Assembly (NCBI RefSeq): GCF_002813775.1
Contig: NZ_CP020370.1
Coordinates: 6,039,501-6,103,500, forward strand
Direction: 5' to 3'
DNA: 64,000 nt
Origin: Candidatus Thiodictyon syntrophicum
Lineage (GTDB): Bacteria; Pseudomonadota; Gammaproteobacteria; Chromatiales; Chromatiaceae
The position numbers and the translations under genes were made by a program. The number at the start of each line of letters is the position of its first letter. The stretch's first letter is position 1. Of the stretch, positions 1-64,000 are shown piece by piece. Under the pieces are notes generated by a model that made no database searches, was not told where the DNA came from, and was given only the letters and a program-made list of their open reading frames with translations.

Positions 1-1666
1 GGGTCTGCCCCTTCCAGACCTGCGGGCGATCCGTACACTGGGCCGCGTCCGCCCAATAGCGTCGCTTGGACGGAGCGACCGGGGGATTGAGGATGCCCAG
101 GATATGCCCGGCGCTGGAGAGCACGAAGCGCTTGTCACCCGGGACCAGATTGACCGTGCGGAAGGCCTGCTCCCAGGGTGCGATATGGTCGTCCTCGGCG
201 GCGACCGCGTACAGTGGTTGCGTGATGGCGCCGAGGTCCAGTGACTCGCCCGCCACGGTCAGGGCGCCGGGTTGGATCAGCCGGTTGTGGAGATACAGTT
301 GCGTCAGATACCAGGCGTGCATGACGTGCGGCATGCGCGTCGTGTCCATGTTCCAATACAGCACGTCGAATGGCGGCGGCTTTTCACCGTAGAGCCAGCC
401 GTGGACGACATAGTGCCAGATCAGGCCGTTGGAGCGCAGCAGGCGGAAGGCGGCGGCCATTTCCCGGCCGTCGAGATAGCCGGTGCGCTGCATCTGGGCG
501 CAGAGGTAGGCGACGCTCGCCTCATCGATGAAGACCTCAATGTCACCCGGCTGGGCAAAATCGACCAGGGTGGTGAAGAGGGTCCAGTCGGCGACCGGCA
601 CCGCCGCGGGCGCAAAGCGCCGGTTCGCCCAGGCCAGATACATGGCGAGCGCCGTACCGCCGATACAGTAGCCGACGGCGTGGACCTGATTCGCGCCGGT
701 CATCCGGCGCGCGACGTCGATGGCGACCTGGATCCCTTCGAGCAGGTAATCGTCGATACGCAGATCGCGCAGGTCGGCCCCCGGGTTCTTCCAACTGGTA
801 ATGAAGACGTCCAGGCCCTGTCCGAGCAGGAAGCCGATCAGGCTCTTCTTCGGTGTCAGATCGAGCACATAGAACTTGTTGATCCAGGGCGTGATGATCA
901 CCACCGGCTCGGCGTGGACCCGGGGCCGGGTCGGCGCATAGTGGATGACCTCCACCAGGCGATTGCGCAACACCACGGCACCGGGGGTGGCGGCGAGGTT
1001 TTCGCCGACGGTGAAATCCGCCGGATCGCTCATGCGCAGGCCGCCGGCCTCAAGGTCGGCGAGAAAGTTCCGGTAGCCCGCGGCGAGGCTGCCGCCGCCG
1101 GTCTCCATGGCCCGGCGTAGCGCCACCGGATTGGTCCACAGGTAATTGGTGGGTGCGACCGCGTCCAACCACTGCCGACACCAAAAGGCCGCCCGGCGGC
1201 GGTCCCGCTCCGACAGGCCCGGGGTGTCGCGGATCATGTCCTTGGCGTTGCGGCTGAAGGTCAGGTACCACTCCTTGATCAGGTCCCAACCCGGCGTGTC
1301 GGACCAGGCGGGATCGGCGAAGCGCTCATCCGCGGGGTTGGGCCTGACTGGGTCATCGTTCGGCAGGCCAATCATGCGCTGCCAGCCATACCATTGCAGG
1401 CGCCACAGATCAGCGTACCAGCGGGCGATGCGCTCGCCCAGCTCCTGCGGATGCGTCAGCCAGGCGACCTGCGCCATGGCCAGCGGGGCCTGGACGTAGG
1501 GGGTTTGCAGCAGGGGGGCCGCCGGCTCGAGCGGGGCCGGGGCCCCGGCGAGCGCGGCCTGGGGGTCGGGAAACTCGCTATCGATCCGCTGCGCTTCGCG
1601 CGGTTCATCAGTCCCCCGCCGGGCGGACTTGCGGGGCGTGTCGCTGGTGTCGGTGGGTATGGCCAT
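1..1666 (-). CDS. phaC: Class I poly(3-hydroxyalkanoate) synthase, C-terminus beyond window
   Basis: Polymerises (R)-3-hydroxyacyl-CoA into PHA storage granules in the cytoplasm. The reading frame is open from an ATG at 1666, preceded by a GGAGG-type ribosome binding site, to the window edge; about 555 codons are visible and the stop lies outside. The alpha/beta-hydrolase core carries the lipase-like box GYCIGGT with the nucleophilic Cys at about residue 334, the aspartate region AAEDDHIAPW, and the histidine region SSAGHILGILNPP. The N-terminal PhaC_N region (TNYLWTNPVALRRA, GENLAATPGAVV) is typical of class I enzymes. All triad residues are present, so the enzyme should be active. The DNA just upstream holds a MITE-like element. 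Confidence 0.95.
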   Translation of the reverse strand, partial: MAIPTDTSDTPRKSARRGTDEPREAQRIDSEFPDPQAALAGAPAPLEPAAPLLQTPYVQAPLAMAQVAWLTHPQELGERIARWYADLWRLQWYGWQRMIGLPNDDPVRPNPADERFADPAWSDTPGWDLIKEWYLTFSRNAKDMIRDTPGLSERDRRRAAFWCRQWLDAVAPTNYLWTNPVALRRAMETGGGSLAAGYRNFLADLEAGGLRMSDPADFTVGENLAATPGAVVLRNRLVEVIHYAPTRPRVHAEPVVIITPWINKFYVLDLTPKKSLIGFLLGQGLDVFITSWKNPGADLRDLRIDDYLLEGIQVAIDVARRMTGANQVHAVGYCIGGTALAMYLAWANRRFAPAAVPVADWTLFTTLVDFAQPGDIEVFIDEASVAYLCAQMQRTGYLDGREMAAAFRLLRSNGLIWHYVVHGWLYGEKPPPFDVLYWNMDTTRMPHVMHAWYLTQLYLHNRLIQPGALTVAGESLDLGAITQPLYAVAAEDDHIAPWEQAFRTVNLVPGDKRFVLSSAGHILGILNPPVAPSKRRYWADAAQCTDRPQVWKGQT

Positions 1667-1730
1667 GATCGTCAGTCGCCTCCGTCAAGTTGCATTGTTA
1701 GGGTATGGACACCCCGCGGCAATGTCCAGC

Positions 1731-1990
1731 GGGTGCGATCAGAACTGATGTGTTGACGCCGATCCCGTAGGGTACGCATCGCGTACCCACCGAGCCGCGG
1801 CAACCTCTGGGGCCGGGTACGAGATGCGTACCCTACAGCGACTGGACCTTCTAACGCACCGGGCGGCGTGGTCGTTGTCGTTGTCGTTGTCGTTGTCGTA
1901 ATCGAACAATCCGATCACGACAACGACAACGACAACGACCAGGACAGCGTAACCGGGATCTCGGTCACCACATCAGTTCTGATCGCACCC
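1731..1990. repeat. MITE-like element, copy 1, with (GTCGTT)n inverted core
   Basis: Perfect 22-bp terminal inverted repeats lie at 1731-1752 and 1969-1990 (ends read GGGTGCGATCAGAACTGATG). Inside are the palindromic pair GGTACGCATCGCGTACC and GGTACGAGATGCGTACC, then a run of GTCGTT hexamers (about 1870-1899) facing a run of AACGAC hexamers (about 1918-1938), which can fold into a long hairpin. It encodes nothing credible: a Val-rich 66-codon frame is only translated repeat. A second copy lies in the opposite orientation at 5164-5405. Confidence 0.8.
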
Positions 1991-2064
1991 GCGAGCCGTC
2001 CGGGAGTTGACTGCCGCGCCCCCAGGTGCTATCGAGGAGGAAATCCCAGCCGGAGGCACCGCGG

Positions 2065-2883
2065 ATGAGCAATCGACAACCGAACCCTGAACATGGCCCC
2101 TTCCGGGCCGATCAACTGCGCGACGGTGACCGTTACGAACTCACCAACGGCCACCCCATCTACTGCGCCCCGTCCGGGCGCGACCACGCGGGCCCGAACG
2201 CGACCGGTGCCGCCGTGCTCGACAGCGACCCGGACGTGCAGTGGACCGGGGTCGATGCCGGCTATTCGCCGGACCCGGGGACCCTGCGCGCACCCGATGT
2301 CTCGGTGGCTGGTCTCACGGGGGTGCCGGGCGGGGACGGCGGCTGGATCCCCGAGGCCCCACCGCTCGCCCTGGAATACGCCGCCCGCGGACAGGACGAG
2401 GCGGACCTGCGGACCAAGATCGCCGACCTGCTCGCCCACGGCACCCGCCTGGTGTGGGTGGTGCGCCTGATCGGTCCGCGCCGGGTCGAGGTCCATGCCC
2501 CGGGGCAGCCGATGCAGACCCGCGGGGTGGGGGAACTGCTCCAGGCCCCGGGCATCCTGCGCAATCCGGTCCCGGTCGCCGCCCTGTTCGACCGCACCGC
2601 CGCCCAGGATCTCATCCTGCGTAACCTCTTGCAGCGCCGCGGCTACGCGGACCTGGATGCCATCCGCGAGGAAGGCCGCGAGGAAGGACGTGACGAGGGA
2701 CGTAACGAAGGACGCGACGAAGGCCTGACCGACGCGATCCTGACCCTGCTCGCCGCCCGCGGCCTGGCGGTCGACGACGCCACCCGCGAGCGCCTGCGCA
2801 GCACCCGCGACCCCGAGCGCCTGCGCGCCTGGCTGCTTGCCGCGGCCCAGGCCGACACCCTGGCCGGGCTGTTCGACGCCTGA
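2065..2883 (+). CDS. Uma2-family (DUF820) PD-(D/E)XK endonuclease-like protein
   Basis: Predicted member of the Uma2/DUF820 restriction-endonuclease-like family, common in Chromatiaceae and cyanobacteria and of unknown biological role. ATG at 2065 is chosen because a GGAGG lies 9 bases upstream; in-frame extension reaches 2026. The family core is visible: APDVSVAG (catalytic Asp region), then PLALEYAARGQDEADLRTK with the Glu and Lys, then LLAHGTRLVWVV. The C-terminal third carries a degenerate charged repeat (REEGREEGRDEGRNEGRDEG), as in Rpn/PD-(D/E)XK proteins, followed by an Ala/Leu-rich tail. It stands alone between a MITE-like element and a convergent protease gene. Confidence 0.75.
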   Translation: MSNRQPNPEHGPFRADQLRDGDRYELTNGHPIYCAPSGRDHAGPNATGAAVLDSDPDVQWTGVDAGYSPDPGTLRAPDVSVAGLTGVPGGDGGWIPEAPPLALEYAARGQDEADLRTKIADLLAHGTRLVWVVRLIGPRRVEVHAPGQPMQTRGVGELLQAPGILRNPVPVAALFDRTAAQDLILRNLLQRRGYADLDAIREEGREEGRDEGRNEGRDEGLTDAILTLLAARGLAVDDATRERLRSTRDPERLRAWLLAAAQADTLAGLFDA

Positions 2884-2898
2884 GGTGCAAGCGGCCTT

Positions 2899-3759
2899 TC
2901 AGCCGCCCCCGCTGCGCTTGAGGACGCGCGCCAGCGCGGCGCGGGCGCGGTTGCTCGGGACCGCGAAGCCGATGCCGACGTTGCCGCCGCTGGGGCCGAT
3001 CAGGGCGGTGTTGATGCCGACCACCTCACCGGCCAGGTTGATGAGGGGGCCCCCCGAATTGCCGGGGTTGATGGAGGCGTCGGTCTGTACCAACTCGCCT
3101 AAGTCGGCGTCGCCCACCCCGCTGCGGCTGACGGCGCTGACGATGCCCGAGGTCACCGTCTGGCCCAGGCCGAAGGGGTTGCCGATGGCGATCACGAAGT
3201 CCCCGACCTCCAGGGCCCGGGAGTCGCCAAAGGGCAGCGGGGTGATGGCGACGCCGGGGATCTGGAGCACGGCCAGATCGGTGTCGTCGTCCACGCCGAG
3301 CAGGCGGGCGCGGTAGTTGCGCCGGTCCTTGAGGGTGACCTCGATCGCCGTAGCCCCCTCCAACAGGTGCTGGTTGGTCAGCACATAGCCGCGCCCGGCG
3401 TCCACGATCACCCCGGAGCCCACGCTCTGGCGCCGCTCGGTGTCGCCCTCCTGGGGTACCTCCTGACCGAAGTGCCGCATGAAGCGGCGAAAGTCCGGGT
3501 CTTTCAGGAGCGGGTTCTTCTCGACCCGCACCACCGCATCGACGGCCACGTTGACCACCGCGGGGGTGACGCGGCGCATCAGGGGGGCGAGCGTCGGGTA
3601 GCGGGTACCAGGTTTCAGGAATGACAGTCCATCCGGGGGCGCGGCGGCACGGCTCGTGCGCAGCGGCACCTGCCAGGCGCAGGCCGTGAGGGCCAGGCAC
3701 AGGGCCACCAACACGGCGGGCTTGAGCGCACGCGATGGGTTTCGCTGCGCTCTACCCAT
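2899..3759 (-). CDS. HtrA/DegP-like trypsin-type serine protease without PDZ domain
   Basis: Predicted periplasmic quality-control or signalling protease. The catalytic triad is complete: His in LTNQHLLEG, Asp in DDDTDLAVL, Ser in NPGNSGGPL. The N-terminus has a hydrophobic stretch ending in LTACAW, which fits a lipoprotein signal. The protein stops directly after the protease domain (VPSNRARAALARVLKRSGGG), so the PDZ domains of DegP/DegQ/DegS are absent. The start is uncertain. ATG 3759 lies inside a dispersed palindromic repeat (it encodes MGRAQRNPS, the same element as in the REP array near 54.3 kb), a GTG at 3819 gives 20 more residues, and a later GTG next to the signal peptide is also possible. 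It follows dacB on the same strand. Confidence 0.8.
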   Translation of the reverse strand: MGRAQRNPSRALKPAVLVALCLALTACAWQVPLRTSRAAAPPDGLSFLKPGTRYPTLAPLMRRVTPAVVNVAVDAVVRVEKNPLLKDPDFRRFMRHFGQEVPQEGDTERRQSVGSGVIVDAGRGYVLTNQHLLEGATAIEVTLKDRRNYRARLLGVDDDTDLAVLQIPGVAITPLPFGDSRALEVGDFVIAIGNPFGLGQTVTSGIVSAVSRSGVGDADLGELVQTDASINPGNSGGPLINLAGEVVGINTALIGPSGGNVGIGFAVPSNRARAALARVLKRSGGG

Positions 3760-3839
3760 CCTACGGGGATACTTGCGCAGTCTGCGGGACGCGGACACGG
3801 GGAGTTCAGGCACGGGCACGGGGACCGCGACGCGGTGCG

Positions 3840-5063
3840 TCAGCGGACCAGCTCGGCGGCGACCCGGCGCCGCAGACCGGCGTCCACGGGCTGATTGATC
3901 AGCAGGGCGAAGGGCTCCCAGGCGCCGCCGCGGCGCACATAGCCCGCATAGGCGCTCACCCCGGTGAGGGTGCCGGTCTTGGCGCGAATGTTGGCGTTGC
4001 CCTCCTGGGTGGGCATCAGGTCGCGGTTGGGGGCGAAGGCCTGCATCACCTCGACCAGTTGGCGGGCGGAAAGGCGGTTGCCGCGCGAGAGGCCCGCGCC
4101 GTCCTCGATCTTGAAGCCGGTCCAGTGAAACTTGCCGCGGGCGAACTCGGTCATGGCCCGCTGCGCGCCGGCGACACTCACCCGGCCCTTACCCTGGGGG
4201 TCAGCCATCCGCAGGAACAGTGAGTTGGCGACGAAGTTGTTGGAATATTTCAGGGTCGGTACCAGCATGTCCGCGAGCGTGCGGCTGTTTTTGTGGCGAT
4301 AGACGAGCCGCGCCCCGCTGGGGATCGCACCGAGCCGCTGGCCGCCGCTCACCGCGATGCCGTTGGCCGCGAGCTTGGCGGCGAGGAGTTCGCCGAAGTA
4401 ACCGACCGCGGTGGGGCGCTGTTTCAGATTCACCCGCTGGGTGCCGGCCCCGCCCAGTTGGCCGAAGCGCCGCGCCGTGTCGGTCAGGGGGGTCTGGGGC
4501 TCGGCGCTCGCCACGCTCGCACCGCTTTTGACCAGGTTCACGGTATTGAAGTTGGCCGCGAGCGCCGTGACCGGGGCGTCATAGGGATTGTTCGTGGCGG
4601 AGCGCCCGGCGATCTCCACGTCCTGGTCGAAATAGGTGTCGTCGAGCCCGATGCCGGCGACGCGCGTTACCCCCGCCGCCTTGAGGCCCGCGGCGACGCG
4701 GTCAAGCTCCTCGGAGACCAGGTACGGATCGGCGCGGCCCTTCACCCAGAGGGTGCCCTGGCCATCCTGGTAGAACTCCGTTTCAAAGTGGTAATCGCGC
4801 CCCCAGGTGGAAATCGCCGCTAGCGCGGTCAACACCTTCATGGTGGAGGCGGGCGCAAGCGCCATATCCGGGTTGTGCGAGACCACCGCCCGCCCGCCCT
4901 CCTGCACCAGGAGCCCGGCCTTCGCGAACCCCTGGACCTGGCTCACCGCATCGGCCAGGGCGGGCCCGCCCAGGGGTAGCAGGAGCAGGGCGAGGAGGCC
5001 GCCCACCCAACGGCCGCGCCGCGGGGGATTGAGGGACTGGTGGGCGCTGGGGGTTGTGCTCAT
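3840..5063 (-). CDS. dacB: D-alanyl-D-alanine carboxypeptidase/endopeptidase (PBP4, family S13)
   Basis: Periplasmic penicillin-binding protein that trims or cleaves peptidoglycan cross-links. The three active-site motifs are present: STMK (SxxK, in LAPASTMKVLTAL), SNN (SxN, in LKYSNNFVAN) and KTG (in IRAKTGTLTG). A signal peptide is visible at residues 20-38 (GGLLALLLLPLGGPALADA). At 407 residues it is shorter than Escherichia coli DacB. ATG 5063 is the only good start, and the ribosome binding site is weak. The HtrA-like protease gene follows on the same strand, so the two may be co-transcribed. Confidence 0.9.
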   Translation of the reverse strand: MSTTPSAHQSLNPPRRGRWVGGLLALLLLPLGGPALADAVSQVQGFAKAGLLVQEGGRAVVSHNPDMALAPASTMKVLTALAAISTWGRDYHFETEFYQDGQGTLWVKGRADPYLVSEELDRVAAGLKAAGVTRVAGIGLDDTYFDQDVEIAGRSATNNPYDAPVTALAANFNTVNLVKSGASVASAEPQTPLTDTARRFGQLGGAGTQRVNLKQRPTAVGYFGELLAAKLAANGIAVSGGQRLGAIPSGARLVYRHKNSRTLADMLVPTLKYSNNFVANSLFLRMADPQGKGRVSVAGAQRAMTEFARGKFHWTGFKIEDGAGLSRGNRLSARQLVEVMQAFAPNRDLMPTQEGNANIRAKTGTLTGVSAYAGYVRRGGAWEPFALLINQPVDAGLRRRVAAELVR

Positions 5064-5163
5064 GGGGAAGGCTCGTCTTCAAGGGTCTGAATGGACCGCC
5101 CGGGGGCGGCGCGGGTTAGGATATCCCAGAATCGGCCGGACCGGGACCGCCCGGGTTCGCCTC

Positions 5164-5405
5164 GGGTACGATCCGAACTGATGTGGTGACCGAGATCCCG
5201 GGTACGCTGTCGTTGTCGTTGTCGTTGTCGTAATCGAATAATCCGACCACGATTACGACAACGACGCCCGGTCCGTGGGAACGTCCGGTCGCTGTCGCTG
5301 TAGGGTACGCATCGCGTACCCGGCTCCGGCGGTCATGGCAGCTTGGCGGGTATGCGATGCGTACCCTACGATGTGTACGCTAACACATCAGTTCTGATCG
5401 CACCC
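5164..5405. repeat. MITE-like element, copy 2 (inverted relative to copy 1)
   Basis: The right terminal repeat at 5384-5405 is identical to that of the copy at 1731-1990; the left one at 5164-5185 has two mismatches. The internal order is reversed relative to copy 1: the GTCGTT/AACGAC hairpin comes first and the paired GGTACGCATCGCGTACC motifs second, so the copies face each other. They bracket the Uma2, protease and dacB genes. Confidence 0.78.
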
Positions 5406-5480
5406 GGACGCCACCGCCGGCCCCGACCGGGCAATCCGCGATCCAAGGTGACCACTGGTTCAGGCAGAGGTGGGGCCATC

Positions 5481-6491
5481 ATGCGTGCGAGACGTTCAAT
5501 TCACTGGGTCCTGGCGGTCGGCGCGGGGGTCGTGGTGGTCGCCGTCGCGCTGGCGCGGCTGGCCTGGCTGACGCCCCCGCCCCCCGAGCCGCTGGTGATT
5601 GCAATCGCCGACAGCCTCCTGGGCGTCCCCTTGCGGGTGGCCGAGCAGGAGGGGTTTTTCACCGCGCAAGGGTTGGCCGTGACCCTGCGGCTCTACCCGA
5701 CCGGCAAGCTCGCCCTGGACGCCCTGCTGCGGGGCCAGGCGGAGGTCGCCACGGTGGCCGAGACGCCGGTCGTGTTCGCCGCCCTGGCGGGCGAGCCGCT
5801 GCGCGTCATCGCCAATTATGCCTCCAGCGGTGAGACGAGCCTGGTGGCCCGGGCCGATCGGGGCATCGCGGAGCTGGCCGATCTGAAGGGCCGGCGGGTC
5901 GGCACCAGCCCGGGCACCACGGCCCACTATTTCCTGCACGTCCTGCTGACCGACCAGGGACTCACCGAGGCCGATGTCGCGGTCGTCCCCGTGCCCGCGC
6001 CGGAGCAGGCGGCGGCCCTGGCGGCGGGCCGTGTCGATGCCGTGTCGACCTTTGCGCCCTATTCAACCCAATGCCGGCTGGCCCTGGGGGAAAATGCGCG
6101 GACCTTCCCGGCGGGGCTGCGCTACAACGGCTTCGCGAGCCTGGTCGCGGTCCCGGACTTCAGCCACCGCCGGCCCGAGGTGGCCCTGCGGCTGCTGCGG
6201 GCGCTCGACCGGGCGATCCTGTGGATGCGTGGCCACGACCCCCAGGCCCGTGCGCTCACGGCGCGGACCCTGGGCCTGCCGGAGGCCGTCATCGCCGAGA
6301 CCTGGGGCCGGCTGCGCCCCAACCTGGCGCTGGATCAGGGGTACGTGATCCTGCTCCAGGCGCAGGCGCGCTGGGCCATCGCCACCGGGCTGGCGCCGGC
6401 CGCCGCCCTGCCCGACTTTCCCGCGTTGATCGACCCCAGCGCCCTGCGGCGCCTGCACCCCGAGTCGGTGACGGTGATCGGCACACCATGA
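5481..6491 (+). CDS. NMT1/SsuA-type periplasmic substrate-binding protein, probable sensor partner
   Basis: Type 2 periplasmic-binding fold of the NMT1/TauA/SsuA group. Visible family features are VIAIADSLLGVPLRVAEQEG near the mature N-terminus, RGQAEVATVAETPVV, and LKGRRVGTSPGTTAHYFL. Residues 8-30 form one hydrophobic segment that acts as signal peptide or membrane anchor. ATG 5481 has AGAGGTGGGG just upstream. No permease or ATPase gene follows; instead the stop overlaps the start of a histidine kinase (ATGA at 6488-6491). This tight coupling suggests the protein presents a ligand to the kinase rather than serving transport. The ligand cannot be read from sequence; sulfonate-, nitrate- or thiamine-precursor-like molecules are typical of the family. 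Confidence 0.8.
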   Translation: MRARRSIHWVLAVGAGVVVVAVALARLAWLTPPPPEPLVIAIADSLLGVPLRVAEQEGFFTAQGLAVTLRLYPTGKLALDALLRGQAEVATVAETPVVFAALAGEPLRVIANYASSGETSLVARADRGIAELADLKGRRVGTSPGTTAHYFLHVLLTDQGLTEADVAVVPVPAPEQAAALAAGRVDAVSTFAPYSTQCRLALGENARTFPAGLRYNGFASLVAVPDFSHRRPEVALRLLRALDRAILWMRGHDPQARALTARTLGLPEAVIAETWGRLRPNLALDQGYVILLQAQARWAIATGLAPAAALPDFPALIDPSALRRLHPESVTVIGTP

Positions 6492-8437
6492 ATCTGCGCC
6501 GTCGCTCCCGGCTCGTCGCGCTGGTGTCGGTCCTGATCTTCCTGGTCCCGCTCGGGCTCTTTCTGTTCGCCTACCGGGGCAAGCTGCAGACCCAGCGGGA
6601 CCTGGCCGTGGCCGAATCGCTGAGCGCTCAGACCACGCAACTGCGTACCGCGCTCTTCGGCTACCTGCTGCACCCGCAGGCCGAACTGCGCGGCCAGGTG
6701 GAGGCGCAGTTCGCGGTCCTGACCGGGCTGCTGGGTCGGCTGGGCCCGGCCATCGACGCCTCGATCCGAGACGATGCGCAGACCCGCTATGCCTGGGAGA
6801 CGGTGCGCCGACTGGTGGGCGACGCACAGACACTGTTCGCGCAGTTGGGCGACGCCGGCACCGACCAAGGGCGCACGGAACGCGACGCCCGCACCTCTGA
6901 CCTGATCCTGGTGGACAGCCACTCGCTGATCCTGTTCGTGAACCAGATCCGCTATCGCGCCAACGCGCGGTTTCTGCGCGCGACCACCTGGGAGAATCTG
7001 ACCCTGGGCGGACTCCTGACAGGCATCGCCGGTCTGGGGCTCGTGCTCTTTCTGGTGTTCGTGCGCGTCATCCTGAAACCCGTGCAGCAACTGCACGAGG
7101 CCGCCGTGCGGGTTGCCGGTGGCGACCTCGGGTTGCGCCTGGCAAGCCCGCGCCGGGATGAGTTCGGCGCCTTGGCCCGCGCCTTCGATGGGATGCTGGA
7201 CCGACTCCAGGAAACCATGGTGTCGCGCGCCCGCCTGGAGGCCGAGATCGCCGAGCGCGTGCGGACCGGGGCCGCCCTCACGGCCAGCGAGGCGGCGCTG
7301 CGCAACGCCCAACGCCTGGCCGGCCTGGGCAGCTGGAGCTGGGACCTCAAGAGCGGCGCGCAAACCTGGTCGGAGGAGATCTTTCACCTCTACGGCCGCG
7401 ACCCGCGCCTGGGACCCGCGGCTTACCCCCAGATCCGGCAGTATTTCACGCCCGCGAGTTGGGAGCGCCTGGCCGCCGCCGTGGAGCGGGCGCGCACCGA
7501 CGGCCTCCCCTATGAATGCGAGGCCGAACTGGTCCGCCCCGACGGCCGCCCCGGCTGGGTCGTGGCGCGTGGTGAGGCCACCCGCGACGCCGCCGGAACC
7601 ATTGTGAGGTTGAGCGGGACGGTGCAGGAGATCACCGCGTCCAAGCTGGCCGAAGGGCAGATTCAGGCCCTCAACGCCGGGCTCGAGCGGCGGGTCGAAC
7701 AGCGCACCGCGGAGTTGCAGGCCGCCAACCGGGAGTTGGAGTCCTTCGCCTATGCGGTCTCCCATGACCTGCGTGCCCCGCTGCGCGCACTCAGCGGCTT
7801 CAGCCAGGCCCTGGTCGAGGACTACGGTGGGCGTCTGGACGGGGAGGCGCGCTCCTTCCTCGACCAGATCCAGGGCGCCAGCCGCCGCATGGGGGAGTTG
7901 ATCGACGGTATCCTTACCCTGTCGCGCAGTACCCGCGGCGAACTGCGCCGGGACCCGGTGGATTTGAGCGCACTAGCCCAAGGGTTGCTGGCGCAGCACG
8001 CGCTGGCAGAGCCGGGGCGCCAGGTCGCCTGGGAGGTCGCCCCTGGGCTCGACGCCCTGGGGGACGCGCCCATGCTGGAGGTCGTCATGGTCAACCTGCT
8101 TGACAACGCCTGGAAATACACTGCCAAGACACCCGCCGCGACCATTCGGGTCTATGCTGAGGAGCGGGCAGGCGAGCTCTGGTATGGTGTCGCCGACAAC
8201 GGGGCCGGGTTCGACATGGCCTACCGCGCACGCCTGTTCCAGCCATTCCAACGGCTGCACCGCCAGGACGAGTTCCCCGGCATCGGCATCGGGCTCGCCA
8301 CCGTGCAGCGGATCATCCACCGTCACGGCGGTACCATCGAGGCCGAGGGGGTGCCAGGGGGTGGCGCGACCTTCCGTTTCACTGTGTCCGCGACCGGCCA
8401 TCGCCCGGAGTCCCTATGCAAAGCCACGCCATCCTGA
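6488..8437 (+). CDS. Membrane sensor histidine kinase (TM-HAMP-PAS-HisKA-HATPase)
   Basis: Two membrane segments (about residues 12-30 and 172-195) enclose a helical periplasmic domain of about 140 residues. A HAMP domain follows (LKPVQQLHEAAVRVAGGDLG), then a PAS/PAC domain (about 275-390), a coiled coil, and a HisKA domain with phospho-acceptor His426 in the motif SHDLRAPLRALSGF. The ATPase domain has the N box (NLLDNAWKYT), G1 (DNGAGF) and G2 (GIGIGLATV). ATG 6488 overlaps the stop of the binding-protein gene, and its own 3' end overlaps the response regulator by 22 bases. These overlaps define a signalling operon. The HisKA/ATPase type (APLRALSGFSQAL) is that of bacteriophytochrome-like kinases, which often pair with Rcp1-type regulators such as the next gene. 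Confidence 0.92.
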   Translation: MNLRRRSRLVALVSVLIFLVPLGLFLFAYRGKLQTQRDLAVAESLSAQTTQLRTALFGYLLHPQAELRGQVEAQFAVLTGLLGRLGPAIDASIRDDAQTRYAWETVRRLVGDAQTLFAQLGDAGTDQGRTERDARTSDLILVDSHSLILFVNQIRYRANARFLRATTWENLTLGGLLTGIAGLGLVLFLVFVRVILKPVQQLHEAAVRVAGGDLGLRLASPRRDEFGALARAFDGMLDRLQETMVSRARLEAEIAERVRTGAALTASEAALRNAQRLAGLGSWSWDLKSGAQTWSEEIFHLYGRDPRLGPAAYPQIRQYFTPASWERLAAAVERARTDGLPYECEAELVRPDGRPGWVVARGEATRDAAGTIVRLSGTVQEITASKLAEGQIQALNAGLERRVEQRTAELQAANRELESFAYAVSHDLRAPLRALSGFSQALVEDYGGRLDGEARSFLDQIQGASRRMGELIDGILTLSRSTRGELRRDPVDLSALAQGLLAQHALAEPGRQVAWEVAPGLDALGDAPMLEVVMVNLLDNAWKYTAKTPAATIRVYAEERAGELWYGVADNGAGFDMAYRARLFQPFQRLHRQDEFPGIGIGLATVQRIIHRHGGTIEAEGVPGGGATFRFTVSATGHRPESLCKATPS

Positions 8438-8850
8438 TCGTCGAAGATAACCCCCAGGACGAGTTGCTGATGCTGCGCGCCCTGCGCAAGTCGAACCTGG
8501 CCAACCGAATCGACGTGGTGCGCGACGGCCAGCAGGCCCTGGACTATCTGTTCGCCGAGGGCGAGTTCGCCGGGCGCACCGGGGGACTGCCCGCCGTGGT
8601 CCTGCTCGACATCGGCCTGCCGCGGCTGTCCGGCCTGGAGGTGCTCGCGCGCCTGCGCGCCGACCCGCGCACCCGCCTGCAGCCGGTCGTGATCCTGACC
8701 TCGTCCGACGAGGAACGCGACCGGCTGCGGAGTTACGAAAACGGCGCCAACAGCTTCGTACGCAAGCCCTTGGATTTCTCCGAACTGGCCGAGACCATCG
8801 TGCGCCTCGGTATCTACTGGCTGCTCGTCAACGAGCCGCCCCTGCGCTAA
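8416..8850 (+). CDS. Single-domain response regulator (Rcp1-like CheY family)
   Basis: A stand-alone receiver domain of 144 residues. The acidic pocket is E10/D11, the phospho-acceptor is D65 (VVLLDIGLP), the switch Thr is T95 (VVILTSSDEE) and the conserved Lys is K117 (SFVRKPLDF). The family signature LIVEDNPQDELLMLRAL resembles Rcp1-type regulators that take phosphate from PAS/phytochrome-like kinases. No output domain is present. It overlaps the kinase gene upstream and precedes a receiver-PAS-GGDEF gene, so it may act as phosphate carrier or as a protein-interaction output. Confidence 0.93.
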   Translation: MQSHAILIVEDNPQDELLMLRALRKSNLANRIDVVRDGQQALDYLFAEGEFAGRTGGLPAVVLLDIGLPRLSGLEVLARLRADPRTRLQPVVILTSSDEERDRLRSYENGANSFVRKPLDFSELAETIVRLGIYWLLVNEPPLR

Positions 8851-8878
8851 CCGGTGCCCCATGCGGAGACCCACTGTC

Positions 8879-10171
8879 ATGAATGCGTCGTTGAAGCTGT
8901 TGGTGATCGAGGACGATCAGGCGGATTACCTGCTCATCACCCGGCACCTGCGCCGCGCCGGGCTCACGGTCGCCTGCACCAGGGCGGCGAGCACCCTGGA
9001 GCTGGCGGCGGCCCTGGAGACCGGCCCCTGGGACGCCGTGCTGGCGGACTACTACCTGCCGGGCATGGAGTTCGGGCCGACGCTGGACCTGATCCATCGG
9101 CAGTGGCCGGATCTGCCGGTCATCCTGGTCTCGGGCGCGGTGGGCGAGGAGCGGGCGGTGGAACTCCTGCGGCTTGGGGTCGGGGACTTCGTCCTCAAGG
9201 ACCACCTGGCGCGCCTGGCCCCCGCCATCGAGCGCTGCCTGCGCGAGGCGGCCGACCAGTGTGCCCGCAGGGCGGCGGAGACGGCGCTGCGCGAGAGCGA
9301 GGAGCGCCTGCGCCTGGCCCTGGAGGGCGGAGACCTGGGGATGTGGGATTGGCAGGTGCCGGACGACACCCTGGTGGTCAACGCCCGCTGGGCCGCTATG
9401 CTGGGGTCGCGGCTCGCCGAGATCCCGCCCACCCGCGGCGCCTGGGAGGCGCGCGTCCACCCCGAGGACCTGTCCGCCCTGCGCGAGGCCTTTGCCGCCC
9501 TGCTCGAGGGGCGGCTACCCGTCTTCCAGATCGACCACCGCCTGCGGCACCAGGACGGTCACTGGGTCTGGATCGCCGCGCGCGGCAAGGTGATCGGCCG
9601 TGATCCCGAGGGCCGGCCGCTGCGGGTGTGCGGCACCCACCAGGACGTGAGTGAGCGCCGCCGCCTGGAGCACGAACTGCGCCAACTCGCCATCACGGAC
9701 CCGCTGACCGGCGCCTACAACCGCCGCCACTTCATCCAGGCCCTGGAGACCGAGACGCGGCGCGTCCAGCGCTATCAGCGTCCGCTGACCCTGATCATGT
9801 TCGATCTGGACGACTTCAAGGCGATCAACGACACCCAGGGTCACGACCGCGGCGATGCGATCCTGGCGGCGGTGGTGGCGCAGATCGGCGCGCGCCTGCG
9901 CGGCAGCGACACCTTCGCGCGCTGGGGTGGCGAGGAGTTCATGGTGCTGCTCCCGGAGACCACCCTGACCCAGGCCGCGACCCTGACGGAGACCTTTCGG
10001 GAGGGGCTGCACGCCTTGCCCAACCCCGGCCCCCGCACGCTGACCGCCAGCTTCGGCGTCGCCGAATACCGCCCCGAGGAGACCCTGGACCAGTGGCTCA
10101 AACGGGTCGATGACCTGGTGTTCCAGGCCAAGCGCGAGGGGCGCGACCGGATCGTGGGGGCGGCGCCGTGA
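8879..10171 (+). CDS. Receiver-PAS-GGDEF diguanylate cyclase
   Basis: Response regulator that makes cyclic di-GMP. The N-terminal receiver (residues 1-125) has the acidic pair E11/D12 and phospho-acceptor D57 (AVLADYYLPG). A PAS/PAC domain (about 140-265) ends in VCGTHQDVSERRRLEHEL. The GGDEF domain (about 275-430) has an active GGEEF motif, preceded by an RxxD inhibitory site (RGSD, five residues upstream), so product inhibition is expected. ATG 8879 is preferred over ATG 8861 because GGAG lies about 11 bases upstream. It is the last gene of the binding-protein/kinase/regulator operon and links that signal to cyclic di-GMP. Confidence 0.92.
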   Translation: MNASLKLLVIEDDQADYLLITRHLRRAGLTVACTRAASTLELAAALETGPWDAVLADYYLPGMEFGPTLDLIHRQWPDLPVILVSGAVGEERAVELLRLGVGDFVLKDHLARLAPAIERCLREAADQCARRAAETALRESEERLRLALEGGDLGMWDWQVPDDTLVVNARWAAMLGSRLAEIPPTRGAWEARVHPEDLSALREAFAALLEGRLPVFQIDHRLRHQDGHWVWIAARGKVIGRDPEGRPLRVCGTHQDVSERRRLEHELRQLAITDPLTGAYNRRHFIQALETETRRVQRYQRPLTLIMFDLDDFKAINDTQGHDRGDAILAAVVAQIGARLRGSDTFARWGGEEFMVLLPETTLTQAATLTETFREGLHALPNPGPRTLTASFGVAEYRPEETLDQWLKRVDDLVFQAKREGRDRIVGAAP

Positions 10172-10298
10172 GCGCGGGCCCGACGCCCGCCCGGCACGAA
10201 GCCGCTGATTCTCTTGCCCCCTACTGCCTTGTGGGGTAAGGTTAAGGGAAAGGGCCGAACGATTGGGGCCCGGCGTTTGTGACAGTAGGAAGGAATCC

Positions 10299-12356
10299 AT
10301 GACTCTTCGCACCCGTTCGCGTCTCGTCGCCCTGTCGTCCGCCTTGCTCTTCCTGGTACTGCTTGGCGTCTTTCTGGTCACGGACCAGGATCGAACCCGC
10401 CTCAAGGAAAAGCTCGAGTTTAGCCAGTCATTGACCGTGCAGACGGTCAAACTGAACCGGGTCCTCGCGCTGTACCTGCTGCAGCCGCGGGCGCACCCGC
10501 GGGCCGAGGTGGAGGCCGAGTTCGCGGCCCTTGACGGCGTGCTGCAAAGCGACGGCGAGGCCATCGCCGAGTCGATCCAGGACGACCCCGCGACCCGCGT
10601 CGCCTGGGAGGGGCTGCGGCGACTACTCGATGACTTGCGCGCGCGCATCGCCGGCCTGGACGGCAACGTGGCCGGTCCCCAAGGCGCGCAGCCCGAGGGC
10701 GACGCGCCGGACCTGATCCTGACGGACAGTGGTACGCTGGCCCTGGTCACCTGCCAGCTCACCCAGGGTGCCGCTGAGCGCCTGGTGACGCTGACGGCGC
10801 AGGAGAAGCTCACCCTGGGCATCTTACTGGCCGGCATGGCGGGCCTGGGGCTGGGGTCCTTTCTGGTGTTTCAGCGGACCATCCTGGACCCCGTGCAGCA
10901 ACTCCAAACCGCCGCGGTCCGGATCAGCGGAGGCGAGACCCACCTGCGCCTCAAGAGCCGCCGCCGGGACGAACTGCGTCAGTTGGCGGACGCCTTCGAC
11001 CGGATGCTGGACCAGCTCGAAGAGAGCACGGTCTCGCGGGCCCGGCTGGAGGCCGAGATCGCCGCGCGCGCCCGGGTGTTGCGGGCCCTGCGGGCGAGCC
11101 AGCGCGGCTTCCGGGACCTGGTCCGCAACCTCCCGGCCGGCGTGGTGGTGCACGGCGCCGACGGCCGCATCCTGTTTTCCAATCCGATGGCCGCCCAACT
11201 GCTAGGGCTCACGGCGGACCAACTGCGCGGAACGACCGCCAGCGACCCGGCATGGGCCTTTGTCCGGCCAAGCGGCGCTCGCTTGCCGGTAGACGAGTTT
11301 CCGGTCCAGCGCGTCCTGACGACCGGGACCCAGGTGCAGAATCTCAACCTGGGCATCTTGAGTGCGGACCGGACCAGTACAATCTGGGTGCAGTGCGAAG
11401 CCCATCCGGTGGCGGATGAACAGGGCCAAATCAGCCAGATCGTGGTGACCTTCTTCGACATTTCCGAGCGTCGGCGGGCGGAGGATGAGGCCCGGCTCGC
11501 CCAGGCGCGATTCCAGCGCCTGATGGACGCCAATGCGATCGGCGTCGTGGTGACCGACAGCTCAGGGACCATCCTGGAGGCCAACGACTACTATCTGAAC
11601 CTCTTGGACTGCACGCGCGCCCAGTTGGCCGCGGGCGCGGCGAACTGGCGTGAGCGGACCCCACCGGAATGGCTGTCGGCGGATGAGCGGGCCATCGCCG
11701 AATTGAACGCAACCGGGCGGTGCCCTCCGTATGAAAAGGAGTATCTACGCCGCGACGGTTCCCGCATCCCGCTCTTGCTCGCCGGTACCCTGCTGCCCGG
11801 TGCAGAGGCACAGATTCTCGGCCTCGCCCTGGACATGACCGAGCGCAAGCGCCTGGAGCGAGAATTGCGGCAACTCGCCGTTACTGACCCGCTCACCGGC
11901 GCCTATAACCGGCGGCACCTGCTGGAAACCCTGGCAGCCGAGACGCAACGGGCGCAGCGCTATGGGAAGCCGCTCGCGTTGATCATGTTCGATATCGATC
12001 ACTTCAAGACCATCAACGACACCCAGGGTCACGGTCAGGGCGATGCGGTACTCGTGGCGATCGTGGCGCAGGTCGGGCTGCGGCTGCGCCGGACCGACAT
12101 CCTCGCGCGCTGGGGCGGCGAGGAGTTCCTGATCCTGCTCCCGGAGACCTGCCTGGTCCGGGCCCTGGCCCTGGCGGAAAGACTCCGCACCGGCCTGCAC
12201 ACCCTCTCCTGTCCCGGGGCCGGGACAATGACCGCCAGCTTCGGCGTCGCCGAGTACTGCCCCGGGGAAACCCTGGACCAGTGGCTCAAACGGACCGACG
12301 ATCTGATGTTCCAGGCCAAGCGAGAGGGCCGGAACCGGGTTGCGGGGGGAGCCTGA
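10299..12356 (+). CDS. Membrane HAMP-PAS-PAS-GGDEF diguanylate cyclase
   Basis: 685 residues. Membrane segments at about 12-29 and 170-190 enclose a periplasmic helical region. They are followed by HAMP (LDPVQQLQTAAVRISGGE), two PAS domains (about 268-390 and 395-515) and a GGDEF domain with GGEEF near residue 605 and an RxxD I-site (RRTD). ATG 10299 has AGGAAGGA six bases upstream. The N-terminal 250 residues resemble the histidine kinase at 6488 (MTLRTRSRLVAL versus MNLRRRSRLVAL, similar periplasmic helix and HAMP). The GGDEF domain resembles that of the gene at 8879 (TDPLTGAYNRRH; LDQWLKR). The gene therefore looks like a recombination of its two neighbours' parts. Confidence 0.92.
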   Translation: MTLRTRSRLVALSSALLFLVLLGVFLVTDQDRTRLKEKLEFSQSLTVQTVKLNRVLALYLLQPRAHPRAEVEAEFAALDGVLQSDGEAIAESIQDDPATRVAWEGLRRLLDDLRARIAGLDGNVAGPQGAQPEGDAPDLILTDSGTLALVTCQLTQGAAERLVTLTAQEKLTLGILLAGMAGLGLGSFLVFQRTILDPVQQLQTAAVRISGGETHLRLKSRRRDELRQLADAFDRMLDQLEESTVSRARLEAEIAARARVLRALRASQRGFRDLVRNLPAGVVVHGADGRILFSNPMAAQLLGLTADQLRGTTASDPAWAFVRPSGARLPVDEFPVQRVLTTGTQVQNLNLGILSADRTSTIWVQCEAHPVADEQGQISQIVVTFFDISERRRAEDEARLAQARFQRLMDANAIGVVVTDSSGTILEANDYYLNLLDCTRAQLAAGAANWRERTPPEWLSADERAIAELNATGRCPPYEKEYLRRDGSRIPLLLAGTLLPGAEAQILGLALDMTERKRLERELRQLAVTDPLTGAYNRRHLLETLAAETQRAQRYGKPLALIMFDIDHFKTINDTQGHGQGDAVLVAIVAQVGLRLRRTDILARWGGEEFLILLPETCLVRALALAERLRTGLHTLSCPGAGTMTASFGVAEYCPGETLDQWLKRTDDLMFQAKREGRNRVAGGA

Positions 12357-12541
12357 GCACCGTGAGCCCCGCCGCCCGGCGCCTCGCGTGATGACCCCTG
12401 TGCGCGCGTGCTCACTACGACCATCGACAAAGGACTCCGAGTCGAGCCCCGACCCGCATGGCGGTGCTCGAAACCCTGCGCCATCTCCAATGCCCTGTAC
12501 AACATAGAGAACCATAGACCACTATGCCTGAACCGCAGCCA

Positions 12542-12907
12542 CTATCCGTTATCGAACACGAACTGTCCCTCCTGGCCTCTCAAGGCGGAGCCCATAAATA
12601 CTTCGTAGGCATCGCCGATAACATCGCCGTCGCTCTGCTCGACAAGCAGGTGCGAAAGTTGACGCATCGTCCAGGCCAACGCCTCCGGACCTAACAGCAG
12701 TTCGTCCTCGCTATCGAAGAATTCGGGGTACTCGACTCTCACCCGGTTGAATACAGCCCGATAATGCCGAGCAATCTCCACGGCCGACGCTAGGCGCATG
12801 TTGCCTGGAAATTCCGAGCTGGCGGTGTTCGCCGCGAAAAGGCACTTGATGACCTCGGCAAGGATGGCAAGATGTTCGCTCGTGCGGCCGGGCGATCTAG
12901 GCCCTGG
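12542..12907 (-). pseudogene. Remnant of an N6-adenine DNA methyltransferase (HsdM-like)
   Basis: On the minus strand a frame opens after a stop near 12915 and ends at 12542. It reads through HLAILAEVIKCLFAANTASS, LLLGPEALAWTMRQLSHLLV and GDAYEVFMGSALRGQEGQF. The last string is the entry to the methylase domain of type I-like N-6 DNA methylases, where GQFFTP normally follows; here the frame continues FVFDNG and stops. The catalytic NPPY region, SAM motifs and specificity subunit are absent. An internal ATG at 12799 would give only 85 residues. I read it as the leftover of a lost restriction-modification locus. Confidence 0.6.
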
Positions 12908-13000
12908 TCAGCCGCGTTAAGCCCCAGCGGCGCAACGCCCGGGGTCTTTGTCAGATATGCGGGCTGGCCGGAGTCCGGACCCGTGGCCGAAGTCATCAGG

Positions 13001-14020
13001 TCAGGCTATGAGTGATTGCCCTTTGGCGAGGGCCAGGAGGCTGCCCGCGTCCTTGGTGTAGAAGGTTTCAAAGTGCCTCTCGACATCCCCCTGGGAGTAT
13101 TGGAACAGGCGATCGATGAGCAATTCGACGTTCCCGCTATGCGACTCTTGGGCGTCGCTATCCCCCGTCATTTGTTGGTGAAGTACATCCCGACCCAGTC
13201 GGTGGGCGACACCCGTCAGCGCCCACATCACATCGGGCTTGATCTCCTCGACACCGCGGAGCAACTCAAATACCAGTGGCAGCACGACGCGATGGTCGCC
13301 GACACGGGACACGAATCCGTACTTTTCGTAATACTCCCGTTGATCGTCGAGCAATTCGACCAGGGCGTCGGCCGCCCGATTGTCGCCCAGATCGATCAAG
13401 CCCCAGAGTGGACCGACGAACAGGTCTTTCGCTGCCGATCGCGTTGTCTGGTAGCAGGCCCACAGCCGATCGGCAGACTGATGCGCACCCAAGAGCCCCA
13501 GGACCATAGCGGCCAGGCTGCGCCCATAATCGTCGAGCGACTCCCAGCAACTCAACAAGGCCGCGACGCCCCGGTCATCACACCAGCGCAGTGCGCCGAT
13601 CAATCGCTCCTGGATTCCACTTCGATCCTTGGGATAGGCGCTCAGCCAGTCACCCTTGATGCGCGCAGCAATCGTATCGGCCGCGTCGGGGCCAAATTGC
13701 CTCATCCGCTTGGCCCAGGCGAGATCGGCAAGACCCATGGCGCCCGGGGTCAGATCGAGGGTCGCTTCGATGTCGGGGGCCTGCTCTATCCTCAGAACCG
13801 CCTGGCAGTCTCTCTGCCAGATAGCGGGTTGGAAGACCCTCAATGCTTCACCCAGTGTTTCTTCCACCCGACAGTCGAGATGCATCATTCGCCAGAGGGT
13901 TTGCGCGCTGGGTAGAAGGCGATGATGGTGCAGTGGCGGCTGGCCCGGTGGCGGCAGTTGCCTCCGGCTCGGCTTCCTATTGATCTTGCGCTGACGTCTT
14001 ACCTTTGAATTCTTTGACAT
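13001..14020 (-). CDS. Hypothetical protein with HEAT-like helical repeats
   Basis: 339 residues. The N-terminal 35 residues are basic and proline-rich (MSKNSKVRRQRKINRKPSRR). The remainder is predicted alpha-helical with HEAT-like pairs (LIGALRWCDDRGVAALLSCW, RSLAAMVLGLLGAHQSADRL, LWGLIDLGDNRAADALVELL). I do not recognise the family. Such solenoids usually mediate protein contacts. ATG 14020 is the first start and has a weak ribosome binding site. It lies next to the methylase remnant, so it may belong to an old defence locus, but nothing in the sequence proves that. Confidence 0.6.
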   Translation of the reverse strand: MSKNSKVRRQRKINRKPSRRQLPPPGQPPLHHHRLLPSAQTLWRMMHLDCRVEETLGEALRVFQPAIWQRDCQAVLRIEQAPDIEATLDLTPGAMGLADLAWAKRMRQFGPDAADTIAARIKGDWLSAYPKDRSGIQERLIGALRWCDDRGVAALLSCWESLDDYGRSLAAMVLGLLGAHQSADRLWACYQTTRSAAKDLFVGPLWGLIDLGDNRAADALVELLDDQREYYEKYGFVSRVGDHRVVLPLVFELLRGVEEIKPDVMWALTGVAHRLGRDVLHQQMTGDSDAQESHSGNVELLIDRLFQYSQGDVERHFETFYTKDAGSLLALAKGQSLIA

Positions 14021-14283
14021 ATCTGGAATCGCCGAGGACTTACTGCCACGCTGGAACCTGGGGGCGAGAAGCGTCTATTTCGTCACCGATTCCTGGCGCC
14101 GGTCGGCGAGTCCGGAGAAAACGTTTCGGACGGGGCGAATGCCCCGTCCAGCCCGAACCAGCCCGAACGATGCCCAGTCCAACCCGCGCTTTCGCGTTTG
14201 GACTCGGCATCCCACGTGCCAGCGTGGGAGTCGGAAACAAAACAGATCCATACTGTTTCCCGCGCGGGAACGCGGGAAACAGG
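14021..14283. repeat. Intergenic region with dispersed hairpins
   Basis: No gene is seen. The region holds three palindromes. The first is GGACGGGGC-GAAT-GCCCCGTCC near 14128-14151, preceded by GTCCGGAGAAAACG, and is repeated near 41517. The second is a CCCACGTGCCAGCGTGGG-type hairpin near 14209-14228. The third is CTGTTTCCCGCG facing CGCGGGAAACAG just before the ilvC stop at 14258-14283. The last could end ilvC transcription, but it lacks a T-run. Confidence 0.5.
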
Positions 14284-15529
<1,246 letters not shown>

Positions 15530-15537
15530 TGAACGAA

Positions 15538-16029
15538 TTATAGGGACAGGCCCTTCTCGCCGCGGGCGATGCCGGTGGGACCGGAACGCACGACCTCGAC
15601 GATCAACCCCTCCGGCACGGCATCAATGAAGGCATCGAGCTTCTTCGAGGCGCCGGTGAGTTCGACGACGTAGCTGGTGTCGGTCACATCAATGATCTTG
15701 GCGCGGAAGATGTCGACCAGGCGCTTGAGCTCCTGACGGTTCTCGCCCTCGGCGCGGACCTTGATCATCATCATCTCGCGTTCGATGTGTGGACCCTCGG
15801 TCAGATCCAGCAGCTTGACCGTATCGATCAACTTGTTCAACTGCTTCTTGATCTGCTCGACGATCTCCTCGTTCCCGGTGGTTACCAGGGTCATGCGCGA
15901 GAGCGTCGGGTCATCCGTCGGCGCGACGGTCAGCGACTCGATGTTGTACCCGCGGGCGGAGAACAGCCCGGCCACCCGCGAGAGTGCGCCGGCCTCATTC
16001 TCCAGCAGTACGGCAATGATGTGTCTCAT
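15538..16029 (-). CDS. ilvN: Acetolactate synthase small (regulatory) subunit
   Basis: The 163-residue regulatory subunit of acetohydroxyacid synthase III type. An N-terminal ACT domain (MRHIIAVLLENEAGALSRVA, FSARGYNIESLTVAPT) binds valine for feedback inhibition, and the C-terminal domain (VKVRAEGENRQELKRLVDIF-like region) is complete. It begins only a base after the stop of the large subunit (16031), so the two are translationally coupled. The length is standard. Confidence 0.96.
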   Translation of the reverse strand: MRHIIAVLLENEAGALSRVAGLFSARGYNIESLTVAPTDDPTLSRMTLVTTGNEEIVEQIKKQLNKLIDTVKLLDLTEGPHIEREMMMIKVRAEGENRQELKRLVDIFRAKIIDVTDTSYVVELTGASKKLDAFIDAVPEGLIVEVVRSGPTGIARGEKGLSL

Positions 16030-16030
16030 C

Positions 16031-17773
16031 TCAGGCCAACTCCCTCTCGGACAGGCTGGGCGCGAGGTGCATCTCGTGCTGCCCCTTGCCTGCCACGATC
16101 ATCGGATAGACGTTCTCGGTGGGGTCCACGACCACATCGAGGAATACGAAACGGTCCTTCATCGCAAAGGCCTCCGTCATGGCGGCCTCAAGATCCGCCG
16201 GGCGCTCCACCCGCATCCCCACATGGCCGAAGCTCTCCGCCAACTTCACGAAGTCGGGCAGCGCATCGACATAGGAATGGGAGTAACGGCTCCCGTAGAA
16301 GAACTCCTGCCACTGCCGCACCATGCCCATGTAGCCGTTGTTGAGCAGGATCACCTTGATCGGCAGGTTGTATTGCTTGCAGGTCGCCATCTCCTGGATA
16401 CACATCAGGATGCTGGCTTCACCCGAGATGCAGGCCACCTGCGCCTCGGGGAAGGCGAGTTGCACCCCCATGGCCGCCGGCAGCCCGAAGCCCATGGTGC
16501 CCAAGCCGCCCGAGTTGATCCAACGCCGCGGCTTGTCGAAGGGATAGAACTGGGCGGCAAACATCTGGTGCTGACCCACGTCGGAGGTCAGATAGAGGTC
16601 GCCGCCCGTAACCTTGTAGAGTGTTTCCACCGCGAATTGCGGCTTGATCTTCTCGCTGGCGCGGTCGTAGTGCAGGCAGTCCACCCGCCGCCATTCACCG
16701 ATTTTGTCCCACCACTCCGCCACCGGCCGCCCCATCGCGCTCGGGGCCTGCTCCTTCCACAGGCGCACCAGCTCGGCCAGCACGCTCGCGACCTGACCCA
16801 CGACCGGCACGTCCACCCGCACGTTCTTGGAGATGGAGGAGGGATCGACGTCGATGTGGATGATCTTGGCGTGGGGGCAGAAATGCTCGATCTTGCCGGT
16901 CACCCGATCGTCGAAGCGGGCGCCGATGGCGATCAGCACATCGGTCTCGTGCATGGCCATGTTGGCCTCATAGGTCCCGTGCATCCCCAGCATCCCGATG
17001 AACTGGGGGTCGGTCATGGGATAGGCCCCGAGCCCCATGAGGGTGCTGGTGATGGGGTAACCGGACAGCCGCACCAGCTCGGTGAGCAGTGCGGACGCCT
17101 CGCCCAAGACCACCCCGCCCCCGGTGTAGAACACCGGGCGCTTGGCCTGGAGCATCAGGTCCAGGGCGCGCTTGATCTGACCCGGATGCCCCTTTTCCGT
17201 GGGGTGGTAGGAGCGCATCCGGATCTCGCGCGGATAGACATAGGGGATCTTGACGTTCGGGTCGGTCACGTCCTTGGGGATGTCCACCACGACCGGCCCC
17301 GGGCGTCCGGTGGTCGCGATATAGAACGCCTTGCGCAGGGTGAGCGCCAGATCACGCACATCCTTGACCAGGAAATTGTGCTTCACACAGGGTCGGGTGA
17401 TGCCGACGGTGTCCACCTCCTGGAAGGCGTCGCTGCCGATCACCGGGGTGGGCACCTGGCCGGTGATGCACACGAGCGGGATCGAGTCCATGTAGGCCGT
17501 GGCGATGCCGGTCACGGCGTTGGTCGCGCCGGGTCCCGAGGTGACCAGACAGACGCCGCAACGGCCGGTCGCCCGCGCGAGTCCGTCGGCGGCATGGGCG
17601 GCACCCTGTTCGTGCCGGACCAGGATGTGCTTGACCCGATCCTGTTTAAACAGGGCGTCGTAGATGTGCAGGACCGACCCGCCGGGATATCCAAAGACAT
17701 ATTGGACCCCCTCGTCAATCAACGCCTGGACGACGATCTCGGCACCGCTGAGCTGCACCGCGTTCAGTTCCAC
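16031..17773 (-). CDS. ilvB: Acetolactate synthase large (catalytic) subunit
   Basis: ThDP-dependent condensation of two pyruvates, or pyruvate with 2-oxobutyrate. It has 580 residues and three domains: the ThDP-PYR domain with catalytic Glu (ILVRHEQGAAHAADG), the central FAD-type domain (GGGVVLGEASALL), and the ThDP-PP domain with GEASILMCIQEMAT and LLNNGYMGMVRQWQ. In that site GDGSF is replaced by GEASI with the Asp position as Glu; GD/GE variation is known, but activity should be checked. GTG 17773 is chosen because GGAGGT lies 9 bases upstream. It heads the ilvBNC operon. Confidence 0.96.
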   Translation of the reverse strand: MELNAVQLSGAEIVVQALIDEGVQYVFGYPGGSVLHIYDALFKQDRVKHILVRHEQGAAHAADGLARATGRCGVCLVTSGPGATNAVTGIATAYMDSIPLVCITGQVPTPVIGSDAFQEVDTVGITRPCVKHNFLVKDVRDLALTLRKAFYIATTGRPGPVVVDIPKDVTDPNVKIPYVYPREIRMRSYHPTEKGHPGQIKRALDLMLQAKRPVFYTGGGVVLGEASALLTELVRLSGYPITSTLMGLGAYPMTDPQFIGMLGMHGTYEANMAMHETDVLIAIGARFDDRVTGKIEHFCPHAKIIHIDVDPSSISKNVRVDVPVVGQVASVLAELVRLWKEQAPSAMGRPVAEWWDKIGEWRRVDCLHYDRASEKIKPQFAVETLYKVTGGDLYLTSDVGQHQMFAAQFYPFDKPRRWINSGGLGTMGFGLPAAMGVQLAFPEAQVACISGEASILMCIQEMATCKQYNLPIKVILLNNGYMGMVRQWQEFFYGSRYSHSYVDALPDFVKLAESFGHVGMRVERPADLEAAMTEAFAMKDRFVFLDVVVDPTENVYPMIVAGKGQHEMHLAPSLSERELA

Positions 17774-17901
17774 CTTGGGCGACCTCCGAATCAGACCAGC
17801 CGGGACCCACCGCACGGCAGGGCTTGCCCGTACCCGGGGACCGGGACGAGACCACCCCCGCCCTGACCGGGGCCGCGGACTGGAGAAGCATGAAAGGGCA
17901 T

Positions 17902-17946
17902 GTTCAAAAAGATTGAACGTTACAGGAGACTTGCGCCCAGGGTCAA
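17902..17946 (-). promoter_or_regulatory. Predicted ilvBNC promoter with GTTCAA dyad
   Basis: On the minus strand TTGACC (17946-17941) is followed after 18 bases by TAACGT (17922-17917), a plausible sigma70 promoter about 140 bases upstream of ilvB. A dyad GTTCAA-N5-TTGAAC (17902-17918) overlaps the downstream edge of the -10 box and could be an operator. Both are read from sequence only. Confidence 0.4.
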
Positions 17947-18059
17947 TACATGACCGACACCCGCGGCGCGGCCGGCACCGTTGCCGGGACCGTCGGGCAC
18001 CCGCCCGGGACTGCCGTCGGCAGTTCCCAGCGGTCTTCCTGGCTGCCATACTTGGCGTC

Positions 18060-18746
18060 ATGAACCAGCGATCCCAACCCACTGACATCACGACCGCACG
18101 CGCTGGTCGGCCCGACCCGCTGACGGCCTTGCTCTTCGGTCCAGCGGCACGGGGACAGGCGGTCGAGGCGTTAGCCGGTCGACAGCGCATCAACGCGACA
18201 CTGGTCCGGCTAAAGCCTCGACCTCCGGTGTGGGGCCTCTGGGCAGCGGTCAGAGCGACCATTAAGCCGCCCCTGGCTGGCCGTCTCGTCCCGCTCCTGG
18301 CGTCCGCCCTGACCGGCCTGTGGCTCGCCTCCATCCCATCGCGAACCACGGCACAGTTGTATCGCTGGGTGGACGAGACGGGCACGACGGTCTACTCGCA
18401 ACTGCCGCCCCCCGGCGCCACGCCGGCCGCCACCATCAAGCCGGACGCGGGGCCCAAGCCGGACCAAGGCGCAGCGGCCACGGAGCAACTCCGTGACCAG
18501 GTGGCAGAGGACTTCGACCGCCGCGATCAGCAGGCCCGCGAGGCGGAGGCGGCGGGCAAGCAAGCGGCCGAGCAGGCCGCCCGCCAGACCAATTGCGAGG
18601 CGGCACGCAAGAACCTGGAGACCCTCAAGAACCACGGCGGCGGACGGCTGCGGACCCCGGACGGCAAGACCGGGTTCCTCTCCAAAGACGACCTGGCGGC
18701 CCAGCAGGCGCAGGCGCGCCGGCAGATCGAGGACAATTGCCGCTAG
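18060..18746 (+). CDS. DUF4124 domain protein
   Basis: Exported protein of unknown function. The DUF4124 signature begins at [20 protein letters not shown], right after a hydrophobic segment ([19 protein letters not shown]) that looks like a signal peptide. The rest is an Ala/Gln/Glu-rich coiled coil ([20 protein letters not shown]) and a short C-terminal domain ending in [16 protein letters not shown] 18060 leaves about 70 residues before the hydrophobic segment, unusually long for a signal peptide. A GTG near 18229 may therefore be the true start. Confidence 0.65.
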
Positions 18747-18835
18747 TACCACGCACCCGTTGCGCACCGACGGATTTGTCTCCGTGCCCCGTGGGCCCTA
18801 GACTACCGGCCTTTTACCTCGGGACCCCCGGCCCC

Positions 18836-20563
18836 ATGCGCACCTCGCTATTTCCACTCCAGACCATCAAGGAGACCCCGGCCGACGCCGAGGTCGCAAG
18901 CCACCAACTGATGCTGCGCGCGGGCCTGATCCGCAAGCTCGCGGCCGGCCTCTACACCTGGCTGCCGCTGGGCCTGCGCGTGCTGCGCAAGGTCGAGCGC
19001 ATCGTCCGGGAGGAAATGGAGCGCGCCGGCGCGCTCGAGGTCCTGATGCCGGCGGTGCAGCCCGCCGAGCTGTGGCAGGAATCGGGGCGCTGGGATCAGT
19101 ACGGCCCGGAGTTGCTGCGCTTCAAGGACCGCCACCAGCGCGAATTCTGCTTCGGCCCGACGCATGAGGAGATCATCACCGAGTTGGCCCGCAACGAGCT
19201 CAAGAGCTACAAGCAGTTGCCGATCAACTTCTATCAGATCCAGACCAAGTTCCGCGACGAGATCAGGCCCCGCTTCGGCGTCATGCGCGCCCGCGAGTTC
19301 CTGATGAAGGACGCCTACTCCTTCCACGCGGACGACGCCTCGCTGGCGGCGACCTACGCGGTGATGCATGCGGCCTACTCGCGCATCTTCACCCGCTGCG
19401 GACTCGATTTCCGCCCGGTCCAGGCCGACACCGGCAGCATCGGCGGCAACGCCTCCCACGAATTCCACGTCCTGGCCGCCGCCGGCGAGGACGCCATCGC
19501 CTTCTCGTCCGGCGGCGACTATGCCGCCAACGTGGAGTTGGCCGAGGCCCTGGCCGCGGTCGCGACGGCACCGGCACCGACGCAGGACGCACGGCTGGTG
19601 GACACCCCCAAGGCCCGCACCATCGCCGACCTGGTCGAGCAGTTCGGCCTGCCCATCGAGTGCACCGTCAAGACCCTGGTGGTGGCCGCCGCGGACGGCG
19701 TCCCGGGCGGCCTGGTGGCACTGCTGGTGCGCGGGGACCATGAACTCAACGCGGTAAAGGCCGCCAAGCTCCCGCAGGTCGCCGCGCCCCTGCGTATGGC
19801 AAGCGAGGCCGAGATCCGCACCGCCATCGGCGCCGGCCCCGGCTCGCTGGGCCCCAAGGAGCTGGCACTGCCCTGCATCGTCGACCGCGCCGCGGCCGTC
19901 GCCGCCGACTTCAGCGCCGGGGCCAACCAGGATGGCCGGCACTGGTTCGGCCTCAACTGGGGCCGCGACCTGCCGCTGCCGACGGTCGCCGATCTGCGCA
20001 ACGTAGTGGACGGCGACCCGAGTCCCGCCGGCGACGGCACCCTGCGCATCGCGCGCGGCATCGAGGTCGGTCACATCTTCCAACTCGGGCGCAAATACAG
20101 CGACGCCATGAAGGCCACCGTCCTGGGGGAGGACGGCAAGGCACTCACCATGACCATGGGCTGCTACGGCATCGGCGTGTCGCGGGTGGTGGCTGCCGCC
20201 ATCGAGCAGCACCACGACGAGCGCGGCATCTGCTGGCCCACCCCCATTGCCCCCTTCGCGGTCGCGCTTCTGCCCATGAAGCTCAGTAAGTCCTACCGGG
20301 TACGCGACACCACCGAGCAAATCTACGCCGACCTCCAGGCGGCCGGCATCGAGGTCCTGCTGGACGACCGCGACGCCCGCCCCGGATTTATGTTCGCCGA
20401 CATGGAACTGATCGGCATCCCCCACCGGGTGGTGGTGGGCGACAAGGGGCTGGACGACGGGATGGTCGAATACAAGGGCCGCCGGGATGCACAGATGCAG
20501 TTGATCCCGCTCACGCAGATCGTCGCCTTCCTGGTCGAGCGGCTGCGCCCGGAGTCGGCCTGA
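18836..20563 (+). CDS. proS: Prolyl-tRNA synthetase (bacterial type with editing domain)
   Basis: Charges tRNA-Pro. The 575 residues match the bacterial ProS length. Class II motifs are present: motif 1 region ([20 protein letters not shown]), motif 2 ([20 protein letters not shown]) and motif 3 ([19 protein letters not shown]). The editing (INS) domain lies between motifs 2 and 3 ([24 protein letters not shown]). ATG 18836 ([20 protein letters not shown]) is the conserved start. fabA follows after 105 bases on the same strand. Confidence 0.97.
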
Positions 20564-20668
20564 AGCGAGATTGCCCGCGCGACACGCGCAATGCCTCAGC
20601 CTGAAACGCCGGCCGCACCGGCGACGCGACCTGAACTTTATGCAACCGGACACGACCCCCTGAGCCCC

Positions 20669-21181
20669 ATGAAAGAAGCCTCCTTCGACCGCGATCAACT
20701 CCTGGCCTGCGGGCACGGCGCCATGTTCGGCCCGGGCAATGCCCAATTGCCGATTCCCAATATGCTGATGATGGATCGGGTGATCCGGATCGCGAATCAC
20801 GGCGGCGCCAACCTGAAGGGCGAGATCCTGGCCGAACTCGATATCCACCCGGACCTGTGGTTCTTCCAGTGCCACTTCCCCGGCGACCCGGTCATGCCCG
20901 GCTGCCTGGGTCTCGACGCCCTCTGGCAATTGGTCGGCTTCTACCTCGCGTGGGTCGGCAACCCCGGCCACGGGCGGGCCCTGGGGGTCGGCGAGGTCAA
21001 ATTCACCGGCCAGGTGCTGCCCACCGCGTCGAAGGTCACTTATCACATCGACATGAAGCGGGTCATCAGCCGCAAGCTGGTGCTGGGCATCGGCGACGGC
21101 ATGGTCCAGGTCGACGGCCGGACCATCTATACCGCCAAGGACCTGCGGGTGGGGCTCTTTACCTCGACCGAGGGCTTCTAG
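20669..21181 (+). CDS. fabA: 3-hydroxydecanoyl-ACP dehydratase/isomerase
   Basis: Introduces the cis double bond in anaerobic unsaturated fatty acid synthesis. The catalytic His ([15 protein letters not shown]) and Asp ([13 protein letters not shown]) are present, as are [12 protein letters not shown] and [14 protein letters not shown] 20669 gives 170 residues, matching the family; an in-frame ATG at 20591 would add 26 poorly conserved residues. No fabB neighbour is visible. The stop codon touches a 16-bp perfect palindrome. Confidence 0.95.
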
Positions 21182-21216
21182 TTTCATTTCTTGACATCCC
21201 TGTCAAGAAATGAAAC
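21181..21216. promoter_or_regulatory. Perfect 16-bp inverted repeat between fabA and a toxin-antitoxin pair
   Basis: GTTTCATTTCTTGACA, loop TCCC, then its exact complement. It is AT-rich and begins with the last base of the fabA stop. No T-tract follows, so it is a weak terminator candidate. It lies 70 bases upstream of the antitoxin start and each arm contains TTGACA, so it could instead be an operator/promoter of the toxin-antitoxin genes. Confidence 0.5.
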
Positions 21217-21285
21217 CGGATGTTATCTCATTCTGACGCTGGAGCGTCCGGACTTGCTCCCAAACCGCCAAGAGGTCGTCATTTT

Positions 21286-21507
21286 ATGCACGTTGCAACT
21301 GGTACTGTCGTGTCCGGCAAGGTCGTGCTCGACCAACCGGGTCTTGACGACGGCACGGGCGTCTACGTTCTTACTCGAAATGCCCCTGCAGCGCCAAAGC
21401 TATCGACTAACGAGTTGGCCGAGTTGGAGGCTGGCCTCGCGGAGGCCGATCGTGACGAGACGATCTCGGGCGCAGAGTTCTTCGCGCAATTGCGCCGTCA
21501 CGGATAA
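21286..21507 (+). CDS. Antitoxin of a type II toxin-antitoxin pair
   Basis: 73 residues. The N-terminal half (MHVATGTVVSGKVVLDQPGL, DDGTGVYVLTR) is the beta-rich head of small antitoxins paired with ParE/RelE-like toxins. The C-terminal half (LSTNELAELEAGLAEADRDE, TISGAEFFAQLRRHG) is the acidic toxin-binding helix. ATG 21286 has AGAGGT at a suitable distance. The toxin gene starts two bases after its stop. Confidence 0.75.
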   Translation: MHVATGTVVSGKVVLDQPGLDDGTGVYVLTRNAPAAPKLSTNELAELEAGLAEADRDETISGAEFFAQLRRHG

Positions 21508-21509
21508 GC

Positions 21510-21809
21510 GTGGCCCTCGAACTTCGGGTCACGCGGCGGGCGACCAACGAGATCGACCGCGTAGCCGCATGGTGGGCGCTACACCGCCGGGCAGCACCGG
21601 GGGCAGTGCGACTGGATTTACAGGCCGCACTGGCACTGCTGGTCGAGCAGCCCGGCATGGGAGAAGAAGTCAGGGAAGCAAGCTCACCTGGCGTGCGGCG
21701 GTTTCACCTCGATCGTATTCGCTATTGGGTCTACTACCGCGTGCGGGGCAATAAACTGGAGGTCGTATCAATCTGGCATTCCAGCCGCAGCGGCGGGCCG
21801 GCCGTGTAG
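21510..21809 (+). CDS. ParE/RelE-family toxin
   Basis: 99 residues, GTG start directly after the antitoxin stop. The ParE/RelE fold signature is visible: LRVTRRATNEIDRVAAWWAL, RLDLQAALALLVEQPGMGEE, VRRFHLDRIRYWVYYRVRGN and LEVVSIWHSSRSG. Its target (gyrase or ribosome) cannot be assigned from sequence. The pair appears intact. Confidence 0.78.
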   Translation: MALELRVTRRATNEIDRVAAWWALHRRAAPGAVRLDLQAALALLVEQPGMGEEVREASSPGVRRFHLDRIRYWVYYRVRGNKLEVVSIWHSSRSGGPAV

Positions 21810-21990
21810 CGACCGAGCCACCTTTGCCGCCCGTGAGGGATTTGCCCCGCAATCTTCAGACTCCAATTGGAAGATTACTCACGCTTGATGAAGCCTCAAG
21901 CGGGCTGATGACTACACGTATAAATTCTTCCAATATCGCCGAGTGATTAACCTGCACGAACAAGCGCGAATTGGGTTTGATGGTCCAATC
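21810..21990. other. Non-coding flank left of the insertion sequence
   Basis: No gene recognised. The stretch contains small hairpins (AATCTTC/GAAGATT near 21851-21876 and GCTTGATGAAGCCTCAAGC near 21884). A minus-strand frame of about 44 codons reads into it from the insertion-sequence edge, but it does not match the C-terminus of the antitoxin truncated on the other side. Confidence 0.4.
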
Positions 21991-23909
21991 CGGCCTTGAT
22001 CATAACTCCGCCCACCCCCGTCACGCCGCCACCAGCGTCAGCGCCGGGCGCGTGACCGGTCGCGGTCGCCGCCGCCGCGCTGGCGGCGGCAGACCGACGT
22101 GCGCCAGCACGTGGTCAAACAGCGCCGGGTGAGCCCGCCCGAAGAAGCGTTCGGCGGCGGTGGTGCCATCGGGGCGGCGGACATAATAGTTGTGCATGGC
22201 CGTCAGGGCCGCCAGCTTGCGGTCACTGAGGCGGTGACTGCCGTGATGATAAAGCGACAGGTGGCCGTTGCGCCCTTCCACACAAGAGCTACTGCGCTGG
22301 AACAGATCGGCGCAACCGCCGGCGACCGCCTCGATCTGTGCGCGGCGCGTGGGCGCCAGGGCCTGCAGCGGATGCGTCGGCTGGCGCAAGGGTTCGAGCA
22401 ACTGTGCGCTCAGCGCCGTGAGTCGATGGCGGGTGTCGGCGTGGCTGCTGCGCCCCGCCACCCGCGCCAGGTAGAGGGCCGGAATCAACTGGGTCAGAAC
22501 CGCCTGCTCCACGTCGGGCGCCAGGTCCAGGGCGTCGACCCGGGTCTGGACGCGCGCCCAGAAGAACGCCAGGGTGGCCAACCACGGCACGGTCAGGCGC
22601 TGCGCCTTGGCGAGGTGTGCGCGGGCGCGTGCGGGCAAGTCGGCCGCGTCGGCGAGGTGTGCAAGGCGTGCCCAGACGTCGGCGAAGCGGGCGGCGACCT
22701 GCGCCACGGATTGCACCTGTCCGCTCACGAGGTCGTACGGGTGATACAGCAGGCCCAGTTCACGGATCTGCTCACGGGCTTGCGTTTGGCGTGTCAGGGC
22801 CTGGGTCTGCTCGGCTTCGGCCGCGACCAGTTCAGTTAAGGCCGCGTCGCTGCGGGCCGCGAAGGCCGGTGGTCGGCCGCGCGGATGAGGGACTTGCGCG
22901 TCATACGCCCGTTGCGCGGCCTGCGCCGCGTCCAGCGGCGCCTGGGCCGCCGCGACGGCGGCGCTGGCCTGTCTGACCTGGCGGTCCAGGTGCAGACTGG
23001 TCCCCTTGGACACCTCATACTGAGCATGGAACAGGTCCGGGGAATGCTGGGCGCCGAGGTCTTGCTCGTGGTGGTGCCGTAACGCCTTGGCTTCATCACT
23101 GGTGCCTTGGATGACGGTCACCGGCATCCCCGCCAGCGCCGTCTCCAGGGCCTGCGTCCAGGTCGCCGCCGTGCGATCGGGCGCGTACTGTTCCAGCAGA
23201 ATGAAATTCGACACCGGCTCAATGGCGACCAGGCAGACGTCGGGGTGAAAGGTTTCATCCTCAGCGACCGTCAACTCCTGCGGCGGCATGCCGACAGCGA
23301 GGGCGACCCGCTGTTCCTGCGCCTGTTTGGCCACGGCCTCCTGCACCTGCACCGTCAGCGCATACTGGCTGCCATAGGAGGCCCCGACGAGCGCCGACAA
23401 GCCGCTCAGCTCCAGGAACTCACACACCATCCGCACCCCGGCGCCGGCCCGCAGGGTGATGATCAGATGCATCACCACGACCAGTTGGTGCAGCCACTGC
23501 GCCCCCGCCGGGGTCGCCAGGCACGCCGCCACCTCCACCGGCAACCCCGCCAACGGCGCCGCCGCGCGCCAGCCGCGCAACGTGCTGCGCGCCACCCCCA
23601 ACTCCGCCGCCACCTGCCGCAGCGGGTGTCCCTGCGCCAACTGGCCAGCGGCGCGCCCGCATTGCTCCGCCCGCTCCAAGCGGGTGCAGTGCTTCACCGT
23701 GCACCGCCGCGCGCCGGCCAGGCACGGCCGGGTGGCGAATGCCTGGCATCTGGGCTAAAGTCAGTGGCGGCAGGACCTTCGGACATTGTTGACTACCCCG
23801 GGTTAGTTTGCACTTCCAAGGGTATGAAAATTCGGAGGTCCTGCCAACCTCCCCGACACCGATGACCGAGTTCAGTGCTTGGTCTTGGGCGGATTTATGA
23901 TCAAGGCCG
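21991..23909 (-). mobile_element. Insertion sequence with DUF6399-type transposase
   Basis: A 1,919-bp element bounded by 24-bp terminal inverted repeats, 21991-22014 and 23886-23909, that match at 23 of 24 positions (ends begin CGGCCTTGATCATAA). One long gene fills it, and the 5' non-coding part lies on the right. No clear target-site duplication is seen: the left flank reads GGTCCAAT and the right flank ACTGACGC. At the right end it abuts codon 30 of an antitoxin gene. Confidence 0.8.
22021..23697 (-). CDS. DUF6399-family transposase
   Basis: 558 residues, GTG start. An N-terminal helix-turn-helix (LRQVAAELGVARSTLRGWRA) is followed by a large domain with likely catalytic acidic residues in VAEDETFHPDVCLVAIEPVS and VIQGTSDEAKALRHHHEQD. 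A helical insertion follows, and then the C-terminal motif SSSCVEGRNGHLSLYHHG with LAALTAMHNYYVRRPDGTTA and ERFFGR. The last block is the DUF6399 signature. I infer DDE-type chemistry; the catalytic assignment is not proven. Intact with no internal stops. Confidence 0.75.
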   Translation of the reverse strand: MKHCTRLERAEQCGRAAGQLAQGHPLRQVAAELGVARSTLRGWRAAAPLAGLPVEVAACLATPAGAQWLHQLVVVMHLIITLRAGAGVRMVCEFLELSGLSALVGASYGSQYALTVQVQEAVAKQAQEQRVALAVGMPPQELTVAEDETFHPDVCLVAIEPVSNFILLEQYAPDRTAATWTQALETALAGMPVTVIQGTSDEAKALRHHHEQDLGAQHSPDLFHAQYEVSKGTSLHLDRQVRQASAAVAAAQAPLDAAQAAQRAYDAQVPHPRGRPPAFAARSDAALTELVAAEAEQTQALTRQTQAREQIRELGLLYHPYDLVSGQVQSVAQVAARFADVWARLAHLADAADLPARARAHLAKAQRLTVPWLATLAFFWARVQTRVDALDLAPDVEQAVLTQLIPALYLARVAGRSSHADTRHRLTALSAQLLEPLRQPTHPLQALAPTRRAQIEAVAGGCADLFQRSSSCVEGRNGHLSLYHHGSHRLSDRKLAALTAMHNYYVRRPDGTTAAERFFGRAHPALFDHVLAHVGLPPPARRRRPRPVTRPALTLVAA

Positions 23910-24001
23910 ACTGACGCTCCCTGTTCCGCCCGTTTCCACGCGGAGACGAAGCGTTGGGCCATATCGGCCTCGTCGCTCACATGCAGATTGAGTGTGGTCA
24001 T
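23910..24001 (-). pseudogene. Antitoxin-like DNA-binding protein gene truncated at the insertion sequence
   Basis: ATG 24001 begins MTTLNLHVSDEADMAQRFVS, AWKRAEQGAS, after which the frame enters the insertion sequence. The opening matches the HVO_A0114-like regulators that pair with TumE-type toxins. Upstream, overlapping its ATG by ATGA, a frame of about 31 codons (down from about 24093) ends in EEADFLSDVARLRSQP, which resembles the C-terminus of such a toxin but is preceded by a stop. The missing antitoxin part is not found left of the element, so a deletion accompanied or followed insertion. Confidence 0.5.
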
Positions 24002-24187
24002 GGTTGGCTCCGCAGTCTCGCAACGTCGCTGAGAAAATCCGCCTCCTCAAAAAGCAGTTTGGCGCGCATCAGGTGAAAATGCCATAGTTCCAGTCAACAT
24101 GGCAACTGGCCCCCGACCGTCGATGCAGGCACCGAACGAAAAACGCGGACCGACGACGCTTCGTGCTCCCGATCTTGTGCTGCCGAG

Positions 24188-24212
24188 AAAAAAAGGGGCG
24201 CCAAGCGCCCCC
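24188..24212 (-). terminator. Rho-independent terminator of rubrerythrin
   Basis: On the minus strand GGGGCGC, loop TTG, GCGCCCC, then seven T. It lies 30 bases after the rubrerythrin stop. Confidence 0.9.
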
Positions 24213-24242
24213 TTCGATTTACAGAACCTTGCCGCCCGCCGC

Positions 24243-24662
24243 TCAGCTCTCGAGATGATCGAGCGCCTTCTGGAAGCGGTTGGCGTGGGAGCGCTCGGCC
24301 TTGGCCAGGGTCTCGAACCAGTCGGCGATCTCGTCGAAGCCCTCGGCGCGGGCGGACTTGGCCATGCCGGGGTACATATCGGTATATTCGTGGGTTTCGC
24401 CGACGATGGCCGCCTTGAGGTTGGCGGCGGTGGGGCCGATCGGCAGGCCGGTCGCCGGATCGCCGACGATCTCCAGATACTCCAGGTGGCCGTGGGCATG
24501 GCCGGTTTCACCCTCGGCGGTGGAGCGGAACACGGCCGCCACATCGTTATAACCCTCCACGTCGGCCTTGGCGGCAAAATAGAGGTAACGGCGGTTGGCC
24601 TGGGACTCGCCCGCGAAGGCCTCTTTGAGATGGGTCTCGGTCTTGCTGCCCTTGAGTTCCAT
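24243..24662 (-). CDS. Rubrerythrin-type diiron protein without rubredoxin domain
   Basis: Peroxide-scavenging ferritin-like four-helix protein of the cytoplasm. 139 residues, ATG 24662 with GAGGAAA seven bases upstream. Iron ligands are visible as [42 protein letters not shown] and [11 protein letters not shown]. The C-terminal CxxC rubredoxin module of classical rubrerythrin is absent, as in the short sulerythrin-like forms. It stands as a single transcription unit with its own terminator. The roughly 300 bases upstream hold no other gene, and I could not place a convincing promoter there. Confidence 0.9.
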
Positions 24663-24981
24663 AACGGTTTCCTCGGTTGGATGGGGGTTGCTGCGCCTGC
24701 GCGGGCAGACATAGTGACGGGCGGCGGATTTCCCAACTGGTTTGTTCCGATGACCCCGATCGTCGGCCATCATGCGGCCTCGCCCACATTGAAGCACTTT
24801 GTGTATCCTGGCAACTGACCCGCGGGGCAGCGACCCACCTGCGGCAGGGTTCGGGGGGCACACGCGGAGCACAGCGGGGATCCGAACGCCGGAACTGTGA
24901 TCGATTTCCGTGCAGCCGATCCGCCATCTTGCTAAAAGGCTCTGTGACAGGCGATCCGAAACGCAACTAGCCGATAAAATA

Positions 24982-25851
24982 ATGGAAAACACAGCGCCAT
25001 CGATCCCGCGGACGCACCATGCACCCCCCCGACCCAAGACTGACGGGGCCCCAGCCTCGCACCCACGAGCGCTGCGACTGATCCAGATCAGCGACTCGCA
25101 CCTGTTCGCCCACCCCGAGGGCCGCCTGCTGGGGCTGAACACGCGCCGCAGCTTCCAGGCCGTCCTGGCGCTGGCCCTGGACGGTGGGACGCCCGCGGAC
25201 GGCCTGGTGATGACCGGTGACCTGGTCCAGGACGAGACCGCCGAGGGGTATGCCTACCTGGCCCGGGTGCTGGAGGACACCGGTATCCCCTGCTTTTGCA
25301 TCCCCGGCAACCACGACCGCCGGGACCTGATGGAGGAGTGGCTGGGGGCGGCGGCCATGGGGCCGATCGCGGACAATCGCATCGACGGCTGGAACCTGAT
25401 CTTCCTGGATTCGACCCTGCCTGGTGAAGACGGGGGCCGCCTCACCCGCCGCCAGGTACACCACATGGACACTCTGCTGCAGCGCGACCCCGGCCCCTGC
25501 CTGGTTTTTCTCCACCAGCACCCGCTGCCGATCGGGAGCGCCTGGATGGACACCATGGGGGTCACCAACGGTGCCCAACTGCTGGCGGTGTGCGACCGTC
25601 ACCCGCACCTCAAGGCGGTGATCTGCGGTCACATCCACCAGGAGTTCAGTGTGAGCCGCGGGCATTATCAGATCCTCGGCACCCCTTCAACCTGCTTTCA
25701 GTTCCTGCCCGCGAGCCCGGATTTCGCCCTGGACGCACGCACCCCGGGCTACCGCGAGCTGCACCTGCACCCGGACGGACGCCTCGACACCCGGGTGGTC
25801 CGCCTGGCCGCGTACCCGGAACCCCTGGCCCTCGACGCGACCGGCTATTGA
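24982..25851 (+). CDS. cpdA: 3',5'-cyclic-AMP phosphodiesterase (class III, CpdA-like)
   Basis: Binuclear metallophosphoesterase that hydrolyses cAMP. Metal motifs appear in order: DSH (LIQISDSHLF), GD (MTGDLVQDE), GNHD (CIPGNHDRRDL), H (VFLHQHPLPIGS) and GHxH (VICGHIHQEFSV). 289 residues; ATG 24982 lies in an AT-rich segment. The first 30 residues are proline-rich and not conserved. Substrate assignment rests on the CpdA-like spacing and on the PLPIGSAWMD region. Confidence 0.88.
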   Translation: MENTAPSIPRTHHAPPRPKTDGAPASHPRALRLIQISDSHLFAHPEGRLLGLNTRRSFQAVLALALDGGTPADGLVMTGDLVQDETAEGYAYLARVLEDTGIPCFCIPGNHDRRDLMEEWLGAAAMGPIADNRIDGWNLIFLDSTLPGEDGGRLTRRQVHHMDTLLQRDPGPCLVFLHQHPLPIGSAWMDTMGVTNGAQLLAVCDRHPHLKAVICGHIHQEFSVSRGHYQILGTPSTCFQFLPASPDFALDARTPGYRELHLHPDGRLDTRVVRLAAYPEPLALDATGY

Positions 25852-25864
25852 CCCGGGACGCGCC

Positions 25865-26182
25865 TCAGTCGACTGAGAACCCGGACCAGGGGCGATACTC
25901 CCGCGGTTCGCAGGTGACGGCGCTGACCCGCGCCATGGGCGGGCCCGCGCGCAGCCAGTCGCGCAGTTGCGCAACCGCGGCGGCGGACCCGCACGCCAGC
26001 ACCTCGACCCGGCCGTCGGGCAGATTGCGGGCATAGCCGGTGACCCCGAACCGCAGCGCCTGCTCGCGCGCCGCGCCGCGGAAATAGACCCCCTGGACCC
26101 GTCCCTCGACCAGACATCGGCGGCAGATCGGCGGCTCGTCGCCGACCTGCGCCCCAAGATCATCGGTCATCGCATCAGCCAT
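25865..26182 (-). CDS. Acylphosphatase
   Basis: 105 residues. The acylphosphatase core is complete: VEGRVQGVYFRGAAREQALR contains the catalytic Arg, and VTGYARNLPDGRVEVLACG contains the catalytic Asn. It hydrolyses carboxyl-phosphate bonds. The first 20 residues include Cys and acidic residues and are not conserved; ATG at 26182 or 26170 could be used. Convergent with cpdA, with 13 bases between the stops. Confidence 0.9.
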   Translation of the reverse strand: MADAMTDDLGAQVGDEPPICRRCLVEGRVQGVYFRGAAREQALRFGVTGYARNLPDGRVEVLACGSAAAVAQLRDWLRAGPPMARVSAVTCEPREYRPWSGFSVD

Positions 26183-26347
26183 GGCGCCCCACCCCGCTCC
26201 AGCCGATGTGCCGGGTCTGACCGGGGCGCCTTGGTGCCGCGACGGGTCGCGCCGGGCAGGAAAGGTCTTGGATCATGGGCGAAGGCTCCGTTGAAAAAGG
26301 TTGAGTGACACCGGCAACAGACTACAACATATTGATATTTTGTTTAT

Positions 26348-26378
26348 TTGCTGACCTGCGCGCGTCTTGGGTTACACT
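26348..26378 (+). promoter_or_regulatory. Possible promoter upstream of wrbA
   Basis: Within the AT-rich stretch of the 277-base gap between acylphosphatase and wrbA, TTGCTG (26348) is followed after 18-19 bases by TTACACT (26372). This is a weak sigma70 match; the rest of the gap shows nothing else. Confidence 0.3.
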
Positions 26379-26381
26379 TGA

Positions 26382-27074
<693 letters not shown>

Positions 27075-27094
27075 CCGGCAGTGGCCGCGGCCCC

Positions 27095-27808
27095 GTGCCC
27101 ACCCCTGCCCTGCAACTGCACCTGCCGATCGAGCTGGTCCGCGAGCCGACCCTGGCCGAATACCTGCCGGGACCGAATGCGGAGGCGGTCGCGGCCGTGC
27201 GGGGCACCGCGAGCGGACAGGGTGAGCCCTTCATCTTCCTGTTCGGCCCCCCGGAGACGGGCAAGACCCATCTGTTGCAGGCCGCCTGTCTGGCCGCCGC
27301 CCGCGCGGGCCGTCAGGCCCACTATATCCCGCTTGGGCGCCCGGGGATCGCGCCGGACATACTGGAGGCCCTGGAGCGACTGGACCTGGTGGCCCTGGAC
27401 GATGTACACCGCATTGCCGGACAGCCGGCCTGGGAGCGGGCCGTCTTCGACCTCTTCAACCGGCTGCGCGAGCGTGGGCGTGCCCTGGTCGCCGCCGCCG
27501 CCCAGCCCCCGGACGATCTGGCACTCGGCTTGGCGGACCTGCGCTCACGCCTGCACTGGGGACCCCGCTATCGGCTGCTCCCACTGACCGAGCCCGATAG
27601 CGAGACCCTGCTCAACGAGTCCGCCCGCCGCCGCGGGATACCCCTGCCCCCGGAGGTGACGCGCTACATCCTGACCCACCATCCGCGCAACCCCTGCGCG
27701 CTCTTGGACCTGGTCGCGCGCATCGACAGCCTGTCCCTGCGCGAACAGCGCCCGCCCACCATTCCGCTGGTGCGCCGCATCATGCGCGACGACGCGGGCT
27801 GCCGGTAG
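27095..27808 (+). CDS. hda: DnaA regulatory inactivator Hda
   Basis: A DnaA-like AAA+ protein that, with the loaded beta clamp, stimulates ATP hydrolysis by DnaA after initiation. GTG start. The N-terminal clamp-binding motif QLHLPI is at residues 7-12. Walker A is FGPPETGKTHLLQAA, Walker B LDLVALDDVHRIAG, and the sensor region RNPCALLDLVARIDSL. It lacks the DnaA C-terminal DNA-binding domain, as expected at 237 residues. The position next to a phosphatidyltransferase and purMN matches gammaproteobacterial order. Confidence 0.92.
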   Translation: MPTPALQLHLPIELVREPTLAEYLPGPNAEAVAAVRGTASGQGEPFIFLFGPPETGKTHLLQAACLAAARAGRQAHYIPLGRPGIAPDILEALERLDLVALDDVHRIAGQPAWERAVFDLFNRLRERGRALVAAAAQPPDDLALGLADLRSRLHWGPRYRLLPLTEPDSETLLNESARRRGIPLPPEVTRYILTHHPRNPCALLDLVARIDSLSLREQRPPTIPLVRRIMRDDAGCR

Positions 27809-27914
27809 CGGGCAGCGCACTTCGCGCCAGCCCCGGACCCCTGGCTGGTTAGAGAAACGCCCTCTCTACCTCGTCGATCGCTTGCGTGGTATCGGGGTCC
27901 GCACCGGGGCGTCG

Positions 27915-28472
27915 CTACTCATCACGCCAACCGTGCGTGCGGGCCTTGGCCGACCAGACCAATACGTACTGCACACCGCTCACCAGGATGGTGACCAGAC
28001 AGGCCCAGGTCAGGCTCGTGATCACCCAGCCCGGCAGCGGCATGGGTCCGGCGTCCGTGATGGCGGCGACCACGAGCACGAGTTGGAAGAGGGTGTTGAT
28101 CTTGCTGGTCAGGGTGGGAGCGGCCTCCAGTTCCTCGACCCGGTAGTTGTAGAGCAGCGCCCCGGCGACGATCACCAGGTCCCGAAAGATGACCGCCAGC
28201 ACCAGCCACACCGGGATCAGACCCATAGAGCCCAGCACCAGGAAACAGCTCACCAGCAGGGTCTTGTCGGCCACGGGGTCAAGGATGCCGCCGAGACGAC
28301 TTTGCCAGCCGTAATTCTTGGCCAGGAAGCCGTCGACCCCGTCGGAGACCCCGGCGACGGCAAAGAGCACCAGCGCCCAGCCGAATTGTTGGGACAACAG
28401 CAGCCACACCACCGGGATCACGGCGACCAGGCGTAGTGCACTGATGACGTTGGGAAGGTCTCTGAGCCTCAC
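27915..28472 (-). CDS. CDP-alcohol phosphatidyltransferase family membrane protein
   Basis: Integral membrane enzyme for phospholipid head-group transfer. The CAP signature is [20 protein letters not shown] followed by ILDPVADK, with all four acidic residues but AK in place of the usual AR. Several hydrophobic helices are seen ([40 protein letters not shown]). GTG 28472 gives 185 residues; the frame extends to 28550 but the added residues are unlikely. Phosphatidylglycerophosphate synthase is one possibility, but the second half is not clearly PgsA-like and the substrate is left open. Confidence 0.8.
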
Positions 28473-28629
28473 ATGGGTAGACCGATGGCGCCGCAGACCG
28501 GCCCGGCCGCAACATGCTAGCCGGATGCGGCGCCGCTGTCCAAGGGACATGGATGAACTTCGGATGAACCGGGGTGCCGGACCAAGCTTGCGGGTAGAAT
28601 CAGCGCACGTACCCCACCGGAGCCCCCGC

Positions 28630-29700
28630 GTGTCCCAGGAAACCGAGCAGCAGTCCCGATCACTCAGCTACCGCGACGCCGGCGTCGACATCGACGCCGG
28701 CGCCGCCCTGGTGGAACGTATCAAGCCACTGGCCGCCGCCACCAACCGCCCCGGGGTGGTGACCGGCCTGGGGGGCTTCGGGGCGCTCTTCGCGCTGCCG
28801 CTGGCGCACTATCGGGAGCCGGTCCTGGTCTCGGGGACCGACGGGGTGGGCACCAAGCTGCGGCTCGCGATCGCACTCGGGCGTCACGACACCATCGGGA
28901 TCGATCTGGTCGCCATGTGCGCCAACGACATCCTGGTGAGCGGTGCCGAGCCCTTGTTCTTTCTTGATTATTACGCCACTGGCCGGCTGGATCTCGAGGT
29001 CGCCACGGCCGTGATCACGGGCATCGCCCGCGGCTGCGAGCTGGCGGGCTGCGCCCTGACGGGCGGCGAGACCGCCGAGATGCCCGGGATGTACGGCGCC
29101 GGGGACTATGATCTCGCGGGCTTCTGCGTCGGCATCGCCGAGCGCGCCGACCTGATCCTCCCCGAGCGGGTCCGCCCCGGCGACCAGTTGCTCGGACTCG
29201 CCGCCTCCGGCCCCCACTCCAATGGCTATTCGCTGATCCGCAAGGTCATCGAGGTGTCCGAGGCGGACCTGGCCGCGGACCTGGACGGGGCGACGCTCGG
29301 GGAGCGCCTGCTCGCCCCGACCCGCATCTATGTGCGCTCGGTACTGCCCCTGACCCGGACGCTCCGCGTCCACGCCCTGGCCCACATTACCGGCGGCGGC
29401 ATCACCGAGAACCTGCCGCGGGTCCTGCCCCAGGGCACCCAGGCGCGGGTGGATCTGGGCAGCTTCCGCCGCCCGGCAGTCTTCGACTGGCTCAAGACCC
29501 AGGGCGGCATCGCCGAGTCGGAGATGCGCCGTACCTTCAACTGCGGCCTCGGGATGGTGGTCTGTGTCGCGCGCGAAGACGTCGACACCGCGCTGACCAT
29601 GCTGCGCTCGGCCGGTGAGGAGGCGTGGGTACTGGGCGCGATCGAGTCGGCCCCGGGGGCGCCGCGGGTGGTCTACGCCGACACCCCGGACCATGACTGA
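28630..29700 (+). CDS. purM: Phosphoribosylformylglycinamidine cyclo-ligase (AIR synthetase)
   Basis: Fifth step of purine synthesis, ATP-dependent closure of the imidazole ring. Hallmarks: [14 protein letters not shown] at the N-terminus, [49 protein letters not shown] and [19 protein letters not shown] 28630 is chosen with CGGAG seven bases upstream, giving 356 residues; ATG codons at 28551 and 28563 are in frame. The 3' end overlaps purN by eight bases. Confidence 0.96.
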
Positions 29701-30385
29701 GGAGGTCGCGCCGGCACCAGGGATGCCGGTGGTGGTGCTGATCTCGGGGGCCGGCAGCAACTTAGGCGCACTGCTCGCGGCCCAGCCGCGGTGGCCCTAT
29801 CGCGTCGTCGCCGTGATCAGCAATGAGGCGCAGGCCGGCGGCCTTGTGCGGGCGCGGGACGCGGGCATCCCGACCGCGGTGCTGGACCATCGCGCCTATC
29901 CGGACCGCCCGGCCTATGACCAGGCCCTGGCCGCGTGCATCGACGGCTACACCCCCGGCCTGGTGGTGCTGGCCGGGTTCATGCGCATCCTCACCCCCGC
30001 GTTCGTGACCCGGTTTGCCGGCCGGCTGCTCAACATCCACCCCTCCCTGCTGCCCCGGTTCCGCGGCCTGCACACCCACCGCCGCGCCCTGGAGGCGGGC
30101 GCGGCCGAGCATGGGGCCAGCGTGCATTTCGTCACCGCCGAACTGGACGGCGGTCCGGTAGTCCTGCAGGCGCGGGTGCCGGTGCAGCCCGACGATGACC
30201 CGCCGCGCCTGGGCGCACGGGTACTCGCCGCCGAGCATCGGATCTATCCCATAGCGGTGGGCTGGTTCGCGCAGGGGCGGCTACGGCTGGGGGAGGACGG
30301 CCGGGCGCGGCTCGACGGCGCGGTGCTCGACGCGGCGCTGTGCCTGGACGAACGCCAATCTGCTGCGCAGCAGCGCCCTGGATGA
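29693..30385 (+). CDS. purN: Phosphoribosylglycinamide formyltransferase
   Basis: Third step of purine synthesis, transferring a formyl group from 10-formyl-THF to GAR. ATG 29693 lies inside the end of purM. The phosphate loop is [15 protein letters not shown]. The catalytic Asn-His region is [20 protein letters not shown], with [17 protein letters not shown] carrying the Asp. Complete at 230 residues, slightly longer at the C-terminus than usual. Confidence 0.96.
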
Positions 30386-30489
30386 CGGCAGGCACCGCAC
30401 CGGCCTTATGCCTCAACCACCGATCGCTGCCGGTCCCCGGACCGGAGGTCGAGGCTTCAGCCGGTCGAGCGCGCAACCGCCAAGACCCG

Positions 30490-30759
30490 CTATTTCTTTG
30501 CCTCACCGGCCGCGGCGTCACCAGATGTTTTCGGCAGCGACGTGGTCCCGGTCATGAACTTCTGGAACATGTCCCAGGACGCCATGGTGCCCGAGACATA
30601 GGGCTGGAAGAGCTTCATCGGGTCGTAACCCTCGACCCCGGACATCATCCGCTCACGGATGTCGTTCATCAGTTGCCGCTGGAACTCCTCCACGTCCGGG
30701 AGGCCGAACAAATGCCGCATCTCCGCGGGCGTGAGATCAAAATTGACCGTGATCTTCAT
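30490..30759 (-). CDS. DUF6489 family small protein
   Basis: 89 residues, ATG 30759 with CGGAG six bases upstream. MKITVNFDLTPAEMRHLFGL, PDVEEFQRQLMNDIRERM and FQPYVSGTMASWDMFQKFM match a small conserved proteobacterial family (DUF6489) of unknown function. The tail is Ala/Lys-rich. Convergent with purN. Confidence 0.7.
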   Translation of the reverse strand: MKITVNFDLTPAEMRHLFGLPDVEEFQRQLMNDIRERMMSGVEGYDPMKLFQPYVSGTMASWDMFQKFMTGTTSLPKTSGDAAAGEAKK

Positions 30760-30899
30760 TGGGAACTCCGGGGGGTGAGTGATCGAAAGGAGGGAACAGG
30801 CAGTCGCCGCAAGGCCCAGACCCGGGCCGGCTACTCACCCACTGTGACCGACCCGGGCCACGGGCGCAAGCCGCGATGATCAGGTCATTGCACGACGCT

Positions 30900-31361
30900 T
30901 CAGTGCCGACTGGCGCGCGGGATCGGGTCCGCCCGTTCCGGTTCCTCGACCGCCAGGGTCTCGCGCACCCGCCGCCCGATCAGGACGCAGGCGCGCTCGA
31001 AGGCGCGTCGCGCCTCGCGGGCGTTCCAATCCCAATCCGACGGATGGGCGCCGGCCTCGAGCTGCCAGTGGCCGGTGGTGAGCACTGAGCCGATGCGCAC
31101 CTCGAGCGTCCAGTCATGCCAGACCTGGTCGGGCTTGCCGTCCTCCACGAACTCCTGCTCCACCAGACGCACATAGTTTCCGGCGCTGTCGTCCATCGCC
31201 AGGACGTTGGACAAGGCCAGGGTCTCGTCCACACAACTCGCCCAGCCCGTATGCACGGCGCTCGCCGAACCCATCAGGGCGTGGATCAAGAGGGCCGGTG
31301 TCGTGCTCAGGGAGAGCGGGGTCTCCCAGTCCGGCTCGCCGGCATCTTCGTCGTTCGTCAT
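30900..31361 (-). CDS. Conserved hypothetical cytoplasmic protein
   Basis: 153 residues, acidic, with no signal peptide or membrane segment. Features: WETPLSLSTTPALLIHALMG, VRLVEQEFVEDGKPDQVWHD and HWQLEAGAHPSDWDWNAREA. I do not recognise the family. ATG 31361 has AGGGGCAG upstream. Divergent from the metallophosphoesterase at 31498. Confidence 0.55.
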   Translation of the reverse strand: MTNDEDAGEPDWETPLSLSTTPALLIHALMGSASAVHTGWASCVDETLALSNVLAMDDSAGNYVRLVEQEFVEDGKPDQVWHDWTLEVRIGSVLTTGHWQLEAGAHPSDWDWNAREARRAFERACVLIGRRVRETLAVEEPERADPIPRASRH

Positions 31362-31497
31362 ATCTGCCCCTTCGGTTTTCCGCCCCGGCGCCGCACTAGC
31401 CGGCCGGTGCGCGCAGTGTAAAGGCCGGCACTGCGGCAAGACAATGCGCGCGGGTCGCGGTATGGTGCACCAAAGCCATGAGCAAGGGTGAGAACGG

Positions 31498-32352
31498 ATG
31501 AGAGTCGTGATCTTTTCGGACGTGCAGGCCAACCTGCCGGCCATGCAGGAGGCGGTGGAGCGCATCCTCAAGTGGGGCCCGGACCTGGTGGTCATGGCCG
31601 GGGACCTGGTCAATCGCGGACCCAAGAGCCTGGAGTGTCTCGAACTGTTCGACCAGTTGCGCCGCACCCGGGGCTGGCTGCCGGTACAGGGCAACCACGA
31701 GACCTATATACTCAAGTGCGCCGCCGAGGCCCCCGCCACGCCCCTGGAGGCGGAACTGCGGCGCTTTGCCGACTGGACCTATGCCCAGTTGCGACCGCGC
31801 ATCGCCGCCCTGACCGGGTGGCCGGACCACCTGTGTTTCCATGCCGCAAGCGCCGAGCCCGCGGCCGCGCAGAGCTGGGTCCATGTCACCCACGGCACCA
31901 TGGCGGGCAACCGCGACGGGATCGGCCCCGCGGTCCCGGACGCAGCCCTGCGCGGCAAGCTCCCGCCGGATATCGCGCTCTTCGTCACCGCACACACCCA
32001 TCGACCCCTGGAACGGGTGCTGGACGGCGTCCCCATCCTCAATGTCGGGTCGGTCGGCTCGCCCTTCGACGGAGACGTGCGCGGGAGCTTCGCCCAATTG
32101 GAATGGCGCGGCGGGCACTGGCAACGCGAGATCGTGCGTTTCACCTACGACCGCGCGCGCGCCGACCGCGACTTTCTGGCGTCCGGGTTCATCGCGGAGG
32201 GCGGCGCCCTGGCACCGATCCTCTACGAGGAATGGCGCCAGGCGCGACCCCTCATGCCGCGCTGGCGACGCGACTTCGAGGCGGCCGTGCTGGCGGGCCA
32301 ACGCGCCCCAGGGCCGGCGGTCGCAGAGTTCCTCAGCCAGGTCGCCACCTGA
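31498..32352 (+). CDS. Calcineurin-like metallophosphoesterase
   Basis: 284 residues. Metal motifs: FSDVQANLPAM (D; the usual H is Q here, as in some YfcE-like members), VVMAGDLVNRGP, VQGNHETYIL (GNHE), VHVTHGTMAG and VTAHTHRPLERV (the GHxH position reads AHTH), then NVGSVGSPFDGD. This layout is that of the YfcE/DR1281-like group acting on phosphodiesters or phosphoproteins; the substrate is unknown. ATG 31498 has GGTGAG upstream. Confidence 0.8.
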   Translation: MRVVIFSDVQANLPAMQEAVERILKWGPDLVVMAGDLVNRGPKSLECLELFDQLRRTRGWLPVQGNHETYILKCAAEAPATPLEAELRRFADWTYAQLRPRIAALTGWPDHLCFHAASAEPAAAQSWVHVTHGTMAGNRDGIGPAVPDAALRGKLPPDIALFVTAHTHRPLERVLDGVPILNVGSVGSPFDGDVRGSFAQLEWRGGHWQREIVRFTYDRARADRDFLASGFIAEGGALAPILYEEWRQARPLMPRWRRDFEAAVLAGQRAPGPAVAEFLSQVAT

Positions 32353-32454
32353 CCTGGGTAGGGTCCGCTGCGCGGACCGAACTGCACCTCACCGGACGGA
32401 TGACGCCGGACAACAACAGGCCACAGACCCATCGAGCCCCCTCCCGGAGCCCCC

Positions 32455-33336
32455 ATGCCCGACACCGACAGCATCCACCGCTTCCTCTTTGAACACTCCA
32501 GCATCCGCGGCAATCTGGTCCACCTGGACGCCACTCTGCGCGCGGTACTGGAGACCCACCCCTACCCGCCGGCCGTGCGCGTCCAGTTGGGGCAGGCCCT
32601 GGCGGCGGTCGCGTTATTGAGCGCCACCATCAAGTTCAATGGCGCCCTGATCCTCCAGGTCCAGGGCCGCGGCCCCCTGCGCACCCTGGTCGCCCAGGCG
32701 ACCAGTGCCCGCACCCTGCGCGGCATCGCCCGCTGGGAGGGCGAGGTGCCCATGGGCGCAAGCCTTGCCGAGTCGTGCGGCGAGGGGCGTCTGGTGCTGA
32801 CCATCGAGCGCGGCGGCGGCGAACCCTACCAGGGCATAGTCCCGCTGACGGGCGCCGGAATCGGTGAGGCCCTGGAGCACTATTTCGGGGCCTCCGAGCA
32901 ACTGCCCACCCGCCTGTGGCTCGCCGCGGATGACCAGCGCGCGGCCGGACTCCTGTTGCAGCGCCTGCCGGGCGAGGAGCGGGGCGACGAGCAAGAGGAC
33001 GATTGGCACCGGGTCGGCATGCTGGCCGCCACCGTCAAGGCGGGTGAACTCCTGGGGCTGACCGCCCTGGACCTGCTGCACCGGCTCTACCACGAGGACG
33101 ACGTGCGGCTCTTTGAATCGGAGCCCCTGGCCTTCCGCTGCGGCTGCTCGCGCCGCCGCATCGAGGACATGCTGCGCACTTTGGGCGAGGCCGAGGTCCG
33201 CTCCATGGTCACCGAGCAGGGCGCGGTCACCGTCACCTGCGAGTTCTGCAATCGCACCTACCGCCTCGACGCGGTGGATGCCGGCCAGTTGTTCGCCCAG
33301 GGCCCTCGCCAGACTCCGTCGGCAGTCCATCATTAA
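32455..33336 (+). CDS. hslO: Redox-regulated holdase chaperone Hsp33
   Basis: Zn-binding chaperone activated by oxidative unfolding. 293 residues. The N-terminal domain is typical (FLFEHSSIRGNLVHLDATLR; ALAAVALLSATIKFNGALIL). The C-terminal zinc site is CGCS followed about 33 residues later by CEFC, with all four Cys present. Domain order and length match the family. A repeat element follows before the transporter gene. Confidence 0.95.
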   Translation: MPDTDSIHRFLFEHSSIRGNLVHLDATLRAVLETHPYPPAVRVQLGQALAAVALLSATIKFNGALILQVQGRGPLRTLVAQATSARTLRGIARWEGEVPMGASLAESCGEGRLVLTIERGGGEPYQGIVPLTGAGIGEALEHYFGASEQLPTRLWLAADDQRAAGLLLQRLPGEERGDEQEDDWHRVGMLAATVKAGELLGLTALDLLHRLYHEDDVRLFESEPLAFRCGCSRRRIEDMLRTLGEAEVRSMVTEQGAVTVTCEFCNRTYRLDAVDAGQLFAQGPRQTPSAVHH

Positions 33337-33393
33337 GGAACGGTTCACCGATAAGTTAAACAATTTCATCAGGGACTGCCTGCAGCGCGATTT

Positions 33394-33505
33394 TCGTTGT
33401 CGTTGTCGTAATCGAGGTTATCGTAACGCCCTGGATTCTCTCGCACCCCAAAGTGCATCTCTTTCCGATTACGACAACTACAACGACAACGACAACGACA
33501 ACGAA
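33394..33505. repeat. GTCGTT/AACGAC inverted repeat without MITE ends
   Basis: The arm at 33394-33415 (TCGTTGTCGTTGTCGTAATC) faces a longer arm at 33466-33504 (CGATTACGACAACTACAACG, then more AACGAC units). It shares the hexamer hairpin with the elements at 1731 and 5164 but lacks their terminal repeats, so the hairpin also occurs independently. Confidence 0.75.
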
Positions 33506-33558
33506 TGTGTTTGTGTTTAATTTGTGCTTGACTCGTTACTAAGCCCCTGGAGCCCGCG

Positions 33559-34806
33559 ATGTACCTGCTGCAACCCCTGCTCGGCCTGGTCCTGATCACC
33601 GCGCTCGCCTGGGCCTTAAGCGAGGACCGCCGCGCCGTCGCACCGCGGCTCGTCATCGGCGCCTTGGCCATGCAGTTCATCTTCGCCGCCGCGCTCCTGA
33701 AGCTGCCCCCCGCCAAGCACCTCTTTCTGGCCTTGAATGACGTGGTCACGGCCGTCCAGACGGCCACCGAGCAAGGCACCGGCATGGTCTTCGGCTACCT
33801 GGGCGGCGGACCCACCCCCTTCGATCTGGTCCACCCGGAACACGGCTTCGTCCTCGCCTTCCGCGCCCTGCCCCTGCTGCTGGTCATCAGCGCCCTGTCG
33901 GCGCTGCTCTTCCACTGGCGCATCCTGCCGGCGGTGGTGCGCGGCTTCGCCTGGGTGCTGCGCCGCACGCTCGGCACCGGCGGACCGCTCGGGCTCGCGG
34001 CCGCCGCCAATGTGTTCGTCGGCATGACCGAGGCACCGCTGCTGATCCGGCCCTATCTCGCTGGACTCTCGCGCAGCGCACTGTTCGGGGTCATGACCTG
34101 CGGCATGGCCACCGTCGCCGGCACCGTCATGTTCCTCTATGCCGGGATCCTGGGACCGGCGATCCCCGACGCCATGGGCCACATCCTCGTCGCCTCGGTC
34201 ATCAGCGCCCCCGCCGCGCTGCTGATCGCCGGCCTGCTGGTACCGGAGACCCGTACCGACGACCACCGCGACCCGCCGCCCCTCACCCCCGAGACCACCG
34301 GGGCCATGGACGCCATCACCCGCGGCACCCTGGACGCCATCCCGCTCTGGCTCAACATCCTCGCCATGCTGGTGGTCATGGTCGCCCTGGTCGGGCTCGT
34401 CAACCAGGGCCTCAGTCTCTTCCCGGACCTGGCCGGCGCGCCCCTGACCGCCCAGCGTGTCTTAGGCTGGGTCATGGCCCCCCTGGTGTGGCTGATCGGC
34501 ATCCCCTGGTCCGAGGCGACCACGGCCGGCGCCCTGATGGGGGTCAAGACGGTCCTGAACGAACTCATCGCCTATCTCCAACTCGCCGCCCTGCCGCCCG
34601 GTGCCCTGAGCCCGCGCAGCGCACTCATCATGACCTATGCCCTGTGCGGCTTCGCCAACTTCGGCAGCCTCGGCATCCTCATCGGCGGACTCGGCGCCAT
34701 GGCCCCGCAACGGCGCCACGAGATCGTCGGGCTGGGGATGAAGTCCATCCTGGCGGGGACCCTGGCGACGCTGATGACGGGGGCGGTGGTGGCGGTGTTG
34801 ATCTAG
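33559..34806 (+). CDS. Concentrative nucleoside transporter (NupC/CNT family)
   Basis: 415 residues with about 9-10 hydrophobic segments in the inner membrane. CNT signatures: GLAAAANVFVGMTEAPLLIR, LFGVMTCGMATVAGTVMFLY, TAGALMGVKTVLNELIAYLQ and ALCGFANFGSLGILIGGLGA. It should carry nucleosides with H+ or Na+; specificity is not readable. ATG 33559 is 20 bases downstream of the preceding repeat region. The stop overlaps the end of a truncated convergent gene by four bases. Confidence 0.92.
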   Translation: MYLLQPLLGLVLITALAWALSEDRRAVAPRLVIGALAMQFIFAAALLKLPPAKHLFLALNDVVTAVQTATEQGTGMVFGYLGGGPTPFDLVHPEHGFVLAFRALPLLLVISALSALLFHWRILPAVVRGFAWVLRRTLGTGGPLGLAAAANVFVGMTEAPLLIRPYLAGLSRSALFGVMTCGMATVAGTVMFLYAGILGPAIPDAMGHILVASVISAPAALLIAGLLVPETRTDDHRDPPPLTPETTGAMDAITRGTLDAIPLWLNILAMLVVMVALVGLVNQGLSLFPDLAGAPLTAQRVLGWVMAPLVWLIGIPWSEATTAGALMGVKTVLNELIAYLQLAALPPGALSPRSALIMTYALCGFANFGSLGILIGGLGAMAPQRRHEIVGLGMKSILAGTLATLMTGAVVAVLI

Positions 34807-35195
34807 CCGCCGGACAACTCGCGCAACTTGCCACGGAAGGCTTCCCCCTCTTCCACGGCACTGCAGAAGCGGGTCTCCGGGCGCGGATCGCAAGCGTCCA
34901 GGACCGCGAGCAGTTCCTGACGAAACCGCTTCAGGCATCGCGAATCGAGGTCGCAGACGACGATGACCGCCGCCGGAAAGTTAAACGCCTTTCCGTAGCC
35001 ACGCAGGAGCGCGGGTAGCCGATCAAGGAGTATGCGTTTCGAGGCATCGATCTGCCCCCGAAGACCTGGCGGGATGCGACCGACTCCCTTATAGGCCCGG
35101 ATCGTGAAACTATCCGCCGTCGCGATGATTCGCGGGACCAAGAAATCCAGCATGCGCTTGCCGGATTGGTCCTCCACAAGAATCTCAAAGTGCAT
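34803..35195 (-). CDS. DUF4276 (TOPRIM-like) protein, C-terminally truncated
   Basis: Starts MHFEILVEDQSGKRMLDFLV at 35195. A TOPRIM-like Glu (LVEDQSGK) and DxD (VIVVCDLDSRCLKRFR) are visible, then the family motif FCSAVEEGEA. Here the usual continuation (EEGEAW plus some 80-100 residues) is lost; after EEGEA come 11 unrelated residues and a stop that overlaps the end of the transporter gene. At 130 residues it looks broken by a deletion. The gene starts downstream of and adjacent to the AAA ATPase (stop at 35206), forming a two-gene module. An in-frame ATG at 35216 would overlap that gene. Confidence 0.7.
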   Translation of the reverse strand: MHFEILVEDQSGKRMLDFLVPRIIATADSFTIRAYKGVGRIPPGLRGQIDASKRILLDRLPALLRGYGKAFNFPAAVIVVCDLDSRCLKRFRQELLAVLDACDPRPETRFCSAVEEGEAFRGKLRELSGG

Positions 35196-35205
35196 CCCGG
35201 GCACC

Positions 35206-36474
35206 CTATCGCGCATCCAGATAATCGCTGTACCAGAGCCCCCCGAGTGGGAGGCCCTCGGCGACCATGGCGCTGACAATAGGGTCCTCACTGGCACGGC
35301 GAATGGTCGCGAAACCGTCCGCGCCCTTCGTCAGCACCCAGACCTCGTCCGGCTCCAGGGCATCGACGAAATAGGGTTGGTGGGTTGTGACAAAGATCTG
35401 GGAGCCGCCCTTGGTGCCGGTGGCGTGCTGGCGAAACTCGCGTGCCAGGGTCTCCAGGAGTTTGTGGTAGAGCCCGTTCTCCGGCTCCTCGATACAGATG
35501 AAAGGCGGCGGGCTGGGGTCTTCCAGCAGGAGCAAATAGGCAAAGACCTTCAGCGTGCCGTCGGACATCTGCTGAGCATAGAAGGGATCGGTGAAGCCCT
35601 TGTCGTTGAAGCGCAAGACCAGCCGATCGTCGATGGTCTTCATGCAGTCGATCCGGTCGATCCCCGGAATCTTGCCGGCGACGCGGTCCAGGATGGCCTG
35701 GAAGCGCTTCGGGTGCTCCCGCTCCATGAACTGGACCACGTTGCCCAAATTGTCGCCGTGGCTGTTTAGGTGCTTCTGCGGTCCAGCGAGCGGCATGGCA
35801 CGCGCAGCGTCAGGGGCAAAATGGCTCAGGTACCAACCATCAATGAAGCGGCGGAAGTCGGCAATGTGGGGGTGCTGCTTGAGTGCGCCTAACGTGGCGA
35901 TGCCGAGGCGGCGGGGATCTTCCAGTTCCACTTCCTCCGCCTGCCCGCCATTAAATTCAAAAGACCAAGCGCGTTCAAGAGACTCGATAACGCCGGCATC
36001 CAAGACAAACGGCTCCCCTGTCTTCTCGCCACTCCACGCAAAGCCTTTTCCCGCCTTGAGATTAAGATAGCAATACTGCCACTCGAAAGGGACAAACAAT
36101 TGAAGCAACGCCTCCTGATAGGCATAGGACCGGCGGGTGGCATCAAGATCGATGAATAGCAGGTAGGTGATAGCCCCTCCGTCCTCCCCCTGGTAATGAA
36201 CCTCGAATTCTATCGGCCCCGCCTGCCCCTGGGAGCGAATACGCTCAAATCCGCCCCGCCCCCGCGCATCGCACGCCTCCTCCACCCCCTGCCGCAGGCA
36301 ATCCGCCAGGAAGCCGAAGGCGTCGAACAGACTGCTCTTGCCGACACCATCCTTGCCGATGACGGCGGTCATGGGCGTCAGTGGCCGGGCCTGCTGCGAG
36401 TTCGACAGCTTGCCGATCGTAACGTCTTTGAGGGCACGGAAGTTCTTGACGCGAAATCCTTCGATCTTTGCCAT
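35206..36474 (-). CDS. AAA (AAA_21/OLD-like) ATPase of a two-gene module
   Basis: SMC/RecF-type ATPase of 422 residues. N-terminal IEGFRVKNFRALKDVTIGKL, Walker A AVIGKDGVGKSSLFDAFGFL, ABC-like signature FYAQQMSDGTLKVFAYLLLL, Walker B PPFICIEEPENGLYHKLLET, and the switch His in FVTTHQPYFVDALEPDEVWV. This architecture next to a TOPRIM-like gene is that of OLD/PARIS-type anti-phage systems. Intact in sequence. Divergent from a HIRAN-domain gene. Confidence 0.88.
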   Translation of the reverse strand: MAKIEGFRVKNFRALKDVTIGKLSNSQQARPLTPMTAVIGKDGVGKSSLFDAFGFLADCLRQGVEEACDARGRGGFERIRSQGQAGPIEFEVHYQGEDGGAITYLLFIDLDATRRSYAYQEALLQLFVPFEWQYCYLNLKAGKGFAWSGEKTGEPFVLDAGVIESLERAWSFEFNGGQAEEVELEDPRRLGIATLGALKQHPHIADFRRFIDGWYLSHFAPDAARAMPLAGPQKHLNSHGDNLGNVVQFMEREHPKRFQAILDRVAGKIPGIDRIDCMKTIDDRLVLRFNDKGFTDPFYAQQMSDGTLKVFAYLLLLEDPSPPPFICIEEPENGLYHKLLETLAREFRQHATGTKGGSQIFVTTHQPYFVDALEPDEVWVLTKGADGFATIRRASEDPIVSAMVAEGLPLGGLWYSDYLDAR

Positions 36475-36504
36475 GGGGTTCGATCCGACTTTGGCTCAAC
36501 GGGC

Positions 36505-36819
36505 GTGAACGGCGACGGCGGGACCAGGCGCGCGGTGCGCCGATTGCCGATGAGAGTATCGCACGCCGCGCCCGCCCTGTGGTCGGCCCTGCACCCCGGC
36601 GCCGTGCTCATCCTGACGGCGGAAGAGGACAATCCGCACGACCCCCAGGCGGTGGCGGTCTATTGGCGCGGGTGCAAGCTCGGCTATCTGCCGCGGGCGG
36701 AGAATCTGGTGGTGTCCCGGCTACTGGCACGCCGCCGCACCCTGAGCGCCCGCGTCCGCCGCCTGCTGCCGGGGGCGGAGCACGACCAGCGGCTGCTGCT
36801 GGACGTCCTGATGCTCTGA
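36505..36819 (+). CDS. HIRAN domain protein
   Basis: About 104 residues from GTG 36505, or 89 from ATG 36550; the start is uncertain. The HIRAN core is clear: LILTAEEDNPHDPQAVAVYW, GCKLGYLPRAENLVVSRLLA, then RRTLSARVRRLLP. HIRAN domains bind 3' single-stranded DNA ends in HLTF/Rad5 and occur as stand-alone bacterial proteins near DNA-processing genes. It is divergent from the AAA ATPase, so a link to that module is possible. Confidence 0.72.
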   Translation: MNGDGGTRRAVRRLPMRVSHAAPALWSALHPGAVLILTAEEDNPHDPQAVAVYWRGCKLGYLPRAENLVVSRLLARRRTLSARVRRLLPGAEHDQRLLLDVLML

Positions 36820-36891
36820 GCCGCACCCGGGTTTGCGGCGACACGGGCGAATGCGGGATCATCACCGCCGAACCAACCACCGGAGACGACC

Positions 36892-37191
36892 ATGGGCGAG
36901 GAGATCCGCGGCCATTGCTGGAATTGCGGCGCCGGGCTGACCCGGCTGGACCTGGGGCGCGAGTCCCCCTGCCCCGGCTGCGACAAGCCGACCCATTGCT
37001 GCCGCAACTGTCGGCACTTTGCCCCGGGGCGCCCCAATGAGTGCATGGAGCCCCTGGTGGAGCGGGTGGTGGAGAAGCTCAGGTCCAATTTCTGCGACCT
37101 CTTCGAGCCCGATCCCAAGCCCGCGGCGGGGGCCGCCGCCCCTGACCCGGACGCCCTGCGCAAGGCGGCCGAGGCCCTGTTCGGTCACTGA
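36892..37191 (+). CDS. Small Cys-rich, probable zinc-ribbon protein
   Basis: 99 residues. Three Cys clusters (GHCWNCGAGL, CPGCDKPTHCCRNC, ECMEPL) suggest one or two structural zinc sites, followed by a helical tail (VERVVEKLRSNFCDLFEP) and an Ala-rich end. I do not recognise the family name. ATG 36892 follows GGAGACG at a good distance. Confidence 0.65.
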   Translation: MGEEIRGHCWNCGAGLTRLDLGRESPCPGCDKPTHCCRNCRHFAPGRPNECMEPLVERVVEKLRSNFCDLFEPDPKPAAGAAAPDPDALRKAAEALFGH

Positions 37192-37261
37192 GCCCGCGCC
37201 CCGGAGTCCAATGCTTGCGCCTTGGCGGTGCGCGGACCGGGCCAAGACGCGGGCCAAAGCG

Positions 37262-38170
37262 CTAAAGCGTCGCCACGTCCAGTGAGTCGCTGAAGGTCTC
37301 GATGCCGAGTTGGTCGGCCACCTGCTGCGCCCGGGGGTCGATCATCGGCGAGATCACAATGAGCCGATTGGCCGTCTGGCCGTGGCGTTGCTCGTAGTAG
37401 CGCGCCTTGCGCTCGAAGATGTACATCCCGGCCTTGTCGATGGACGACTTGAGTTCGCAGATCAGGAGCAGTCCGTTCTTGATGATGATGTCCAGTTCCA
37501 CCTGATCGGGACGGCCGAAGACGGTGCCGGCATCGTCATACTCGTCCACCCGCATGACGGTGACGCCGAAGCTTTGCTCCAGGATGCTGGCCAGGGCATT
37601 GCGGAAGGTCGCCTCGGATTGGGTACCCCAACGGGAGCCCAGGGCGCCGATGCCGCGCTCGTGTTTCTTGGCCTGGGCCATGATGGCCTCGTGGACCTCG
37701 TCGAACTGGCGCGTGTTCTGCGCCCAGCGCCGCTCGCGCTCGGCGGCATTTTCCTTCCAGAGACGACTCTGTTCGTCCATGAAATCGCGCAGGATGGTTT
37801 GCTGTTTTTCCCATTTCTGTTCTTGGGCGTCCCATTTCCGCTCCTGAGCCTCCCATCTCTGCTCCTGGGCCTCCCATCTCTGCTCCTGGGCGTCCCATTT
37901 CTGCTCCTGGGCGTCCCATTTCTGCTCCTGGGCGTCCCATTTCTGCTCCTGGGCCTCCCACTTGCGCTCGTTGGCGTCCCACTTGCGCTCGTTGGCCTCA
38001 CGGTCGCGCCGCAACTCGCCCAAGAGCTTCTCGAAGCGATCCTGGGTCTCCAGCCGGTCCGCGAACTGTCCGCGCATCAGGTCCTGGATATAGCCCCGCA
38101 GGTCCGGGTCTTCCCGCAGCAGGGCCGGCAGTTCCCGGCGGATCGCCTCTTTCAATGTTTCAGCGTTCAT
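37262..38170 (-). CDS. DUF3782 protein with long heptad repeat and nuclease-like domain
   Basis: 302 residues. The N-terminal helix (LREDPDLRGYIQDLMRGQFA) leads into a perfect seven-residue repeat with Trp at 64, 71, 78, 85, 92, 99, 106, 113 and 120 (unit WDAQEQK). The C-terminal domain carries the DUF3782 signature GALGSRWGTQSEATFRNALA and a PD-(D/E)XK-like core (VELDIIIKNGLLLICELKSS). The repeat is predicted to form an extended coiled coil. Function is unknown; a nuclease activity is inference. ATG 38170 is the first start. Confidence 0.78.
   Translation of the reverse strand: MNAETLKEAIRRELPALLREDPDLRGYIQDLMRGQFADRLETQDRFEKLLGELRRDREANERKWDANERKWEAQEQKWDAQEQKWDAQEQKWDAQEQRWEAQEQRWEAQERKWDAQEQKWEKQQTILRDFMDEQSRLWKENAAERERRWAQNTRQFDEVHEAIMAQAKKHERGIGALGSRWGTQSEATFRNALASILEQSFGVTVMRVDEYDDAGTVFGRPDQVELDIIIKNGLLLICELKSSIDKAGMYIFERKARYYEQRHGQTANRLIVISPMIDPRAQQVADQLGIETFSDSLDVATL
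37802..37987 (-). repeat. 21-bp coding tandem repeat
   Basis: About nine near-identical 21-bp units (fwd TGCTCCTGGGCGTCCCATTT) encode the WDAQEQK heptads of the DUF3782 protein. Neighbouring units are almost identical at DNA level, so the repeat number is likely to vary by slippage. Confidence 0.85.
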
Positions 38171-38287
38171 GTGGGTCTCTCGTCAACTCATCGTCGTTTC
38201 GTAGTCTAGCCCAGGATGCTCGCCCCCTCACACTGGTCCGACCCCGCACGCCGGGTCTGGCGCCCGCCGCGGTGCTAGACTTCAGGC

Positions 38288-38962
38288 ATGAACAGCCGCC
38301 ACGCGTCACTGATCGCCGAAATCGAGTCCGAGGTCCGCCAGACCCGGCAGGAACTCGGTTTCGACCGCCTCGCCCCCGCCGTGCGCGCCGCCCTGTCCGC
38401 GGTCCCCCGCCACACCTTCGTGCCGCCCGCGCAGCGCGACCTGGCCTACGCCAATCATCCGCTGCCCATCGGCAACGGCCAGACCATCTCCCAGCCCTAT
38501 ATCGTCGCCATCATGAGCCAATTGCTCCAGTGCGGCGCCGGGGAGCGGGTCCTGGAGATCGGCACCGGCTGCGGCTATCAGGCGGCGGTACTGGCCGCCA
38601 TGGGGCTCGCGGTCTACACGGTAGAGATAGTCCCCGAACTGGCGCAGCGCGCCCGCACGACCTTGCTGGAACTGGGTTATGACCAGGTGCAGGTGCGCAC
38701 CGGCGACGGCTGGCAGGGCTGGCCGGAGGCGGCCCCCTTCGCCGGCATCATCGTCACCGCCGCCGCCCCGCGGATCCCCAAACCCCTCCTGGAACAACTG
38801 CGGCCGGGCGGCCGGCTGGTGATCCCGGTCGGTGCACCAGAGGCCATCCAGGACCTCTGCGTCTACGTGAAGGGACTGTCCGGGGAGGTCAAGGGACACC
38901 GCGTACTGCCGGTGCGCTTCGTCCCGGTAACCGGGGGGCTGGGGCGTCAGGACACGCCCTGA
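38288..38962 (+). CDS. pcm: Protein-L-isoaspartate O-methyltransferase
   Basis: Repairs isoaspartyl residues using SAM. 224 residues. Hallmarks: VPRHTFVPPAQRDLAYANHP, PLPIGNGQTISQPYIVAIM, SAM motif I VLEIGTGCGYQAAVLA, and motif III region LRPGGRLVIPVG. Complete. Its 3' end overlaps the convergent DUF4143 ATPase gene by 16 bases. Confidence 0.96.
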   Translation: MNSRHASLIAEIESEVRQTRQELGFDRLAPAVRAALSAVPRHTFVPPAQRDLAYANHPLPIGNGQTISQPYIVAIMSQLLQCGAGERVLEIGTGCGYQAAVLAAMGLAVYTVEIVPELAQRARTTLLELGYDQVQVRTGDGWQGWPEAAPFAGIIVTAAAPRIPKPLLEQLRPGGRLVIPVGAPEAIQDLCVYVKGLSGEVKGHRVLPVRFVPVTGGLGRQDTP

Positions 38963-40140
38963 GCGGGGGCAGTCGCCGCTAGTTCCGTCAACGCGGCATT
39001 GAGCCCGATGGCCTCCACCCCCGCGGTCAAGGGATAGCGGTCTTCCCCGGGGTAGAGGACCCAACTGCGCGCCGGTGCCAGGTCCGCCCGGGCGCTGTGG
39101 AAACCCTTCTCGACCCGCGGGGCCAGCGTCCGCTTGATCTCGATCGCCCAGGGTTCGCGTCCACCCGGCAGTTCCAGCAAGAGATCGACTTCCGCGCCGG
39201 CGGCCGTGCGATAGAAACCCGCCTGGGTCCTGGGGGGCGCGACCGCCAGCAGGTTCTCGATCACAAACCCCTCCCAACTCGCCCCGACTACCGGGTGGCC
39301 CGCCAATGCGTTGTGGTCAGGGATGCCGAGCAGGGCCTGGACCAGGCCGGAATCGCGGACATAGACCTTGGGTGACTTAACCAGCCGCTTGCCGGTATTG
39401 GCGCAGAACGGCAGCAGGCGCCGTACCAGAAGCAGGTCTACCAGCAGATCGATGTAGGTCGCGACGGTTGGGGAACTCACCCCGAGCCCCGCGGCCAGGC
39501 GCGCCGCGTTGAGCAGGGTGCCCTGATTGTGGGCGAGCATGGTCCAGAGCCTACCCAGGGTCTCGGCCGGGATCCGGGGGCCGAACTGCGGCACGTCGCG
39601 CTCCAGGTAGGTCCGGATAAAGTTCTGGCGCCAGACCAGGCTATCGGCATCGGACGCGGCCAGCAGGCTGTCCGGAAAGCCCCCGCGCAGCCACAGACGA
39701 TTCAGCGCGGCGGGGTCCGGGGCGGCCTCCAGGCAGTTGAGCGGGGCCAGGTCGACATATTCGATGCGTCCGGCCAGGCTCTCTCCCGATTGCCGCAGGA
39801 GATCCATAGAGGCCGAGCCCAGGACCAGGAAGCGGCCGGAGCGCCGCCCCCGCCGCCGACCCTGATCGATGAGCCCGCGCAGCGTCTGGAACAGTTCCGG
39901 GACCCGGTGGATCTCGTCGAGGATGACCAGCCGGTCCTCGTAGGCGGAAAGAAAGAGCGCCGGATCGGCGAGTTTCGCCCGCTCCTGGGGCAGTTCCAAG
40001 TCCAGGTAAAGCGCCCCCGTCTGCGCGGCGATGGTCAGGGCCAGGGTGGTCTTGCCGACCTGGCGCGGCCCGATCAGGGCGACTGCGGCCTGGCGGGCGA
40101 GGGCCTGCTCGACGGTTTGGAGTGCGTGCCGGGGGAACAT
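38947..40140 (-). CDS. DUF4143-type AAA ATPase
   Basis: 397 residues. N-terminal AAA_14 domain with Walker A (ALIGPRQVGKTTLALTIA) and Walker B (DRLVILDEIHRVPELFQT), sensor (GRFLVLGSASMDLLRQ), then RTYLERDVPQFG and a winged helix. The C-terminal DUF4143 nuclease-like domain carries KRLVKSPKVYVRDSGLVQAL, AEVDLLLELPGGREPWAIEI and K. ATG 40140 is preceded by GCAAGG. Role unknown; such proteins are widespread accessory ATPases. A damaged relative lies at 51396-52014. Confidence 0.88.
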   Translation of the reverse strand: MFPRHALQTVEQALARQAAVALIGPRQVGKTTLALTIAAQTGALYLDLELPQERAKLADPALFLSAYEDRLVILDEIHRVPELFQTLRGLIDQGRRRGRRSGRFLVLGSASMDLLRQSGESLAGRIEYVDLAPLNCLEAAPDPAALNRLWLRGGFPDSLLAASDADSLVWRQNFIRTYLERDVPQFGPRIPAETLGRLWTMLAHNQGTLLNAARLAAGLGVSSPTVATYIDLLVDLLLVRRLLPFCANTGKRLVKSPKVYVRDSGLVQALLGIPDHNALAGHPVVGASWEGFVIENLLAVAPPRTQAGFYRTAAGAEVDLLLELPGGREPWAIEIKRTLAPRVEKGFHSARADLAPARSWVLYPGEDRYPLTAGVEAIGLNAALTELAATAPAQGVS

Positions 40141-40177
40141 CCTTGCAATCTTAAAGCCTCGCTTTTGATTTGCAAGG
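40141..40177. promoter_or_regulatory. Palindrome at the DUF4143 ATPase start
   Basis: CCTTGCAA (40141-40148) and TTGCAAGG (40170-40177) with partly paired interior (TTAAAGC facing GCTTTTG) directly abut the ATG. It could be an operator or a translational hairpin covering the ribosome binding site. Confidence 0.4.
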
Positions 40178-40217
40178 ATCGAAGAGCCCTTGGGCCGCTC
40201 ATCAGGGACCGACGACG

Positions 40218-40352
40218 ATGGAGGAGGACATCCGTGCGTCAGCACTGATCCGGAGCCTGGTCACGGAGTACCTGTCGACCCCCGATCCAGACGACGAGGA
40301 CCCATTCGCCGCCATTACCGGCATCGCCCGGACTAAGTCGACGCGTCCCTGA
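40218..40352 (+). pseudogene. RHH antitoxin fragment
   Basis: ATG 40218 begins MEEDIRASALIRSLVTEYLS and continues TPDPDDEDPFAAITGIA, a pattern found at the C-terminal half of ribbon-helix-helix antitoxins (helix, then acidic EDPF-hydrophobic tail). The N-terminal beta strand is missing and no toxin gene follows. 44 codons. It may be a short intact gene, but a truncated antitoxin is more likely. Confidence 0.4.
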
Positions 40353-40587
40353 AAGCGCGCAGAACGGCATTGATACGCGTCTGATAGCCTGGCCCCTGCC
40401 CCTTGAACCATTCGATGACGTCCTGGTCGATCCGCAGAGAAATAAGCGACTTGGACGGTACGGGCTGAAGGCCGCGACGCACCACGCCACGCACGACATG
40501 CGCGATTTCGGCCTCGGGATGCTCCGACGTCGGAACACCCGGCGCGCCCGAGTCCATCAGCTTAGGCCAGTCAGTTTCTGATTTCAT
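40333..40587 (-). CDS. BrnA-family antitoxin (orphan)
   Basis: 84 residues from ATG 40587. The BrnA C-terminal DNA-binding domain is clear: KSLISLRIDQDVIEWFKGQG, PGYQTRINAVLRAFRDA. The N-terminal half (MKSETDWPKLMDSGAPGVPT) is typical. The upstream brnT toxin is reduced to its last codons, so this antitoxin has no intact partner here. Confidence 0.85.
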   Translation of the reverse strand: MKSETDWPKLMDSGAPGVPTSEHPEAEIAHVVRGVVRRGLQPVPSKSLISLRIDQDVIEWFKGQGPGYQTRINAVLRAFRDAST

Positions 40588-40648
40588 TTGCGTAGATCTG
40601 CGCTTCGCGCTTGGTTGCCTTGCGGAAGCCAACATGTCCCGAAGAGCG
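40571..40648 (-). pseudogene. C-terminal remnant of BrnT toxin
   Basis: In a minus-strand frame overlapping the brnA start, the codons read FRKATKREAQIYANEIRN and stop at 40571, exactly the C-terminal BrnT motif and the usual brnT-brnA overlap. Upstream of about 40648 the frame no longer matches BrnT in any reading frame I checked. Confidence 0.65.
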
Positions 40649-40762
40649 GGGGTCTCAGGCGCCCTGCCCCGCGAGCGCCGACGGATATCACAATGGTCGA
40701 GGGCTACTCGAACCCCATGGCCATAACCTACTTCGCTCACTGGCCCCGCGAGCAACATTGTC

Positions 40763-41131
40763 TCAGGCCAGCGGAGGCCGGAAGCGTGCCTGGCGTTGAT
40801 CGAGTATCGCCAAGTGGCCTGGTAGCGAGGCAACCAACGAGTCCAGCGCCAGAAACTGACCAAGCAACGCGACAATTTGTTGGGCGGTCCAGTCGTCCGG
40901 GATGCGCATAACGAGCAAACCGGGGGCTATCTGAGGCGGATAGCGCCGCACGTCGGCGAAATCGAGGTCTCGCGTAACCAACACGGCGCTGTCCGCCCGG
41001 GCACGGCTGGCAATCTTCCCGTCCGGCGCGTCGCCGAAGCCGATATCGTTCACATGCTCCGCCTGATGACCATGCTGGACGAACAGGGCCAAGGCCGATC
41101 GCGGCATGTTGGCATCAAGCAGAAATCTCAT
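40763..41131 (-). CDS. DUF5615 PIN-like toxin
   Basis: 122 residues. PIN/Mut7-C-like fold with acidic motifs MRFLLDANMPRSALALFV and SAVLVTRDLDFADVRRYPP, and LLVMRIPDDWTAQQIVALL. Predicted ribonuclease toxin. Its ATG overlaps the stop of the DUF433 gene (ATGA), the standard arrangement of this toxin-antitoxin type. Intact. Confidence 0.85.
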   Translation of the reverse strand: MRFLLDANMPRSALALFVQHGHQAEHVNDIGFGDAPDGKIASRARADSAVLVTRDLDFADVRRYPPQIAPGLLVMRIPDDWTAQQIVALLGQFLALDSLVASLPGHLAILDQRQARFRPPLA

Positions 41132-41361
41132 GCCGCCCCGCGCAGCAGATGGAACGATTCGTCGTTAACCAACGCGCCGGCAAAGGCGAGCGCTGCCCGA
41201 ATGTCGTCTTGGGTCAAATCATACTCGCGCTGGACCTCCTCAAAGCCCATGCCACCAGCAAGGCTCCCGACCACGATGGATACCGGAACCCGTGTGCCCT
41301 TGACGACGGGTTTACCGTGGCAGATGGCGGGGTCGATCATGATTCGATCGTGATTTGTCAT
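41128..41361 (-). CDS. DUF433 antitoxin
   Basis: 77 residues. DUF433 signature: RIMIDPAICHGKPVVKGTRV, PVSIVVGSLAGGMGFEEVQR, EYDLTQDDIRAALAFAGALV. A helix-turn-helix antitoxin translationally coupled to the DUF5615 toxin. Complete. Confidence 0.88.
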   Translation of the reverse strand: MTNHDRIMIDPAICHGKPVVKGTRVPVSIVVGSLAGGMGFEEVQREYDLTQDDIRAALAFAGALVNDESFHLLRGAA

Positions 41362-41497
41362 GACGTTGGCCTCAGGCCGCGACGATGGTTGGTTCAGTTG
41401 AGATCACCGCAATCGGCTGCCTGCATCAGGCATTCCCGCTTGGGGTCATGAGTGCTGGATTGCAAGACCTGAGCCTAGTCAGTCCCCAGGCTGGCTA

Positions 41498-41540
41498 GTC
41501 CGGGGAAAACTCTCCGGACGGGGCGAATGCCCCGTCCGGC
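41498..41540. repeat. Dispersed GGACGGGGC hairpin
   Basis: The sequence GTCCGGGGAAAACTCTCCGG leads into GGACGGGGC-GAAT-GCCCCGTCC. The same unit occurs near 14110-14151. Here it lies just downstream of an AT-rich gene. Confidence 0.65.
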
Positions 41541-41557
41541 CTTTGAGCAACGCCAAG

Positions 41558-42433
41558 TTACCGCCTTGGCGGAAGCATTTGAGGAAACGGCCACCGATGT
41601 TTATGCATATATTGAAGCAACGTAGGAGCAAGTGTTTCTTTTGACGATCCGTCCAAAAATCCCGCAGGGAAAGAAAGGCCCGGGTTTCGCTCAAGGAACA
41701 TTATGTACTGCGTAAGTATCTCGCGAAGTAATCCCCGATGCTTCGATGGCAGTTGATGAACGTCCAGTGCGGTAAGCGGACCATTCGTCAATCTTGCAAA
41801 AATGTAGTCCTCAGCAGATAGATCCAGAGGTTCTTCGCTCTTTTCACCGACGAAACAGTACTGACTGAAATGGTAAAGCAGTCCTCCAACATCTGCGCCC
41901 AGAGGATTGACCTCGGGTTGTGGGGCGCTTCGCTTGACAGACGTAGCGTTCTTAGCTGTCAGTTTTGGAGTTGCGCGACCAGCGGCTTTTTCTTTCTGTT
42001 TTTCTAATCTTTGCTCAATCTTGTGCTGGCGTTCTTTATATAACGAGATTTCGTCATTTACTTCCCTCCGCAGGTTATTTCGTATAGTCTTGGATATTCT
42101 CGCAGGCTTATTTCCGCTCTGCATTAAGCGCTGTTTCTTATAAAGCTGTTCTCTAGCATCACAGGTGAAGTCGAGATTGTCATGCAGTTGTTGCAGCCAA
42201 TCAAGCGCGTCGAGGTATTTTCCGGAAAGATGCAAATACCTCGCCAAACGGAAGTAGGCGCTTATTGGCCACTCAGTGCTTACTGTCGCCATAAGGGAGT
42301 AGGCGCGCTTTAGACTCTGAATAGCAGAATCATAATCCTTATCTCCTGCTTGAGCAGTTGCTAGTTTCAGTAGGTCAGATATCTCTTTTTCTTCCCGTGT
42401 GTTATCGCGGGCAACAATGCTAATATTCACCAT
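41558..42433 (-). CDS. AT-rich hypothetical protein with TPR-like N-terminus
   Basis: 291 residues. The N-terminal 100 residues form TPR-like helix pairs (LLKLATAQAGDKDYDSAIQS, FRLARYLHLSGKYLDALDWL). A long charged coiled coil follows (YKERQHKIEQRLEKQKEKAA), then a C-terminal domain (VGGLLYHFSQYCFVGEKSEE). I do not recognise the family. Codon use is much more AT-rich (many TTT, ATA, AAT, AGA codons) than any neighbour, which marks it as recently acquired. The C-terminal residues before the stop (WPFPQMLPPRR) border a repeat hairpin, so the end may be altered. Confidence 0.6.
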   Translation of the reverse strand: MVNISIVARDNTREEKEISDLLKLATAQAGDKDYDSAIQSLKRAYSLMATVSTEWPISAYFRLARYLHLSGKYLDALDWLQQLHDNLDFTCDAREQLYKKQRLMQSGNKPARISKTIRNNLRREVNDEISLYKERQHKIEQRLEKQKEKAAGRATPKLTAKNATSVKRSAPQPEVNPLGADVGGLLYHFSQYCFVGEKSEEPLDLSAEDYIFARLTNGPLTALDVHQLPSKHRGLLREILTQYIMFLERNPGLSFPAGFLDGSSKETLAPTLLQYMHKHRWPFPQMLPPRR

Positions 42434-42817
42434 TTGACCTCATCATGGCATGGAATAGGTCAGTGTCGAGTCGCCTAACCGCTGTATCAACCCGCAGCGC
42501 GACGGCCACCGGGCCGCAAGAGCGGCCCACACATGGGTGACACCGCGGAGCGGTGTCACCAGAGCCCCCCCGTGCGCCGTCATCGCGGTTACACTCGCGA
42601 CGCTGGAGCGTCGGAATCGCGAACCACGCGAGAACCGGTGGCGGGTCCAATCGTTTATCACGCCTTTTCAGAGCTGAACCTTCTTATTCCAACAACCCAG
42701 GGCGCTGCCCTGGGCTGGTTGTCACGCCCCTGCGGGGCTCAAATCAAAGCAGATGACATCATGCCAGTCATCATGAAGTAGATGACCTCTTGCCAGCCAC
42801 CAGGTTGAAATAAACCA
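42434..42817. repeat. Gene-free region with hairpins
   Basis: No gene is seen in about 385 bases. Palindromes: GGTGACACCG facing CGGTGTCACC near 42536-42560, GACGCTGGAGCGTC near 42600, and CCAGGGC-GCT-GCCCTGG near 42697. Two GATGACxTC-like short repeats lie near 42750-42790. Confidence 0.45.
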
Positions 42818-42852
42818 ATCGTTTTTTTCGCCCAGCGGGCGAAAAAAACGAT
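42818..42852 (-). terminator. Strong terminator after dnaJ (bidirectional)
   Basis: A perfect 16-bp stem ATCGTTTTTTTCGCCC with loop AGC. Seven-base A/T runs on both arms allow termination in either direction. It touches the dnaJ stop and ends the hrcA-grpE-dnaK-dnaJ operon. Confidence 0.85.
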
Positions 42853-43982
42853 CAGAAGCCCATCTTCTCGAAGAAGCTCTTGACCCCATCCACCCAGGTC
42901 GAGGCCTGCGGACTGTGCCGCGAACCGCCCTCCTGCATGTGCCCGTCGAACTCCCGCAACAGTTCCTTCTGCCGTTCAGTCAGATTGATCGGGGTCTCGA
43001 CGAGGACCCGGCAGATCAGGTCGCCGCTCACACTCTCGCGTACCGGCTTCACGCCTTTGCCGCGGATGCGGAACATCTTGGCCGTTTGGGTCCCGGCGGG
43101 GATCCGCAGACTGACCTTGCCGTCCAGGGTCGGTACCTCCATGTCGCCGCCCAAGGCAGCCACGACGAACCCGATGGGGACCTCGCAATAGAGGTGTGCA
43201 CCCTCTCGGGTAAAGATGGGGTGTTCCTGGACCTGGACCTGGACATAGAGGTCCCCGGGGGTGCCGCCATGCTCGCCGCGCTCGCCCTCCCCGGCCAACC
43301 GGATGCGATCCCCGGTGTCGACCCCGGGCGGCACCTTGACCGACAGGGTCTTTTCCTCTTGCAGGCGGCCTCGCCCGCGGCAGTGGGGACAGGACTCCTC
43401 GATGATATGGCCCTTGCCGCGACACTGGGGGCAGGTCTGCTGGATCGAGAAGAAGCCTTGCTGCATCCGCACCTGTCCAGTGCCGCTGCAGGTGGGACAG
43501 GTCTTGGGCTTGGTCCCGGGCTTAGCGCCGGAGCCGCCGCAGAACTGGCACTCCACCAGGGTGGGGATGCGGATCTTGACATCCTTGCCGGCAACCGCCT
43601 CCTCCAGCGTCAGGCTCAGGTCATAGCGCAGGTCCGAGCCGCGCCCGCGGCCGCGCCCGCCCCGCCCGCCGAAGATGTCGCCGAAGACGTCGCCGAAGAT
43701 GTCCTGGAAGGACCCGCCGCCGAAGTCGCCGGGACCGCCGAAACCGCCGGCCCCGGCCTCCACGCCCGCGTGGCCGAACTGATCATAGGCGGAGCGTTTC
43801 TTGGCGTCCGAGAGAACGTCATAGGCCAGTTTGATCTCCTTGAACTTGGCCTCGGCACCGGTGTCGCCGGTGTTGCGATCCGGATGGTGCTTCATGGCAA
43901 GCCGCCGGAAGGCCTTCTTGACGTCGGCCTCGCTGGCGTTGCGCGCAACCTCCAGGATCTCGTAATAGTCGCGTTTGGGCAT
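42852..43982 (-). CDS. dnaJ: Chaperone DnaJ (Hsp40)
   Basis: Co-chaperone that stimulates DnaK ATPase and delivers unfolded proteins. 376 residues. J domain with HPD ([12 protein letters not shown]), Gly/Phe-rich linker ([20 protein letters not shown]), four CxxCxGxG zinc repeats ([32 protein letters not shown]) and the C-terminal substrate domain. Complete. It follows dnaK after a 145-base spacer. Confidence 0.97.
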
Positions 43983-44127
43983 GGTTTCAGCTATCAGGTA
44001 TCAGCGCTCAGCGATCCGCCGTCAGCCCTCAGCAGCGAACCGAAAAGCGCGCGCCGGGGGTAGCGGCATGTCTGACCCCCGGTCGCACTGACGGCTGAGC
44101 GCTGACGCCTGACGGCTGACGGCTCGA
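43983..44127. repeat. CTGACGGCTGA-type repeats between dnaK and dnaJ
   Basis: The spacer carries reiterated GCTGA/TCAGC units: TATCAGCGCTCAGCGATC and CGTCAGCCCTCAGCAG near 43995-44035 face TGACGGCTGAGCGCTGACG near 44089-44107 and GACGGCTGACGGCT near 44111-44124. It can fold into a long stem between the two cistrons and may lower dnaJ expression relative to dnaK. Confidence 0.55.
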
Positions 44128-46077
<1,950 letters not shown>

Positions 46078-46224
46078 CTTGTGTCTCCGAATTCTCTTGG
46101 TCTCGCGGATGTCGGTGGCGCGCCGGCCCCGAATTGCCCCCTCAGTTGGGGGGAAAGCGGCGGCGGTTCAAGCCGGTTGGTGGTGGCACTTTCATGGTGG
46201 CGACGCGCGTTGCGCCGCGGCGCC

Positions 46225-46812
46225 TCAGGCGGCGCGCGACACCATGACCAGCGCCGGGCGCACCAGCCGGCCGTTGAGGGTGTAGCCTTTCTGCAACACC
46301 GCCGTCACTGTATTGGGGGCCAGGTCAGCCCGCGGCTGCACGGACATGGCCTGGTGGAACTCCGGGTTGAAGGCCGCGCCCTGCGGGTCGACCGGCGCCA
46401 CGCCGAAACGGGCCATCACGTCGTCCAGGAGTTTGAGGGTCAGGTCGTTGCCCTCGCGCAGTTTGGCGATGTCGGCGCCCTCCTCCAGGGCCGCGGCGTG
46501 ACCCAGCTCCAGGCTGTCGTGGACCTGGAGCAACTCGCGCACGAAGCCGTCCAGGGCGTACTTGTGGGCCTTCTCCAACTCGGTGGCCTGGCGGCGGCGC
46601 AGGTTCTCGGTCTCCGCCCGCGCCCGCAGCAGTTGGTCCCAGTAGTCGTCGGCCTTGGCGCGCGCAGCGGCCAGCTCAGCGCTGACCTCGGCGAGCGTGG
46701 CGCTGTGCTGTTCGAGCGCCTCGGGCTCGGTGCCCGACGCCGCCTCCGACTCCGGGTCGGACGGGTCCGGGCGCGCGCCCGGGGTGTGGTGATCCATGGT
46801 TTCAGTCGTCAT
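46225..46812 (-). CDS. grpE: Nucleotide exchange factor GrpE
   Basis: Releases ADP from DnaK. 195 residues; acidic N-terminal tail, long coiled coil (LAAARAKADDYWDQLLRARA, ETENLRRRQATELEKAHKYA), and the beta-wing domain (MARFGVAPVDPQGAAFNPEF, HQAMSVQPRADLAPNTVTAV). ATG 46812 is preceded by GGAGGTCAAT. Confidence 0.96.
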   Translation of the reverse strand: MTTETMDHHTPGARPDPSDPESEAASGTEPEALEQHSATLAEVSAELAAARAKADDYWDQLLRARAETENLRRRQATELEKAHKYALDGFVRELLQVHDSLELGHAAALEEGADIAKLREGNDLTLKLLDDVMARFGVAPVDPQGAAFNPEFHQAMSVQPRADLAPNTVTAVLQKGYTLNGRLVRPALVMVSRAA

Positions 46813-46893
46813 ATTGACCTCCGTTACGGTCTGCGATCCGGGCGGTGCACCTGGTGAGGGCGCCCGCGGCCGGACCGCGTCTTAAAGCGAGCA

Positions 46894-47946
46894 CTACTGG
46901 CGCAGGGCCGCGGCGAGCAGCCGTGCGGTGACGTCCACGATCGGGATCACCCGCTGGTAGTCCATCCGGGTCGGACCGATGACACCGAGCACCCCCACGA
47001 CCTGGTCGTCGACCCGATAGGCCGTGGTGACCAGGCTGCAATCATCGAGCAGGTCATAGCCCGACTCGTCGCCGATGAAGATCTGCACCCCGCTCGCCTC
47101 GATGCAGCGGTCCAGGATGTGCAGGATCTCGCGTTTCTGATTGAAGGCGTCGAACAACTGCTTGAGCCGCTCCATACTGGACAGCTCCCCGAACTCCATC
47201 AGGTTAGTCTGACCGGCAATGAAGCAGTCGTCGGTGCGCTCGGCCGCTTCCACCACCTCCTGGGCCAGGGTCACGGCGCGCATCATGAGCGCGTCCATGT
47301 TCTGGTGGGTATCCTTCAGGTCCTCCAGGATGCGCTTGCGCACGTCCTTGATATCCTGACCGATAAAGACCCGATTCAGATAATTCGAGGCCTCTTCCAA
47401 CTGGGCGGGGGTGAAGTTGCGCGCGGTGGTGATGATCCGGTTGTGGACCTCACCCTCGCTGGTGATCAGGATCGCCAGCACGCGCGCCCCGGTCAGGGGC
47501 AGGAGCTCGATCTGGCGAAAGGCGTGGCGCTCATGGCGCGGCAGCATCACCACACCCGCCAGTTGGGTGACCCCGGACAGCAGGCGCGAGGTGGACTCCA
47601 CCAGTGACTTGGCGTCGGTCGCGCCGCCGAAGCGCGCCCGCAGCGTCTCGATCTCCGCCGCCGTCGGCGGATGCACCGTCAGCAGGGAGTCCACGAACAC
47701 CCGGTAGCCGGCCACGGTCGGCACCCGGCCGGCGGAGGTGTGGGGGGAGACGACCAGCCCCAGATCCTCCAGGTCCGCCATCACATTGCGGATCGTGGCC
47801 GGACTCAGATCCAGGCCCGTCTCCTTCGACAGGGTCCGGGAGCCGACCGGTTGGCCGTCCTTTATATAGCGCTCCACCAGCACCTTGAGGAAGTGCATGG
47901 CGCGCTCGCTGACCTGGGTCTCGACCTGTTTCGCCTGGGATGCCAA
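46894..47946 (-). CDS. hrcA: Heat-inducible transcription repressor HrcA
   Basis: Represses its own operon by binding CIRCE, with GroEL as co-regulator. The winged-helix N-terminus (ILKVLVERYIKDGQPVGSRT-like, here MHFLKVLVERYIKDGQPVGS) and TGLDLSPATIRNVMADLEDL are clear, with the dimerisation domain to the C-terminus (DDQVVGVLGVIGPTRMDYQR). The frame extends to GTG 48036, but that codon lies inside CIRCE. I therefore prefer TTG 47946, which gives the family length of 350; the exact start is uncertain. Confidence 0.92.
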   Translation of the reverse strand: MASQAKQVETQVSERAMHFLKVLVERYIKDGQPVGSRTLSKETGLDLSPATIRNVMADLEDLGLVVSPHTSAGRVPTVAGYRVFVDSLLTVHPPTAAEIETLRARFGGATDAKSLVESTSRLLSGVTQLAGVVMLPRHERHAFRQIELLPLTGARVLAILITSEGEVHNRIITTARNFTPAQLEEASNYLNRVFIGQDIKDVRKRILEDLKDTHQNMDALMMRAVTLAQEVVEAAERTDDCFIAGQTNLMEFGELSSMERLKQLFDAFNQKREILHILDRCIEASGVQIFIGDESGYDLLDDCSLVTTAYRVDDQVVGVLGVIGPTRMDYQRVIPIVDVTARLLAAALRQ

Positions 47947-48025
47947 GGGGTGCCTGCCGTATGCTCGGGGGTGACGACGACGCCTGCGTCTGATCGGGTG
48001 CCGGCCCGCCGGTGGGGGACCGCTG

Positions 48026-48052
48026 TTAGCACTCACCCATGGAGAGTGCTAA
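48026..48052. promoter_or_regulatory. CIRCE operator
   Basis: Perfect match to the HrcA operator: TTAGCACTC, nine bases, GAGTGCTAA. It lies immediately downstream of the predicted hrcA promoter. Confidence 0.97.
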
Positions 48053-48058
48053 GCCCTC

Positions 48059-48087
48059 AATCTAGGGGCTTGGCGACAGACTGTCAA
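48059..48087 (-). promoter_or_regulatory. hrcA operon sigma70 promoter
   Basis: On the minus strand TTGACA (48087-48082), a 17-base spacer and TAGATT (48064-48059). The predicted start falls at the edge of CIRCE, as expected for HrcA repression. Confidence 0.8.
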
Positions 48088-48310
48088 GGCATAAGCGGCA
48101 CGCCAACCAGGTCGGGCCCCCGGCGCACCGGCCATCCAGCCAAGGGTCCCGGCGCACGCCAAGGCCCGACTCACCCGGCTGGGCATCCGCCCGGGTCGGC
48201 GCCCGGCGCTCCCGGCTATTGGCGCGCCTGCCGGCCCATGCTACCGTTCGGGCTCACCCGCCCCCGCAACCAACAGCGCCCGAACCCTCCAGCACGGACT
48301 CCCCAATCCC

Positions 48311-49207
48311 ATGCCGCAATTTCGTACCGTCGGCATCATCGGCAGGCAGAGCGGCACACCCGAGGTCGAGTCGATCCTGCGGCGGCTGATCAAGCATCTG
48401 CGCCGCCGCTCCTGCCAGGTCCTCATGGACGGCGAGAGCGCCCGCGAACTCGGCCTCAAGGCCGCGGACGGCCTGCCGGTGGCCGTGCTGGGGGCGCGCT
48501 GTGACCTGGTGGTGGTGGTCGGGGGCGACGGCACCCTGCTGCACGCTGGCCGCGCCCTGGCCGGGAGCCGGGTGCCGCTCCTGGGCATCAACGTCGGGCG
48601 GCTCGGCTTCCTGGTCGATGTCTCCCCGAGCGAGATGGAGTCGGTCCTGGACGCCATCCTGGAGGGCGAATACGAGACCGACCGCCGCGCCCTGCTCACC
48701 GCCGCGGTCCTGGGCGATCCGACCGAGGGGCGCGCCTATGCGGCCCTGAACGACGTGGTGATCCACAAGTGGAACACGGCCCGTATGATCCAGTTCGACA
48801 CCTTCATCGACGGGGTCTTCGTCAGCGCGCAGCGCTCGGACGGGCTGATCGTCGCCACCCCGACCGGCTCCACCGCCTATGCCCTGTCCGGCGGGGGCCC
48901 TCTGGTGGCCCCGGCCCTGGACGCCATCCTGCTGGTCCCCATCTGCCCCCATGACCTCAGCAACCGCCCCCTGGTGGTACCGGGCGGCAGTTGCATCGAG
49001 GTCCGCGTCTGCGGTCATGACCTGGGCCAGGCACGGATGACCTGCGACGGTCAGACCGAGGTCCCGCTCCCCTCGGAGGCCCTGGTTCGCATCTGCCGCC
49101 ACCCGGACCGCGCCTGCCTGATCCACCCCAAGGGTCACGATCACTACCAGATCCTGCGCGCCAAGCTCGGCTGGGGCACCCACACCCAGGTGACCTCGCC
49201 GTGCTGA
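48311..49207 (+). CDS. nadK: NAD kinase
   Basis: Phosphorylates NAD to NADP. 298 residues. Hallmarks: VVVVGGDGTLLHAGRALAGS, GINVGRLGFLVDVSPSEME, ATPTGSTAYALSGGGPLVAP and LVPICPHDLSNRPLVVP. Complete. Divergent from the heat-shock operon, as in other gammaproteobacteria; recN overlaps its end by seven bases. Confidence 0.97.
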   Translation: MPQFRTVGIIGRQSGTPEVESILRRLIKHLRRRSCQVLMDGESARELGLKAADGLPVAVLGARCDLVVVVGGDGTLLHAGRALAGSRVPLLGINVGRLGFLVDVSPSEMESVLDAILEGEYETDRRALLTAAVLGDPTEGRAYAALNDVVIHKWNTARMIQFDTFIDGVFVSAQRSDGLIVATPTGSTAYALSGGGPLVAPALDAILLVPICPHDLSNRPLVVPGGSCIEVRVCGHDLGQARMTCDGQTEVPLPSEALVRICRHPDRACLIHPKGHDHYQILRAKLGWGTHTQVTSPC

Positions 49208-50886
49208 CCCATATCCTCATTCAAGACCTGGCGATCGTCAGCCGCCTGGAACTCGATTTCGCACGCGGCTTGAGCGCCCTGACCGGCGAGACCGGGGCCG
49301 GCAAGTCCATCCTGGTCGATGCCTTGGGGCTCGCCCTGGGAGACAAGACCGACGCCGACACCATCCGCGTCGGCCGGGAGCGCGCCGAGGTGGTCGCGAG
49401 TTTCGACCTGACCCAGTGCCCCGGCGCCCGCGCCTGGCTGGCCGCGCAGGCCCTGGACGACGACGGCGAGTGCATCGTGCGCCGTCTCATCGTGCGCGCC
49501 GGCCGCTCCCGCGCCTTCATCAACGGCCGCCCCGCCAGCGGCAGCCAACTCAAGGATTTGGGCGACCTGCTGGTCGACATCCACGGCCAGCACGCCCACC
49601 AGTCACTACTGCGCCCCAATGACCAGCGCGACCTGCTGGACGCCTATGGCGGTCACGGCGCCCTGGCCGCCGCGGTGGCGGGCGCCTGGCGCGAGTTCCG
49701 GACCCTGGACCGGCGGCTCAGCGAGCTTGAGAACGCCGGCACCGAGCGCGCCGAGCGCCGGGACCTGCTGCGCTTCCAGGTCGAGGAATTGGCCGCGCTG
49801 GCCCTCACCCCCGAGGAACTGCCCACCCTGGACCAGGAGCAGCGGCGCCTGAGCAATCTGGGCCGCCTGCAGGAGACGGCCGGGCGCGTGCTGGTGCTGC
49901 TCGCCGAGTCCGAACCCGCCATCGAGGACCAGTTGCGCACCGCCGGGGCCGAGCTTGCCGACCTGGAGTCAGTCGACCCCGGCCTGGCGCCGACCCGCGA
50001 GTTGCTGGAGACCGCCGCCATCCACGCCCACGAGGCCGCCTCCGGGCTGCGCCACTATCTGGACGGCTTGGATCTGGACCCGGCCGCGCTGGCGACGGTG
50101 GAGAATCGGCTTGCCCAAATCCACGACCTGGCGCGCAAATACCGCTGCTTTGCCGCCCAGTTGCCGGACCTGCTTCAGACCCGCCGGGCCGAGCTCCAGT
50201 CGCTCGACGACGCCGACCTGGGCCTGGAGGCGCTGCGCGAACACCGCGACACCGCCTGGGCCGGATTCAGCGCCCAGGCGCTCGGGCTCACCACCGCCCG
50301 CACCGCCGCCGCCACCCGCCTGGGCGCGACCGTCACGGCGGCCATGCAAGACCTCGGCATGGCCGGCGGGCGCTTCGCCGTGCAATTGGAATCCCTGGGG
50401 CTGACCGCCGCCGGGGCCGGCGGATGCGAGCGCGTCGCCTTCCTGGTCAGCGCCAACCCCGGGCAGCCCCTGCAATCCCTGGCGCGGGTCGCCTCCGGGG
50501 GCGAACTCTCGCGCATCAGTCTCGGTATCCAGGTCGCCACCGCCGAGGTCGGGGCCGTCCCCACCCTGGTCTTCGATGAGGTCGACGTCGGCATCGGCGG
50601 CGGCGTGGCCGAGATCGTCGGGCGCCTGTTGCGCCGCCTGGGCGAGGCGCGCCAGGTCCTGTGCGTCACCCACCTGCCCCAGGTCGCCGCCCAGGCCCAT
50701 CACCAGTTGCGGGTCCGCAAGGAGACCCTGGACGGCGAGACCCACACCCGCATCGACCCGCTGGACGGCGACACCCGGCGCGAAGAGATCGCCCGCATGT
50801 TGGGCGGCACCGAGATCACGCGGCGCACGCGCGAACACGCGAGCGAAATGCTCGCCCGCGCCGACGCCGCGGGCCGGGGGCAGTGA
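49201..50886 (+). CDS. recN: DNA repair protein RecN
   Basis: SMC-like ATPase acting in double-strand break repair. 561 residues, GTG start overlapping nadK. Walker A LTGETGAGKSILVDALGLAL, RAFINGRPASGSQLKDLGDL, central coiled coil (about 160-370), signature RVASGGELSRISLGIQVATA and Walker B TLVFDEVDVGIGGGVAEIV. Complete. Confidence 0.97.
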   Translation: MLTHILIQDLAIVSRLELDFARGLSALTGETGAGKSILVDALGLALGDKTDADTIRVGRERAEVVASFDLTQCPGARAWLAAQALDDDGECIVRRLIVRAGRSRAFINGRPASGSQLKDLGDLLVDIHGQHAHQSLLRPNDQRDLLDAYGGHGALAAAVAGAWREFRTLDRRLSELENAGTERAERRDLLRFQVEELAALALTPEELPTLDQEQRRLSNLGRLQETAGRVLVLLAESEPAIEDQLRTAGAELADLESVDPGLAPTRELLETAAIHAHEAASGLRHYLDGLDLDPAALATVENRLAQIHDLARKYRCFAAQLPDLLQTRRAELQSLDDADLGLEALREHRDTAWAGFSAQALGLTTARTAAATRLGATVTAAMQDLGMAGGRFAVQLESLGLTAAGAGGCERVAFLVSANPGQPLQSLARVASGGELSRISLGIQVATAEVGAVPTLVFDEVDVGIGGGVAEIVGRLLRRLGEARQVLCVTHLPQVAAQAHHQLRVRKETLDGETHTRIDPLDGDTRREEIARMLGGTEITRRTREHASEMLARADAAGRGQ

Positions 50887-50963
50887 CACGATCGGGCTTT
50901 ACACACAAGCCGGGGGGGAGAAGAATAGCGGGGCCGCGTTCGCGGACCATCCAGTCCCGCGGG

Positions 50964-51132
50964 ACACTGCCATTAAGTTAAGCGTCGGCGCCCCCGGCTT
51001 CTCGTTCCCACGCTCCCGCGTGGGAATGCCGTGCGGGCGCTCCGCGTCCGGTCTTGGCACTGGACGCGGAGCGCCCGCACTCGCTCCCACCCAGGAGCGT
51101 GGGAGCCAGCACGGCTCAACTTAATGGCACTG
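50964..51132. repeat. Short MITE-like element with CATTAAGTT ends
   Basis: The ends at 50964-50983 and 51113-51132 are inverted repeats (CACTGCCATTAAGTTAAGC versus CAGTGCCATTAAGTTGAGC). CCCGCGGGA motifs lie further out on both sides. Inside is a perfect 19-bp stem, 51031-51049 against 51062-51080 (GTGCGGGCGCTCCGCGTCC), flanked by CCCACGCTCCCGCGTGGG-type palindromes. About 170 bp and no coding capacity. Confidence 0.7.
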
Positions 51133-51186
51133 AGGCCCGCGGGATCCAATCGACAACCAAACGTTTAACCTTGCGGGGAGTACGAA

Positions 51187-51399
51187 ATGACAGGCATCTT
51201 GTTGACGATCGGGTGGCTGGCGGGTGCCGCCGGGGTCCTGCTCACCCTCGTGGCCGGGGCGGCCCGGATCAGCGGCCTCTACTGGCTCGGCAGCTTCTCC
51301 AGCGGCACCGTCCTGCTGGGCGGCATGGGAATCATGCTGATCGGCTGCCTGGGCTTCCTCGCAGCACTCAGCACGCGCCGCGGCGGCGCCGACCGCTAG
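51187..51399 (+). CDS. Small two-helix membrane protein
   Basis: 70 residues with two hydrophobic segments (ILLTIGWLAGAAGVLLTLVA and SGTVLLGGMGIMLIGCLGFL) and a basic C-terminus. ATG 51187 has GGGGAG at good distance. Family not recognised. The stop overlaps the end of the convergent pseudogene. Confidence 0.55.
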   Translation: MTGILLTIGWLAGAAGVLLTLVAGAARISGLYWLGSFSSGTVLLGGMGIMLIGCLGFLAALSTRRGGADR

Positions 51400-52014
51400 G
51401 CATTGAGGTCCGGCGGCCCCTGCCACAGGTCCCACACCGGGATCGCCCAGAGTCGCTCGCCGAAGCAGAGCGCACGCTCGCCGGTGTAGAGCAGGACCCC
51501 GGCGTGGAAACGCTCCGGCGCATCCGCGGCCAGCGACTCAAGCCCGGCGAAGTCCTTGGCGCCCAAGGTCGCCGCCGCCTTGACCTCGACCCCCACCAAG
51601 CGCCCGGCGGGGCCCTCCAGCACGCAGTCGACCTCCCGTCCGCTGGTGGTGCGATAGTGCCAGAGGCCCACCCGGGTCTGCGACCAACCGGCCTGCTTGC
51701 GCAGTTCCCCCACCACAAAGCCCTCCAGCAGGTGGTCGAAGGCGGTCGACTCCCGCCCCGCGGGCAGCGCCCGGTAACCGGTCAGATGGGCCGCCAGGCC
51801 GGAGTCGATCAGGTGGATCTTCGGCGCCTTGATCAGCCGCTTGCCCAGATTCTCCGACCAGGCCGGCAGGGGGCATGACATAGCCGGCACCGAGCGGCGC
51901 GGTCACCGCCCGGGCCAGGGTGCTCTTGCCGGTCTGACGCGCGCCATTGAGCAGCACCACCGGGGTATCGGCCAGTGCGGCACGCAGTTCGGACTCGATA
52001 TTGCGCCGGATCAT
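51396..52014 (-). pseudogene. DUF4143 AAA ATPase with internal deletion
   Basis: From ATG 52014 the frame reads MIRRNIESELRAALADTPVV, LLNGARQTGKSTLARAV (Walker A) and GAGYV. Near 51880 the sequence jumps, in another frame, to PLPAWSENLGKRLIKAPKIH and the full DUF4143 C-terminal domain (HLIDSGLAAHLTGYRALPAG; REVDCVLEGPAGRLVGVEVK) up to 51396. Walker B, the sensor and the winged helix, some 180-200 residues, are missing compared with the intact relative at 38947. A deletion joined the ends out of frame. Confidence 0.8.
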
Positions 52015-52032
52015 CGCTGTATATTCGCCACC

Positions 52033-52055
52033 TGGTGGTGGATATTCCACCACCA
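52033..52055. promoter_or_regulatory. TGGTGGTGGA palindrome upstream of the ATPase pseudogene
   Basis: TGGTGGTGGA-TAT-TCCACCACCA, 20 bases upstream of the pseudogene start: a likely former operator. The remaining bases to 52346 contain no gene, only GC-rich fragments of dispersed repeats. Confidence 0.45.
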
Positions 52056-52529
52056 AGGCGACTCTGCACACGCCTGGATGCCGCGCTAATGCTCACTTCT
52101 ACAAGAACTTGGGCAATGCCTCGCCACGCAAGTCGGCCCGGATGCCGCGTTGGCGGCGTCACGCTTGTGTCAGGCACTGCGCGCTGGGGGATCCAGGGTC
52201 CACCGTGCGGGCCTCGACTTCACGCCGTGGCGCAAGCCGTGGCCTCCAGGGGCCGCATCCGGGAACACGCGCTAAACTGAGCAACTTGGCCGCAAACTCG
52301 GGCGCTCGCGAGCCGCCGCGGACCGAACAGGAATCAGGGGACCGACTTGGCAACGATCTTCATCTGCTACCGCCGCGACGACAGCGGCCCGGCCGCCGGG
52401 CGCATCTACGACCGGCTGGAGGCCCACTTCGGCCGCGGCCAAGTCTTCATGGACGTCGATGACATCCCGCTGGGGGTCGACTGGCTGGACTGGCTCGACC
52501 AACAGGTCCGCGGCTCCGACCTGGAGTCC

Positions 52530-52585
52530 AAGGCTTCAGCCTTGGCCCCCGCCGCCGAGGCTGAAGCCTTGGACTCCAGGGGCCA
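52530..52585. repeat. In-frame palindromic element in copy 1 linker
   Basis: TGGAGTCCAAGGCTTCAGCC faces GGCTGAAGCCTTGGACTCCA around a short GC-rich loop. It encodes LESKAS...AEALDSRG. A GGGTCCGCTGCGCGGACC hairpin follows at 52590-52608. The same pair of elements occurs in copy 2 (55390-55510) and outside genes at 56106-56165. Confidence 0.7.
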
Positions 52586-52618
52586 CGCAGGGTCCGCTGC
52601 GCGGACCACCGATCCCGT

Positions 52619-53503
52619 GTGTCAGCCGCCATGCCCGGGCCCAAGATCAAGCCCCCCGCCGCGCCCGATCCCAAGACCCAAGCCCTGCTCGCCGAACTCG
52701 CCGCCCCCGCCACCAAGCCCGAACGCCGCCTTGAGATCGGCGACCGGTTGGCCGAACTGGGAGACCCGCGCCCGGGCGTCGGACTGGGCGCCGACGGGCG
52801 GCCCGCAATCGATTGGGTCGCGATCCCGGCGGGGGATTTTCTCTACGGCGACAGGAAGGAACGCCGACCGACCGAGGCGTTCCGGATCAGCCGCTTTCCC
52901 ATCACCAACGCCCAATACCAGGCCTTCATCGCCGCCGGCGGCTATCGGGAAAAGCGCTGGTGGGAAGGGCTCGAGAAGCGGATCGAGTCGCCGGCCGATT
53001 CCAAGTGGAAGCAGCCCAACCGCCCGCGGGAAAGCGTCTCCTGGTACGAGGCGATGGCCTACTGCGCCTGGTTGAGTGACACCCTCAAGCTCGAGGTCCG
53101 CCTGCCTACCGAGTGGGAATGGGAACGGGTGGCGCGAGGCACCGACGGGCGCGAGTACCCCTGGGGCGACGGCTATCGGGCCGGGTATGCGAACATTGAT
53201 GAGAAGTACGCCAATGCCGGCCCGAGCTATCTCGAGCAGACCACCGCGGTCGGCCTGTACCCGCACGGCGCCTCGCCGGAAGGCGTGCTGGACCTGTCCG
53301 GGAACGTCTGGGAGTGGTGCCTCAACGAGTACAAGGACCCCAGCCGCATCCAGCCCGGCGGCACCGGGTCGCGGGTGGTGCGCGGCGGCTCTTGGGGCCT
53401 CTTCCAGCACGTCGCGCGCGCGGCCTACCGCTACGGCTACGGTCCGCACGACCGCTACGACTACGTTGGGCTGCGTGTCTTGTGCGTCTCCCCCATTCAC
53501 TGA
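52619..53503 (+). CDS. Formylglycine-generating-enzyme-like (SUMF1) protein with DGR-like C-terminus
   Basis: An intact 294-residue frame from GTG 52619. A Pro/Ala-rich linker and helical segment (LLAELAAPATKPERRLEIGD) precede the SUMF1/FGE-like C-type-lectin fold: VAIPAGDFLYGDRKERRPTE, FPITNAQYQAFIAAGGY, SWYEAMAYCAWLSDTLKLEV, RLPTEWEWERVARGTDGREY, DLSGNVWEWCLNEYKD and RVVRGGSWG. No catalytic Cys pair of true FGE is evident. The last 25 residues before VGLRVLCVSPIH look diversified (see the separate entry). Originally the C-terminal part of a TIR fusion; whether GTG 52619 is really used is unknown. Confidence 0.8.
   Translation: MSAAMPGPKIKPPAAPDPKTQALLAELAAPATKPERRLEIGDRLAELGDPRPGVGLGADGRPAIDWVAIPAGDFLYGDRKERRPTEAFRISRFPITNAQYQAFIAAGGYREKRWWEGLEKRIESPADSKWKQPNRPRESVSWYEAMAYCAWLSDTLKLEVRLPTEWEWERVARGTDGREYPWGDGYRAGYANIDEKYANAGPSYLEQTTAVGLYPHGASPEGVLDLSGNVWEWCLNEYKDPSRIQPGGTGSRVVRGGSWGLFQHVARAAYRYGYGPHDRYDYVGLRVLCVSPIH
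53396..53464 (+). other. Candidate diversity-generating-retroelement variable region
   Basis: Between the conserved GGSW and VGLRV, 15 codons sit where related proteins usually have Asn-rich stretches. They read G L F, H V, Y, Y G Y G, H D, Y D Y, and 14 of the 15 end in C. This is the pattern produced when AAC codons of a template are changed at their two adenines. Constant codons between them (CAG, GCG CGC GCG GCC, CGC, CCG, CGC) lack such variation. No template repeat or reverse transcriptase was found in the window. Confidence 0.5.
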
Positions 53504-53714
53504 CCACTGGATCACTGAACACTGATCACTGATCCTCTGTTCACTGAACCGCGCGCAGCGCGTACCCCGTAGCCTGGATGGAGCGCAGCGCAATCCAGGT
53601 CCCGCTCGCCGCCCGCCGGACCATCGTGTGTCTGCGAGGACGCACCCGGATTTCGCTGCGCTCCATCCGGGCTACCGACTGCCAGCCGCGGGGAATCCGG
53701 ATGCGGCACCGGCT
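53504..53714. repeat. ACTGATCACTGA repeats and a REP pair
   Basis: After copy 1 the DNA holds five or six reiterated CACTGAxCACTG units (53498-53548). A REP pair follows: TAGCCTGGATGGAGCGCAGC (53572) facing GCTGCGCTCCATCCGGGCTA (53655). No gene. Confidence 0.65.
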
Positions 53715-54257
53715 TCATGGATCATCCGGCTCTCCGAATGCCTGGTCTTTGAATTCGCCCGGATCCGCAGCCCACTCCTCGTTCGCCCAGCCCAAACGGA
53801 CATAGCGATGAAACGATGAATAGGGCCAATCCGCAACCCGGGTCACCCAACCGTGCTTGACCGGGTTGTAATGAACGTAATTGACATGCGTCTCCAGGTC
53901 CGCCTCATCGCGGATGGTGTGCTCCCAAAACCGACGGCGCCAAAAGCGATATTCACCGCGCCGGTCCTTCTGGAGCGGGACGCCGGACTTGACCAGCGCC
54001 CTTGAGAATCCGCCTTTGATCGCCTTCCATCGCCCCGAATAGTCCGCATCGTTCTCGGGCAGCGTCAGCACGATGTGCAGATGCTCCGGCAACACCACCG
54101 CAGCCAGGATATCGAACGGGTGCGCCGCACGGACCTCGCGAAAGGACGTGCGCAGAAGGTCGATGTGTTCGGTCAGCCGCCGCGAACGGCGATCACGCAG
54201 CGTCACGGTAAAAAAGTAGGTACCACCCGGGACCAGGTTCCGCCGGAATCGAACCAT
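53715..54257 (-). CDS. REP-associated tyrosine transposase (RayT/TnpA_REP)
   Basis: Y1 HUH-type single-strand transposase, 180 residues. The HUH site is VVLPEHLHIVLTLP (HLH), the catalytic Tyr region is HVNYVHYNPVKHGWVTRVAD, and FWRRRFWEHTIRDEADL is typical. It begins FRRNLVPGGTYFFTVTLRDR. The gene is flanked on both sides by REP sequences of the GGATGGAGCGCAGCG type, its presumed substrates. Intact, so it could still mobilise them. Confidence 0.9.
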   Translation of the reverse strand: MVRFRRNLVPGGTYFFTVTLRDRRSRRLTEHIDLLRTSFREVRAAHPFDILAAVVLPEHLHIVLTLPENDADYSGRWKAIKGGFSRALVKSGVPLQKDRRGEYRFWRRRFWEHTIRDEADLETHVNYVHYNPVKHGWVTRVADWPYSSFHRYVRLGWANEEWAADPGEFKDQAFGEPDDP

Positions 54258-54285
54258 GTGTCATCCCCCTCCAGTCGATCGCCGC

Positions 54286-54735
54286 GCTGCCGGCGCGGCC
54301 CCACGATACGGTGGCCAGCGTAGCCCGGATGGAGCGCAGCGAAATCCGGGGTGGCCTCGCAGACATACGATAACCCAGTCGGCAGCGGGCGGGGACCTGG
54401 ATTCCGCTGCGCTCCATCCAGGCTACGGCCTGCGCGCTGCCGGCGCGGCCCTACGATGCGGTGGCCAGCGTAGCCCGGATGGAGCGCAGCGAAATCCGGG
54501 GCGGCCTCGCAGACATACGATAACCCAGCAGGCAGCGGGCCGGGACCTGGATTCCGCTGCGCTCCATCCAGGCTACGGCCTGCGCGCTGCCGGCGCGGCC
54601 CTACGATGCGGTGGCCAGCGTAGCCCGGATGGAGCGCAGCGAAATCCGGGGCGGCCTAGCAGGCATACGATAACCCAGCCGGCAGCGGGCGGGGACCTGG
54701 ATTCCGCTGCGCTCCATCCAGGCTACGGCCTGTGG
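54286..54735. repeat. Tandem REP/BIME array, three 150-bp units
   Basis: Three nearly identical units start with CCAGCGTAGCCCGGATGGAG at 54315, 54465 and 54615. Each unit holds a REP, a spacer and an inverted REP (TGCGCTCCATCCAGGCTACG). The third unit ends inside the TIR-SUMF1 copy 2 frame and replaces its 3' part. Long plus-strand frames here are only translated repeats. Confidence 0.88.
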
Positions 54736-56004
54736 ATAGGTGCCGACGGCGGTGGTCTGCTGGAGATAGCTCGGGCCAGCCTCTTGGTTGGTCTCGTTGA
54801 TATTCGCATACCCGGCCCGATAGCCGTCGCCCCAGGGGTACTCGCGCCCATCGGTCCCGCGCGCCGCCCGCTCCCATTCCCATTCAGTCGGCAGGCGCAC
54901 ATCGAGCTGGAGGGTGTCGCTCAACCAGGCGCAGTAGGCCATCGCCTCGCACCAGTAGACGCGTTCCCGCGGGCGGTTGGGCTGCTCCCAGTTGGGTTCG
55001 ATCGGCGACTCGATCCGCCGCTCCAACCCTTCCCACCAGCGATTCTCGGTATAGCCGCCAGCGGCGATGAAGGCCTGGTATTGGACGTTGGTGATGGGGA
55101 CGCGGCCGATCCGGAAGGCGTCGTTGTCGCGGCGCTCCTTTTTCGCGCCGTAGAGGAAGGAGCCCGCCGGGATCTCGACCCAACCGATCGCGGGCCGTCC
55201 GTCGGAGTCCAGTCCGACGCCGGGGCGAGGGTCCCCCAACTCGGCCAGTTGGTCGCCGATCTCAAGACGACGCTCGGTCTTGGTGGCAGGGTCGGCAAGT
55301 TCGGCGAGCAGGGGTTCGGTCTTGGGAGCGGGCGCGGGGGGCTTGATCGTGCGGCCGGGCAGCGCGGCTGACGCGGGGTCGCTGGTCCGCACAGCGGACC
55401 CTACGGGGCCCCTGGAGTCCAAGGCTTCAGCCTTGGCGGTGGGGGCCGAGGTTGACGCCTTGGACTCCAGGTCATTGCTGGGCGCCGCGCCGGTCCGCGC
55501 AGCGGACCCAACGGCGGGCGGTGCCGCTGGGTGCGGGTGCTCGGCCAGACGCTCGATACCGCGGATCAGGCGGTCCATGTGGCCGCGAAAATGCGCCCCG
55601 GCGGCGTGCACCGTGGTGCCCTGGCGATCGGCGAGCGCCTTGATGCTGTCGGGCAGGTCCCGCTCCAGGGGCATCGCTACGCCCTCCAGGAGGACCGGGA
55701 CCAGGGGGATGCCGCGCGCGAGTGCGATCTCGATCTCGGTGCGGACATAGTCGCGCGGGGCGTCCAGGCGGCGGCCCGAGCCCGCGTCGGCGGCCCGCAG
55801 CCAGTCCCGGCCGATCACGGCCAGCACCACGTCTGAGCCGCGGACCTATTGGTCGAGCCAGTCCCGCCAATTGACCCCCAGCGGGATGTCGTCCACGTCG
55901 ATGAAGACCCGGCCGCGGCCGAAGTGGGCCTCGAGCCGGTCGTAGATGCGCCCGGCGGCCGGCCCGCTGTCGTCGCGGCGGTAGCAGATGAAGATCGTTG
56001 CCAA
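54730..56004 (-). pseudogene. TIR-SUMF1 fusion gene, copy 2 (amber codon, 3' truncation)
   Basis: TTG 56004 begins MATIFICYRRDDSGPAAGRI. After NWRDWLDQ a TAG (55846-55848) stands where copy 1 has CAG. Beyond it the frame continues through a full TIR domain (VRGSDVVLAVIGRDWLRAAD; YVRTEIEIALARGIPLVPVL), a linker with the palindromic element (LESKASTSAPTAKAEALDSR), and the SUMF1 domain up to TTAVGTYPQ. There a REP array takes over, so the GGSW end and any variable region are lost. Complementary to copy 1: each retains what the other lacks. Readthrough or restart products cannot be excluded. Confidence 0.78.
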
Positions 56005-56097
56005 GTCTGTCCCCCGAATCCCGTTGCGACCCTGGTGCCCCGCGAATCGCCACCGGCTTGCGTGCAACTGCGCAGGTCTATTCTGTGTTCCCGGACC

Positions 56098-56170
56098 CTG
56101 CGCGCCTGGCGTCCATGGCCTCAGCCATGGCTGCTGCCCGCCAAGGCTGAAGCCTTGGACTCCAGCCGCG
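56098..56170. repeat. Dispersed TGGCTGAGGCCATGG / CCAAGGCTTCAGCCTTGG repeats
   Basis: CCATGGCCTCAGCCATGG (56114-56131) and CCAAGGCTGAAGCCTTGG (56141-56158), then ACTCCAG, in the gap between copy 2 and fur. Same family as the in-frame linker elements. Confidence 0.6.
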
Positions 56171-56187
56171 GTCCGGGGGCGCCGGGC

Positions 56188-56601
56188 TCACTGCGCGGCG
56201 CACTGCGCGCAAACGCCATAGATAACCAGCGAGTGGTTCTCGATGCGGAAGCCGTGAGCGGCGGCGATGGCGCCCTGGCGCTCTTCGATCAGGGGGTCGG
56301 CGAATTCCACCACACGGCTGCAGCGGATGCAGACCAGGTGGTCGTGGTGGTCGCCGCTGTTGAGCTCGAAGACCGACTGGCCGGTCGCGAAGTGGCGCCG
56401 ACAGACGAGTCCGGCCTCCTCGAACTGGGTCAGGACCCGGTAGACCGTGGCCAGGCCGACGTCGTCGCCGTTGTTTAGCAAGGCTTTATAAACGTCCTCG
56501 GCGCTGAGATGGCGGCGGCCGCTGCGCTCCAGGATGCTTAGGATCTTCTCGCGCGGACGGGTGACCTTGAGCCCCGCCCCCTTGATCTGCTGGTTGTCCA
56601 T
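56188..56601 (-). CDS. fur: Ferric uptake regulator Fur
   Basis: Fe2+-dependent repressor, 137 residues. Winged helix (VTRPREKILSILERSGRRHL, GLATVYRVLTQFEEAGLV). Metal sites: GDHHDHLVCIRC and YGVCAQCAAQ (structural Zn CxxC pairs), and HHDH. ATG 56601. Divergent from bamE, the classical arrangement. The last residues lie next to repeat DNA but the protein is complete. Confidence 0.96.
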   Translation of the reverse strand: MDNQQIKGAGLKVTRPREKILSILERSGRRHLSAEDVYKALLNNGDDVGLATVYRVLTQFEEAGLVCRRHFATGQSVFELNSGDHHDHLVCIRCSRVVEFADPLIEERQGAIAAAHGFRIENHSLVIYGVCAQCAAQ

Positions 56602-56710
56602 CCTCGCCCTCCCGGGGGGGTTGCGTAGGCCGCCGGACCTGGTTCGATGATCGCGGGCCGGGGCTGCTGTATGATGCCGGGGTTTACCCGCTTTGCCCTA
56701 TCATAACAAG

Positions 56711-57208
56711 ATGCGAAAGCTCCTCACCCGTCCGACCGCCTGTCTGCTCGGCCTCGCCGCCCTGGTCTTGAGCGCCTGCGCGGGGGCGCCCAAGGTGGAC
56801 GACTCTCAGAGGTCCATGCTCGATCGCCTGCCCTTCGTCTACAAGATGACGGTGCAGCAGGGCAACATCGTCACCGCGGAGCAGGTGGATCAACTGCAAC
56901 CGGGCATGAACAAGCGCCAGGTGCGCTATCTGCTCGGTACCCCGCTCTTGGCGGACTTCTTCAACAGCGACCGCTGGGACTATGTCTACACCATGCGGCA
57001 CGGCCATAAGGCCCTGGAGCGGCGCCGCGTCACCGTGCTCTTCAAGGACGATGCCCTGGTCGGCGTCGAGGGCGACCTGCGCCCGAACCCCAAGCCGGCT
57101 GGGACCGACAAGGCCAAGGAGACCATGGTCTCGGTGCCCGATTACAAGGGCAACGAGGGGTTGATCAGCCGTACACTGCAGGCGATCGGCGTCAAGAAGG
57201 CAAACTGA
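56711..57208 (+). CDS. bamE: Outer membrane protein assembly factor BamE (SmpA)
   Basis: Lipoprotein of the BAM complex. Signal peptide with lipobox LVLSACAG. The SmpA/OmlA domain is clear: VYKMTVQQGNIVTAEQVDQL, QPGMNKRQVRYLLGTPLLAD, FNSDRWDYVYTMRHGHK, RRVTVLFKDDALVGVEGDL. 165 residues from ATG 56711; an ATG at 56693 is in frame and less likely. Confidence 0.95.
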   Translation: MRKLLTRPTACLLGLAALVLSACAGAPKVDDSQRSMLDRLPFVYKMTVQQGNIVTAEQVDQLQPGMNKRQVRYLLGTPLLADFFNSDRWDYVYTMRHGHKALERRRVTVLFKDDALVGVEGDLRPNPKPAGTDKAKETMVSVPDYKGNEGLISRTLQAIGVKKAN

Positions 57209-57264
57209 AGCTGTCGCGGTCGCCAAACGCCCATGGAAAAAGGGGTGCCAACCGGTTGTAATTA

Positions 57265-57370
57265 GACAGGATCAACAGGATTTTTCAGGATTGACAGGAT
57301 AATAGCTTGACAATCCAGCCCGCCCCCAATCCTGTTAATCGTGCGAAATCCTGTTAATCCTGTCCATTTG
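57265..57370. repeat. CAGGAT/ATCCTG inverted repeat
   Basis: Left arm 57265-57300 (GACAGGATCAACAGGATTTT, then CAGGATTGACAGGAT); right arm 57328-57370 (AATCCTGTTAATCGTGCGAA, then ATCCTGTTAATCCTGTCC). It fills the gap between the convergent bamE and ratA genes. A single arm recurs at 59222-59248. Confidence 0.8.
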
Positions 57371-57410
57371 CCCGCGGCAAGCGCAACCGGCGGATTTCAC
57401 TCGGCTGCGT

Positions 57411-57845
57411 TCAGGCCCCGTAAACGTCATCGGCGCGCTTGCAGAAGGCGTCCACCAGTGAGTTGGCGATCTGGTTGAAGACCGCCCCGAAGGCCTTGTC
57501 GATCAGGCGGCCGGAAAACTCGAACTCCAGATCCAGTTCGACCTTGCAGGCGTCCGCGCGCAACGGGGTAAAGCGCCAGCCGCCATGGAGTTTGCGGAAG
57601 GGGCCGTCCAGGAGCGCGATGTCCATGCGTCGATCGCGCTCGAAGCGGTTGCAGGTGCTGAAGGTCTGGTGAATGCCCAGGCGCGAGACCTCGATCCGCC
57701 CGCAGATCTGCTCCGCGGTTTCGGAGATCACGCGGGTGCTCTGGCACCAGGGCAGGAACTGCGGGTAGGCACCCACGTCATAGACCAGATCGAACATGCG
57801 CTTGGCCGAGTGGGCGACCAGGGCGCTCTTCTTGACGAGGGCCAC
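57411..57845 (-). CDS. RatA/CoQ10-binding START-like protein
   Basis: 144 residues of the polyketide cyclase/START family: SALVAHSAKRMFDLVYDVGA, YPQFLPWCQSTRVI, LLDGPFRKLHGGWRFTPL, FNQIANSLVDAFCKRADDVY. Homologs are annotated either as ribosome-association toxin RatA or as ubiquinone-binding Coq10-like proteins; sequence alone does not decide. No RnfH-like partner is adjacent, and smpB is not in the window. Confidence 0.85.
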   Translation of the reverse strand: MALVKKSALVAHSAKRMFDLVYDVGAYPQFLPWCQSTRVISETAEQICGRIEVSRLGIHQTFSTCNRFERDRRMDIALLDGPFRKLHGGWRFTPLRADACKVELDLEFEFSGRLIDKAFGAVFNQIANSLVDAFCKRADDVYGA

Positions 57846-57847
57846 GG

Positions 57848-59194
57848 TCAGGCCGCCCCAGCGGCGATCTGGTCCCGCACCACCGCGGCCAGCCGGTCGG
57901 CCAGGGCCTGGACCTGGGCGCCCTCGGCCCCTTCCACCATCACCCGCACCAGCGGCTCGGTGCCGGATGGCCGCAGCAGCACCCGCCCGCGCCCGGCCAG
58001 TTCCTGTTCTGCCATGAAGACCGCGTCGACGACGGCCGGCAGGCTGACGATCTCCCGGCGCTCGGGCAGCCGGATGTTAATCAGGACCTGAGGGTAGTGC
58101 TCCACCTCGGCACAGAGGTCGTCCAGGCTCAGTTCCAGACGCCTCAGGGCCGCCAGGACCTGGAGCGCCGCGACGATGCCGTCGCCGGTGCTGGTGCGGT
58201 CACGGCAGATGATGTGACCGGAGGGCTCGCCGCCCAGGATGGCGTCGGTGCGCTTCAAGTGCTCCATGATGTAGCGGTCGCCCACCTGGGTGCGGGCGAA
58301 ACCGATCCCGAGCCGGTGCAGCGCGTGCTCGAACCCGAGATTGCTCATCAGGGTGCCCACCACGTCCCCGCGCAGGGTGCCGGCCGTCTGGCGCGAACGC
58401 GCGATGATGTAGAGCAGGTCATCGCCGTCCACCATCGCGCCCCGGGAGTTGACCATCAGGACCCGATCGCCGTCGCCGTCGAAGGCGATCCCCAGATCGG
58501 CGCCCGCCTCCACCACCGCCTTGCACAGGGCGCCCGGGCTGGTCGAGCCGACGTTGCGGTTGATGTTGAGCCCGTCGGGCTCGGTACCCATGGGCAGGAC
58601 CTCGGCCCCCAACTCCTCGAAGACATAGGGGGCGGTGTTGTAGGTCGCCCCGTGGGCGCAGTCCACCACCAGCTTGAGCCCGCGGAAGTTCATCGCCGCG
58701 GGGATGGTGGACTTGCAGAACTCGATATAGCGCCCGCCGGCATCCTCGACCCGCCGCGCCTTGCCCAGGGCCGCGGCGTCCACGGTATGCAAGGGCCGCT
58801 CGAGCTCCGCCTCAATGGCCAGTTCCACCTCGTCCGGCAGTTTGTCCCCGTCGGCGGAGAAGAACTTGATGCCGTTGTCCTGGTAAGGGTTGTGGGAGGC
58901 GGTGATGACGATACCGGCCGCGGCGCGGAAGGTGCGCGTGAGATAGGCGACGCCCGGGGTGGACATCGGCCCCAGCAGGCGGATATTGACGCCGGCGGCG
59001 GCCAGGCCGGCCTCCAGGGCCGACTCGAACATGTAGCCGGAGATCCGGGTGTCCTTGCCGATCAGGATGGTGCTGCCGGGGCCGTGACCCAGGACCCGGC
59101 CCGCCGCCCAGCCCAGCTTGAGCACGAAATCGGGGCTGATGTTGGGCTCACCGACCCGCCCGCGGATCCCGTCCGTACCAAAATACTTGCGCAT
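57848..59194 (-). CDS. glmM: Phosphoglucosamine mutase
   Basis: Converts glucosamine-6-phosphate to glucosamine-1-phosphate for UDP-GlcNAc synthesis. 448 residues. [20 protein letters not shown], active-site Ser in [15 protein letters not shown], metal loop [14 protein letters not shown], sugar loop [19 protein letters not shown], phosphate site [15 protein letters not shown]. Complete. In the conserved rlmE-ftsH-folP-glmM order. Confidence 0.97.
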
Positions 59195-59221
59195 CGCAAC
59201 TCCACCTCAATTCATGGACTG

Positions 59222-59248
59222 AGAAATCCTGTTAATCCTGTCCATTTG
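59222..59248. repeat. Single ATCCTG repeat arm between folP and glmM
   Basis: AAATCCTGTTAATCCTGTCC, identical to the right arm of the repeat at 57265-57370. It overlaps the end of folP and has no facing arm. Confidence 0.7.
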
Positions 59249-60098
59249 TCCGCTGCCAGGCAAGGCTTGCAGCCGCACGCACGGCCTCCCAAACCAATAG
59301 GGCGTCCCGCGTCTCGGCCACGTCATGGACCCGCAGGATGAGCGCGCCGCGCTGCACCGCCAGGAGCGCGGCGGCCAGGCTGGCCGCCAGGCGTTCCCCG
59401 GGGGCACGACCGGTCAGGGCGCCGACCATGGACTTGCGCGAGAGGCCCACCAGGACCGGCACCCCAAGGTCGGTGAGGACCTCCAGGTGGGCGAGCAGGG
59501 CGAGATTGTGCGCCAGCGTCTTGCCGAAGCCAAAGCCCGGATCGATGAGCAGGCGCTCGCGGGGGATGCCGGCGCGGATGCAGGCGTCCACCCGCGCGGC
59601 CAGAAAGGCCCGCACCTCGGCGACCACGTCCCCGTAGCCGGGCGCGACCTGCATGGTGCCGGGCTCCCCCAGCAGGTGCATCAGACACACCGGCACCCCG
59701 AGCCGGGCGGCGCTCTCCAGCGCCCCCGGCGCCCGCAGGGCGCAGACGTCGTTGATCAGCCCGGCGCCGGCCGCCACCGCCGCGCGCATGACCTCGGGTT
59801 TGGAGGTATCCACCGAGATCGGCACCGCGAGTGACCCGGCCAGGGCCGCCACCACCGGGATCACCCGCGCCAGTTCTTCCGTGAGGGGCACCGGCTGGGC
59901 CCCGGGACGGGTGGACTCACCGCCGATATCGATCAGGTCGGCCCCCGCCGCCACCATGGCCTGGGCCCGCTCCAGGGCCGCCGGGCGGGACTGGAAGCGA
60001 CCCCCATCCGAAAACGAATCGGGGGTGACATTGAGGATGCCCATCACCCGCGGCCGGGTGAGATCGAGCCGGCGACCGCCGCAATCCAGTGATGACAT
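59232..60098 (-). CDS. folP: Dihydropteroate synthase
   Basis: Joins p-aminobenzoate to the pterin in folate synthesis (sulfonamide target). TIM-barrel motifs: RVMGILNVTPDSFSDGGRF, IDIGGESTRPGAQPVPLTEE, ISVDTSKPEVMRAAV, RLLIDPGFGFGKTLAHNL, LVGLSRKSMVGALTGR, ILRVHDVAETRDALLVWEAV. ATG 60098 is preferred; GTG 60104 adds two residues. The last codons (QRTNGQD) are encoded by the dispersed ATCCTG repeat, so the C-terminus was modified by it. Confidence 0.96.
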   Translation of the reverse strand: MSSLDCGGRRLDLTRPRVMGILNVTPDSFSDGGRFQSRPAALERAQAMVAAGADLIDIGGESTRPGAQPVPLTEELARVIPVVAALAGSLAVPISVDTSKPEVMRAAVAAGAGLINDVCALRAPGALESAARLGVPVCLMHLLGEPGTMQVAPGYGDVVAEVRAFLAARVDACIRAGIPRERLLIDPGFGFGKTLAHNLALLAHLEVLTDLGVPVLVGLSRKSMVGALTGRAPGERLAASLAAALLAVQRGALILRVHDVAETRDALLVWEAVRAAASLAWQRTNGQD

Positions 60099-60118
60099 CG
60101 GCACCGATCCCGACGGGC

Positions 60119-62041
60119 TCAGTGCTCGCCGGCGGGGCGGCCCAGGTGGCCGTCATCCCGCGGCAGGTCCGCACCCCGGTCGTCCGCGGCCCGGGGCGTC
60201 CGCCCGGGGCGGGTCGGCTCCTCGTCGTTCCAGTCCTTGGGCGGGCGCGGCGGGCGCCCGGACATGATGTCGTCGATCTGGTCCGCGTCGATGGTCTCGT
60301 ACTTGATCAGGGCGGCGGCCATGGCGTGGAGCTTCTCGGTGTTGTCGGTCAGCAGTTGCCGCGCGCGCGCATAGTTGCGCTCGATGAAGCGTCGGACCTC
60401 CTCGTCGATCAGGTGGTTGGTCTCGTCGGAGACGCTCTTGTGCTGGGCCACCGAATGGCCGAGAAAGACCTCCTGCTCCTCCTCGCTATAGGTCAGGGGC
60501 CCGAGCCGGTCCGACAGGCCCCACTTGGTCACCATGCTGCGGGCGATGTCGGTGGCGCGGTGGATGTCGTTCTGGGCGCCGGTGGTGACGCTCTCGGCCC
60601 CGAAGATCAGTTCCTCGGCCACGCGCCCGCCGAACAGGCTGGAGATACTCGACTCCAGGCGCTGCTTGCTATAGCTGAAGCGGTCGTCCTCCGGCAGGAA
60701 GAGCGTCACGCCCAGGGCGCGCCCGCGCGGGATGATGCTGACCTTGTGCACCGGGTCGTGCTCCGGCACCAGCCGGCCAACGATGGCGTGGCCGGACTCG
60801 TGATAGGCCGTCAGGCGCTTCTCCTCATCGGACATGACCATGGAGCGGCGCTCCGCACCCATCATGATCTTGTCCTTGGCCTTCTCCATGTCCTCCATGT
60901 CCACCAGCTTCTTGTTGGCACGCGCGGCGAAAAGCGCCGCCTCGTTGATCAGGTTGGCCAGATCCGCACCCGAGAAGCCGGGGGTCCCGCGCGCCAGCAC
61001 GGACGCCTTCACATCCTCCGCGGCCGGGATCTTGCGCATGTGGACTTTCAGGATCTGCTCGCGCCCGCGCACGTCCGGCAGCGGCACCACCACCTGCCGG
61101 TCGAAGCGCCCGGGGCGCAGGAGCGCCGGGTCCAGCACGTCGGGGCGGTTGGTGGCGGCGATGACGATCACGCCCTCGTTGCCCTCGAAGCCGTCCATCT
61201 CCACCAGCAACTGGTTGAGCGTCTGCTCGCGCTCGTCGTGACCGCCGCCTAAGCCCGCGCCGCGATGACGGCCCACCGCGTCGATCTCGTCGATGAAGAT
61301 GATGCAGGGGGCGTGCTTCTTGGCCTGCTCGAACATGTCGCGCACCCGGGAAGCCCCCACGCCGACGAACATCTCCACGAAGTCCGAGCCGGAGATGGTG
61401 AAGAAGGGCACCTTGGCCTCCCCCGCGATGGCCCGGGCGAGCAGGGTCTTGCCGGTCCCGGGGGGGCCGACCATCAGCACGCCCTTGGGGATCTTGCCGC
61501 CGAGCTTCTGGAACTTGGCCGGGTCGCGCAGGAAGTCGACCATCTCCGAGACCTCGTCCTTGGCCTCCTCGGCGCCCGCCACGTCCTGGAAGGTAACCTT
61601 GACCTGATCCTCGGAGAGCATCCGCGCCCGGCTCTTGCCGAAGGACATAGCCCCCCGCCCGCCGCCCCCGCCCTGCATCTGGCGCATGAAGAGCACCCAG
61701 AGCCCGACCAGGATCAGCAATGGGAACCAGTTGATCAGCATCGACATCAGGACCGACGGCTTATCCAGCGGGGCGGCCTTGATGATGACGTTGTTGTTCA
61801 GCAGATCGCCCACCAGGCCGTCGTCACCCGGGCTGTAGGTGGAGAAGCGGCTCCCCGAGTCGGTGAGTCCCGCGATGGTGCGCCCCTGGATGGTGACCTC
61901 CTTCACGGTCCCCTGCTTGACCTGTTCGATGAAGGCGGAATAGGTCAGGCTGCGCGGCGCGGAGCGCGTGGTGGTGAAATTGTTGAAGACGGACATCAGC
62001 ACGATGGCGATGACCACCCATAGAATCAGATTCTTCGCCAT
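60119..62041 (-). CDS. ftsH: ATP-dependent zinc metalloprotease FtsH
   Basis: Membrane AAA+ protease for quality control and sigma32/LpxC turnover. Two N-terminal membrane helices ([36 protein letters not shown]) flank a periplasmic domain. Walker [19 protein letters not shown], Walker [41 protein letters not shown] and zinc site [16 protein letters not shown] follow. ATG 62041 ([10 protein letters not shown]) fits family starts; GTG 62050 is in frame. It has a Pro/Arg/Asp-rich C-terminal tail. Confidence 0.98.
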
Positions 62042-62138
62042 ATCGCTCACGGCATCTGGCCTCTGGTGATGGGGTACTCAGGGGAGGGCACCCGGCTCTA
62101 TCCGGGCAAAGTAACACCCTTATGGCGCCGAAAAAAGG

Positions 62139-62762
62139 TCATTTCGGACGGAAGCCCTTGGCTACCAGGTAGAGTTCCCGGCTCGCGGGCCGCGAGGCCT
62201 GGGGCTTGCGGTTGGCCACCACGGCAAAATCGGCGCGCAACCCGCGCAACATCTGGTCGAAGCCCTCGCCCTGGAAGGTCTTGACGACCAGGGCGCCGCC
62301 GGGTTTCAGCGTCTCACGCGCAAGCTCCAAGGCCAACTCCACCAGATAGGCGGTACGCGGCTGATCGACCGCCGCCGTTCCCGATATATTGGGGGACATA
62401 TCGGATAGAACCAGATCCACCGGCGCATCGCCGAGTTGCTCGCGCAGTTGGGCCAGGACTTCCGGCTCACGAAAGTCCCCGGTCAGGGACTGCACGCCCG
62501 GCAAGGGGTCCATCGCGAGCAAATCCACGGCGAAGACCTGACCGCGCCCGCCGACCAGGCGCGCGGCGATCTGAGACCAACTGCCGGGGGCGGCGCCCAA
62601 ATCGACCACCCGCATCCCGGGGCTCAGGAGGCGGTCCTTGTCCTGTAGCTCCAGGAGTTTGTAGGCGGCCCGCGAGCGGTAGCCCTCCTGTTGAGCGCGC
62701 TTCACATAGGGGTCGCTGAACTGGCGGTCGAGCCAGCGCCGGCTGGATTTGGTGCGAGCCAT
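62139..62762 (-). CDS. rlmE: 23S rRNA 2'-O-ribose U2552 methyltransferase
   Basis: SAM-dependent RrmJ/FtsJ. 207 residues. Catalytic K-D-K-E tetrad in RSRAAYKLLELQ, LSDMSPNISGTA, VVKTFQGEGFD and SRELYLVAKGF; SAM loop VVDLGAAPGSWSQIAARL. First gene of the rlmE-ftsH-folP-glmM run; ftsH starts about 100 bases downstream. Confidence 0.97.
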   Translation of the reverse strand: MARTKSSRRWLDRQFSDPYVKRAQQEGYRSRAAYKLLELQDKDRLLSPGMRVVDLGAAPGSWSQIAARLVGGRGQVFAVDLLAMDPLPGVQSLTGDFREPEVLAQLREQLGDAPVDLVLSDMSPNISGTAAVDQPRTAYLVELALELARETLKPGGALVVKTFQGEGFDQMLRGLRADFAVVANRKPQASRPASRELYLVAKGFRPK

Positions 62763-62766
62763 GGGG

Positions 62767-63624
62767 CTAGACGTCGTGGACCCAGGCGAATCCGAAGGCC
62801 TCGAGCAGGGCCCCGGCCACCGCCCCGCCCAAGACGCCGCCGAGTGCGGCGTACGGCAGCGCGTCGTAGACCCTGGCCGCGACCGCGCCCACCAGACCGG
62901 ACTCGTCCCCGAGCAGGGGCCCGGCCATCAGCCAGACCCCGCCGGCGGCAAGCCCGGCCAGCGCGGCCAGCACCAGCGCCTCGATCAGGCGGCAGGGGCG
63001 CGCCGCGATGCGCAGCCGGCTGATCTGGCCGATCCACCAACGCACGCTCGTCACATAGAGGGCCCCGTTGACACTGACCAGCAAGGCCAGCATCACGAAG
63101 GGCGAGAGCGGCCGGGGGCCGAGCGGCAGGGTCGCGGCGAGCAGGGCGCCGCAGGCCGCACCGGTGGTCAGCCCCGCCAGGACCTTACCGGGTACCCGCC
63201 GGGTGCACTGCCCGGGAAAGGACACCAGCAGGCCCACCAGGGCGGCCAGCGCGGCCGCCACGGCGGCGGCCTGGGCAAAACTGAGCAGATCCGCGGCGCT
63301 CGTCAAAAGCAGCACGCCCACGATGGCACCGATCCCGGTACCCACGAGGGCCAATTCGTGCGACCCGTAGAGGGCCGCACCCGCCGCCCCGGCCAGGGCG
63401 GCCGCGGCCGCGTAGGCCCCGGGGCCGGCACCGAGCCGCTCGAAGATGGCGGTGAGTCCGAGGAACAGCGGTGCATAGATGAGCCCGATGAGGCCCCAGA
63501 CGAGCCCGCGCAGGAACACCAGTCGCGCCGCCGAAGGCGAGGCGGCCGCCAGCGGCGGCGGGCGGTGGCGGGGGGCCTCGACGGATAAGGGCCGCGCGAC
63601 CGCGGCCTGCTCTGCAATGGTCAT
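62767..63624 (-). CDS. Multi-pass membrane protein of unknown function
   Basis: 285 residues, Ala/Leu/Gly-rich, with about seven hydrophobic segments (LVWGLIGLIYAPLFLGLTAI; GTGIGAIVGVLLLTSAADLL; FAQAAAVAAALAALVGLLVS; PFVMLALLVSVNGALYVTSV; ALVLAALAGLAAGGVWLMAG; YAALGGVLGGAVAGALLEAF). No family recognised. The stop is four bases before the rlmE start, so co-transcription is likely. Upstream (right) is the hip gene with its terminator between. Confidence 0.65.
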   Translation of the reverse strand: MTIAEQAAVARPLSVEAPRHRPPPLAAASPSAARLVFLRGLVWGLIGLIYAPLFLGLTAIFERLGAGPGAYAAAAALAGAAGAALYGSHELALVGTGIGAIVGVLLLTSAADLLSFAQAAAVAAALAALVGLLVSFPGQCTRRVPGKVLAGLTTGAACGALLAATLPLGPRPLSPFVMLALLVSVNGALYVTSVRWWIGQISRLRIAARPCRLIEALVLAALAGLAAGGVWLMAGPLLGDESGLVGAVAARVYDALPYAALGGVLGGAVAGALLEAFGFAWVHDV

Positions 63625-63722
63625 GGTGTCTGGAGGGGTACCAGGGTGGTCGAGGCCGCGGAACGGGCGCCGCGGCGCGGAAAAAGCAGTTTAGCCGCAA
63701 CTGAACGCAAGACACAGAATGC

Positions 63723-63747
63723 AAAACGGGGCCCGTGGGCCCCGTTT
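63723..63747 (-). terminator. Terminator of hip
   Basis: Perfect 11-bp stem AAACGGGGCCC with two-base loop, followed on the minus strand by TTTTGC. It lies 36 bases after the hip stop. Confidence 0.8.
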
Positions 63748-63783
63748 CTCCCCTCCCCGATATGAGGAGCGGTCGGGCTGCGA

Positions 63784-64000
63784 TCAAGCGGCCTTGACGG
63801 TCCAGGAGGAGCACCAGCCCTTGGCACTCACCACCTTACCGGGGAACAGGGTGCAGGTCAGATGATCGGGAACGTCACTGGCGCCCGAGAACTGACAGTT
63901 CGAGCACATCTGCTCGGCGGCCGGCATGCCGGGACGGGCAGCCGCCGCGCGATCGGCCTTGGTGGCATCCGCGTTGTACTTCAGGGCGACGCCGGTCGGA
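63784..64000 (-). CDS. hip: High-potential iron-sulfur protein (HiPIP), N-terminus beyond window
   Basis: The last 72 codons and stop are visible. They read [60 protein letters not shown] and [11 protein letters not shown]. The four cluster ligands are present as CSNC, C (LTCTLF) and C (GWCSSW), and the mature sequence pattern is that of Chromatiaceae HiPIPs. It is a periplasmic electron carrier to the photosynthetic reaction centre in purple bacteria. The signal peptide lies outside the window. This is the best taxonomic marker here. Confidence 0.95.

Follow-up and report, generated by a model that had tools for sequence, protein, structure and literature searches.

Organization of the locus

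Two gene copies that join a TIR domain to an FGE (SUMF1-like) domain lie tail to tail in the genome of Candidatus Thiodictyon syntrophicum Cad16T, and both copies are broken (Table 1). The strain is described as a Lake Cadagno purple sulfur bacterium growing both as single cells and in aggregates, and the main text of that description mentions neither "retroelement" nor "reverse transcriptase" (PMC5944118). The genome comprises 7,738,984 bases in three contigs (6,837,296, 484,824 and 416,864). The window, by which we mean the whole stretch of 64,000 nucleotides that was analyzed, corresponds to C1:6039501–6103500, and positions given below without a contig name are counted from its first letter. 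The closed genome (G000) was compared with seven Thiodictyon drafts, making eight genomes of the genus; the drafts include an uncultured Thiodictyon from a Loclat bin (G006) and Ca. Thiodictyon intracellulare (G003).

The two copies form an inverted repeat of 616 nt (arms 52655–53270 and 54726–55341, 84%), and the second FGE copy is 79% identical to the first across residues 2–218 of the latter. The profile match of the second copy stops early (Table 1), and therefore its variable region (VR) has been lost. In the first copy, the VR lies at the C-terminus of the CLec/FGE fold. The initial annotation, made from the sequence alone, had reported a segment running from GGSW to VGLRV in a SUMF1-like domain at this place. 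The segment is present (53384–53479), with GGSW encoded at 53384–53395 and VGLRV at 53465–53479. The annotation had also taken the domain to have been fused originally to TIR. The start of a TIR_2 domain is indeed encoded upstream, but the match covers only profile positions 1–52 of 122, its reading frame differs from that of the FGE ORF, and it ends at a short inverted repeat.

Table 1. Features of the TIR-FGE locus, in window positions.
Feature	Position	Strand	Basis or remark
Truncated TIR domain, N-terminal part	52347–52520	+	Pfam TIR_2, residues 4–58, profile 1–52/122, E 3.5e-7
Short inverted repeat, 27-nt arms, MITE-like	52520–52580	.	At the TIR/FGE break; second copy at 55411–55471; repeat search
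FGE/SUMF1 ORF, 294 aa, bears the VR	52619–53503	+	PF03781, E 4.9e-47, residues 65–287
Homogenized block, VR core with the flank on either side	53363–53555	+	Non-variable sites near-identical to an otherwise diverged gene
VR core, 24 codons (ORF codons 260–283)	53396–53467	+	Comparison with relatives
Gene end and 3' noncoding flank, candidate homing (IMH-like) element	53486–53560	+	Sequence matches in the genome
IS200-like (Y1_Tnp) transposase ORF	53715–54257	-	PF01797, E 3.3e-7; place held by RT and TR in intact relatives
Three 150-nt tandem copies, MITE/REP-like unit, 96% identical	54283–54732	.	Repeat search
Second, convergent FGE copy	54601–55830	-	FGE match ends at profile position 173/255
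TIR fragment of the second copy	55849–56067	-	TIR_2 profile 1–46/122, E 9.2e-7

The initial annotation had stated that no reverse transcriptase (RT) lies in the 64 kb, and this was borne out: all 11 RVT_1 matches of the genome fall outside the window, and tblastn with the RT of G005 (E ≤ 1) found none inside it. No accessory protein (Avd/HRDC) was found among five ORFs scanned within 52347–56067. A remnant of an RT or a template repeat (TR) between the two FGE genes was considered and rejected, since the good piece in blastn and tblastx is 42 nt of shared 3' flank; the remaining pieces have E values of 0.01 or worse. The 75 bp at 53486–53560, which run beyond the stop codon, match four genomic sites at E ≤ 0.01 (all 8 candidates scored; weakest E 0.006). 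All four are VR loci without a template, from families 1 and 2 of those described below. REP-like units (53568–53609, 53644–53692 and 54283–54732) flank the IS200-like transposase ORF on both sides, an arrangement that we take to resemble that of REP-associated tyrosine transposases.

Variation in the VR

The end of the window gene is 85% identical over 141 bp to that of an FGE gene at C1:399450 in the same genome; the proteins are 53% identical over their aligned part. Within the VR, the window gene differs from C1:399450 at 12 nonsynonymous and 0 synonymous codons (8, 8 and 1 differences at codon positions 1, 2 and 3), from G006:C449 likewise at 12 and 0 (8, 9 and 0) and from G003:C22 at 10 and 0 (5, 9 and 0), the last comparison being restricted to 19 of 24 codons because that VR is interrupted. 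Upstream, the corresponding counts are 60/59/78, 80/83/113 and 60/42/72, and the VR departs from them with Fisher p values of 0.003, 0.0002 and 0.0008, respectively. The more distant VR of G005:C178 gives a weaker pattern than these three main comparisons (12/10/4, with 1 synonymous and 16 nonsynonymous codons). At one codon, the 399-kb relative has GAG where GTC, CTC or TTC stand elsewhere, a difference left unexplained by a single shared TR.

Against two of the three relatives, the homogenized block has a sharp 5' edge. In bins of 20 nt, identity to C1:399450 rises from 5/20 just 5' of 53363 to 20/20 from that position on, and on the 3' side it falls from 18/20 (53523–53542) to 14/20 (53543–53562) and then to 1/20. 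The same 5' edge is seen with G006:C449 (6/20 to 19/20), where similarity ends shortly past the stop codon. G003:C22 has no such edge because its upstream part is also similar, so that the 5' edge is visible in two of three comparisons.

How often such a pattern arises among FGE-type C-termini was gauged with 28 distinct sequences (two of them TRs) from 30 kept loci, which give 378 pairs. The median share of differences at third positions is 0.27, and 18 of the 378 pairs show the VR pattern, defined as at least 12 differences with a third-position share of at most 1/15. Five of these pairs come from two complete diversity-generating retroelements (DGRs; L053/L057 and L061/L064). The others are the window pair, the pair at C1:3264/3268 kb, ten that fall within a six-gene orphan family, and L060/L070. 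A scan of viral contigs for the VR pattern gave 0 matches.

The codon signature that had first drawn attention to the segment holds up as well. Among 16 variable-type codons, which were picked after the alignments had been seen, all but CAG and GTT, hence 14, have C as their last base, and in the whole block of 24 codons 18 do so. When the residues are taken as fixed and codon usage is drawn from seven ordinary window genes, in which C occupies 53% of third positions, the probability of at least 14 C-ending codons is 0.004. Because the codons were selected post hoc, the count was rejected as stand-alone proof. The codon clue is above chance yet weak alone; it is suggestive, and the comparison with relatives makes it strong.

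The related VRs of Ca. Thiodictyon intracellulare are broken: that of G003:C22 (L084, 646–978) is interrupted, and that of G003:C77 (L078) contains a stop codon and a frameshift.

Templates and reverse transcriptases

Four of the 11 RVT_1 matches carry the motif IG(N/A)L(T/N)SQ (C1:2227977, C1:2972003, C1:3497975 and C1:5509161). Each of these four DGR RTs is accompanied by a TR that differs from its VRs at template adenines only (adenine/non-adenine counts by cassette of 13/0 and 21/0; 13/0 and 14/0; 12/0; and 5/0 and 9/0 in two pieces), and six VRs are paired with the four complete cassettes. HRDC ORFs adjoin the RTs of L008 and L009. The fragment match on C2 (L010) resembles a group II intron RT. 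The RT at C1:5509161 (L122, 8499–10400, minus strand) shares one open frame with MutS domain I, which in MutS recognizes mismatches (PF01624, E 6.8e-7), and in this cassette the RT ORF as mechanically listed begins within the TR, so that its 5' end and the TR overlap.

The genome's four TRs were tried as templates for the window VR and rejected; none fits. Eight TRs that were compared with the window VR show 27–45 non-A mismatches each to it, and two more TRs of the own genome show >25. BLAST with the VR itself (E ≤ 10, best 40 of 118 candidates) found no TR for it in the closed genome, and a search with an inferred TR found no fitting one in the closed genome (best 40 of 72 candidates) or in the seven drafts of the genus. 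Besides VRs, the latter search recovered an unrelated TR with 75% identity at C1:3498843 and, in the drafts, TRs that belong to other families. Across 55 genomes, matches were confined to the eight genomes of the genus. The genome-wide check proposed by the initial annotation thus turned up DGR RTs but no adenine-specific template repeat for the window VR. Since the annotation had set the joint absence of template and DGR RT against its own reading, one half of that absence is observed and the other half is not.

Because the TR of the window's family was found in no genome, the adenine specificity of its variation was judged with the help of a homologous TR that belongs to a different family. 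This TR lies in G006:C353, a short contig without an RT. Of 26 variable sites in the window's VR family, 18 coincide with adenines of the G006 TR, whereas 8.3 would be expected (p = 9e-7); restricted to codon positions 1 and 2, the coincidence has p = 2.6e-4. The count covers four VRs and leaves out G003:C77, G006:C819 (frame-shifted) and G005:C178 (diverged). The coincidence with the TR of G005 is weaker (15/26, p = 7e-4; p = 0.02 at codon positions 1 and 2). The G006 TR itself misfits the window VR at 27/96 non-A sites.

Two sister genomes preserve the arrangement that the window locus lacks. In G005:C152, an RT and a TR lie between two convergent EAD8-nSTAND1-FGE targets, with a SEFIR/TIR-EAD8 gene alongside. 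G007:C480 has the same order, namely a VR (+), an RT-family ORF (-), a TR (-) and a VR (-), and its TR shows 16 and 18 adenine mismatches to its own two VRs, with 1 and 0 others. The RT-family ORF of G007:C480 (L264, minus strand, about 6347–7093) has LGGYLSH instead of IGxxxSQ; its frame is open and YMDD is kept. The EAD8-nSTAND1-FGE domain set recurs in G006:C353 and in G006:C449, which bears a VR of the window's family.

Origin and fate of the locus

The sequence comparisons support the view that 53396–53467 is a DGR-type VR with adenine-site-like variation. A DGR origin is supported by nonsynonymous-only change, by its concentration at codon positions 1 and 2, by homing-like edges of the block, which two of the three comparisons show, and by the coincidence with adenines of a TR in a sister species, so that the initial reading of the gene as a DGR target is upheld. 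We regard the locus as very probably a decayed DGR locus, in which a former TIR-FGE target has kept an orphan VR and the RT/TR core has been lost. At the time of homing, adenine-mutagenized cDNA from a TR would have been written into about 53363–53555, scrambling AAC-type codons and homogenizing the remainder. The convergent target pair probably enclosed the RT and TR, as in the two sister genomes, and both would have been lost with the invasion by an IS200-like transposase and MITE-like repeats. The second target has lost its VR, and the TIR match of each copy covers only the first 46–52 of 122 positions. Because the core is absent, mobile repeats lie between the genes and the copies are broken, the VR is most likely frozen.

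The initial annotation had allowed that the cassette might act in trans or be lost, and loss is favored because no fitting TR was found. Diversification that still proceeds in trans, through one of the four RTs with a TR that escaped the search, occurs only in other strains or sat on an element since lost, seems improbable to us, even though the VR ORF is open, its flanks are well preserved, the genome holds four DGR RTs and diversification in trans has been reported for Thiohalocapsa PB-PSB1 (PMC10907252). It is opposed by the failure to find a fitting TR in the closed genome (best 40 of 118 and 40 of 72 candidates) and by the non-A mismatches of the TRs at hand. The missing TR argues against present-day diversification from a TR in this genome, not against a DGR origin.

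Two further explanations would dispense with a retroelement altogether. Ordinary diversifying selection on the binding face, combined with gene conversion of paralog ends, would account for the common flanks of the paralog gene ends, and the FGE fold should accommodate changes at its surface. Conversion, however, should homogenize the variable core too, and such selection fits poorly with the lack of any synonymous change in three VR comparisons, with changes at adenines of a homologous TR and with the same pattern in VRs of the own genome whose TR is known; we hold this explanation to be very unlikely. That the region is a normal FGE C-terminus, whose C-ending codons come from nothing more than a GC-rich codon usage, has the smallest probability, close to nil. 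The share of C at third positions in the seven window genes speaks for it, whereas the excess given the residues (P = 0.004) and the comparative pattern disfavor it. The decayed DGR locus therefore remains the explanation that we adopt.

The TIR-FGE protein may have served as a sensor-effector. A sensor role is suggested by its TIR domain, by the nSTAND1/EAD8 contexts of related VRs and by what has been proposed for similar targets (PMC10907252). Since the TIR match is so short, the window gene may have lost the capacity to signal, even should its FGE domain be expressed.

Comparison with known systems

A search of PDB sequences with the window FGE ORF gave 31 matches, the best being 7spq (E 1.6e-20). 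One of the 31 is the Treponema denticola variable protein 2y3c, which is similar over query residues 156–289 (E 1.3e-8); those ranking above 2y3c comprise FGE-like enzymes and a kinase but no DGR protein. The Treponema denticola protein is part of a DGR that has a cassette of its own, whereas no cassette was found for the window VR.

The closest parallel is Thiohalocapsa PB-PSB1, for which nine DGR loci, MITE-like arrays replacing RT or TR, activity in trans and EAD8-nSTAND1-FGE targets are described (PMC10907252, Dore et al. 2024); the sensor role of such targets is a proposal that those authors themselves describe as untested. As in PB-PSB1, the host is a purple sulfur bacterium with several DGRs, MITE-like repeats stand in place of DGR parts, and CLec/FGE targets carry TIR or nSTAND1/EAD8 parts (PMC10907252). 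The window locus differs in that it has neither RT nor TR, no TR was found genome-wide, the TIR-FGE gene is broken and the genus is another. The domain set of the DGR 6 type, EAD8-nSTAND1-FGE (PMC10907252), is shared by G005:C152, G006:C353 and G006:C449, while the window gene has TIR in place of EAD8-nSTAND1. Since degenerate DGR loci are already described in that study, the window locus is classed as a degenerate DGR target. "Thiodictyon" is absent from the main text of that study, and a literature search found no paper that pairs "diversity-generating retroelement" with "Thiodictyon."

The locus indicates that, even where RT and TR have disappeared, the VR can suffice to recognize a DGR target, through the lack of change at third positions, the edges of the block and a template in a sister species. 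Such loci are missed by surveys that search beside the RT, and a large survey concedes that remote targets are missed (PMC8144416). It also makes testable the question of whether VRs are kept as fixed sensors once the diversifier is lost.

Other VRs for which no template was found

What may go beyond the known systems is that the searches of the closed genome gave no TR for ten VRs, which form three families of 2, 2 and 6 members, as against the six VRs paired with complete cassettes; this tally rests on the best 40 of 118, 72 and 125 candidates scored and on 29 of 29 for the G006 TR. Sister species still hold a TR for two of these families.

Family 2 consists of the convergent FGE genes at C1:3264763 and C1:3268403 (L076, 7764–7904 and 11289–11456), one of which adjoins an nSTAND1 ORF. 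The G006 TR fits their VRs, which mismatch it at 10/24 and 17/24 adenines and at 2/81 non-A sites each; a search of Cad16T for this TR, with all 29 candidates scored, did not find it. The window VR differs from the two family-2 VRs by 13/10/5 and 12/13/6 at codon positions 1, 2 and 3, as expected under another TR. Between the two genes, where RT and TR would sit, lies a 436-aa ORF that we take to be a transposase.

Family 3 comprises six VRs (C1:1162762, C1:2158973, C1:3727781, C1:3729035, C3:403262 and C3:407944; L049–L052 and L054), five of which lie in open frames of 851–1526 aa. The third-position pattern is seen in five of the six; C3:403262 fits least (e.g., 13/10/7 against L051). No TR for this family was found in the genome (best 40 of 125 candidates), but the TR of G007:C480 fits the six VRs, from which it differs at 16–24 of 26 adenines and at 6–13 of 97 other sites.

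It is conceivable, though we hold the idea only tentatively and think it rather less probable than its opposite, that template-less VRs are the rule here and that DGRs are transient generators leaving behind a set of fixed sensors kept without the machinery. If this were true, an innate repertoire would have been written by hypermutation and then retained without the diversifier.

Two more candidate VR families were noticed, one made up of L060, L069 and L070 (C1:4085937, C1:1503751 and C1:4113829) and the other of L063 (C1:1040–1043 kb, in tandem). No TR for either was found within the local stretches examined, and third-position differences number 1–3 of 16–23 per pair. A further convergent FGE pair, at C1:5444721 (+) and C1:5445686 (-), has about 70% identity to family 3.
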